The notes under the pieces were generated by a model. The model saw nothing but the letters and a program-made list of their open reading frames with translations. It had not been told where the DNA came from and ran no database searches. Position numbers and translations under genes: made by a program. Positions 1 through 64,000 of a stretch of 64,000 nucleotides of DNA are shown here, piece by piece. How positions within the stretch are numbered: the stretch's first letter is position 1; each line of letters starts with the position of its first letter. Origin of the DNA: Branchiostoma floridae (taxonomy: Eukaryota > Chordata > Leptocardii > Amphioxiformes > Branchiostomatidae). Location of the stretch: contig NC_049993.1 of the NCBI RefSeq assembly GCF_000003815.2, forward strand, positions 16,698,897 through 16,762,896. Reading direction: 5' to 3'.

Positions 1-849
1 GACGTCTGTGAAGATGTCACAGCTGAACGCCGGGTTCGCTTAAATCCGACAAACCGAACTCCTTGAACACTGATTTTTTAGCTTGATTAAAGCGCGCCCC
101 TAGCGGCCAGTCCGATAATTGCCACATCCCAGGAACGAGTCATTGACCCTTAATCGTTGCGCGCATTAAAATCTTGATAGAGTACTCAAATTTGATAATG
201 GCTCCTACAAGAAACAATGCAACATCAATAACTTTTCGATCTCCAAATTCATAACCATGAAATTTTCCACACTTCAAAGCACGAAGTATAACTGTCATAA
301 CTATAAGTTTACTGACATTGGAATTTTTGTCGTTATTAGGTTTGAGTGATATCAATAGTTAGAGCTTCAGAGAGATAGCTAGACAGACAACTTTGGATAG
401 ATAGATGGATTGCTAGCTAACTAACTGACTGGCTGGATGTATTTTTGTTTCTTTGTTTGCTTTGCCATTAGCCTAATAGGGTGAATTCACAATAAAGTTA
501 TCAATATCTCTGCGATGTTATTTCTGTTCCTCACCGGTGGTCTTTGACATAAGAGGGTTGTAATGACCTTTGCAAGCAAGTACATGGTAGGGCATTCTAT
601 ATCAAGAAGGTTAACCTCCTTTGTTTGATTCCAGATCAATAAAGGAGAATCAATTAGGGTTTTATCGTGGTCATTACTGACCGAAAAGGAGACCATATAG
701 AAAGGAGAACCTTACTGAAAGTTTAGGTTGCCCCTCTCTCAAAAGAGCACCACTTGCTATTTACATTTCGGCCAAAGTTGAATTTCCCGCTAAGCGTTTT
801 CGGCTTAGGTCAACAAGTCGAATACTACCTTGGGCTTCTCCGCCAACCT
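1..849. other. Intergenic DNA upstream of MED26, no gene seen
   Basis: Only short accidental reading frames occur here. I see no splice-bounded exon, no known repeat end and no RNA gene. A low-complexity run of gata/gcta words lies at about 370-435. Confidence 0.5.
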
Positions 850-1096
850 TTCCGGAAAATCACGATCGTCATCCGACGTCAGCCGACTGCTGCATCGTGG
901 GACGGAAACCGCATATTATGGGCTAGAATGACGTCAGAAAAACGTCATTCCAGCCCATAATATGCTGCCATGCATCCCATAATATGCTGGAGTGAGGGAT
1001 GGTGGGAGGGCAGGGGTACCAGTGGTGCGTTATGTCCGCCGCTGAAAGGCACGGACGAACAAACGCTCCCGACAAGAGGCGCTCTCCCCGGGCCCC
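850..1096 (+). promoter_or_regulatory. MED26 upstream region with palindrome and CRE-like sites
   Basis: This is the 250 bases before the MED26 start codon. A near-perfect inverted repeat spans 911-963: gcatattatgggct with a following gaatgacgt on the left, and the reverse complement on the right after a 7-base loop. The word cccataatatgc occurs three times (inverted at 911-924, direct near 950-963 and 973-985). TGACGTCA-like sequences, the CREB/ATF type, occur at about 929 and 877. No TATA box is visible. That this is the promoter follows from position only. Confidence 0.5.
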
Positions 1097-4000
1097 ATGA
1101 ACGCCAATCCGCAACAAATCAAGGATAGGCTGCTGCAGGCGATCGACAAGGATGCCAACGTGAGGAAATTTCCGTGTCTAGGCGTGGTTGTGGGGAGGAA
1201 AGCGAGGAATGAAATTTCGGTTCCTAGCGAGATCCCTTTTTTTGGTCACGTCCGCCATGGCGATGGCCGCCCTACTGTTTCGCTCCGGAGTCCGCCAGTT
1301 TGGTCGGAATATTTCTAAGAAAATCAGCTCAATTTCGTCCACAAAGTTTAGATTAGACAGTCGTTATTTCATACAGATAATTTACAAACATAACTAATTC
1401 TCCCACAAAATTGGTGGCTGTGTTTTGTTCTGGCTAGTCGACTGAACATCTTTGAGTGTTTTCACTTGTGTTTGGGTGGGGAGGGGGGCAGTTGACATGG
1501 GGTCGGAAAAATTGAAACTCGATTTCCACATGCATATGTTTGTACAACTCTTCACCTTTTTCGATTCTGTAAATTCTCTCTTTGGTAGATCGGGCACAAC
1601 GTTTCTGGGGAACATATTTATGATACCACATACCGTTTTATAACTTGCCCCCCTCCCACAACAAACTGTACGTTTCCAAACAGACTACGAGTAAGATAGT
1701 TCGAAATTGGCGAAATTCTGTATCGTCATATTACGTCTGAGCCACTTAAAAATGTAATGGCTGTATAAATCACAGATTTCTGACTTGAATTCTTGATGAA
1801 AATTCTTTCTTCAGCTGATCTCTTTGTGTCATGAAAAGAAGATGCATGTGCCAGCTGTGAAAATTTTATTTCATCCATCAAACATTTTAATCTTGAGAAT
1901 CAGGAATTGTTCAGCAAGAAATGAATGTTTTTAGGTAGTATATACTAGTTCTTCATGAGCATACAGTAACTAGACTTTTTGTCAGCTTAATTAAATTTGG
2001 TGGGACCGCGTGGCACAATCGGCTTGACTCAGGTCCAGAAGGTCCTGAGTTCGAACCCAGCCGCGTCACCGATCTTGTGCCCTTGGGAAAGGCACTTTAC
2101 ACTAATCTCCAAGCAGATCTTGCTGTGGCAAATGGGAAGGACTTTAGCCGGCAGAGGAGTTATTGGCCACAGCGAAGATCTGCTGCAGAACGGAACCGCT
2201 CAAAGGATATTATCAGGCAATTAAACTGCGTTAGGAAGAAGGTGCGAATTGCCCCGGGCGTGCGGGGCCAGGGATCCCGTCACGGGTCGGCTGTAAGAGT
2301 TCATTGTGTTTTCTGTGACATCCGGGGATTTCTTTGCTTCTTTGGTGTCAATAACGCGTCAATAACTGACTACGTACTGGAGGAAAACAACAACAAGAGC
2401 GCGTCAGCACGATGCGACAGGACGCAAGTGCAGTGGGGAGGGGGGCGCTGACGTCGATTTCCCCAAACGTTTCATGAAGCCACGGCGCCCGTTTGTTTGC
2501 CTGAGAATGCACCGGACGCCGTTAGAAATAATTCAAATCGGCTTTGCTGAAAATGCACGTGCTGATTATGTGGATACCTTTCCAAAATTTCAAGTTCTGC
2601 CTACGTTTTTACACGCCGATGTCTGTCCGTCAAATGTGACGAGCGTGGGTCTTTGAACCGAATCCAAGCGTATATGATCGGTAAAGATTTGAAGTTGCAG
2701 ACATGAAAAAATGATACAGGAAGTGTTTAGCGCAGCTTTTATTGCAAAATATATACAAGTAACAACTAGATAATAACTTGTTATTTGTGTACAACTGATA
2801 ATTTCATATGTCGATACGTTGTCTTGGTGCGCTGTGATGCAGTCTGCTCCAGCGGTTTCGGGGGGAAGCCCCCGCTGTGAACTGGCGCGGCTCGCCGCGT
2901 TTGTCCCAGTGGCTCGGAAGGGTTGTAAAACGATAATCCCGGCCAAATTTAGCCAATTTTCACGTTGGAGGTAAGTGGATACTAGGAGGAGCAGAAACAC
3001 GTTTCTGAAAAGATCGCCCCTCCCGCTGCCTTTGACTGGTGCGTTCTGCAGCAGATCTTCGCTGTGGCCAATAACTCCTCTGCCGGCTAAACTCCTTCCC
3101 CTTTGCCACAGCAAGATCTGCTTGGAGATTAACTTTACACGACTTTCCTCACTTCACTCAAGTGAAAAATGAGTATATAGGCTACAAAGGTCTTCAGCAA
3201 GTTGAAGTTGGTAGCCTCTAGACTAAAGGAAAGAAGAAGAAATGGTAGAGGCCTTATTTTCATTGTTCTACCAAAGAATGCAGACAGCTATGTCTAAAAC
3301 TATATGTCTTCTTATGTAATGTTATCAGGGCATGCAGTAGTGCCTTCACAATAATTGCTTCAAATCATGAAAAGCTGGTGGGAAGTAAGGGCCTGCATGC
3401 TTTACAGTATACCATACAATACACATGCAGGGATCATTCATTAGGTTTTCTCACCTAGCTATTATGCCTCTGATTCTAATCCATGACCTAACAATGGAGG
3501 CACAAAAGATGGTTGATAGGATGTTTGTTGTAGGGTGGTGCCCTCTTGTCTTCATGTGTGAACAGCTTGTAGGTTCAAATCAAGGAGGTTTGGTCAAATT
3601 AGAACCGAGTTATTCAAGTCAAAACTGGTTCTGTTTTGGCATGGCACATTTGACAAAAGCTTGTGCAAACGAGTCATTACTTTCTCCAATTTATTTTACA
3701 GGGTTTTAACAAATGTCTGCTAGCAGAACATATTTGATATTGCCAATGTTCACATTATGTAAGGCATTTACAATTTAGCTTAGATGTCGTCTTGCAATTC
3801 CTGATTTTTTCAATGTACTGTAACTGTTCACGGTTTTCACGGTGATGACTGTAACATGAACTTATCATTACTGATAACAAATAATTCACATTTTTTTCAT
3901 GTGCACTTACCACGATAGTGAACATTTAGTTCCAAGAACAAGTTAAATTTTGTGAAAGTTTAGTATCGTGAACACAAAGTGAATTACAGTAGTACCATGG

Positions 4001-7000
4001 TACAACAAGGCTCAAAATGTGCAGAGAAATGTTGGAAATAATTAATCACAGAAAATTGAACACACGATGACTACAGCCTCTCTGTTCTAAGAATCTTTAG
4101 AACCATTGAATTGCATGATGTCCAACTTGTTGCACCCACTGTTAGATATCTATGGAATGGCAAATTGCAAGTTATTTCTAAGGCATTTCTTACTGTAATC
4201 TCACATTTCCCACTGCAAAGAACAGAGCCCTGCAATATGTCCAAATTGTTGCATCAACTGTTGAAATATCCATGGAATGCCTAACGAGCAGACTTAGATA
4301 TTGGAAACAGGACTGCATATGTAACCTGCAGACCTGATCGTAATTAAGGCCTTTAAGTATTTTGATGCAGGAATAGGTTTTCTTACCCAAAAAAAGGCAA
4401 CAAGTTTTTTTTTTTACTTTATGGTTCATAGGTTTTTCCTACTTTTTCAAATGTTGTGTCAGTTTTCTCGCTTGAAAATTTGAGCAACAAGTGTTTAGTC
4501 ATTGCTAGCCATAGTCATGCAGCGGTCATTGCTATGATTCATATGAAAATGTGTAAATTGATTTACAACACCTTTACTCCACATGGCCAAAGCTAACTTG
4601 TGAATAGGTGATCTGGGATTCTTTACTCATTCAAGAACTTTCTCTGACCTGGGACGATGATGATGAATTTGAAAATCAAGATCAAGGAATACCAGTGTAC
4701 TCGTAATGGGCCATTATGCTTTTAGTTGTGAGTCTTGACCACCAAGCTAAATTGATGACCATTATGCTCATTTCCAACCAGCATAGTGCAATAATGTTGA
4801 TATGACCCTTCAAATAGACAAAATATTGTTATAATTACATGTGCTGTAAAAAGAATCAAGTCCTCCCATGAGTGCCGTAGAATGCAAAGTTTTTTTTACA
4901 TGCCATTCATCATCATCATTGGTCGACATGCTTACACACAGCCAGGGTTATACTGCCCCTTACGGGGTGACATACCCTTTTGCTGGCCGTTATGCTAAGA
5001 TAAAATCATTGCTAGAACCCTGAAGACAATCAATCATATGGACTCGGCTCGAAATACTTCATTCTGCATACCTGCACTGGTGCAGGTAACATTGGAAATT
5101 ACCTGTACCATACAAGTTTTACCTACACCACTCTGAATTTAGGAAGTATGGATCCTACTAAAATTGTTGATGAACCTTTGCTATGTTTTCTTTTATACTT
5201 AATAGGTGGTAAATGTTGATGCAGCTCATGACAATTCACATACACCAACATGTACATCATATGACAATTATATATAAAACCCAGTACATGGATCAGTGCA
5301 GGTTAGGTGCAGGTAGACACCAGAAATACCTGCACAGCTCCAATTTTACCTGCACTAACCTGCATATGCAGGTGGTATTTCGAGCCCTGACACTCGAAGT
5401 GACCATTGTTAACTGACTGTAGCATATTTATTGAGAGTGGATTCATTCCTCAGCTAACTGACATCCTTTCCCACTGCCATTGCACATTTCTAAAAAGTCA
5501 TTTTTGTTTGTGTGCAGATTGTTGACATGGAGGGAGTGGTGGAGGTGGTCAGTGCTCTGGAGAAGACCACGATGACAAAGGATGCCCTGGAGGTACGGAC
5601 ATGGCTTAAGACTTGGGCTGATAGGGCAATGTACCTAAACAATTTCAGTTGTGTTGGCAAGAACCCTTCACTCTGAAGCAAATACTGTAAATGCAGAAAT
5701 GTTCGCGGTGGATTAATGTTTGCGGTTTTCGCGGTGACCACTTCACCGCGAACTTAAATCCACCACGAACAGTTTTCTATTATGGTATTAGATTGCAGTC
5801 TATGGTGTTACCGCAAAACTAAAACCACCGCGAAAAGTCCTTTTTCCTGCTACCGCGAAGTTAAATCCCAGCGAACTTAAATGCATTTACAGTATGCTCT
5901 GTCACCTGTAAAATTAGTATGACATGGATGACTACCCTCGGACACAATAATTGTGTGCAAATTTCATTGTACAAGGGTTACGTACAGTTACGTAACCTGC
6001 AGTGCCCTAAGGACTTGTATGACACTGACAAAAGGTCATACTATACGGTTAGGCTTTGATCATTGTTGTGGTTCGTAGAGAAACTGCTTTCCAGTAAGCT
6101 TAGACAGGGCTCGAAATACTGGGTGCATGTGCACCCAGGTGCACCCAAAATTGGAGCTGTGCACCCAATTATTTTCTGTGCACAGGGTGCACCCAAATAT
6201 TTTCTTAGGTTTATGTATGTACAGATATAAAATTATACTAGTATACATCATATTCTTGACATCTAAGTGTTAGAAAGATAATGAAAATGTCATGGTACTT
6301 GTTTGAGAATTTGCAATTGATAGCTTTTAACTAAGTTTTATTATTCTAAGTTTAATTTTTAGGTTATTACTTAAATTTAAGTGGTGCACCCTAATTTTTT
6401 TCGGTGCACCCAATTTTTTAAGCTGGGTGCACTAGTGCACCTAATCCCAAAAACGAATTTCGAGCCCTGTTAGACATTTAGACAAAACTTTAACATGTTA
6501 AGCACCTTTTGGCATGACGCACCAGTTGTGTTCCGTATCTACAATGTATGAGATTCGTAAGACCACTATAATGTGTCTACTCACACAAGGATGGACAATT
6601 ACTTTCGACAAGTGTAATGAGATTTTAATGTCCACAAACACAGGGCCTTCAGCTGTACATCTGAACAGAGAGGTTGAAGCAGGCTTTTAGCTAGGATTTC
6701 ATATATTTTGTTATCACCATATATTTTATTTCTTGGTGAGTTGTGGCGACTATTGTAGGGGGGTCAGAGTCACCTATCTTCCATAGTGCAGACAGAGTTT
6801 TCAAGAATTTTAAGTTAAACTAATTGGGCATTCTAAGCTTAAGGTATCCTTAGGGGCAAAATTACTGTCAGAGAGGTCACAGTAGAAGACCTTGACTGCA
6901 ATGACCTACCGGTAGTGGCATCCCTGGTCAATCAGGATTTCATTCTTGTCAGAGGATCTCCTCCCCAGTATAAAGGCGTCTAATGTGTCCAATTTCTTAT

Positions 7001-9391
7001 TATTTTAAGAAAAGCATGTCCAGATGATGCCATGACGCATGCCTAGCTGGGTCAAAAATGCATTTCATTAATTCTTTTTTTCTTCTGAAATGTCTGACCA
7101 TTTCCAAAATCATATCCAGTTGCCTGAGTAACTGCTTTTTGGCATATCTTATTACCTGGATGTCTAACCTTCATCAACGTTTTGCCAACCTTGTTTCTGC
7201 AGAAGACGCGCCTGGGCAAGTACGTGAACGATGTTCGGCGGAAGACAAACAACGCCGACCTGGCCAAGCGGCTCAAACAGCTGGTCAGGATCTGGCAGAA
7301 ACTCATCATCGCCGGGGACATCCAAGCACAGGACACGCCTAGCAACCAGGGCGTCAGTCCCAAGGTAGGAGTTTATTTGTTTGTGTGGCCTTGCTCATTA
7401 CATAATGTACCTGTTCTGTATTGTTAGAATTTTTGATCATGTAAGTACAAGCTGAATACGGATCTGACAGGTTAGAGCCATTGCAGTATCACTTTCAATA
7501 CTGTTATGTCAGCTTTTTAACTCTTCTCCAGAAGTATCGTCATTTGTCAGTTTTTCAAATGTTCCTTCCCCCTTTGGAGGTCCCGTGTTTGAGGAGAGGC
7601 ACATCTCGAACACGTTAAAGATCCCACCACACTTATCTAAAAGAGCAGGGGTCCTTCCCGTCGCGAGTGGGTCAAAACCTACAGCCCTTTGTAGCACCTA
7701 TGACATTTATTGTAGCACCTATGACATTTATTGTTGCACCTATGGCATTTACTGTAGTATTGAGGTCACCTGAGTGGCAGCTAGCTCCAGACACTTGTGA
7801 TTTAGCCCCGCCTATTGTAATCTCCTCGCAATTCAGTCCTGGTTGCTAAAAGAGAGCAGTTGGCCCACCCAATAACAATAACCACTAACGATCACTTTCT
7901 GCCCCGCAGATCGCCATGACCCGACCCGGAATCTCCCCCAAACTGCCCAGCAAGCTGGCGGAGGTTCGACCCGGGGCCAGCTCCAGCGCCAGCGCAGTCC
8001 TAGAGAAAACAAATTCAGCCAACCGCAAGCGCAGAAAAGTAAGCCTGGACGGGGACGAGGGGCCCAAACCCAAGCGACCGGCGACCCCGAGCCAGGCTGT
8101 TCCCATCAACGGTTTGCCCCGCGGACGTGACAGCCCCGTGCCCAGCCCTCTCGCCGGTAGAAGGAACCACAGTCCCGCCGCCGCCCTCAACAGGAAACCG
8201 CAAAGTCCCGCGTTCGCTGACAGGAGACCCAACAGCCCTGCCGTGGCCAGTACCAAAGTTAGATCCAACAGTCCGGCGCTGGGCGCAAGAAAACTCACCC
8301 CAGGTAGTCCCGCAGTGGCTGGAAGCTTACGGAAAACTTCCAGCCCTGTTGGGAACCTAAGAAAGACATCTAGCCCTGTTGGGAGCCTAAGAAAGACATC
8401 TAGCCCTGTTGGAAGCATAAGAAAGACATCTAGCCCTGTTGGAAGCATAAGAAAAACCACTAGCCCTGTCCAATTTGTACCGAGCGGACAGTTGTTACAT
8501 GACAGCAATACATTTGACACCCCCCCACCGACGCCCGATCTCACGTCAACCAAATCCCTCCCCACGAACATTACAAGTGCCAGTGTCGGGTCTCCCAGAC
8601 CGCTGAGTTTAGCCCTACCACCGGAGTTAGCGAACAGAGACTGTGGCTCCAAAATGAAAGAGCTGGAAGAGCTGTCCCCAGTGTTGCCAGTAAAACTTCG
8701 ACTCCCCAGTACGTCGGAAACCCTCAGTGCTTCGGAACCTCCAGGTGCCCAATCCTCGGGGAAGGCGGAAGGCAAGAAAAAGTCCAAATCTTCCAAGAAG
8801 AAGGACAAATCCAAGAACAAGGAGCCGGTCGAAGATTCCCCCGAGGAAAGTTCGTCCGAGGTCAAACCCGCCAAGAGGGTCAAGCTAAAGCAGCGGTCGT
8901 TGACCTTTGACCCTGTGACCAGACAAATCGTGCCCAACGTTCCACAGAGTCCAGCGGTGACGGTCAGCGTTTCTTACGACAACGAGTTCGTCCCCCGACC
9001 GGTCGACCTCGGGCCGTTCCCCTTTCCCGCCGCCTTGGCGGCAAGAGGCCAGTATCCAGGCTTGTCACGTGACTTGCAGCAGCCAATGGCGGCCGGCAAG
9101 TCATCGCACAGTAGTATCTCTCGACCAATCACGGACGAGGCTGCTAGAGAGCGAGAACTGAAGCGGCAACGCGCGCTCGAGCTGATCAAGGCTGCGGAGG
9201 GCGAGCCGAGACCCGGCGTGGATCGGCCGGTTTCTGACGAAGACTTGCAGAGACTGAGCAGCGAGCAGTGGCCAGGAGTCAGCGGCTGTTTCGATGATAA
9301 TGGAGACTGGCGCGACTGGACGGACTGCTGTGAGAAAGGGTCGTGTGAGGACGGGTTGTTACAAGTTCTGCCTTATGTCATTCTAGACTAG
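1097..9391 (+). CDS. MED26: Mediator complex subunit 26 (MED26)
   Basis: MED26 is a metazoan Mediator subunit that helps recruit elongation complexes to RNA polymerase II in the nucleus. Four exons join in frame to 593 aa (human about 600): 1097-1159, 5518-5592, 7203-7364 and 7910-9391, each flanked by AG/GT and all in phase 0. Residues 1-90 form a TFIIS N-terminal (LW) helical domain, with QQIKDRLLQAID in exon 1, SALEKTTMTKDALE in exon 2 and RIWQKLI in exon 3. The middle is disordered, basic and rich in Ser-Pro. The C-terminal conserved block contains LKQRSLTFDPVTRQI (Mediator-binding region in the family), then EQWPGVSGC, and ends LPYVILD, matching the vertebrate end LPYVCLD. Introns carry a Mutator-like element, several MITEs and SINE pieces. 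The 3'UTR limit is not clear. Confidence 0.96.
1999..3185 (+). repeat. tRNA-derived SINE interrupted by a transposon
   Basis: The head at 1999-2070 looks like a tRNA: an A-box-like tggcacaatcgg and a B-box-like gttcgaaccc, ready for RNA polymerase III. The body continues gatcttgtgcccttgggaaa to 2102, is cut by the element at 2103-3131, and resumes at 3132 with actttacacgactttcctc. The same body lies at 53770-53960 without the tRNA head. It is inside MED26 intron 1. Confidence 0.75.
2103..3131. mobile_element. Mutator-like non-autonomous DNA transposon (1,029 bp)
   Basis: Terminal inverted repeats of about 88 bases begin taatctccaagcagatcttg. The right copy at about 3043-3131 is the reverse complement with a few changes. 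A perfect 9-base direct repeat, actttacac, flanks it (2094-2102 and 3132-3140). Long inverted repeats with 9-base target duplications are the mark of Mutator-like (MULE) elements. No transposase is recognised inside. It sits in a SINE within MED26 intron 1. Confidence 0.85.
3818..3990. mobile_element. Old relative of the CTGTAAATGCA MITE family
   Basis: It starts ctgtaactgttcacggtttt and ends gtgaacacaaagtgaattac followed by ag. The layout matches the 5685-5892 family (gttcgcggttttcgcggtg), but CpG positions are decayed to TpG/CpA. Confidence 0.5.
4905..5005 (-). repeat. SINE 3' tail fragment
   Basis: The block catcatcatcattggtcgac ... ccccttacggggtgacatac is the reverse complement of the tail of the SINE at 61593-61930 (gtatgtcaccccacaagggg, then atgatgatga). 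It is a fragment in MED26 intron 1. Confidence 0.6.
5044..5389. mobile_element. MITE family A copy 1 (TIR ggctcgaaata, tgcaggt core)
   Basis: The ends are ctcgaaatac and gtatttcgagccctg, inverted. The inside repeats the words acctgcac and tgcaggt in both orientations. It lies in MED26 intron 1, 128 bases before exon 2. Its left tip is mutated, so no clear target duplication remains. Confidence 0.75.
5685..5892. mobile_element. MITE family C copy 1 (TIR ctgtaaatgca, CpG-rich)
   Basis: The ends are ctgtaaatgcagaaatg and cttaaatgcatttacag, flanked by TA. The inside has gttcgcggttttcgcggtga and its complements. It begins 93 bases after MED26 exon 2. A TA target and this tip suggest a Tc1/mariner-like origin, which is inference. 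Confidence 0.8.
6105..6469. mobile_element. MITE family B copy 1 (same TIR, gtgcaccca core)
   Basis: It starts cagggctcgaaatactgggt and ends gaatttcgagccctg. The inside is dominated by gtgcaccca words. The direct repeat ttaga flanks it (6100-6104, 6470-6474). It shares terminal repeats with family A but not the core. It lies in MED26 intron 2. Confidence 0.85.
7088..7180. mobile_element. MITE family D fragment ending at MED26 exon 3 acceptor
   Basis: It contains catatccagttgcctgagta and actgctttttggcatatctt, then tacctggatgtctaacctt, one arm of the palindromic family at 16012-16241 and 18598-18796. It ends about 20 bases before the acceptor of MED26 exon 3, so its ctaac word at 7164-7168 lies where a branch point is expected. 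Confidence 0.65.
7574..7690 (+). repeat. SINE body fragment
   Basis: ggaggtcccgtgtttgagga ... ttcccgtcgcgagtgggtca matches the bodies at 53838-53950 and 61593-61650. Intron 3 of MED26. Confidence 0.6.
7690..7755 (+). repeat. 21-bp tandem repeat, three units
   Basis: The unit gtagcacctatgacatttat plus t is repeated three times, the last with two changes. It lies in MED26 intron 3. Confidence 0.8.
7910..9391 (+). CDS. MED26: MED26 exon 4 (disordered linker and C-terminal domain)
   Basis: This single large exon encodes residues 101-593. It begins after the acceptor gccccgcag, and the stop codon TAG ends at 9391. It is much more GC-rich than the surrounding introns. It carries many N/S-S-P motifs (NHSPAA, PQSPAF, PNSPAV, SNSPAL), an in-frame 30-bp tandem repeat, a lysine-rich patch near 8760-8830, and the conserved carboxyl end. 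Confidence 0.95.
   Translation: MAMTRPGISPKLPSKLAEVRPGASSSASAVLEKTNSANRKRRKVSLDGDEGPKPKRPATPSQAVPINGLPRGRDSPVPSPLAGRRNHSPAAALNRKPQSPAFADRRPNSPAVASTKVRSNSPALGARKLTPGSPAVAGSLRKTSSPVGNLRKTSSPVGSLRKTSSPVGSIRKTSSPVGSIRKTTSPVQFVPSGQLLHDSNTFDTPPPTPDLTSTKSLPTNITSASVGSPRPLSLALPPELANRDCGSKMKELEELSPVLPVKLRLPSTSETLSASEPPGAQSSGKAEGKKKSKSSKKKDKSKNKEPVEDSPEESSSEVKPAKRVKLKQRSLTFDPVTRQIVPNVPQSPAVTVSVSYDNEFVPRPVDLGPFPFPAALAARGQYPGLSRDLQQPMAAGKSSHSSISRPITDEAARERELKRQRALELIKAAEGEPRPGVDRPVSDEDLQRLSSEQWPGVSGCFDDNGDWRDWTDCCEKGSCEDGLLQVLPYVILD
8312..8470 (+). repeat. 30-bp coding minisatellite in MED26
   Basis: Four near-identical 30-base units (8342-8371, 8372-8401, 8402-8431, 8432-8461) are flanked by degenerate partial units. 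Each encodes ten residues of the form SPVGSLRKTS. The unit length keeps the frame. Each unit holds a Ser-Pro and a basic RKTS patch, so it is a candidate phosphorylation repeat. Confidence 0.9.
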
Positions 9392-11356
9392 AAACTGTGA
9401 AATATTTTGTACAGTAGATATTTATATGATGACGTGCTCACTACAAAGTGGTAAAAGTGGAGAGTATTTAAAGAATAGAATAACAGCAGAAACATTTTGT
9501 TGCCACTGTTCTTCCAACTGAGGTAGACTTTCCTGTACCACTCTCTGTCATGTGCCTATAGAAGTGCGACATTCTACATTGCCAAAACATAAACATTACA
9601 AGGGACAGTTTCTGTAATGTGATCCTCCAGGGCCTTTTCCTTAGTTTCTTTTTCTGTCCTTTTTTAGGATACTGGTAGAAATCACAAATCCCAACTCATC
9701 GTCATGAAAGAAAACTTATTTGGTTACAAATTCGGGTGATAATTTGCATAAAATGAACTACTGTACCTTCACTCTTGTTTAAGTCAAAAATTGTTACACT
9801 TGCATACATGTTCTGGTATCTTAATAACGACTGTGTGCATAATTCAATGAATTTGTGGTTACTCCTTTTGATATCCTCATTAGGACCCCAAGCTGTAAAT
9901 GGAATATTCCACAGGTCAAAGTTCATGGCATTGTTTTCTACAGAAAACAAATGTCTTATTTCTTTACATAGGCACAGAACTGTCAAAGGATACTCCAATT
10001 GTATGCTATGCATTCCCTTGTACTAAGCTGCACTGTTGTGTGATTTGTGACGTTTTCTTTGCTTTCGGTTACATACTGTGTAAGATGCTGCAAGAGTTAC
10101 TACGAATTCACATTCCTTTCCAAGTTCGACTTCTCTATATTGTACATCGATCTAGAGTTTTGTTTTTTTCTATCTTGGTCAGAGATGCAAATTGAAATGT
10201 ACAGTTGTAAAGAGAACAAAGTATGCAAATGCAATACACATGAGTTTTGTTGTACGATATGTTGTTCCAAGTGGTTGCGTACTGTGGTTCTTCCATTGTT
10301 TAGTGTTGGAAAAGGCTATGCAGATATGATATGGTTGGTATGGCTTCAGTGTTCTCGCCTGGCCTTTTCAGCATAGGCCTCTATGCTGTGATTTGGTCGC
10401 CTATGCCGTGTTTCAGCCAACAATGGAGTTTTCTGTAGTTTTGCAACAAAGTCAAAGATAAAATAAAGTTGGCTATACAAAATGTATTTATTTGGCCCTC
10501 AAAATGCAGGAAATAGTGTTTCAGGGCATTAAAGATTGAAAATTTTTCAGGAGGATTCCCCCCATACCACATGGCTTTGCTGCACTAAGATCCCCCTATG
10601 CTGCGAAAAAAGCCTGGTGAGAGCACTGCGACTTAAGTTGGCTGAGTGAAACATAACAATACTGTTCCAAGAGAGATACAGTACACACATGTTACAATGC
10701 AGGATGGGGATGTGTACCTGAGCATAACATATCAGGTACAGGCACAGTTATCAGTTGCAAAGGTAAAGCTCGTATGGGCACTGTAACTTAATCTCGAACC
10801 AGATCCACGGTGCGTAATGTATAGTATAAAACTCCGGTGCCTGTTTGACTCCCTTGGCCGGCTACACTCCTTGGCCAGCTTTGATACTATCTTATGGCAC
10901 CGTAGGATCTGCTTGGAGATTACTGTAACTGAACAACGTGACAAGTAAACTTTAATTCACATCGAGGACAAAGACATGGATAAACAGTGAACAGAATGTT
11001 ATTTAGGCTTCAAGACAAAAATGGTTCTTCTTTAATACTGATTTCAGTAGCCATACAAATGCATGTGAAATGTTTTGTCATCTTTTTCTGGTGCTAGATT
11101 TTGATCTATGTGGTAATGATTTGCATTTGGTAACAAAATAAGTAAAAAAGTTAAACACTCAAGTGTACATCTAGTGAGGTATAGTAATTGGTGCATTGAT
11201 ATCTGGTGTTTTGTACCTGTACCTAAATGATTTTCGTTGTACACATCCCTAACGCAGGGGAAACTATTGGTGCTCGTAAGAAAAGATAAATATTTGGGGT
11301 ATAGCTTAACCCTATGGCTGCTGAGGAAGCCTTTTGGCACCAGGTTTGTATTGATA
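9392..11356. other. MED26 3' flank, no further gene seen
   Basis: AT-rich sequence that probably includes the MED26 3'UTR. An aataaa occurs at about 10460. A MULE-like MITE lies at 10789-10921. Nothing else is recognised. Confidence 0.4.
10789..10921. mobile_element. Short MULE-like MITE
   Basis: Ends taatctcgaaccagatcc and ggatctgcttggagatt are inverted relatives of the 2103-3131 termini. The flanks repeat actgtaact (780-788 and 922-930), a 9-base duplication in line with that family. Confidence 0.75.
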
Positions 11357-11833
11357 CAGTCAAACCTGTATTAGCGGCCACCTTTACACAGCAGCCACCT
11401 GGCCATAGTGGCCACTTTTTGTCAGTCCCTTGGATTCGTAATGATTAAGAAATAGGCTTAGCAGCCACCTGTCCAACGCGGCCACGGCCACACGATAACC
11501 GGTCCCGTTGATACAGAAACACTGCCTATTGCAACCATACTGCAGCCTTATGTCAATCTGCACCGAGTTTGAAATTGTAGTTTGTGAGAATTTGGAGTTC
11601 CTGACAGGGTCATTTTGGAGGCAGTGGAAGGTATGCATGCCTTGAGTATTAAAGTGCAAGTCTTTGTCGGTGAATTTAGAGACAATGTTACTTTACGAGA
11701 AAGATTAGTGGGAACTGAAATCGTGTAGTTTGCTCATGGTCAATTGATCAACATTTCATCTATAGTGGCCACCTGTCTATAGTGGCCATATTTCTCCAGT
11801 CCCTTGAGTGGCCGCTACAGACAGGTTTGACTG
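11357..11833. mobile_element. Tc1/mariner-like MITE, 477 bp
   Basis: Inverted ends cagtcaaacctgta and acaggtttgactg are flanked by TA on each side. Sub-terminal words gcggccac and gtggccac recur in both arms (about 11375-11490 and 11764-11815). There is no transposase frame. Confidence 0.8.
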
Positions 11834-11982
11834 TATGATACATGGCAGCATGAAGAAGGTTAAAGGATACAGGGCTGTGCTTTTTTAAAGCCCCCGGTTC
11901 GTGGATTTGGTTGTTAGCAAGAAAGATGGCCAGATTGTCAAAAGTCACAGATGAAAGCAAAACCAAGACGCAAAATTGGTGT

Positions 11983-12077
11983 TAGCCTGATTAAATCTCG
12001 CTTATAGCAGCCCGCCAAACATCCGCCAGAGGGGCCAGTTACAGCCCTGGACAGCAGAGTTTGTGTTACACAGACTA
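11983..12077. mobile_element. Short tagcctg...cagacta element, copy 1
   Basis: About 95 bases from tagcctgattaaatctcgct to gtgttacacagacta. It matches 61247-61352 closely. The flanks aattggtgt and aattggttc may be a decayed 9-base target duplication. Confidence 0.7.
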
Positions 12078-14795
12078 AATTGGTTCGGTTTAGGACGTTA
12101 TCAAGAAGTTCTTCTTCAACAGAGGTTTTGGTGGAAGGGATGCTAGGGACCAGGATACCTTAGCTCTCTTGTGAAGCTCTCTTGAAAGAAATCCTGGTTG
12201 CAACAATCCCCACAACCAAAACCTTAACTGGCTTAAGAAAAAGTAATACCTACTAGATTTTGGCCATACATGAGACAATTTAGTAGGCTAGTTTGCTTGA
12301 CACTAGGCTTGTCTGGTAAAGTGCTAATATCCATGATTGCTTAGAACACATTTGTGGTGTCTAGGTCTCTGTGGTGCTGGTTCAACTTTGTGGCCTTTGG
12401 CCTGAGTTGAGTATTGAAAATATTACATCATATTTAGATATCTATCTACATTTTTATAACCGTTAAAACAAAGCCTGACAATATGAATCTCAGTTTTCAG
12501 GCTTGTTTCAAATCCTGCACTTATAATCTTGTAGAGTAAATTAAGAGCAGGGCCTCGCATGGCTCTAGAACTGAGGTGCCACAGTTGTAAATATTTGCAA
12601 ACAATCCTGGGATCTTGTGGTCCTTTTTAATAGTGACCTTTTGTGCAGACTAGGTTTTCTCACATTTCCAGTGTTATCTAAGAGTTGTACGGTGAAGCTT
12701 CTTTCAGGAGCGAACAGTATTCACTGTTGGCATGAATAAAGATTCATGCTTGCATTGGTTAGTTTTCCGTGTTTTGGATTGTTTGCTTCAGTATGTATCT
12801 GTGTGGGTGTGTATATGGATAAGCAAATTCAGGTGCAATTCCCCATGAAAGGATCACAGATGGTGGAATGATGATCACATTTGGGCTTGTCAGACAAACT
12901 TTCACCCTATTAAACACCTGCATGGAGATTACAACAGTAACAGGAATTCGACTGACAGAATAGTGTAAAAGGCTTTCTTGTAAATAGCTTGTAAGCTGGA
13001 AATCAGTGTTAGAACATTCAGCCGCGCCATAAAATCTACTGCTATTGACTTATCGTACGATGTTATTGTGAGAAAGAAATTCCCCATGGATCAAAAGCGC
13101 CGACATGCGGCCAAAATATATTACTGCAGTAACCCGGTGATTCGGCTGCTGCAAATATTACAAGAATCGCTAGGGGTCGTCATTGACACGTTAGCTAACT
13201 TCCCACCAGACTTCCCACGTTGACCTCTGACCATGATACCGGTGAAAAGTGGTTTCAGGGCGATTTCCTTGCCGTTTTGGTTGGGATTTGCCACGTTTTG
13301 AGATAAATGGGCCGTTCCTGAGTGCTAGCAAGGGAAGGTTAGCACACAACGACTATATAAACTATTAGGCTCATGTTTTTTCCGGAAAGATCGGCGCTTG
13401 GAGGCTGTGACAAGGCAAACAAGCCCACTTTAATAACCACGGACCCTTCGGAACGAACTGGGTTGGATTTTGACAGGTAGCTAGCAAATTGTTTTGGCAG
13501 AAAGAACTATGACATATCCACAAGTACATTGGTAACTCCGTTATAGATGAAAACGGCCCATTTTTTTTTTACTTGCCCATTTTCCGACTGAATGTTGACA
13601 AATTACAAGTAGAAACATTATCGTTAACTTGTTATTGACAAGGTCAGAAAATAGTCGTATTTTTTTTTAAATAGTGTCAGCCTGATTATCAAAATAGCAT
13701 ACAATGTATACTGGTCAGACTGATTATCCATTGTTGAATATACGGACGTTTCTTGACAAAATTGAACATTGCATTAAGCTTACTATATAATAAGCAATTT
13801 GAAATGTTCCATTCTGTCAAGAAAGGCTGTCTGCGAATTGAGTGTAAGTACTTACTAGGGCTCTGGGGTAGGTCTCACAAACTGGACTTGGTAAAGACTA
13901 TTAAATCAAATTTCTGAATTATTCAAGGTTGTTGCTTCCAATCCCAAACACATCTACCACTGGGCTCATAACTAATGGATAAAGAACAGGGGTTTGAGTT
14001 ATCAATGTCCTGTCATAACTCCATAATTGTAATGAACAGTTTAACCACTAAACTAGTGCAGGCTAAAGAAAGGGGGCAAACAAAACGTACACCATCATGA
14101 GTTTCGACAAGGTTTTATTCATAAATAGAAAAGTAAACACCTCTAGAGTTCAGATACAAATATCTACATCACATTTCTATTCACCAATGATCCAGCATTA
14201 TGAGTGCAATCAGTTACACTACAAGTTCTTGCCAAGAACTGTGCAACTAAATTTTTATAAGCTTTTTCCTGCTTTAATGTGTACAAACCATTTTGATATC
14301 AGCAATGATCTAGCATTAAAGACTATACATACTGTAACATAACATAACAGAAGTTCTGTCAAAACTATACATTCCTTCCTTTCAGTTGGAAACTAAGACT
14401 TTACTTGGTCAAAACAACAGACTTCTGTTTATGACAAATTCAAAAAAATCAACTGTAATAACAAAATGTACATTCAAGATTCTACTAACCCATTGTCACA
14501 GATAAAGTTACTAATATACAAATATTAACTATAACAGTTAATAGATGATGAAGGCACTAACTTCAAGTTACAAGTACCGGTATCCTTATTTGCTTTTATA
14601 CAAAAGATGAGGCATTTCTGATTACAAAATTGGTACCAAAGCAGTTGTTGGCCTGCAACAATGAACATTCATCTAAACTACACGATCGTCATAAGATACT
14701 TAACCGAACATTACACCATATCTTACAACATGCACATTTCTACTTAGTGTTGTCAGCTATTCTAATACAACTATTGTGAATGGAATAGCTAGAGC
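12078..14795. other. Intergenic stretch, no gene or known repeat recognised
   Basis: No splice-bounded coding segment could be built. A less AT-rich block at about 13020-13330 has no assignment. The sequence aaggttttattcat at about 14110 is aataaaa on the - strand. It could be the 3' end signal of the dystrophin-family transcript, 1.3 kb past its stop codon. Confidence 0.4.
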
Positions 14796-15134
14796 AGGGT
14801 TTAACAAGTTTTCTAAAAGTCACTTGTCCTATCGGGCAAGTACATGCAAAATTTACTTGCCCGAACCAGCTTTCTGCTTGCCCCCAAATTTAACTAACAT
14901 TTTTCACTATGTATTTTGATGTGCAGCGATGGAATTCTTTTATTATTGGCTCTATTTTTCTGTGTTGACCAATGCTTGATGAGGTAACTGTGATAAGCAA
15001 CAAGTATATCAAAATCTCATGTAAAAATCTTACTTGCCCGATCGGACAAGTGGGAAAGGACATTCACTTGCCCGGTGAACACTTTTACTAGTACTTGCCC
15101 GGGACAATCGGGCTAGTGGACTTGTCCAACCCTA
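14795..15134. mobile_element. MITE with cttgcccg-rich arms
   Basis: Ends cagggtttaacaagt and acttgtccaaccct are inverted. ctagag flanks both sides. The words acttgcccg and cgggcaagt recur inside in both orientations. A related end lies at 26155-26180. Confidence 0.65.
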
Positions 15135-15436
15135 CTAGAGTATGAGAAAACCTCATTAGAAAACATCTTTGCTGTCACCTGAGAAAAGCATGGCCTGTTG
15201 AGCTAGAATAGGAGTTTTTTTTTCTTCACATAATACTGTTCAAAGACGATTTCCTTTGGAATGCTCTCCGTATGGCAGAAGGAATTGGTATATCTGTTAG
15301 ATATAGATGATACAAAATTGGTTGCTTCATGCTGGGAGCTGAGACTTTATCAAATTTTAGGCATAGGAAAACCCTGGTCAGGACTAGTTACTTAATTTAC
15401 GCACAACAGACATATCTTATGAACACCATGAAATAT

Positions 15437-15968
15437 TCAGTAGTCTTCATCCTCGTCCTCATCTAGCAGTAAAGTGTGCCTGGGTCCAGAGTCTGGAGAA
15501 ACGGAGGAGAAAAAGGAAGGGCTGTGATGACATGTTGCACTTTATTTGTCTCCCTGCCTTGCTTTGTGAACAAAGATCATCATATAGGATGATTTGTTAG
15601 TGACAAACTGAAACACTCTTGAGGCAAACTTAAATCCGACTATATTCAGTCTTGGCCAACTGTTTCACTTTTTGCTATATACTGTGTACATCTATTTACT
15701 TTACTGTGTAAATTGTACTTTTGTCTGCTCCAGTTGGAAGAGTCACTTTATGTTTCATTTTTTGTTGTTGTTAGAATGAAAAGAATACCAGTGAAACAAA
15801 CACCTACAGAATGAATGCATCAATGGCTGATGACTGTATCATAAAGAGAAAGGGAAAGAATACTGACTCCCTTACCTGTGTCCACTATCCTGGTGACCAG
15901 TGATGTCACAGCCTCCCCTCCCCTCCTGGCTGCTGCTATCATGTCACCTCCTGCATCATGGGAGTAAA
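15437..15968 (-). CDS. Last two exons of the dystrophin-family gene
   Basis: Exon 15876-15968 encodes [20 protein letters not shown] and LVTRIVDT. Exon 15437-15492 encodes [17 protein letters not shown] and a TGA stop. The split codon ACA|G joins cleanly as T-D. The acidic end DEDEDEDY is not a feature of vertebrate dystrophins. Confidence 0.85.
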
Positions 15969-18900
15969 CTGGGGGAGAGGAGGACAGGAGTTAGCATCAT
16001 CTTCGATACGCCAAAAAGTAGTTACTCAAGCAACTGGATGTGGTTTTGGAAATGGAAATGTTTCAACTAGCATCCCCTAGTTTTCCCCAGTGACACTGAA
16101 GAGATCTTGTTGGAGAGTCAGAGTTTATAAATTATATATCTTAGCTGTTGAAACATCTGACCATTTCCAAAAACATATCCAGTTGCTTGAGTAACTACTT
16201 TTTGATTGTATCGTTATTATCTGGATGTCTAACCTACATTGACGTATCATCTCTGATAATTCCAGTGGATGCCATAAGACATCAAGGTGATTTAAATAGA
16301 TATACCAATGCAGTACCCTGAGGTACCAGTATATACACTTCAAGAAATTTAGGATAATTCAAGACATCTCTCATAATTTCACCAGATGCCATGACAATAC
16401 ATGAAAAAATGATACATGAATTTATAAGGTCAGATCTAAAGAGATGTAATACCAATGCAACATAATTAATCCTGATGTATACACACTTCTAGTGAATTCA
16501 ACTTTCAAGACAATTTTGTGAAGGCGTTTAAAACAATGATTTACTTATGTGGCGGTTTTATGGCACCCGGTGGAATTATGACATTTTTATGTGTGCACTG
16601 ATTTTGGTTTGTTTCATGCTCTTCAGAATCTGTTCTTTTAGATTGGAAGTGATACAAAACTGAACAATCCAACTTTGTTTGTGCTTTTCTCTGTCAGTGA
16701 GTAGGCAACATACTTGTAACTGGATTTAACTTGTGAATCCCAAAAGGCTAGTACAGAACCAGATGTTGTCCAAAAACACACTGAAGTCCAAAAACACTGT
16801 CATGTCCAAAAACACAAAGTTTCTATGATTTTCAAAAGATACGTTTCAACATGACATGAAGTCCAAAAACACTGTCATGTCCAAAAACACAAAGTTTCTA
16901 TGATTTTCAAAAGATACGTTTCAACATGACATGAAATTGCAATTTGTACACCTTTCCCCATGATGTGCAATAAAGTTTGACATTTGGTTAGTGGAACATG
17001 CATTTTAGCATGCAGCAATTCTCTAGTTTTCAATTTCTAAGTTAGATACTTTGACTTTCAATTGGTTTAACAAAATCAACCAGGTTTAACACAGTACAAG
17101 GCATCAACACGACAGGCAACGGACAACAATTTAACATGCATATTCCCTGTAGCATGCAGTATTGTATTAGGGGCTGCATGCATTACAATCCTTCCTCCCA
17201 AGACATTGTGGATACTGCACGTTTCCCCACCATGTGCAACAATTGACACAAGTTTGATATTAGGTTAGTGAAACAACATGCATTTTGACTAAACTTTGTT
17301 AACTCTGATTGAAGTTTTCCATTTTTAAGATATTTTATATCAAAACTATTCCAAATTTGACACTGTGACAGCACAAGAGACATCAACAGGACTGACAACA
17401 GACATCAATTTAACATACATATTCCCTGTGGCATGCAGTACTGTAAATGCAGAAATGTTCGCGGTGGATTAATGTTCGCGGTTTTCGCGGTGACCACTTT
17501 ACCGCAAACTTAAAACCACCGCGAATATTTTTCTATAATGGTATCATTCTGCAGTCTATGGTGTTACCGCAAACTTAAATCCACCGCGAAAAGTCCCTTT
17601 TCCCGCTATTAGGGGCTGCATGCATTACAATCCTTCCACCCAAGACATTGTGGATACTGCACGTTACCTGGCTCATCGTCTCCTGGTTGCAGCAGGTAAG
17701 AAATGGGACAGAAATCAGAAATGTTGGTGGACATACAGTAAAGACATTTGGATCAAAGATATAGACTAACTAACAAAGGCTGTACATAGTATTTGTGACA
17801 GTGCTAAAATGTATGGAACTATGTCAGAAGAACTATGGATGTTTGTTCATTTTCACAACAATTGACAGAAAATTCTTGTTGTAAAAGAATATTACTACAT
17901 CATACATGTACTGTCTAGTCCTGACATAGGCATGAGATACTAAGAGGGATTCCAGTAAAAAATGTGTAAGTCTACAAATCTACGCCAATAGGGAACACGT
18001 ACTGGTCCAAACCCCTCATAACATTAACACTATACAATAGTGGCGCTAAATGTATCCTGTACTATCAAGTCAAGAATACTATTTTTATAGATATTAAGAT
18101 GCTCTGAAAGTAAATGACAGGTCACATGGGATATAGGGTGACACGATGACATAGTATGACATGATAGGATCAGAATCATTGTCAATCTCAAAGTCAAATC
18201 AATTTAAGTTTTTGTTTAAATTCATCAAAACATGCTTGTCTGGGGTAAGTTTCCACACACCTACAGCATGCACAATCTTTCTTTAACTTACTTCTTCAAA
18301 CTTATCAAGTGCAAAAACCCAAGTATTGAGACCAAACACAGGACAACCTACTGTAAGACATGTTCTTGGGAAAGGCATCCTTGACCCTCGAGACGAGGTC
18401 CTCAAGTTCTGCCTCCTCAGAAGGAAAGCGGTGAGACGCGTCCGGCAGGTACGTCGCCTCCGGACCCAGGGGGTACGCTCCATCATCATCATCATCATCC
18501 TAGAAATTGATGATAAACATAATGATTATAAAGGAATATTAGGAGATGTGCATCATCATCATCATCATCCTAGAAGTAAAGAGATCATAAAGTTCCACCA
18601 AAAAGTAGTTACTCAAGCAACTGGATATGGTTTTGGAAACGGTCAGACGTTTCGGATAGGATCCACTATCCTTCGTCAGTGACACTGAAGTGATCTGGAA
18701 GAAACAGGTCTTTTATAACCAAAACCATATCCAGTTGCTTGAGTAACTACTTTTTGGTGTATCTTGTTACCTGGATGTCTAACCTACTTGGACAGATCAT
18801 AAAGTTGATAAATATGATCATAAAGGAGTATTAGGACTAATAGGAGAAGTGCAAGCAAAGAGCCCAATTCATACTTATAAAATATAAGCAGGAGTTCTTT

Positions 18901-21900
18901 CATGTGTGAGTGGATCAAAACCAGTCCTGGCTAAATGGGCTAGCATCCCACAAGGAAAAAGAGAGAGGGGAGGGAAGAAAACAATTAAGGGGTAGTAGAC
19001 CTTTCCAGGAACCAGAAAGCAGACACGCAGAAAAGCTAACAAGAAGCAGAAGAGGTACAGTAACTGTAAATGCAGAAATGTTCACGGTGGATTAATGTTC
19101 GCGGTTTTCATGGTGACCACTTCACCGCAAACTTAAAACCACTGCAAACATTTTTCTATTATGGTATTAGACTGCAGTCTATGGTGTTACTGCGAAATTA
19201 GAACCACCGGAAAAGTCATTTTTCCCACTATCGCGAAATTAAATCCCTGCAAACTTAAATGCATTTACAGTAACAAGAATCAGGTGGGGGATAACATGTA
19301 GCAACTTCACTCACTTGATACATGTCTTCTGATTGGTCGGCTTCCTCATCCTGGTACTCTTCCTCCTCTCCCAAAGGCTGCTGGGAGATATCTGGAGGCC
19401 GCCAGTACGGCCTTTGACCTGGGGTGGACTGATACTGAGGGGGAGGGGGGCGGATAGGGGAGGGGTACTGCTGAGGGGGGTGGGGAGGGGAATGGAAGGA
19501 GGGGGTGGGGTAGTTGTACATGGGGGGAGGGGGAAGGGATGGTAGGGAGAGAGGGGGCTGTAGTTGGTATGGAGGGGAGAGGACCTGGGGTTGGGGAGGG
19601 GGAGGGAGGGCTGCTGGACTTCTCTCCTGCATCTGGAAGGAGTAGAAATACATTAAGATTTGTTGGGGATCATATTCGAAACAGAGGTGAGCAGTTTTGT
19701 TGTTCAGAACTGCATGATTGTATGAATACAGACAGTTACTGTAGAAGCCAGTCAATTGCACTATGGATTACTGCACACTTCTGCTAATTGCACGGAATTT
19801 CAAAACCCCGTGGTGGTGTGGTGGAGCTAGATAACTTTGCTTTGTTGCACCACCCAGATAATTGCACGAAGTTTGTTAGCAAATGGGGTATGCAATTAAA
19901 CGGCTTCTACTGTACAAACAACTTGCAATATCTTATCTCATGGTATAAAAACAAACAATATTGCTGATATATGACTCACCTGTACCCTGAGTCTGTACTT
20001 CTCCAGCTGTAGTTCCAGCTGTCTGTTGTGAGACTCCAACACCTCCACCTGTTGGGAGTAGCAATATGCATGGTGATGGTCAGAAAAAATGTTCTTATAC
20101 TTAGTGTTAAAAAATATGAACCTGTTGGACTGCATATCCAAATAAAGAAAAATCTCTCTCTCTCTCTGAAAGAAATAGGACATAGTAAACAGGAAATTAA
20201 ATGAAAGTAAATAAAATTAAATAAAAGTCACCCAAAAGTGAATTTCATGTGCCATTGATATAGAAACTATAGCTGTTGTATCTTATACAAGTTACTGGAT
20301 GATCAAACTAAATATATTGGGTATTACGCAGTTTTGCAGGAAGACAAGTTCAGTTTATATACAAAGCTTTACAGTTTATATAAAAGAAAAGCTTTGTTTG
20401 ACCTGATGTAATAGAAAAGGGGTACAAATTTGAGTTGAAATGTTAACCTAAGAACAGATACAAACGTGGGAAGAAGAAGGAAAAGAAGACGAGGCAGACA
20501 GAGAAAGAAATGGGATGATATTATATCATTAAAGAATGGACAGGAATCCCCCTTGCTAGCACCCAAGCACTGGCTCACGACAGGGTGAGATGGAGGGAGG
20601 TGTGCTCAGCTGCTAATCTCCAAGCAGATCCTACGGTAGCATAAGATAGTATCAAAAGCTGCCAGAGGAGTGAAGCCAGCTTAGGAGTGTTTTGCTACCA
20701 TGTACACCTCTTGGCTGACTATACTCCTTGGCCAGTTTGGTACTATCTTATGCCATCGTAGGATCTGCTTGGAGATTACTCAGCTGCAAAGTGCCCCCAC
20801 GACCACCCCCGGTTAAGGGACCGGTAAGCAGTAAGCGGTAAGATACAAACATCGAGAGAAAAGGTAAGAGAAACAGAAACCCCACCTGTGCCTGTAGCCT
20901 CTCCTGCTCATCCTGTATGACTGACCCCGCCTCTGAGCGCTGGGTCCTCATCTCGTTTATGTCGTCCAGAAGGTCGTCCTTCTCCGCCTCAAGGTCGTGG
21001 ATGATGTCCTCCAGTTCCAGGCGCTCCTCGGGAGCGAGGTTCACCACCACCTGCTCCGGGGGGCTCGGCTGGAGGAATATAACGTTGGACACATTTTATA
21101 GCTATTGATTGTTTTATATTGTATCATAATAAATGCTTATAGTAATGAATTCTGTGTATGTCCTTCTGTATTTCTGTGGGCAAGCTGTCTAGGCAGACCC
21201 ATGTAATGAGTGAAACAGTTTATAGAAGAACTTTATTGCACTACAATAATTGTACTTTCAAAAATTAACAAAAAAGATGTTTGTAAAGTCTGGCATGTAG
21301 CATCTTAATTGTGTATCTTGGACTTTTATATATTTGACTTCAAAACTATAAAATTTCCTAAAACTCCCAGAGTCTTCAAGTTCTGAGGTGACCAGCTAGT
21401 GCTTGGTAAGTATTATGTGTCTGTAAATCAAGTTGGTAGATCAGTAGTACAAAAATCTTCATTTTGTACTGATGAAGGTGACAGATGGTCGTCAAAGCGC
21501 TTACTGATTTAAAGGAAGGCTGTGTAATGAAGAAGCCTTTTTTAAAAGTATTCTGTGTGTCTTAGACCTTGCTACAGGACTAGTAATCCTTACCCTTTGC
21601 CTCTGCATGAGTTTGGGAGACGTCTGCTGAGGCCGGGACACCTTCGTCGGGGGCAACGAACTCTCCATGTCCGCTAGTCGCGTGGCCAGTCTTCCCAGCA
21701 TGCCATGCATGTCAGCCTCACTCTGGGTATCGGCCCTGCAAAATTAGTAGTTACAAATTAGAATTCTAAAGTCAGAGTAGATTTTGAAGTGCTAGTTTCC
21801 TCTGTGTATAATAATAATTATTATACTTGTCGTGATACCATTCACATAGCTGGTGACATTTTAAAATCGGGCATTGATAATTTGAATAAACCTAAAAAAC

Positions 21901-24900
21901 TCTATCCTAAATTATAAATTATAAACCACGACAGTCACTGTAAAACTAGCCCTTGATCATCACTGTAAAAAAACTGTAAAAAAGTTTCTATGTGCTTCAA
22001 ACTAATCTGCCCTAAGTAGTTAATACCCTGATGATAGTGATGGAAGACAAGTGTTTTATGACTCAATCTAAAAGTCTCATAATAATATACTTACAAGCTG
22101 TCAGTGTCATCCTCCCTGTATCCATGTACAGGTAGGAAGTTGGACTTGTTTTTCTTCTTCTTGTACCTCTTGGTAACGTTGTTCCTGACTGTACGGGCAA
22201 AGGCCTTGGCGTCTTCTTTAGACGACGTCTAGTCAATGGTACAGGACACAAAATAAACTTATTAAGTAATACAACAAGTATTTTGTATGGGATCTGTATT
22301 ACAAGAAAATGTTTGAAAAGATTTCAAACACGTGACTCAGGAACAAATTGGGAAATAATTCTAAAATGGGTGATGCAGACTTTTCACAAAGCGGAAAACG
22401 TAGACAAGTTACTTCAATGAGTGTACAAGACAACTGTAGCATTCTGCTATCGCTACATAGAACTTGAAAACTGTGAAGAAAGCGCAATGTTTGCAAGGTT
22501 TGACTTTCCTTAGTCACCGAATAGCTTTCATAGATCATTCAAAATCTCCATCAATAACACGATGTTTGTGATGTTTTAAAGACTTGAAAACTAACATATA
22601 CCACCGCAAGAAAATGCAAGAACAACTGAGGAAGACATAAAACCATAGCAGTGTCTCTGACCTGTGTACAGTACTCCTGGATGGGATGGCTGAGTTTGTG
22701 TGACCTTGAACTCCGACCCACGAAGAAACAGTTCTGACACAGGTCGTAGTTATAGCACTTCAGGCACCGGTACCTGTAAGGGTAAGACAATGGTGTTTTA
22801 TCTTTCCCAAATAAACAAGACACTAAGACTTTATATATATATGAAAAAGGGAAGGCAGTCCCCTTAGTATCTTGAATATCAAGCATATAAATGCTACATT
22901 TATCCAGCAGAGGTTTGGGTTCATTAAATGCAGTCCAATCATTGAAGTTCTCCACCTGAAACTGACTTTTACAAGAAAGATATAATCTAAAGCCATAAAC
23001 AAATTAATTGAATACAAAAGAAAATTGTTAGAAAAGAGTCAGAGCCACATGGAAGCACAGTGTGAAGACTAGCCGACTGCTGCCTACCCATGTCAGGGAC
23101 CCCAGCAGCAGTATAATCCAATGGATACTACTACAGCGACTATCTACTAGTCAGAGTATACAATTCATAAATGAAGCTGTTACTGTACAGTATTATTTAT
23201 ACAGAAGTTTGTTTATTATATACTCTAATAGCAAATGTTAAGACCATAATAACTAGAGATACAAATAAACAAATGTCCGCACCTGAACCCAAGGATAGGG
23301 CAGACTTTACAGATGTTACACTTGGCCTGATGTTTGACACTCTCTGCTGACGCCACCCTGTGTAGGGTGGGGAGCCACACCACTGTCTGGGGTTCAGCCA
23401 TCAGCCACTGCAGGAAGTGGTCTTCTGTTACTCCGGTTCCTAACGTCTGGGGAAGGAGAAAAACCAATGAACTGCTTTGCTTTTCAGGGCTCGAAGTACT
23501 TTTTTCTGCATACCTGCACTGGTGCAGGTGACTTTGAAAAAAACTGCACCAGACAAATTTTACCTGCACTACTCTGTATTTTAGGAAAAATGGATCATAC
23601 TAAAATTGTTGAGGAACCATTGTTATTTTTTACTTTTATACTTAATAGATGGTAACAGTCAATGCACCTAATCCACATACACCTACATTTATGTATAAAA
23701 CCTAGCACATGGACCAGTGCAGGTTAGGTGCAGGTAGACATCAGAAATACCTGCACAGCTTCAATTTTACCTGCACTATTTCGAGCCCTGTTTTGAAATA
23801 ATGTCTTGATATGCACACTTCTTTTGGCAAAAAAAAAACTTGCACTGAAAGGTAAAGCAGTAAAACTTCAGGGTCAGACAGAGAATTAAGCACAACACTT
23901 TTTTCATCAGCTAGAAGACCTCTTAATGCTAAGCAAAGCACATCAGGTCACCCCTACTCTTCTCAAAACAAATGTTGGGTTCATATACCAGTACTAAAAG
24001 ACAACTACACAGTTGTGCAATGTGAAGAGTGACACTGACAGTGCAAACTCTGAGCTGAACTATCAACAGAATGGCTACGTAAATTATGTCACTTAAGTTA
24101 CTATTTTCTGAACTACTGTAAACAGTTGTATAACTATTTTTTTGCAGAATTCAGAATTGAGGAATGGCTTTTAGTAGAGGTACAGTTAGTGAGAAAAATT
24201 CATAACTGGGAAAAGTAGACAAGACTGACAGAAAGAAGAGACACAAGAGACAGGTTACCTCCAGAGTAAACCTGGGCAGCTGGGAACAGGTAAGGAAGAC
24301 ATACAGTAGTACAGTATGGACAGCGTCATACAATGTGTGGACTAGTACTTAATAAGACATACAGTAGTACAGCAGTATGGACAGTCTCACACAATGTGTA
24401 TACTTCATAAGTTGAATGAAAGCAATGCTGGTGTGTTACAATGAAGGGCGGTTATACCGGCTATATAGATACAGATACAGAATGCTTTTCTTATAAATTG
24501 TTAAAAAAGTTAAAACCAAAGACATATTTTACAGGATCTTACTGCTGCAGTAATAAAATCTTGTAAAAACAAACAAACAAGAACTCCAAATCTGTTTCAT
24601 CGGTAAGACCGTTCCATGATTTGAATGCTCAGTGGCAGACGATTAAGAGTGTGTGTGTAAGAGTGTGTGATTGAGATAAATTTCTGTTATTCGTACGCAT
24701 CCTTCCCTCTAAATAAATGATGGTAGCACTCTGCATGGCTTAACTGTCGATTGACAACACTGTCAATCATTGCGTGGCAATCGCGCCAACAGTTTGGGCA
24801 TACAAAGCCAGAAAAGTTCTGTTATTACTGGAGACAATACAAAACCTTATGTTTACAACATTAATCTAAACTAGCTCAGTCCATACTTACAATTTTAAAT

Positions 24901-27900
24901 ACAAATACTAGAATAGATGTAGGGTAACATAGCATACTCACCCCTTCCAAACAGCTGGCTACACCAGCAGACACACTGCCGAAGGACGGCCTCTCATACA
25001 GCTGATCTGTCATCTGGAACAAACACATTCATCCGCAACAAACGTGAGAATCAGTGTAGGCTTTTCCCCAGGCTTCTAGATGTACAATGTATGTATCCTT
25101 ATAATACCTGTATCCCTTACATCACTGTTGGTTGGATTACAAACATGATAGCTAACAGTTGTTAGGTTATGTAAACTACATTTGTATGTGCTGCACTGTT
25201 ACTAAACAAACGTAACGTTAGCAAAACATTGGAAAAGAAAGTCATTTCTTGAAGAACACTTGAATTATATCTAAAAAAAAAGAATATTCATTTGGTGTTG
25301 CCGTGTTGGAGAAAATGTCCATTTTATGATGCATTTTACAAAGTTAAGTTAAAGTTGCCCTTGCATCTGTAAGCTGCTCTGGGGTGGAGCCCAAGTCCAT
25401 TTTAGTGATGTGTGTCTAACTCCCAGACTATTTCTCATTAGTGCTGTGTGCTAAGCAGAGAAAGCAATTGTACCATTTTTATTTTCTTTGGTATGACTCA
25501 GCCAGAGATCAAACTCACGACCGACTGAATGCAAGGCGAACACTCTTCCCATCACCAATGCACCGGTTACCAACACAGATGAATTCTGTGGAAATATGAG
25601 GATAACTCCGTACCTGTAGCATGTCCTGCAGCAGACCTGACAGACTCTTCCTGCTCATCATGCCACTGTGGTCAGAGAACAGCTGGAACAGGTCTGGGGG
25701 AGGCAGAGATTACAGTTTAGTGTATTAACCAAGGACATTAACAAGTATACAGGGTGCAAATGTGTATATATTGTCACATCTCCAGAAACAAGTGCAATAT
25801 CAGTGACATTCAGTGTATACACCCACCCTACAGCTTTTAAGAACAAGACAATGCAATGAATACATGTAGTGATCCACAATAATGTCATTCTGTCTATGAC
25901 TCAGAAACAAATAAAATGTGTTGATAAGGTTGGACATACTCACATGTGTATTTTTCTGACAGTAGACCAGAACACAGGACCACCAGCCCAACCTTAACAG
26001 AAGGGACACGGATACAGCCAGTTCTGTTCCTGAAATGGCAAGTTTGGGACATTATTACAGTACTAGGGGTGGGTAACAGTACAGAAAATTCAGGCCCCTG
26101 CAGGTCTGGTTTAGGTCCAGAGGATCAGGTCCAGGTTTTGAACCTGAACAACAATAGGGTTAGTGGACATGTCCAACTCTGCTTAAATATGCCAAAAAGC
26201 AGTTACTCAACTAACTGGATATGATATGACTGACAAAATCATATCCAGTTGCTATTCTTATTACCTGTATGTCTAACCTTCATTTAACGTAAAGATCTTA
26301 AATGTTTACGAAATATTTGAATAGTCTTTACTCATTAACTGACAATAGTCACTGCCTTACGTGTCATAGACATTGAGGATCCAGTTCAGGGTCAGATCGC
26401 TGGCAAGTTCAATGTCGATGAAGTCAGGCCTATCCTTGTTGGACATGACGAAGATGTCGCTGATGATGTCATACAGGTCCATGACGTCCACGACGGAGTC
26501 CCGATGGCCGCGGAGATTATGGCGCTCGAAGACGGACACTACCGTCTTCAGGTCTACAAAGTGCACTGTAAAAAAGAGGAAAATGTTTGTAACATATTTG
26601 AGAGATAAAATTCATCTTTTCCTCACAGCTACAGAAATGACAATGTGTGTGGTATCAAGGGTAGGCTCATAAGATAAACATTCACAGGGCTCGAAATACT
26701 GGGTGCATGTGCACCCAGGTGCACCCAAAATTGGAGCTGTGCACCCAATTATTTTCTGTGGGTGCACAGGGTGCACCCAAATATTTTCTTAGGTTTATGT
26801 ATGTAAAGATATCAAAGTGTACTAGTATACATCATATTCTTGACATCTAAGGGTTAGAAAGAATATAAAAATATCTGTCATAGTACTTATTTAGGAATTT
26901 GATAGCATGTAACTATGTTTTGTTATTAGGTTTTTCTGACATTCTACTTAAGTTTAAGTGGTGCACCCAAAAATTTTTTGGTGCACCCAATTTTTTAAGC
27001 TGGGTGCACCAGTGCACCTAATCCCAGAAATGAATTTTGAGTCCTGATTCAACATTTTTTCACTGCAAAATACAATGATCTTTCTACATTTCTAGTGCTT
27101 TTCTGGATATAGTTATACAAAATGTACTTTTCTTTGCTGAAACCTTGTACCAATGTATGCCCATTTTATTTCTGACAATACAGCCTGGCATATACTAGTT
27201 GAAATACAATGTACTAAAACTATGTTAGATACAAGTGCTCAAGAAGTTCTGTCTCAATATCTTTCGTGATGTTTTATTCCCTTTTTAAGGTTATAGAAAA
27301 GCCCATGGATATATGTAGATAATGGAGATTTATATACAAGAAAAGCATGAAAAGAAACATGAAACTTACAGTCACATATTTTCTGTACGGCTCGTAGTTT
27401 CATGGCCATTCTGTAGGCAGCATACTTGATGTCGTTCAGCCCATCTGGATAGAGAAAACAAACACGCAAGAAATCAACACTTTTGTTGATACAATAAACA
27501 TTCTATTACCAAGTGAAAAGATTTTGACAAATACTGGTAGATCTAAATGTTAAACAGGTCTTCAAATAGCCACTTGGAGCCTGCAACTTACTAAAGAATT
27601 CCAATCAGCAATCAAAATATTCATAATCATACACAGTGAAATAATTCCTTGGTATCATGATCTCCAAACACCATAATTTGATGAACTGACACCTTTAATG
27701 TAACACACAGGAACCCTTTAGCATACACTACCATATAGTTATCATAGACCTGGTTCAGACCCCTCTTTATTCATGTCAAGGAGGTTAAAAGACTCCTTCA
27801 AGTCCTTGTCATGTGAATACGTTTGGACCTGATCATGAGCATATTTACCTCAAGGTATGATCTTGACCATGTGATTTTATAATATTGTGACTTAAGTGCA

Positions 27901-29075
27901 TATATAGAAGTTGTTCCTATATAGCCTGAGTATCATCCGTATTCTACCGGGGCTCCTTACACTCGCTACCCCTAAATAATATTTTTTTAGGGAAGCGAGT
28001 GTACGGAGCCCCGGTAGAAATAGGATGGTACCCAGGCTAGTTCCTATATTGTGCCCTACTTTAAAAGTATTAATGTTAGATACAACATTTGTCAGCTCTG
28101 TACGTAAGACTATGAGTTGACACGTGTGCACATACCCAGCTGTTCCAGAGTCTCTGCCAGCAGTGGATGGTCCCATTGTGTCCTCTCTGTCTGGTGACTG
28201 GACAGGGATACAATCATTACATGTGTTAGCAGTGTAATATAATAGACAAATATTTAGAAATACAGTACAACTATTTACTTGCCTATATTATAGTATAGTA
28301 CATTTTGTGTATATATTACTACTACTATATAGCCTCTTAGTCTAAGAAATCAGCAGCATGCTAAGACGTAGACTAGAAAACTATCTAGCAAATTCTACAA
28401 CCCTGGGGCTATGGTCTTGTCAATAGTGGGAAATGTGCACCTATTGACAGGATCAACCTGTCAATAACAGAAATGTATGCACCATTTGATACTTTCATGT
28501 CAAAATACTGAGCACTGTCCAGCCTTTTGCCATTCCTGTAAGCTGTGTAAAATGCAACTTAGAGATGTAAAAACAGTACAGAAACAACAAAACATTTTTA
28601 GGTATTTTTCAACACGATCAATCACAACATATTGGTGCGGTGTAGAATTTAAAAAAAAAATACTCGTACTTGACGTAATACGGGATTCCATTGCTGGTCT
28701 CAGACCTGTCCCAGCCTTCAGTAGATCCCTCAAGATCTGTAACATGAAAAGTTTAAAAAATTCGTGTTATTTGCGCAAAACTACGTTTTTAGCTACAAAA
28801 TAGTAACATGTAGCAAATTTAATACATACACGTCTTTTATACCGACATCTATATATAGTCCACATGGCAGACAAAAACACAACAGAGAGAAACACGCCTA
28901 GAATTTAAACCATCGACACGCCCAAATGTAAATAAATGTTAACGTTAGAATGTTATTGTGCTTTTACGATGACTCAAACCACCTGAATAGACCACATATT
29001 TTCCATTGTAAACTACAAAAGAAACAAAAATAAGGTTTTGAAATTAAATCTATAGATACCTTTGATTATAGGCAT
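15437..29075 (-). CDS. Short dystrophin-family protein (WW, EF-hand, ZZ, coiled coil)
   Basis: Dystrophin relatives link the dystroglycan complex to the cytoskeleton beneath the membrane. About 20 exons join without a phase clash to 705 aa, in gene order: 29060-29075 (tentative start), 28670-28736, 28136-28197, 27370-27444, 26361-26565, 25944-26029, 25614-25693, 24942-25013, 24259-24279, 23283-23446, 22662-22773, 22095-22228, 21594-21735, 20886-21068, 19980-20048, 19315-19632, 18352-18499, 17668-17682, 15876-15968, 15437-15492. WW at 10-40, EF-hand-like region 45-225, ZZ about 260-310, coiled coils about 415-496. The dystrophin/utrophin/DRP2 class fits best because WW, both coiled-coil blocks and the GYLPV-like FLPVHGY segment are present. 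Dystrotelin and dystrobrevin lack WW. The first exon is the weakest call; the 5' end may lie in the gap. Nothing resembling spectrin repeats is visible upstream. Confidence 0.92.
16012..16241. mobile_element. MITE family D, palindromic copy
   Basis: The left arm ccaaaaagtagttactcaag and right arm gcttgagtaactactttttg are inverted, with aactggatgtggttttggaa and its complement inside. It lies in the second-last intron of the dystrophin-family gene. Confidence 0.75.
16782..16932 (+). repeat. 75-bp tandem duplication
   Basis: Two nearly identical units run from gaagtccaaaaacactgtca to gatacgtttcaacatgac, adjacent to each other. Each contains the word gtccaaaaacac twice. Confidence 0.85.
16960..17665 (+). 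repeat. Tandem duplication (about 260-280 bp) with MITE inserted in one copy
   Basis: Copy one runs about 16960-17216 and copy two about 17217-17665. Both start ccccat/ccaccatgtgcaa, share aatttaacat.catattccctgt and gcatgcagta, and end attgtggatactgcacgtt. Copy two carries the family C MITE at 17441-17607. Copy two ends exactly at the donor of the possible 15-nt microexon. Confidence 0.75.
17441..17607. mobile_element. MITE family C copy 2, right end missing
   Basis: It starts ctgtaaatgcagaaatgttc after TA and follows the family to aaaagtcccttttcccgct, then breaks into attaggggctgc. It is inserted into the second copy of a tandem duplication (16960-17665). Confidence 0.8.
17668..17682 (-). 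CDS. Possible 15-nt microexon
   Basis: gagacgatgagccag lies between acceptor gctgcaaccag and donor gtaacg, and fits phase 1 on both sides (giving RDDEP). Skipping it also keeps the frame, so this may be a chance match. It lies at the edge of a tandem duplication. Confidence 0.45.
18352..18499 (-). CDS. Acidic-start exon of the dystrophin-family gene
   Basis: After acceptor tttctag comes a run of six GAT codons ([19 protein letters not shown]), then [18 protein letters not shown], which resembles the dystrophin C-terminal motif LEEVMEQLNNSFP. It ends in phase 1 before gtaggt. Confidence 0.82.
18481..18573. repeat. Duplicated (atc)n and acceptor segment
   Basis: The sequence catcatcatcatcatcatcc followed by tagaa occurs at 18481-18505 and 18552-18576. 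On the - strand each is an acceptor (ctag) plus six GAT codons. Only the downstream one leads into the open exon 18352-18499. The other runs into a stop codon. Confidence 0.7.
18598..18796. mobile_element. MITE family D, palindromic copy
   Basis: It shows ccaaaaagtagttactcaag at the left and cttgagtaactactttttgg near 18740-18760, with the tail tacctggatgtctaaccta. It is the best-preserved copy and lies in an intron of the dystrophin-family gene. Confidence 0.75.
19062..19272. mobile_element. MITE family C copy 3
   Basis: It runs from aactgtaaatgcagaaatg to gcatttacagtaa, with several CpG sites decayed. It ends about 40 bases from the 3' border of the proline-rich exon of the dystrophin-family gene (19315). 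Confidence 0.8.
19315..19632 (-). CDS. Proline-rich exon of the dystrophin-family gene
   Basis: This exon of 106 codons begins [15 protein letters not shown] after Met, with repeated PPPP and Pro-Tyr words ([19 protein letters not shown]), and ends acidic ([10 protein letters not shown] ... EDMYQ). It follows the last coiled coil. It is a potential SH3/WW ligand. The opposite strand is strongly G-rich. Flanking splice sites fit phase 0. Confidence 0.88.
19980..21068 (-). CDS. Coiled-coil exons of the dystrophin-family gene
   Basis: Exon 20886-21068 (61 codons) encodes [20 protein letters not shown] and further heptads. Exon 19980-20048 encodes [20 protein letters not shown]. These match the two C-terminal dystrophin helices (LESEERGELERI and ILEDHNKQLESQL), which in the family bind dystrobrevin. 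Both are phase 0. Confidence 0.92.
20614..20778. mobile_element. Short MULE-like MITE (165 bp) with 9-bp target duplication
   Basis: Inverted termini taatctccaagcagatccta fold back on the right end. The direct repeat ctcagctgc flanks both sides (605-613, 779-787). It lies in an intron of the dystrophin-family gene just downstream of the coiled-coil exon 20886-21068. Confidence 0.85.
22662..23446 (-). CDS. ZZ zinc-finger exons of the dystrophin-family gene
   Basis: Exon 23283-23446 encodes [19 protein letters not shown] followed by [16 protein letters not shown]. Exon 22662-22773 encodes [17 protein letters not shown] and then the HKLSHP histidines. The split Arg codon (AG|G) restores GFRYRC. 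All Cys pairs and both His expected for two zinc ions are present. Vertebrate dystrophin has lost one pair (YRSLKH) here, so this copy keeps the ancestral pattern. Confidence 0.94.
23485..23790. mobile_element. MITE family A copy 2
   Basis: It starts cagggctcgaagtac and ends atttcgagccctg, with the same acctgcactggtgcaggt core as 5044-5389. It sits directly upstream (gene sense) of the exon at 23283-23446 in the dystrophin-family gene. Confidence 0.8.
24259..24279 (-). CDS. 21-nt microexon (LPRFTLE)
   Basis: Acceptor ttacctgttcccag precedes and donor gtaacc follows a 21-base segment, phase 0 on both sides. It joins ...SCLEG to [11 protein letters not shown]. Removal would keep the frame, so it could be alternative. 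Confidence 0.7.
25360..25567 (-). repeat. tRNA-derived SINE, type 2
   Basis: Read on the - strand it begins ccggtgcattggtgatggga and ttcgccttgcattcagtcgg, then ggtcgtgagtttgatct, like A and B boxes of a tRNA gene. It matches 41660-41965. It lies in an intron of the dystrophin-family gene. Confidence 0.6.
26192..26290. mobile_element. MITE family D, short copy
   Basis: gccaaaaagcagttactcaa and atcatatccagttgc form inverted arms. The tail ttacctgtatgtctaacctt matches the family. Intron of the dystrophin-family gene. Confidence 0.65.
26685..27046. mobile_element. MITE family B copy 2 with 5-bp target duplication
   Basis: It aligns along its length with 6105-6469 (same orientation). The right tip is changed to gagtcctg. 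The direct repeat attca flanks it. It lies in the intron between the exons at 26361-26565 and 27370-27444 of the dystrophin-family gene. Confidence 0.85.
27922..28040. mobile_element. Hairpin MITE, 119 bp, 8-bp target duplication
   Basis: The arms run tagcctgagtatcatccgta then ctaccggggctcc, and the reverse complement ends ggatggtacccaggcta plus g. ttcctata flanks it exactly on both sides (27914-27921, 28041-28048). An 8-base duplication suits hAT-type elements. Related tips (gcctgggtaccg, gcctgggtgcca) occur at 45677 and 53522. Confidence 0.85.
28136..28736 (-). CDS. WW domain exons of the dystrophin-family gene
   Basis: Exon 28670-28736 reads [16 protein letters not shown] and exon 28136-28197 reads [11 protein letters not shown]. 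The junction AA|T gives Asn, restoring the YY(I/V)NH core of dystrophin WW domains, with the two tryptophans 22 residues apart and the closing proline present. In the family this WW plus the EF region grips the PPxY tail of beta-dystroglycan. Confidence 0.93.
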
Positions 29076-29263
29076 ATTGCTGAAATGTTGAACTCGGTCC
29101 TAAGATGCAGAAATATTGAGTTATATGCTAAAATTTTCCCCTAAACTTGCAAGTCCGAAACCTCGACGCTAGGGACGCCATCTTCGCTAGGAACGCATGG
29201 ACCGTATTGCGGCATGTCGCGAAGAAGAAATAAGTCAAGGTCCGAAAAGGCACTAGAGCGCCC

Positions 29264-29939
29264 NNNNNNNNNNNNNNNNNNNNNNNNNNNNNNNNNNNNN
29301 NNNNNNNNNNNNNNNNNNNNNNNNNNNNNNNNNNNNNNNNNNNNNNNNNNNNNNNNNNNNNNNNNNNNNNNNNNNNNNNNNNNNNNNNNNNNNNNNNNNN
29401 NNNNNNNNNNNNNNNNNNNNNNNNNNNNNNNNNNNNNNNNNNNNNNNNNNNNNNNNNNNNNNNNNNNNNNNNNNNNNNNNNNNNNNNNNNNNNNNNNNNN
29501 NNNNNNNNNNNNNNNNNNNNNNNNNNNNNNNNNNNNNNNNNNNNNNNNNNNNNNNNNNNNNNNNNNNNNNNNNNNNNNNNNNNNNNNNNNNNNNNNNNNN
29601 NNNNNNNNNNNNNNNNNNNNNNNNNNNNNNNNNNNNNNNNNNNNNNNNNNNNNNNNNNNNNNNNNNNNNNNNNNNNNNNNNNNNNNNNNNNNNNNNNNNN
29701 NNNNNNNNNNNNNNNNNNNNNNNNNNNNNNNNNNNNNNNNNNNNNNNNNNNNNNNNNNNNNNNNNNNNNNNNNNNNNNNNNNNNNNNNNNNNNNNNNNNN
29801 NNNNNNNNNNNNNNNNNNNNNNNNNNNNNNNNNNNNNNNNNNNNNNNNNNNNNNNNNNNNNNNNNNNNNNNNNNNNNNNNNNNNNNNNNNNNNNNNNNNN
29901 NNNNNNNNNNNNNNNNNNNNNNNNNNNNNNNNNNNNNNN
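29264..29939. other. Assembly gap (676 N)
   Basis: A run of N. The GC-rich, CpG-containing sequence just before it (29140-29263) looks like promoter or first-exon sequence, so the 5' end of the dystrophin-family gene or of a divergent + strand gene may be hidden here. Confidence 0.95.
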
Positions 29940-29971
29940 CTGGGTTTAATTAGCAGACCCACATGGCTTAC

Positions 29972-30130
29972 TATGTGTGTGCATGTGTGTGTGTGTGTAT
30001 TAACTATTGTATGTGTGTGTATGTGTGTGTCTCTGTGTGTGTCTGTGTGTGTGTGTGTGTGTGTATTTGTGTGTGCGTGTGTCTGTGTGTGTATGTGGGT
30101 ATGTGTGTGTGTGTGTGTGTGTGTGTATTT
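29972..30130 (+). repeat. (TG)n microsatellite
   Basis: About 160 bases of imperfect tgtgtgtg with interspersed ta, tc and tt steps, directly after the gap. It probably helped to break the assembly. Confidence 0.95.
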
Positions 30131-32106
30131 GTGAAAACCTAAACCTTGGCTGGTGACCTTCACCCTTTTACTTACAAGTGACAGAAAAATCAGCTTGTTG
30201 ATTGTGGTCGCTTCAAAAGGAAGAGGAACAGGCCTGTCTGTGTTATCATTAGGTGCTAAACAAAAAGAAAGATAACTTGCACTTGCTCATAGACTTAATG
30301 TCTGGTATAAATGATAATGTTGGAATTCACCTTGGTGATATCAATTTGAACTTAATTTGGGGATACTGAAGTTTGCTACACATAGCTTGTCCCAGTCTTG
30401 TCATCGCTTATGTTGTAACATTACTGCAGTGAAGCGGAGGTCATGTAAGGTGAGTTTATTGACTTCCCTAATCATATTGAGTGATGCCCAATCCTCCATG
30501 GGGCTCTTAATTGACAGGAGGAAATCCTTTTAAAACAAATAGTGGGACAACCATGTCTACTACATATATAAATTTAGGGACTGGATTTGGAGACACTTAA
30601 GTTAACTTCAGGGGCCTTGTAAGTACAATATATTTTGTATGACAGTGAATTGAGGGTATGACTTGTATAAAAACAATTGTTACATGCTAAATTCAGTCAT
30701 CTCCTGATGGAAAATTTAAGGATCCTTGTCGACAGTTGCTAATGACTGTCTCTCGTACCTGTCTCTGAGTCTGAACGGAAATTTACTTGTTGGGGGAAAA
30801 AAATTGTCTCAAAAATAACTATATTTTCATAATTTTCTGAGGACAGATTTAACAACGAAAATCAACTACATTGGCTGCCAGACAGAAAAAAATTAAACGC
30901 TGGAAACAGATTTGCAGTTGCTTCTCTCGTATTCATAAGCCCACAGAAATAAACTACCAGTAAAGATTCACTCCGTGCAGTGACACAATGTCTTTTAGGT
31001 TATTTCAAAAAGGACTTATATTACTTTCCTACATATATACACCAATGCATATGCTGCTTCGTTATACCGACAGATGTTAATGAGCCAGTTTAATGTGATT
31101 AAGCTGTGTAAATTGGATTATTTTGCATTCCCCTGGGTGTAAGACAAATTCCATGGCCCCGCCCACCTGTCAAAATGAGGAGATTCAAAATGGAGATGCA
31201 AGAAAGCCAAAATGTAACCAAAGAGAAAGACAAAGTGTAGTCGCTCCCTTATGTTGTACATGTAGGTTGAACTGCTACTGCAGTGCTAGTTTTAATGAAC
31301 AACCAGGTTTGTCATACTTATAGATAAATCTTTGGCAAGCTCCTTGCCAAAAGTGTCATGTCATCCATGGCTGTTCCAGGGTGTGATTCACCTGGACCAT
31401 CCTCCATGAGACAACAGATATCTGTTTCCTCCCCTTTACTTCAGAAACCTGATTAATCAATTCTATAGCTTCCTTACAAATTTACAAGAGGGTCCAGCAT
31501 ACTTAGAATCCTAGTCTCAGTTGCACCAAGGATGCTTGCAATAATCATGTTTCTAGCTTGCCTTCATCTGACGCTGACAGCGACATCTATTTTATAAACC
31601 TGGTAAGGTACTGGTAATATATCCTGATTTCGTATATTATGTACCTCTCTCTATGATGGCATGCATAAGGCTATGACTACTTATGAGCAACCTGGGTAAG
31701 AATTTAGGTTGTCCGTGCTGCAGTATTTTTAACATAAGGTAATGTGTTTTTTGCTTAGTCATCAAATGTCTCCCCAAACATAGAAAATCTTGATTTTAAT
31801 GTAGATATAATTATAAGTTATAACATCAAGTAACTTGCAAAATTCCTTTAGTGATTGCTCCATGAGGCCCTGCCCATGATTATGTAAGTTCTAACCTTTA
31901 TTTGCTAAATGCCAGCTGTCGCCCCAGCAGGTACGGATATGCTCTGCTGAAACGATCAATTCAACATCAATCAATAAGATTAAGAGACATGACAAATGAT
32001 TTGTGGCTGGGTGCTATAAAATTGATTGATGGATTTTGTGAAATTACATGGGTTAGACTTATGTACTTCTGATTATAATTGGAAGTTCTATTCAATAACA
32101 TTCATA
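30131..32106. other. Intergenic, nothing recognised
   Basis: No splice-bounded exon on either strand. In particular nothing like spectrin repeats was found on the - strand, where a longer dystrophin would need them. Confidence 0.5.
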
Positions 32107-33108
32107 AAACTAGAGTTCGGCGACCTCATACCTCCATGAATATTTAGAGCTTTCGTAAATATCATGCAATTGACTGACACATTAACATAATTTATGCATG
32201 GTATTGTTCACCATTGATTAACGTACACATGTCACAATCATAAAATTCCCATTATTAATCATAAAGCGGTTTTGCAATTTTTACATAAATTATGCAAATA
32301 AGCTCCTCATTACCATATTTGGTATCTGCTTATACTCCACCTATCATAATTAACATGTGTTACATCTATTGAAGTCCAGTTATTGAAAACAATGGAATTA
32401 TACAATTTCCTCATTAATTATGCAAATTAAGTCCTCATTTGCATAACATGTATATCATTATGAACATCTTTGTCTAAGGTACCCGCATGCCTAATATGAT
32501 GCCAATCTGTCAATCCTTTCTGCAGTTATCCGCTTTGGAGTGTTTGACAAAAACGCCCCTGCAGTTCCACAATTAAATGTTAGAGGGCTGAAACTTGCTC
32601 CACTTGGTCATGGCACTAAAAGCTATCTACCACCTAAATGTCAAGACCATAGCATGTCTGGAACAAGAGATACATTGAAAAAACTGCTATAATATAATAT
32701 TCTCATTAATTATGCAAATGTACTCCAATTTTGCATAATTAGTATCTTATCTTGTACAACATTGTCTAAGGTACCTACATACCAAAAATCATGAAAATTC
32801 GTTGTTCCCTTCTTGAGTTATCGTCTTCAGAAGTTTTTGACAAAAATGCCCCTGCTATCCCAAAATTAGACGCTAGGGGGACCAAACTTGTGTCATTTCT
32901 TCCTTAGCACAAGAGCTATCTAATACTTAAAAATCGTGGCCATAGCTTGTTGAGAACACCGAGATAGCAAAACCGGAAGTTGCGCTGCAGTACCAAGGGG
33001 AGCCGCTAGGGGGCACAAAATCTAATCATTTCCAGCTTTCATCACACACTACCAACACACCAAGTATGAAACCAATCCACCCAGCCGTTCTTGAGTTATT
33101 TTGTTTAC

Positions 33109-33139
<31 letters not shown>

Positions 33140-33183
33140 AACGCGGGGTAAAATATAACCTCCATGACATTTCATGGAGGTAA
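32107..33183 (+). mobile_element. 1.08-kb interspersed element, copy 1
   Basis: It starts aaactagagttcggcgacct and ends catttcatggaggtaa. Inner inverted tips tacctccatgaa and ttcatggaggta are present. The same element lies reversed at 56571-57641. The interior has repeated modules (caaaaacgcccctgcagttc and caaaaatgcccctgctatcc, each followed by a gctatcta block) and many ttaattatgcaaat words, plus a (CA)n tract near its right end. No coding frame is seen. Confidence 0.8.
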
Positions 33184-33649
33184 AAAACATATGTACAGTT
33201 GTAGTTACGTATATGTTTATCGGTATGCGGTACTTTAAATTCTGCTGTCTTCAGCTATTCTGTGACATGTCAAACTGAGGTGCAAATAATCCCAGTCCAA
33301 AGTCCTTGCTTCCGCATGTTTCAGAATCTAGGTTACAAAGATGTACTTGTGAAGACCTACTGTTTTGTCATGAACACCTGGAGATAATGTTTCAAGTACA
33401 CTGTCCACTGACTACAATAGTACAATGTAACATATAGAGAAATTGCCCAGGACAAAATTTTCATCACAAAAAGTTCAAACCCTACTTATAAGGCCATAGG
33501 TGCAAAGGTCTAAGTAGATGTCTCAACTCAAGGTCGTGGTTTGAGGTATTCAATAACCTGGCGTAAATCTTGGCCTAGTCACCCACCTTCACCTGAAGCA
33601 TTTTTTGTTGGGGTACCAACAATAATGTACATCTAGGTGATGGTTAACG

Positions 33650-33889
33650 TGGAATCCAGTCTAGTTGTGGCTTGGCCTGCCCGTTGTAGTGTAGGCTCTC
33701 TACGGGGCCAGTGCAGCTCTGAGCCACCAGTATAATCATTCACACCCGGTAGCTTTTTCCCGGTAGTACTTTGCCCAGTGGGAGTTAATTAATATTAAAA
33801 AATTAACTCCCACCTTGCAAAACTCCGGCAGTGGAAAGACCCTCCGGTCCTGAAGATAGCCTGGCCAATCCACGGTAGACTGGATTCCA
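33650..33889. mobile_element. MITE with ggaatccagtct ends
   Basis: tggaatccagtct at the left and agactggattcca at the right are perfect inverted repeats about 240 bases apart, followed inside by ggcttggcc and ggccaatcc. No protein is encoded. Confidence 0.7.
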
Positions 33890-34689
33890 GGTTAGGTGAT
33901 GGTCTCTGCGCTATACAGAGACTATTTGCTACTAGTAATTGCTTCGAACACTATGACTGCAACTCACCCAAGTCCACCTCAAGATGAAGGTCACCAGGTA
34001 CAAGGTATATCCTGTTACCTGTGTTCTATATCTGTGACCTTCTTGTTATTCAAGCCAGGTAATAACAACGGCCCTTACTAAGGCCTTAGGTCAGGCCAGC
34101 CTTTGACATTTGTGCTGACATTATATTTGTGTATCTCACAACTCATATGTATGTGATGTAAGTGAGTGAGTGGGTAGCTAAATAGAATAGCTTGCTTTCA
34201 AATCAACCAGTGCACCCATGTACATGTACATTAATTGTATAGGTACATTGTAATTGTAGTGCTTTGGTGCCACAATGTAAAATTTGGTCTAGTCATCCGA
34301 AATGATTACTTGGAAGTGGGTTGGTTGTGTAGTGTTGGGCTGTGCCATTCTATCTACAGGTGAATCATTAGTCTTCAGCACTGAACACGTGATGTAGCTA
34401 TAGCATTGCTTACAACATAGGACATGTAGGAAAACCATGTTCCAAACAACACTTCAATTTTAGCTTAAACATTTATCAAAATAGAGATGACATTTCGTCA
34501 TTTGCACCAATTTTGAGAGAATGAGATGACCCAAACCTGTTTGACCCCAATGTTTGCCCAGTCTATTCTTGTACTGTATGTATCTTTCGGACGTTTCGTC
34601 TGAATGAACTTTGGCATCAATTGTGCCCATTGGGCCGCCCCTGGTATGACTCTGCAGTTTTCATGGCGAGGTCAGTAGGTCTAGAGTAG

Positions 34690-35420
34690 GACAGCTTTGC
34701 AGACCTGCAAGGTGGTTGCAGTGGGAGGAGCTCCAAACTGTGATTGTTCCATCTTATCGTAAAGTAGCTACATGTATGCATGCAAGAGCTGCAAGGAAAC
34801 TAAGGTTTGGGAGACTTTTCAATGATCTTGCTATCATTCTAAAAACTTACATTTGTAAGACCTGCAAGCCATGGTTGCAGTAGGAGGAGCTCCAAACTGT
34901 TATTGTTCAATCTTATTGTGAAGTGCCAATGCACGCAAGAGCTGCAAGGAAACTGAGGTTTGGGAAGACTTTTCATCAATGATCTTGCTATCAGAATTGT
35001 GCATTTTTGTAGTTTCGGTCTTCAATTTTCAAAACTTCAGATCTGCAAGTGCACTTGGTGGTTGCAGTGGGAGGACTGCAAAACTATCTCACTGTTCCAT
35101 TTTATAATTGCAATGTACAGATGCACGCAAGAGCTGCAGGTTAACTAAGGTTTGGGAGACTTTTCAATGATCTTGCTATTTCGAATTATGCATTTTTGTA
35201 GTTTTGGCCTTCAAAACTTCATGCGTGCAAGGTGGTTGCAGTGGGAGGACTGCAAACTCATTGTTCCAATAATTTTTATGAAGTATTGCAAAGTACCGAT
35301 GCATGCAACTAGCTGCAAGGAAATTCAGGTTTGGGAGATTTTTCAATGATCTTGCTATTTTGAATGTGCAGTTTTGTAGTTTCAGTCTTCAAAACTATAT
35401 GCATAGATCACCTCAGCTGA
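34690..35420 (+). repeat. Tandem repeat, four units of about 160-180 bp
   Basis: Units start at about 34702, 34861, 35041 and 35221, each with gcaaggtggttgcagtggga or a variant, then a gttcca block, gcaagagctgcaaggaaa, ggtttgggaga, and ttttcaatgatcttgctat. A decayed fifth unit may follow 35400. It lies between the dystrophin-family gene and KEAP1. Confidence 0.8.
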
Positions 35421-36943
35421 TTGCATTCCTTCGCAATGTTGCAAAGCCAACTCAAGATAATATAAACTAAGATTGCAAATATCAATTGTAGTATTTTTTG
35501 CTTTTGAAGTTTAAGTTGGAACGTCTGCATTCTGTTTCAGTTGCCTGCATGCTAATAGCACATGTATGTATAATGCTGCAAAGAAGAAAGAAGTATCTGC
35601 ACTGTATTTGTAATGTTCCAAGTATTTACTGCCAAAAGAGCCTGAATTTTGTACTTTTCCACCCAGAAGACATTTTCTTATCTTATTTGGGCTTGACTGG
35701 TACTTCATATTTTTGACGGTGTTTGATGTATGTGATATGAGGTGTTAGGAAATTGTACCAGTCCTGCAAAATGTGGAAGATAGAACGATGACCCTTGACT
35801 CCAAGAATGAGTAAGCATTTAATCATGTTTGTTACCAAGTCCATGACTTATGGCACCATTTTCCTTATTTGGAGTCAGGGCTGTCAAGAATCGTCAAGAA
35901 TAAGCGACACATATATGTGCTAACATCTCAAATTTTGATAGAAGAACAAGGGTAGCAAACAGCTGTAGATTGAATGAATCTTATGAACAAAGATTTCTAC
36001 CTGTCAGGTTTCAGAAAACTATCACACATTCACAAACTGCGAATGGACATTTCAAGTGACAGTCATTTACAATTCCAATTTACAAGCTGACTGTGCATAC
36101 TTTTGCAAAATACAAGTCTTTACATCATAAACCTTCTTATCTTTGTAGAACACCTGCCATTTGAGGTGATGTGGGATTTTATGCAGGGTTGTCTGGGATG
36201 GAAATGTGCTTGCTGGGACAAACAAAAATTTCACCCCTTCTGTCCCAAAATGAACTTCAGGACATGAAAAGGATGAAAAGTACTTTCATAAGCTTAATGG
36301 TATTGATCCTGTATGTAAGTAGGCTCAACAAGGACATTTTGTTGTATTGTAATTTGTATGGTACTGAGCTGTAACCTCTCACAGTCATGGGCTGAATTAG
36401 GAGAGTGCCCTTGTAGTATAACTGGTTAGGACAGTTACCTCAGACGACCTGGGCAGATACATTTTTACTATTTTCGCGTCACCTGAGATGACCTCAGTAC
36501 AAGGTGCAGCCTTGATGCTGCAGATTTTTATCAAAAAGTTTGGTATAATTATTTTATGGCTCTGTTATAACCTGTTCATACTCATGGCAAGTTGGGTTCT
36601 TCAATCCCTATCCTTAAGGTTTGAATTTGTAACTACATATACTAAATATATAAGACAGGTTGGTTGGAAATTGAAGCTCCAATCTATATTCCAAAAAAGG
36701 CAGTAAAAACCATTAATTGAAATTTAAACTGCTTGCATCATGTCATTGTACTATCACGGTAGTGTAACTATCCTATCTTCATCTTCACAACTCTATGTCA
36801 TAATAATGATTTAATTGTTTCCTATGATATTCCCTGTTGGTTTTGATGAGCTGAATATTAGGTATGCAATGACTTGCACATCTGTATTGACATTTCGTCA
36901 CAGACGATTTGACTTGACCCATGTTGTCTCTGTCTCGCCTCAG

Positions 36944-36997
36944 GTACGGATGCCGCTGTCATTGATCTCCTGTTGCCATAGATACGGTTGCTAAGCG
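36944..36997 (+). other. KEAP1 5'UTR part of first coding exon
   Basis: A strong acceptor, ctctgtctcgcctcag, ends at 36943, implying an upstream non-coding exon that was not located. An in-frame TAA at 36992-36994 precedes the ATG by one codon, which fixes the start. Confidence 0.6.
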
Positions 36998-39900
36998 ATG
37001 GCGGAGGACGAGCCCATGGATCCCACGGGGCCCAACTTCGAGGTGGAGTGCCCTCGAAGGAACGGGACGTGTCGGACGTTCACGGATGGCGGGCACGCAG
37101 AGGAGGCGCTCGGAGTGATGAACATGCTGAGGGAACACCAGCAGCTGTGCGACGTCACACTCAAGGTGATGGGATGAAAGGTTTACTGTAAATGCATTTA
37201 AGTTCTCGGGGATTTAATTTCGCGGTAGCTAAAAAAAGGACTTTTTGCGATGGTTTTAAGTATGCGGTAACACCACAGACTGCAGTCTAATACTATAGTA
37301 GAAAAATGTTCGCGGTGATTTTAAGTGAAGGTGAAGTGGTCACCGCGAACATTAATCCGCCGCGAACATTTCTGCATTTACAGTATACACTTCACTCAGG
37401 GCTCGAAATACCACCTGCATATGCAGGTTAGTGCAGGTAACATTGGAGCTGTGCAGGTATTTCTGGTGTCTACCTGCACCTAACCTGCACTGGTCCCTGC
37501 ACTGGGTTAACCGTTTTATACATAAATGTCCTATGATGTAGGTGTATGTTTTGTTATTAGCTGCATTGACTGTGCTGGGTCAGGTAGAGAATGGGACTGT
37601 TCTTGAATCTGTTGGTTCTAGATCTGATTGTGTTTTTGTCTGGTTTCTCTTCTCCTGCTCTAGGTCACACACCAGGACAAGAAGGAATCATTCCTCACGC
37701 ACAAGGTTGTCCTGGCGGCCGCCAGCCCCTACTTCAAGGCCATGTTCACCGGCGGGCTGAAAGAGTGTAAGATGCAGGAGATACCCATCGAAGGGGTGCA
37801 CCCGTGTGTCATGAACAGGCTGATCGAGTTCGCGTATACCTCACGGATAACGTTAACGGACATGACCGTGCTCCACATTTTGACTGCGTCTGTGATGTTC
37901 CAGATGACCAGAGTAGCGAAGCTGTGTTGTGAGTTTCTGGAGGACCAGTTGGACCCCAGTAATGCCATCGGGATCGCCAACTTCGCCCAGGAGCTGGGCT
38001 GTAAGAAACTAGAGGAGAAGGCCAGGGAGTTCATCTACACAAACTTCTGTGAAGTCTGTGAGAGCGAGGAGTTCATGATGCTGTCTGCTTGCCAACTTCT
38101 ACACCTGATCAACAGAGACGAACTCAACGTGCGCTGCGAGTCGGAAGTCTACAAGGCGGCGATGCGGTGGGTCACGTATGACTTGGACGAACGAAAGCAG
38201 TGTATATATCCGCTGTTAGAAGCCGTGCGATGTCACAAACTGAACCCTGAGTTTATCAAGAAGAGTTTATCCTTCTGTCCCATTGCTACCAGAAACCCCG
38301 AGTGTAACGAATACTTGTGTAAGATCCTACAGGACTTGACACTACACAAGCCCATGTGTTTGAAAGTCAAGCAAAGGACTCCCCTGGCCCCCCACGTGAT
38401 TTTCATCGCCGGGGGCTACCTGAGACAGTCGCTAGCGACGATGGAAGCGTACAATCCAGAGAAGAACACGTGGACAAAGCTAGCCGACCTGCCCATGCCC
38501 AGAAGTGGGCTAGCTGCTGCTGTGGTACACGGGTTCTTCTATGTCATAGGTAAGACAATTGGAGTTATAGATGTATTGTGGAGGTGATACCTTCAATATT
38601 ATTAGTAGATTTCCCAAATTTGCGATGAATAGCTGATGACTGTACAGTCAGAATTGTGCCAGTGACCATTTTCTTCAACATCAAGTGCTCTAACTAACTT
38701 CTAAGTGGTCACAAGACACAGGTTTGACTTTACACACAAAGTTTGATTCAAATTTGGAGAAATGTGCATTTTAAACTTTAACTTGAAAGTTCATCTGTGT
38801 TAGTAGTAGTCACTATTGAACTAGGTAAACTGTAATATCCAACACAAAAATTTACAACTAAACAGCACCAGTCTTTGTCATGGAATGAACAATCCGTGAC
38901 GTCATGACAGCAGTGGATTGTTCATTTCTTGACAAAGACTGGTGCTGTTCAGTCGAAAATTTGGGTCAGTCCAATTTTTGTGTTGGATATTACTGTTTAA
39001 CTAGTTCAATAATCATTTTAAACTTAAGTTTCATTCTTCCTCCTAACGGTACAGGAGGGCGTAACAACTCTCCGGATGGTAACATGGACTCCAACTCTCT
39101 GGAGGGGTACAACCCGTACACCAACAGCTGGCAGTCCTACACACCCATGTCCATCCCCAGGAATCGCGTGGGGGTCGGGGTCATCGATGACTACATCTAC
39201 GCTGTGGGAGGGTCGCAGGGCTGCATGCACCACAACACCGTGGAAAAGTGAGTTCCTTTCTAATCCTTTCTTATTATTCCGAAAGCAATACATAACACAC
39301 TGTAGTTCAAACAGCAGAAAGCAAACAAACAATACGTACAAAGAAATACCTTAGGCTTAAAACATCGCAGAGAAGTGAGTTCCTTTTTTCTTTTTTTTAT
39401 CATTTTAAAAGTAACATACTTTAATGGTTCAGACAACAGAAAGCAAACAAACAAACTTGAGTACTACAAAGAAATACCTTAACATCGTAGAGAAATGAGT
39501 TCCTTTTTCCTTTTTTTATTATTCCAAAAGTAATATATATATTGCCGCCAAAAAGCAGTGACTCAAACAACTGGAGTGACTCAAAACGGTCAGACGTTTC
39601 CAATAACATCCTTTATCTTTCATCAGTGTTACTGGAGAGATCTTTTTGGAGAGAGTTTTTCTAGCCTAGTCATGAAAGGATTGTATAATTTATTCAAAAG
39701 CTGTCCTAGATATCTTTTAGTTGTAAAATCTCATTGACAGTCCAACAGGAAAGTAGATTTAAATAGATGGTTACTGTGTACGTATACGTTGCAGACTAGA
39801 ATGTCCATGTTTTTAGAAAAAGTAAAAGATTGTTCCTAATTGCCTGACATAGCAAAATGGCACACATAATCTTTTTGGATCTATTTAAGAACATGGATTG

Positions 39901-42900
39901 TATTTGTATAGTGGTGGGCTATGCAAATAGTAGGTGTTTGTCCGTATTTTGTTGTTGTACGTTTTTGCTGTCTCACTGTGTTGCGTGAAGCCTGCTATAC
40001 ATACAGGCCTTTTCAAGGTCTCACTCTCACCACAGAGTGCTGATTCTGCTGACTAATTGTTGTTTCAGTTTCTGTTGGACGCCAGAAACAGTCTTTTCTC
40101 AAATAAGTAGAAGCCCTCAGGAAATGATTTTATTTCCTTACCAAGGCTAGAATCCTCCTGAAATAAAATCTTAAAAATAATGCTAGAATTTCATTTTGTT
40201 TTATTCTGATCCAACCAAGTTTGATCACTGATGTGCACACCCTTTTGCCATGAAGCATAGTACTTTCCCATTGAAAGATTGCAAAACCCTCCTAGTAAAT
40301 AACAGCTTGCCTGAGGTACCATTTATTTTTTTGCAAGTCACTGCAGTAAATCTGAAAAACAAATTGTTGGTTATCGTTGTGATTTTTGCGACATGTACAA
40401 GTGAGCAGTTTTCACATGGGGACATTGTTGAAAGTGATGTCAAACAGCTACATTGTACAGTACATTACTGTACTAAGCCAGTTATTTGCAAAGTCAAATT
40501 GAACATATGATATGAAGAAATAACAAAAGATATGAAAATGTAGGCCATATTTTGCCCATGCAAACATTGAAATCTAATTTGTTTATGATGTATGTATTAT
40601 AAGCAGCCGTCATATAGGCTAAAACAGCAGTTCCGTACATTAAGTCAATATTGTTAAGTAGAAGCTACACATTACAAAAGGATTACTGATTGACTTTGGA
40701 CATCGCACACTACGCTGTTCCGTACTTCAGCTATGTTATGTGCTGAAGGTGTGGCGCTGAGCTTTTGGCTGACAGCTATTTTATTGTCCACTTCTTAAGG
40801 GCAACAACCGCAAGTTCAGACATGTGCATATTGGGGTTTCAGAGCTCTGACAGAAGGGTACTTATTAAGGGGATTCAAATGCTTGAAGTTGAACGGTCAA
40901 CCTGTGTGCTACATGTAGGTGTTCAAGAAGCTTGAGACTTTGACACTTGATTAAGATATCTATTACTTTGCATACATATACATGTAGTACATCACTAGTT
41001 TTCCTGCATTTCTGTAGATACCACATCACATATTTACCCTTTGCTACTATATGGCAATCATTGGGGAAAATTTTGTAATTGCTGCTGCTACTCTTACAGT
41101 ATGCTCGACACTAAACTATAAGAGTTTAGCACATTTGGTGTAATTAAGCATGGTGCATTTACATGGCAAGATGCCACACCCTGAGTATATATGCATGCAA
41201 GTGTTGAATTTAAAGAGCAAACAAAGTTAACGCCTTTAACTTAAAGTCATTCAACTTTACCAACATTTAGTAAGCTATGTATATGATTTGTGTGTTTGTT
41301 GATAATTATCTTTACACTACAAAGTACACTTCCCTGTTTATGTCTATACTTCCTTGTCTTTATCAAATTTGTGAAAAGAAGTAGCTGCATAAACAATAAA
41401 CCACAGAAACCCTCATGTCATGGTCTATTCCTAAAGATGCAGAGTATGCTGTATCTGAGACATACCATTATACACGTGGGGGTGTTACACCTACGTGTAC
41501 AACCTGTTGTATGCAGGTGACTAAGCATTTTGCACATTGACAGACTACTATAATTGTTCTCCTGCTACATACAGTTAGTAAAAGAATACCGAAATGTCAA
41601 AGTGGCATATGAGAGATGGAGTTAGCCTTCCTGCTAGCTTGGCCGGAGGCCTAATTTCCTCACAAGTTAAGTTAAAAGTTAAACCCTTCCCGCGCCTGAT
41701 GGCGCATAGGGCAGCGCCCATCTCTGTTTCCTTAGCCCTGGGCTACACAGCGCAAACACTACAGCAAGGGGCTAGACCATTGGTAGTGGTGTGTGTTCAA
41801 CTTCCATACTCTTTCCCTAATGCTGAGTGCTAAGCAGAGAAAGCAGCATGTACAAATGTACCATTTTTAAAGTCTTTGGTATGACTCGGCCGGGCATTAA
41901 ACTCACGACCTACCGAATGCATGGCGAACACTCTACCCACTCGGCCATTGCACCGGCCATTTCGAATCTTCACAAGGCCACATGTATATTAATCAATGCC
42001 ACCATACCTTATAATTAATTTTTGCTGGAAAGTAACAGAGTGAGCAGGAGACAATAAAGCATTGTGAAGTAGAGATTCTTTACTAGCCAACCTTAGCACT
42101 GCCAGTCTGGTGTCATACTTCATGCCAGCTAGCTAGCAAGTTGTTATGTTGACAGAAAGGATTATAAGAAAAGTAGTCTTCATGGCTACCTTGTCCCCCA
42201 ATGACCAGGAGGTCAAGGGACTAGGTAGGAAAGTAGGTAGTCTCATACATGCAGTTACCTGGCATACCTTATCTTAAACAATCTGACTCAACAATTCTAG
42301 TAGAAATTAGATGGTATGGTCTAGGGTGAAAATGGGATTTTTAGTAAAAGTGAATGAATGATCATGAAAGAATACAAATATCTACATGGTCTTTTTTTTA
42401 TTATCTTAAAGTATTTTTTTAACGAGTTTACTCAGTGGAAGGCCATTGACCACTTCTGGGCACCAAACTATGCTCACTGTAGCAGAATTTCTTCTCCCTA
42501 AGTCAACATAGAGTTTTGGCAAGTTCGACTGACTGACAGATTTATTTCCCCATGATTGTTGTAGGTATGATGCTAACCAGGACAAGTGGACGACAGTGGC
42601 TCCCATGAAGACCAGACGTATTGGTGTGGGTGTGGCTGTACTCAACAGGTCAGTATTGGAAACAAAAATGTTGCATAGCCTTTTTTGCAAGTGCAGTTTG
42701 TTTACAATTACAGTTAGTTATTATTAGACTAGTGTGGCTGTGCTGAATGGGTCAGTGTTGAAACACAACCACAATTTGTTAAAAGCATTGTGTTTTTATT
42801 TATTTATCTATTTGCTAATATTAATTTGTAATATACATGTGTATACATGTACAACTTGCTAAGTAAACTATGCACTGAAGTTGTTCGATCTTTTCCAGTG

Positions 42901-45900
42901 AGGCATTTTGATAGTTTTTATGCAAGACGGTTTCTAGTTTTAAGGTACTGTCTAGTGCAACGGGTTGTTGAGTAAATAAATTTGCAAAGGGATACATGTT
43001 GACAGTAGGATTAATAATACATCATTGTGAGATGTTGAATAGCTTTAAGTTGATATCCTTATAACTTAGAAAAGTTGGGGCTTTTAGTTTCCCTCTGCTT
43101 CCAAAAAAGAAGTCAAACCCAACCTGTTTAGAAATAGCCAACTCTAGTATTACAGTAGAATATTTTTCGTAACTGTCCATCGTCACTTGTATGTCTACTA
43201 TGTTTATACCATGTACTTGCAATTAGCCCTCGCGCACGAACTTGGAAATAAACTTCTTCTGTATAACTGTTGACTGCAGACTGCTGTACGCTGTGGGAGG
43301 GTTTGATGGAACGACCCGTCTGAGATCCATGGAGTGTTACCACCCCGAGAACAACGAGTGGCAGTTTGTCACCTCCATGAACGTGCCCAGGAGTGGAGCA
43401 GGTAATCAAGAAGTCTGTTTTCACTTATGTGCACTATGTATCTGGAACAGTCTACCTCCAGACATACACACCGCACAGAACTCTGGCTTACTTCATATAA
43501 TAAGAGACTCTCAAAGTAACAGAAATGACCAAAATGAACAGACAAAATTTTAATCTAATAGAGAATAAAGATACATAGTCACAAAGTTATAAAGAATGTA
43601 AAATATCTTAAGTCAGTACTGTTTCTATCATGAAATATATGGTTGTGTCCATGTTGTAAACAGCTTGATTCAAATGTTTTAAATGTCTGACAAATTGGTG
43701 AAAAATTCTTCTTTTGACATGAAGTGTCCTGTTGTAAAAGTCCCTTAGCAGCAGGGCTTTAGCCAGCTCGAAATTTCTTTCCGTCAGCCAGTTCCTATTG
43801 TCGCGAAAACCGCGTAACACTATTCCGGGAGTTAGAAACACTGAACTGAGGCCTTGAAAAACGGGTCTTTAATGAGATTATCGTATGCGAAAGGGCGCTG
43901 ACACACTTTGTCAACAATAATAACAATAGCAAAACAAACAGTGTGTGGCTTTTACGGGCGTGGATGGCGTCCCCAAGCCGCCTGTAGCTTCCACCAAGGA
44001 TTTTTGTCCGTCAAGGTTGACGGATTGGTTTTAGAATTTTCCGTCACACGCAGCAAATTTCCGTCAATTGACGGAAAAACGGACGCTAGCTAGAGCCCTG
44101 GTTAGCAGTATGAATTTTGACGACATAGTAAACTAAACTGAAATCCATTTTCCTGCCTGCAGGTGTAGTAGCCCAGGACCATCACATCTATGCCATCGGG
44201 GCTTATAACATTTCTTGTTTCACTGTGACTGCAGGTGTAGTAGCCCAGGACCACCACATCTATGCCATCGGGGCTTATAACATTTCTTGTTTCACTGTGA
44301 CTGCAGGTGTAGTAGCCCAGGACCACCACATCTATGCCATCGGGGGTTATAACATTTCTTGTTTCACTGTGACTGCAGGTGTAGTAGCCCAGGACCACCA
44401 CATCTATGCCATCGGAGGTTATAACATTTCTTGTTTCACTGTGACTACAGGTGTAGTAGCCATCGGGGGTTATAACATTTCTTGTTTCTCCATGACTGCA
44501 GGTGTAGTAGCCCAGGACCACCACATCTATGCCATCGGAGGTTATAACATTTCTTGTTTCACTGTGACTGCAGGTGTAGTAGCCCAGGACCACCACATCT
44601 ATGCCATCGGAGGTTATAACATTTCTTGTTTCACTGTGACTGCAGGTGTAGTAGCCCAGGACCACCACATCTATGCCATCGGAGGTTATAACATTTCTTG
44701 TTTCACTGTGACTGCAGGTGTAGTAGCCCAGGACCACCACATCTATGCCATCGGAGGTTATAACATTTCTTGTTTCACTGTGACTGCAGGTGTAGTAGCC
44801 CAGGACCACCACATCTATGCCATCGGAGGTTATAACATTTCTTGTTTCACTGTGACTGCAGGTGTAGTAGCCCAGGACCACCACATCTATGCCATCGGGG
44901 CTTATAACATTTCTTGTTTCACTGTGACTGCAGGTGTAGTAGCCCAGGACCACCATAGTAGCCATCGGAGGTTATAACATTTCTTGTTTCACTGTGACTG
45001 CAGGTGTAGTAGCCCAGGACCACCACATCTATGCCATCGGAGGTTATAACATTTCTTGTTTCACTGTGACTGCAGGTGTTGTAGCCCAGGACCACCACAT
45101 CTATGCCATCGGGGGTTATAACATTTCTTGTTTCACTGTGACTGCAGGTGTTGTAGCCCAGGACCACCACATCTATGCCATCGGGGGTTATAACATTTCT
45201 TGTTTCACTGTGACTGCAGGTGTAGTAGCCCAGGACCACCACATCTATGCCATCGGGGGTTATAACATTTCTTGTTTCACTGTGACTGCAGGTGTTGTAG
45301 CCCAGGACCACCACATCTATGCCATCGGGGGTTATAACATTTCTTGTTTCACTGTGACTGCAGGTGTAGTAGCCCAGGACCACCACATCTATGCCATCGG
45401 AGGTTATGACGGGATGAGTCAGCTGAACTCCGTAGAGAAGTATGACATCAACGCCAACACCTGGGAGTTTGTCTCCTCCATGAAGAAACAGAGAAGCGCC
45501 CTGTCTGTCACGTCATTCGGCGGCAAGATATACGCACTAGGTTCGTGTGGATTTGTTATAGTATATCAGTTTTCTACTCTTTCACACTTTGTAGTAGTTT
45601 CAACTCTCATGATTCCACCATGTGTCATAATATATATATAACATATCTGTTATGTACTATACTTCATGTATAACTAGCCTGGGTACCGTCCGGGTATTAG
45701 TTCGCTTGGTGGCGATTCCAGTTAATGAGCGAATTAAGGAATGAGTGCTTGTTAGATGACAACAGACCCACCAACAAGCGGATGGAGGGAGTTTCGGGTG
45801 TTGGAAAGCCTGTTCGAATGAGCGCTTGAACCCATTCCTCAATGTATTTAATATAAGGCCATATGAGAAATCTTACCACTCTAACTCTGAGAGAGAGAGA

Positions 45901-46189
45901 AATATCTATTTTTCAAAAAACTGTTCAATGTGATGGTTATGAAGACTGGAATTGTACTTGCATTTAAAATGCCTTCTTATGTATCTATCATCTTTATTGT
46001 AAATGTGTGTTTGATGGACCATTCTGTGTTGCTCCCCCAGGAGGCTATGATGGGACCGACTTCCTGGAGTCAGTGGAAGTCTACGACCCTCAGACCAACG
46101 AGTGGACAATCTGTGCCAGCATGAGTAGCGGGAGGAGCGGCTCTGGTGCCGCCGTCGGCATCGAGCCGTGCGCTAAAGCACCGTCATGA
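36998..46189 (+). CDS. KEAP1: KEAP1, redox-sensing adaptor of the CUL3 ubiquitin ligase
   Basis: KEAP1 holds the transcription factor NRF2 for CUL3-dependent ubiquitination and releases it when its cysteines are oxidised. Seven exons join in frame to 592 aa (human 624): 36998-37165, 37664-38549, 39055-39247, 42565-42648, 43280-43401, 45364-45540, 46041-46189. BTB about 30-150 ([27 protein letters not shown]), BACK about 155-260 ([28 protein letters not shown]), then six Kelch repeats with GG doublets. The NRF2 pocket residues of the human protein all have matches: Y334, S363, R380, N382, N414, R415, R483, S508, Y525, Q530, S555, Y572, F577, S602. This identifies KEAP1 rather than a generic KLHL. 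Of the sensors, C273 and C288 are kept (C246, C261 here), while C151 is replaced by Thr124. Confidence 0.96.
37186..37383. mobile_element. MITE family C copy 4, reversed
   Basis: It runs from ctgtaaatgcatttaag to cgaacatttctgcatttac and ag, flanked by TA on both sides, in the opposite orientation to copies 1-3. It starts 20 bases after the donor of KEAP1 exon 1. Confidence 0.85.
37397..37575. mobile_element. MITE family A copy 3, truncated
   Basis: It starts cagggctcgaaataccacc and follows the 48992-49335 copy through ttgttattagctgcattgac, then stops with no far terminus. It ends about 90 bases before KEAP1 exon 2. Confidence 0.75.
37664..38549 (+). CDS. KEAP1: KEAP1 exon 2 (BTB, BACK, first Kelch blade)
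   Basis: This exon of 886 bases encodes residues 57-351, starting [20 protein letters not shown] and ending FFYVI before the split Gly codon. It is the largest exon and much more GC-rich than its introns. Cysteines present but absent from the human positions include those in LKECKMQEI and VHPCVMNR. Confidence 0.96.
39236..39541 (+). repeat. Tandem repeats carrying copies of the KEAP1 exon 3 donor
   Basis: The genuine donor is aa|gtgagttcc at 39248. The last dozen exon bases plus the donor and about 110 intron bases recur twice: gagaa|gtgagttcc at 39375 and gagaa|atgagttcc at 39495. Shared inner words are cagaaagcaaacaaac and acaaagaaatacctta. The second donor copy is intact; the third has lost GT. 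Confidence 0.85.
39545..39640. mobile_element. MITE family D, fragment
   Basis: gccaaaaagcagtgactcaa and ggtcagacgtttccaata match the left half of the family. It follows directly on the duplicated donor repeats in KEAP1 intron 3. Confidence 0.6.
41660..41965 (-). repeat. tRNA-derived SINE, type 2 (better copy)
   Basis: The - strand start gccggtgcaatggccgagtg then ggtagagtgttcgcc holds an A-box match (tggccgagtgg). ggtcgtgagtttaatgcc is a weaker B box. Past the head it shares the gtatgactcggcc and aagttaagttaaaagtt words with 25335-25567. KEAP1 intron 3. Confidence 0.65.
43752..44100. mobile_element. MITE in KEAP1 intron 5
   Basis: cagggctttagccagc and gctagctagagccctg are inverted ends. ttagcag occurs on both sides. 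The interior has ttccgtca and tgacggaa words in both orientations. It ends about 60 bases before the exon 6 repeat array. Confidence 0.75.
44163..45363 (+). repeat. 17 tandem copies of the KEAP1 exon 6 acceptor and exon start (72-bp unit)
   Basis: Each 72-base unit is the first 39-40 bases of exon 6 (gtgtagtagcccaggaccac ...) plus a 32-base intron end (ttcttgtttcactgtgactg and cag). Unit starts: 44163, 44235, 44307, 44379, 44451, 44502, 44574, 44646, 44718, 44790, 44862, 44934, 45004, 45076, 45148, 45220, 45292. The eighteenth start, 45364, leads into the real exon. Unit 5 is 51 bases (in-frame deletion); unit 12 is 70 bases and breaks the frame. Variants (cggggctt, cgggggtt, cggaggtt; gtgttgtag) are mixed along the array. 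Confidence 0.97.
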
Positions 46190-48991
46190 CCTTTGCTCTT
46201 TGACCCGACTTCCTGTGGGTCAGAGTTCAACTAGGGTCAGTTACACCTGCGTTATTGTTGATAGCATATATGTATCATTTATCAGGGAGAATGTTGTGTT
46301 TTTTAAATGATTTGTGAACACAGAAGAACACCAGCTTGCTGCTTGTGAATACTTTATATTATTGATAATTGCTCTTTCCAATGCAAGTTTCTTTCTGAGT
46401 GATTATAACAATACAGTCAGGGTTGAGTATCAAATTCTTCAAGGATGACACGCAGTGGCTCAAATAAATCATTTCAGAATAAGGTAGCATCTGCTAGGCG
46501 TTGGCAATTGAAATCCGAAACAATCATACACAGGCAGTGACTTCACTATAATTGCATAGAATTTCGGACCCTTACACCTGAATTTGGTTCTAATTCAACT
46601 GCTAAAATGTTACTTTTAACATTGCTGCCAAAATCTGGGATTTTTTTTAGGCCTGGGGTCTTAAACAGCCAGGTCCAGAAAGCCCTGTTTGTGACATGCA
46701 GAATTTTTGCTCATAATGTCATTAACAGTCAGATTGCTATGGCCACACAATATGATTTATTAAGGTCATGGGATTAAAAAAGCTTATTGCTATCTTGAAA
46801 TATCCAAAAGAAACAGAGAGTTTGAGGGGGAAGTCTATGGTTTACAGAGGGTGACCAGAGTCAGATGCCAGTATTTCTCCCTTACTTCTGTTTTTATGAT
46901 GTCCTCTTAGAATTTGATATGAAAATATCAGAGAACGAAGGAATAAAAATTGGTGTGGCCTAAAGTAGCCGTTTGGCACCACAAATTGGTAATGGGGTTA
47001 GTCAAGAGGAAGAAGGTTTACAATGACATTTTCTATTGTTGTGTCTGTGAAGTTGGCAACAAATATCTACACATACTACACATACAAGTATATATCTTTG
47101 ATGTCCAAGTGCCATATGGAATGCATGTTTCAAAGCAAATACAGATGTTGGCCTGTGATGCTGGTGTTGTATGCTGCTGTGACTATGTGTGTCCTATGCT
47201 GTGAGTGATGCAACTCTATACAATGTCATATAAACTAACATTATCTGTATAAGTTTATCTGTATAACTAACTTTATCTGTAGAAACTTACAGTCGCCTGC
47301 GTCGCAGCCGACCGATGATGATGATGATGATCTGTATCTATACTAGTCGGTATAACCACCCTTCTACATAACACTACTGTAACAATGTTCTTGGCAGTGG
47401 CATGTTGAAAAAGTTTTCCTCCAAAAGTAGAGCAAAAAGAAGCACCCAACAATCCATGGGGAGAGGAAACTACGTACATAACCAAGAAGAAACTTTCCAT
47501 ATGAATGCTTAATACGGTGGAAACTTTTAAGAAGAAAAAGAAAGAGATTAGTTTATCATGCAAAGAGGAAAATCAACCTGATTTAATGGAAGACGTCCTT
47601 TTAATGGCGCAGAGCGAATACAAGAGTGGAAACGAAAAGATGTAATTTGCTTTGCAATGCAATATTTTATGACATGATTTGAGTAAACTGTCAACCGTTT
47701 TACTACAACAACAATAAGACATTCCCTCCTTGTGGGGAAGTTTTCAGAATGACTCATTGGCTTGTTTCTATGGAAATAAATCCTGTCAACTGTGAGAGGA
47801 GAAATAGTTGGTTCTCTTTTTTGGGAGGGGGCAGTAAAAAAAGCAGATATCCACTTTTAAATTGAAAAGTCGTCCTTGTGATTAGATTTGTTAACAGTGC
47901 CACACATGCACAGTCTAGCGTTTAGAACTATTGCTATGAGATACATGATATATAAGTCTACAATGCTAGGTGTAATGTTAGTACAGTATGGGTGTCCAAA
48001 TTGTGTACTGTGTTGTGTTAGTATGAGAATAGCAACTGCCATTTGGTGTTTTACAAAGAGGGAACTTGTGTGTAGAAAAAAGTGTAGACGCAGCTTCTGC
48101 AAGCTCATAGTGAAATTTGTACCAATATGACTGTCTTATATTGCAGAGCATTTATATAATATGTGTATCATACAAAGAAAAGATATTTGAATTTAAACCA
48201 AAGTTAAGTAATGTTATTACTGTATATTATTAGGCATATTCAGTGCAGTTGTAATTTTTTCATGTTGATAAATGTTTTGATAAGTTTACTAATGACATTG
48301 TACACTTTTTATGGTTGAATTCCTTTTAAGATCTATTTATTTTTCCTCAATTCAGGTTGATATGTACTGTTGATTACATTATGTTTACTTCCAGACGTTC
48401 TAAAAAAGTCAAACTCTCATAATTCCAAAACTCAAAAAATGCCACATTGATTTAAATTAAGACAGCATGACCGAGTCTTTCTCAATGATGTTTTGAACAC
48501 CTGGAAATCCCATACTTTGAGGATTACTGATCTCTTTCATATTCATTCTTTTCAGTTAAGATAGATGGTTCTAAATTGTTCTAAATGAAGAGATATTTGT
48601 ACCAATACTTTCCCAATGTTTCCAACATATCCAGATAGGTTCAAACATGTTCAAACTTTCATTTTCAACCGTTTGAACAATTTAGAACTTTAGTGACTGA
48701 ACTATTCTTTTACTTAGAATAGTTCAAACTTAATACAAATATTATTTCAAAAACCTCTCGGTGACTCGGAATAGACTCTGCTATCTTTTTAACATGGCAA
48801 CCTGTTGGAATTACGAAAGTTGATGTTATATATGCCTGCAACAGATGAGAAGTAAATTGTATGAACAGTTTTTATAAGATACAATATTCAGCGTCGTAAT
48901 TGTAATGTGCAAGAAACTGCTGTACTGACTACTGTTATAGTGACTATACATTCTTTATCAAATGTTACTCCATGCTGTATGTATGTGATTA
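46190..48991. other. KEAP1 3' flank
   Basis: AT-rich sequence, probably with the KEAP1 3'UTR. aataaa occurs at about 46931 and 47773. A short fragment gcctgcgtcgcagccgaccg with atgatgatga at 47287-47330 resembles a SINE tail. No exon recognised. Confidence 0.4.
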
Positions 48992-49335
48992 CAGGGCTCG
49001 AAATACCACCTGCATATGCAGGTTAGTGCAGGTAAAATTGGAGCTGTGCAGGTACTTCTGGTGTCTACCCGCACCTAACCTGCACTCTGGTCCATGTACT
49101 AGGTTTTATACATTAATGCCCTATATGATGTAGATGTACATGGATTGTTATTAGCTACATTGACCGTTAGCACCTATAAAGTATGAAAGAAAAAATAGCA
49201 ATGGTACCTGAACAATTTTAGTATGATCCATACTTCCTAAATTTAGAGTGGTGCAGGTAAAATTTGTCTGGTGCAGGTAATTGTCAGTGTTACCTGCACC
49301 AGTGCAGGTCTGCAGAAAAAAGTGTTTCGAGCCCT
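48992..49335. mobile_element. MITE family A copy 4, intact with 5-bp target duplication
   Basis: The full element runs from cagggctcgaaatacc to gtttcgagccctg. The direct repeat gatta lies immediately on each side. It is in opposite orientation to copies 1 and 2. No coding capacity. Confidence 0.85.
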
Positions 49336-52284
49336 GGATTATATGGATGACATCCTCTGGGTGCCCAAAACTGGTGCGAGCATGCGAGAAAAAAAGTTGG
49401 GCAACAAAATAATTGCCTGTATTCTGAAATTGAATTGTTCAGGAATGTTCAAGCAGGGTGTACCAGCCTTAAAACAATTTTTGGCATGTATTTGCTGGTT
49501 TGCTGCTTCTTTGTACAATTTACAATGTGGTCGGAAATGTTTTTGTTGGAAACAAATGAAAATTGTCACCCATATAATTATATCAGCATGGCCTTGATAC
49601 GAAATTGCATCAAAGTTGTTTTAACGCAGTCAAAGGTCTATGCAGCTGACAACTTGCCAAATGTTGACAGGTAGATTAGGTTGTGTTAATAGAACTTTGC
49701 ATCAACTTGATGAGACAGTTTTTTCTACAGCAATTGTTGTACTTTCAAAAGTCTCCCATACAAAAAAGCAAAGATAAATGCAAACAGTTACTTTTGAATG
49801 CTCTGCAACGATGTTAAACAAATGACATTTTGTTAAACACTTACATTTTATTTTGTTACAAACGTTTGTAAGTTTTGTCACTTCTTCAATTTTGTAGCAA
49901 TGTACTTATACTGCCATGACTTCTGTAATTTATGGATAACCTTATTTTTTTGTAACATTTGTCACTGCAAACTGTATCAATCTGAAACAGTAACTGGTTT
50001 TTCAAAACTATATTTTAGATTACTCATCATCAGACATTGCCTAACATTTTACACTTAGATGTAGGAACTTTGAGACAAATTCTTCTGTCATACTTACCAC
50101 TATTTAGGACATACTCTAAATTTGCTTACAAATGAAATTCAAGTCTGCTTGTCTTTTTCTTAAGGCGACCACAAACCTTATTTTCAGCTTCTGGTGTCTC
50201 AAAATCAGGTATAGAATTTCTTTCTATAGCCTCAAAGGCACAACCCAAGTCTTATGATTGAACTGAACTACTCTCAAATCAACCAGATAATGATGTTAAC
50301 TAATACTACAAGATAGCAAAGACTTACCCAACTTTGTGGTGCTTTTTAGTAGTACTCGAATAATTGACAATAACAAAACTTTTTTTCTTTACACGTTGAG
50401 ACCTTGACCTGTATATGGTATGATTCCCCAAAGCAAAGTTCATTGACTAAGAAATTATTGTTGTTATCTATGCGTGCAGTTTCACTGTCAAAATCATTAA
50501 TTCAATTCCTGAGGAAATTTGTTATTTAGAAAAAAACACCATGATTTTGAGACGACCCGATATGTATATCCTGAACTGATCCATGTCCTAAGTCTTCCAC
50601 TGCAACTTCTTGTACTGATATCAGGATGAAATATACACTACACTGCTGTGGGACAGCAGCAAAGCACAACAGTCTGGTCTGTCTTCCTTTTTAACTTCTC
50701 TAAGGTTGGCATATTTTGAATTGCAAACGCATACTGCCATACATTCAAACCCAGTACAAAATCAAGGAACTGTGATACTTGTTTAGCATTGGATTTCAGG
50801 AATGCCATGTTACTTAATGTAGTAGTTAAATGTAATTTGAATTGAAGTCAGGCAGCAAACAGCAAGCCAGGCCTGATTCTAAAATCTTAGTTGTTTTGTT
50901 TGTAACGATCAAAACTACACTCCTTTTGACACTGGAATACCAAGGAAAATCTCAATCTTTAAGTATAAGACAAGTTCTGTAAAGAACGGCACGAAAGCAC
51001 CCATGCGGGCAATTTCGGTACTGCATCAATTGAGTCGGTCACAAGTCAACTTTGACCCGGGGACATAGGTTGGTGTTACGTCATCGTAATTTGTAGAGTA
51101 CAAAGTTTAGGCACACTTGTCGCTGGTAAATAGCTAGTGGTTACCTTTGACCCAGTGACGTATTGTGTTGTAACGTAACTGTAGCTTGCTTAGAACAAAT
51201 TTAGGTAAGCTTATATCTAGTAAATAACTTTGTGGTTCAATAGTTCAAAAGGGCGATGAGTTCTGATGTACAATCATCAAACCTTGTTGAGCAACCACCT
51301 GGCGCAGGCAGCCACTTCTAGTCACAAGCAGACAGCACAAGAAAATATCAACAACAGTTTCCTTGAGAAAATATTCAACTTTTTTTCACAGAACCTCGGA
51401 AATGTAAACCGAAATAAAACTCAGGCGGAAAACAGTTCGATTACTTGTGTTTTGGTGTTTTCACCAACACTGCAAATACCTGTACAGGAGACATTTTCTG
51501 TGACCTTCTATCTGTTCACGTTTAAGGATGTATCTTAAGAACTTGCTTACACCATTTAAGATGTTTCTTCGACACAAAAGACAACATGGGGGAGGAATAT
51601 CGCATTAAGCAACAATGAATTCATGTAGGCAATGTCCCCACACGTACAAAGAACAAAGGGGAACACTTTATACAAAGAAACTTGACAAAGATTACTTTAA
51701 TCTGACAAAAAGTCACAGACCAGAACCCGGATTCATGTGTGACATCATACAGGTAAAATTAACCGTGAGAAAAACACTTCCCCGTCTTTGTTTCCGCGTG
51801 TTGGAATGTTTGAAGTCTTTGTTTACAGACCACCTGCTAACACTTAATCCTCGACGTCACGAAGCCAAACAACACGGGGGCAGGTAGGGGAAATCACCTG
51901 AGACTGTGCCACTCTATTTCTTAGGGGTGTGAATACGAAAGCTTTCTTCCAGGGGGGTGAATATGTTTTAACACTTTCTTAAAGGGTTGGAAACTTTTTA
52001 GGAAAACTATAGCGTATCCGTTCCCGTATATACTAGGTCTATATTTGGCGTAACAACGCTTCAATTGGTTGAGTCATTGGGATTGAGAGGGACGCATCAC
52101 CCCTACTGGAAATGTATCAGTCCTAGCCGGTAATGTTACCTCAGTTCGCGGACTGGCGAGGGGATTTTTCACCTGCTTGCTACAAAAAGCCGGACTCAGT
52201 TTCCGCGTACTCATAGTTCATACCAACCTGCGGTAGTTTACACTGGCCGTACCCATACACAAGTCCCAGGAACTGACTACAAAA
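49336..52284. other. Intergenic, nothing recognised
   Basis: I found no splice-bounded coding segment, RNA gene or intact repeat. The last kilobase is upstream of the receptor gene and less AT-rich, so it may hold that promoter. No TATA box or known site is convincing. Confidence 0.45.
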
Positions 52285-63599
<11,315 letters not shown>

Positions 63600-64000
63600 G
63601 TCAGAAGACGTCTTGGTGTATCCTTAAGTACTTGCCGCAGCTGGCTTTAGAGGCTTTAGAGTTTTATCTTGGCCAGTCGGTACGCTCCAAGCAGAGGTTA
63701 GGATAAGATTGTTTTTTGCCATTATAAGGCGTTTTTATAGAGCTTTCTATTTTGTACCGTTTTCTTTATGTCGCGCCGGGCCCGGACTTCTTTAAACTCA
63801 CAGTTATAATCAAAGTTTTATTGCAAGTTCTTGCCCGAAGGCTAATTGCGAGTGACAAAAATGACATACAAATAATGGTAAACAGTATAGTGAGCGACTT
63901 TTCTAGTCTAATTTAAAACTAGTTGAAGATGTAACTTGTTTGGGTTTGACTTCTCTTTCTGAGACAGTGGAAGACGAAATATCCCACTTTATAATCAACC
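63600..64000. other. Start of the next receptor intron
   Basis: After donor gtcaga at 63600 no further exon is visible to the window end. A gctccaagcagaggtta tip at about 63686 is one end of the palindromic MITE seen at 54284-54390. Confidence 0.5.

What the first reader, a model, noticed from the sequence alone, without database searches (positions are those of the whole stretch)
44163..45540. KEAP1 exon 6 acceptor copied 17 times in tandem, each unit a usable 3' splice site
Seventeen 72-bp units (two shortened) each contain a full polypyrimidine tract, CAG and the first 13 codons of exon 6. Seen directly: every unit joins CAG to GTGTAG, so each has an acceptor next to a GT, the layout of recursive (ratchet) splice sites known from long fly introns. 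The unit is a multiple of three and open, encoding a 24-aa Kelch-like peptide ([20 protein letters not shown] plus VTAG). The acceptors of units 13-17 would add 1 to 5 in-frame blocks within a Kelch blade. Acceptors 1-12 run into the frameshift in unit 12. The array could therefore tune KEAP1 isoforms, slow splicing or feed nonsense decay. Inference: it arose by slippage on the shared gg.ggttat word.
Basis: partly seen in the sequence, partly recalled or inferred. Interest (0 to 1): 0.88.

Follow-up and report, generated by a model that had tools for sequence, protein, structure and literature searches.

The report
Amphioxus KEAP1 splice-boundary repeat ("mirage")
In what looks like the Florida amphioxus genome, the piece of DNA that marks the start of one exon of the stress-sensor gene KEAP1 has been copied 17 times in a row; this is a large new example of a repeat type already known in amphioxus, probably spliced out harmlessly rather than used as a switch.

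Summary
Window 44163-45363 carries 17 tandem copies (15 of 72 bp, one 51, one 70) of the last 28 nt of KEAP1 intron 5 plus the first 44 nt of exon 6. The authentic exon follows at 45364, giving 18 CAG|GT acceptors. The frame claims are right. Such boundary repeats are a described amphioxus phenomenon, "mirage" minisatellites, which RT-PCR suggests do not disturb splicing (PMC3087553, PMC3902484). This genome shows arrays matching two published globin mirages and a class-III ADH one as positive controls. I also found others: a kinase, a sorbitol dehydrogenase-like gene, two RecQ-like helicases and KEAP1 exon 3. Rate: 3 of 70 exon loci in families not chosen for known mirages. Ratchet splicing is unlikely: the intron is 1,962 nt and the embedded donor is weak. 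One lead survives: acceptor mirages read AG|GT in 6 of 8 cases against 9 of 46 other exons (post hoc Fisher P 0.004), so units may be tolerated because each is a removable GT-AG block. New member of a known kind; no RNA or population data could be tested.

The parts
44163..45363 (+). array of 17 tandem copies of the intron 5 / exon 6 boundary (15 x 72 bp, one 51 bp, one 70 bp)
45364..45540 (+). authentic KEAP1 exon 6 (starts inside an 18th, partial copy of the unit)
   Evidence: exons 5-7 joined at this acceptor match KEAP1 chains over 142 query and 142 chain residues (table)
43280..43401 (+). KEAP1 exon 5, donor CAG|GTAATC
43402..45363 (+). KEAP1 intron 5 (1,962 nt) holding the array
44451..44501 (+). 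unit 5, 21-nt in-frame deletion
44934..45003 (+). unit 12, net 2-nt loss that breaks the frame of all upstream units
39234..39539 (+). second, older repeat in the same gene: exon 3 donor boundary present about three times at 120-127 bp spacing, degenerate
   Evidence: 95 of 110 aligned bases identical between authentic and second copy
43752..44100 (+). 349-bp mobile element (hAT-like ends CAGGGC...GCCCTG, flanking duplication 7 of 8 bases), ending 62 bp before the array
37664..38549 (+). KEAP1 exon 2 (BTB, BACK, first Kelch motif)

Best explanation
This is a coding-boundary minisatellite of the amphioxus 'mirage' kind. A tandem duplication copied the end of KEAP1 intron 5 together with the start of exon 6. 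Unequal exchange or replication slippage then expanded and homogenised it to 17 copies (inferred from unit identity falling with distance). In RNA the spliceosome most likely joins exon 5 to the last acceptor (45364), which defines a normal 177-nt exon, and removes the whole array with the intron. Low-level use of other acceptors would give in-frame insertions (acceptors 13-17) or nonsense-decay substrates (1-12). Shown: anatomy, frames, a single locus in the assembly, homogenisation, and the same architecture at several other genes in this genome. Inferred: mechanism of expansion, choice of the last acceptor, lack of function.
For: Anatomy and frames. Single locus in the genome: 18 hits, all in this array. 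Identity among full units declines with distance (r -0.35, permutation P 0.0065) with 5 neighbouring identical pairs of full units, as expected of local exchange. Published mirages have the same definition (PMC3087553; PMC3902484). Positive controls in this genome: L019 globin, 158 bp x 4.2 at the exon start, matching BflGb6 (150-160 bp published); L015 globin, 157-bp copy of the exon end, matching BflGb9 (157 bp published); L021 class-III ADH, arrays on both sides of one exon (59 bp x 6.9 and 33 bp x 9.8). Exons 5-7 joined at the last acceptor match KEAP1 chains over equal lengths; every other acceptor adds residues or a stop.
Against: No RNA data were available, so use of the last acceptor is not shown. 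Acceptors 2-18 have near-identical upstream tracts, so sequence alone does not say why the last should win. The unit is open and divisible by three, which fits a coding role, though chance would allow it. The Kelch part alone (exons 5-7) scores higher in sum with designed Kelch proteins, KLHL3 (303 bits) and KLHL12 (291) than with KEAP1 (265), where whole-sequence scores add several stretches; the KEAP1 name rests.
Confidence: 0.82

Rival explanations
1. Functional isoform or dosage device: choosing among acceptors tunes KEAP1 by inserting 24-aa blocks in a Kelch blade or by sending transcripts to nonsense decay.
For: All 18 acceptors keep CAG|GT; acceptors 13-17 give open products, acceptors 1-12 a premature stop.
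Against: Similar arrays at other genes include spacings not divisible by three (59, 143, 157, 158 bp), though 33, 144 and 147 are. Published mirages splice normally by RT-PCR (PMC3087553). The units are a homogenised array; conservation between species could not be examined. The insert would fall right after the GGY of a Kelch motif.
Confidence: 0.08
2. Recursive (ratchet) splicing: each acceptor-GT junction is used in turn to remove the intron stepwise.
For: AG|GT at 18 of 18 acceptors.
Against: The intron is 1,962 nt; [quoted passage not shown] The embedded donor CAG|GTGTAG scores 0.52 bits against 8.63 for consensus (recalled human frequencies). But the gene's own exon 6 donor scores -0.37, so strength alone is not decisive.
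Confidence: 0.03
3. Assembly artefact: copy number or the array itself is wrong.
For: Highly identical units are hard to assemble; a draft version of the BflGb6 mirage was aberrantly assembled according to PMC3087553.
Against: Units carry several private or clustered variants, including two different shortened units. The same architecture recurs at other genes here, two of them at the published unit sizes. The exact copy number remains unverified.
Confidence: 0.05

Closest known systems
Amphioxus 'mirage' minisatellites (Adh3, globins BflGb6 and BflGb9, troponin C, PGBD5)
   Same: Tandem repeats that span an exon-intron boundary, at either splice site; published unit sizes 10-160 bp; AG/GT in many units; high identity inside clusters.
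   Different: New gene (KEAP1). 17 copies, against 3 and 6 repeat units reported for the two haplotypes of BflGb6. A unit that is open in the exon frame.
Intron gain by tandem duplication (Rogers model; potato RdRp case PMC4974935; fission yeast 24-bp AGGT repeats cited there)
   Same: Duplication across an intron-exon boundary, or of an AGGT segment, supplies splice sites for a new removable block.
   Different: Here many copies, and no evidence that a new intron is used.
Recursive splice sites of long fly introns (PMC6110457)
   Same: AG/GT at the acceptor.
   Different: Short intron, weak donor, 18 copies, no junction evidence.

Membership tests
Amphioxus mirage minisatellite | Tandem repeat whose unit spans an exon-intron boundary | tested here: met
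   44 nt exon plus 28 nt intron per unit; exon identity by Pfam and KEAP1 matches. The boundary itself is inferred from protein alignment, not from RNA.
Amphioxus mirage minisatellite | Found in an amphioxus genome | tested here: inconclusive
Globin loci reproduce both published B. floridae globin mirages in unit size and side of the exon. Species is inferred.
Amphioxus mirage minisatellite | High identity and local homogenisation of units | tested here: met
   mean identity 97.9%, decline with distance P 0.0065
Amphioxus mirage minisatellite | Length differences between haplotypes or cells | not testable with these tools
   only one copy of the locus in the assembly
Amphioxus mirage minisatellite | Regular splicing not disturbed | not testable with these tools
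   no RNA data
Recursive splice site | Juxtaposed acceptor and donor motifs around AG/GT | tested here: inconclusive
   AG/GT present at 18 of 18 but the donor motif is weak
Recursive splice site | Very long host intron | tested here: not met
   intron 5 is 1,962 nt
Intron gain by tandem duplication | A duplicated segment is removed as a new intron in mRNA | not testable with these tools
   no RNA data; each unit does run GT...AG

The most novel reading that the evidence does not exclude
Boundary repeats persist in amphioxus genes because they are splicing-neutral by construction. When the acceptor is AG|GT, every duplicated unit runs from GT to AG and can be removed as a mini-intron, whichever acceptor is used first. 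AG|GT acceptors therefore filter which boundary duplications survive and grow. The KEAP1 array, with 18 of 18 CAG|GT and a branch-like TAAC 27 nt upstream of each copied acceptor, would be a clear case and a continuing source of new introns.
Probability: 0.15. Interest if true: 0.65.

Novelty: new member of a known kind. Interest (0 to 1): 0.4.

Why it matters
It suggests that boundary-spanning repeats are not a curiosity of a few amphioxus genes: 3 of 70 exon loci in two families not chosen for known mirages carry one, and KEAP1 has two. A chordate genome with many live duplications across splice sites is a natural test bed for how the spliceosome picks among identical acceptors and for intron gain by tandem duplication. 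The AG|GT excess gives a statistic that a whole-genome scan can confirm or kill.

Tried and rejected
Slippage on the gg.ggttat word: not supported, because the left flank has no matching word at the junction and no better than shuffled similarity. A source elsewhere in the window for the 28-nt intron part: none with fewer than 8 mismatches. Structured RNA in 36000-47000: no Rfam match at gathering score. A second copy or haplotype of the array: none found. Reading the open 72-nt unit as selected: not adopted, since some other arrays here have units not divisible by three (59, 143, 157, 158 bp) while others do (33, 144, 147 bp), so the evidence is neutral. The first paper on Adh3 mirages (PMC117041) is not held, so it is known here only through PMC3087553. 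Searches with PF00501, PF00106 and PF00004 gave match lists but no DNA was fetched from them, so they add nothing to the counts. The huntingtin paper (PMC2206037, passages) speaks of tandem repeats but not of mirages.

Full report
What is there. Window 44163-45363 holds 17 tandem copies of a unit made of 44 nt of exon start and 28 nt of intron end: 15 of 72 bp, unit 5 of 51 bp and unit 12 of 70 bp. At 45364 an eighteenth copy of the exon part runs on into the authentic exon 6, which ends at 45540. Every acceptor reads CAG|GTGT; 15 of 18 go on as GTGTAG and 3 as GTGTTG. Acceptors 13-17 give open products with 5 to 1 extra 24-residue blocks. Acceptors 1-12 run into the 2-nt loss in unit 12 and stop. 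The unit was found nowhere else in the genome: 18 hits, all here.

The gene is KEAP1. The BTB-BACK-Kelch piece (37664-38587) scores 408 bits with full-length KEAP1, 127 with full-length KBTBD2 and 130 with a KLHL3 BTB-BACK construct, with Pfam BTB, BACK and Kelch matches. Exons 5 to 7 joined at 45364 match KEAP1 chains over 142 query and 142 chain residues (table; the residue-by-residue display there was of a designed Kelch protein). In that same call designed Kelch proteins, KLHL3 (303 bits) and KLHL12 (291 bits) outscore KEAP1 (265 bits), since whole-sequence scores add several stretches of these repeats; the name therefore rests. B. japonicum KEAP1 has been described as 593 residues with six Kelch motifs; the word exon does not occur in that paper and its one 'isoform' concerns fly Cnc (PMC11989980, passages).

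History of the array. Five columns vary among the 15 full units, mean identity is 97.9%, six of the units are one identical type, and identity falls with distance along the array (r -0.35, permutation P 0.0065). This is the signature of local exchange or slippage. Unit 5 lost 21 nt between two GCC words. Unit 12 carries a TAGTAGCCATCGG word like that at the unit 5 deletion, which suggests exchange between units (seen in the sequence; the mechanism is inference). The left flank differs from the unit's intron part, so the founding sequence is unresolved. A 349-bp mobile element with hAT-like ends sits at 43752-44100, 62 bp before the first unit. The 40 places listed, this one included, each cover at least 340 of its 349 bases at 91-100% identity; only 40 of 1597 candidates were scored (the hAT label rests on the ends and flanking duplication and is recalled knowledge).

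What it is. [quoted passage not shown] The globin paper states that many, not all, units contain AG/GT signals, that RT-PCR suggests regular splicing, and that clusters are unstable in length. The genome here is unnamed. Its globin loci L019 and L015 carry arrays matching BflGb6 and BflGb9 in unit size and side of the exon, so I infer Branchiostoma floridae. L019 has about 4 copies, where the paper gives 6 and 3 for two haplotypes.

How common. I examined 102 exon loci: all 9 listed globin matches, all 23 ADH_N matches, the top 30 of 129 kinase matches, and 40 of 112 Helicase_C matches (those with an open frame of at most 130 residues and no stop, in list order). Some are exons of one gene, so they are not 102 genes. 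Tandem repeats overlap the matched exon's edge in 7: L015, L019, L021, L038, L072, L074 and L105. An eighth, L018, is doubtful: its repeat begins in the intron and reaches the donor only by eye. In the two families not chosen because of published mirages the count is 3 of 70 (kinase 1 of 30, helicase 2 of 40). 26 of the 30 kinase matches lie in open frames over 300 residues, so few intron edges were tested there and the figure is rough. TRF alone found 0 of 40 in the helicase set; the two there came from self-comparison by BLAST. By-catch outside the matched exons: an acceptor array in a zeta-crystallin-like gene (L031), one at another ADH exon (L021, 647-933), and a degenerate donor array at KEAP1 exon 3 (39234-39539). 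Gene names of these loci other than KEAP1 rest on the Pfam family and on my reading of the peptides; splice sites were placed by eye.

Ratchet reading. The intron is 1,962 nt, while recursive sites are described as apparently restricted to very long fly introns (PMC6110457, passages). The embedded donor scores 0.52 bits, consensus 8.63, the gene's exon 5 donor 3.28 and its exon 6 donor -0.37 (frequencies recalled, human). About 8% of 4,020 GT sites in the window score as high. The GT follows simply from copying one boundary whose exon starts with GT.

An unexpected pattern. Eight acceptor arrays are in hand: KEAP1, L019, L021 main, L021 upstream exon, L038, L072, L105 and L031. At the authentic acceptor six read AG|GT; L021 upstream (AG|CC) and L031 (AG|AA, copy AG|AC) do not. 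Inside arrays it is not universal: one copy in L038 and one in L021 read AG|GC, and the outer copies in L105 have lost the AG. Among other surveyed exons a crude acceptor finder gives 9 of 46 AG|GT (one-sided Fisher P 0.0038; 0.029 if the two published ones, L019 and L021 main, are left out; thresholds 0 and 4 give 10 of 58 and 4 of 25). L019, L021, L026, L038, L072 and L105 were kept out of that background, and it holds some close paralogues (L023 and L028, L084 and L085). KEAP1's own other acceptors read AG|GT in 1 of the 4 I saw. The test was conceived after seeing the data, the sample is small, and the embedded donors are mostly weak (-3.75 to 3.16 bits), so this is a lead. If true, it says boundary duplications survive when each unit is a removable GT-AG block, as in models of intron gain by tandem duplication (PMC4974935, passages).

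Verdict. A real, large, homogeneous mirage minisatellite in KEAP1: a new member of a known kind. The tuning and ratchet ideas are unproven and unlikely. A KEAP1 mirage did not turn up in the searches that I made, which cover open-licence papers only and of which I read passages of a few.

Noticed in passing
window 39234-39539: A second, older boundary repeat in KEAP1: the exon 3 donor region present about three times, degenerate; the third copy has lost the GT.
   Followed up: yes
window 43752-44100: 349-bp mobile element with ends CAGGGC/GCCCTG and a 7-of-8 flanking duplication; 40 near full-length places listed in the genome, this one included.
   Followed up: partly
L105 249-938: RecQ-like helicase exon start repeated about five times at roughly 121-161 bp spacing; the inner copies have AG|GTTATC acceptors.
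   Followed up: partly
L072 1182-1550 and 1819-2398: Kinase exon with boundary repeats on both its acceptor and donor sides.
   Followed up: partly
L021 647-2035: Class-III ADH gene with arrays at the acceptor of one exon and at both edges of the next.
   Followed up: partly
L031 1010-1383: Zeta-crystallin-like gene with an acceptor boundary repeat that lacks AG|GT.
   Followed up: partly
window 8320-8469: 30-bp repeat x 5 inside a long open frame, apparently a coding repeat rather than a boundary repeat.
   Followed up: no
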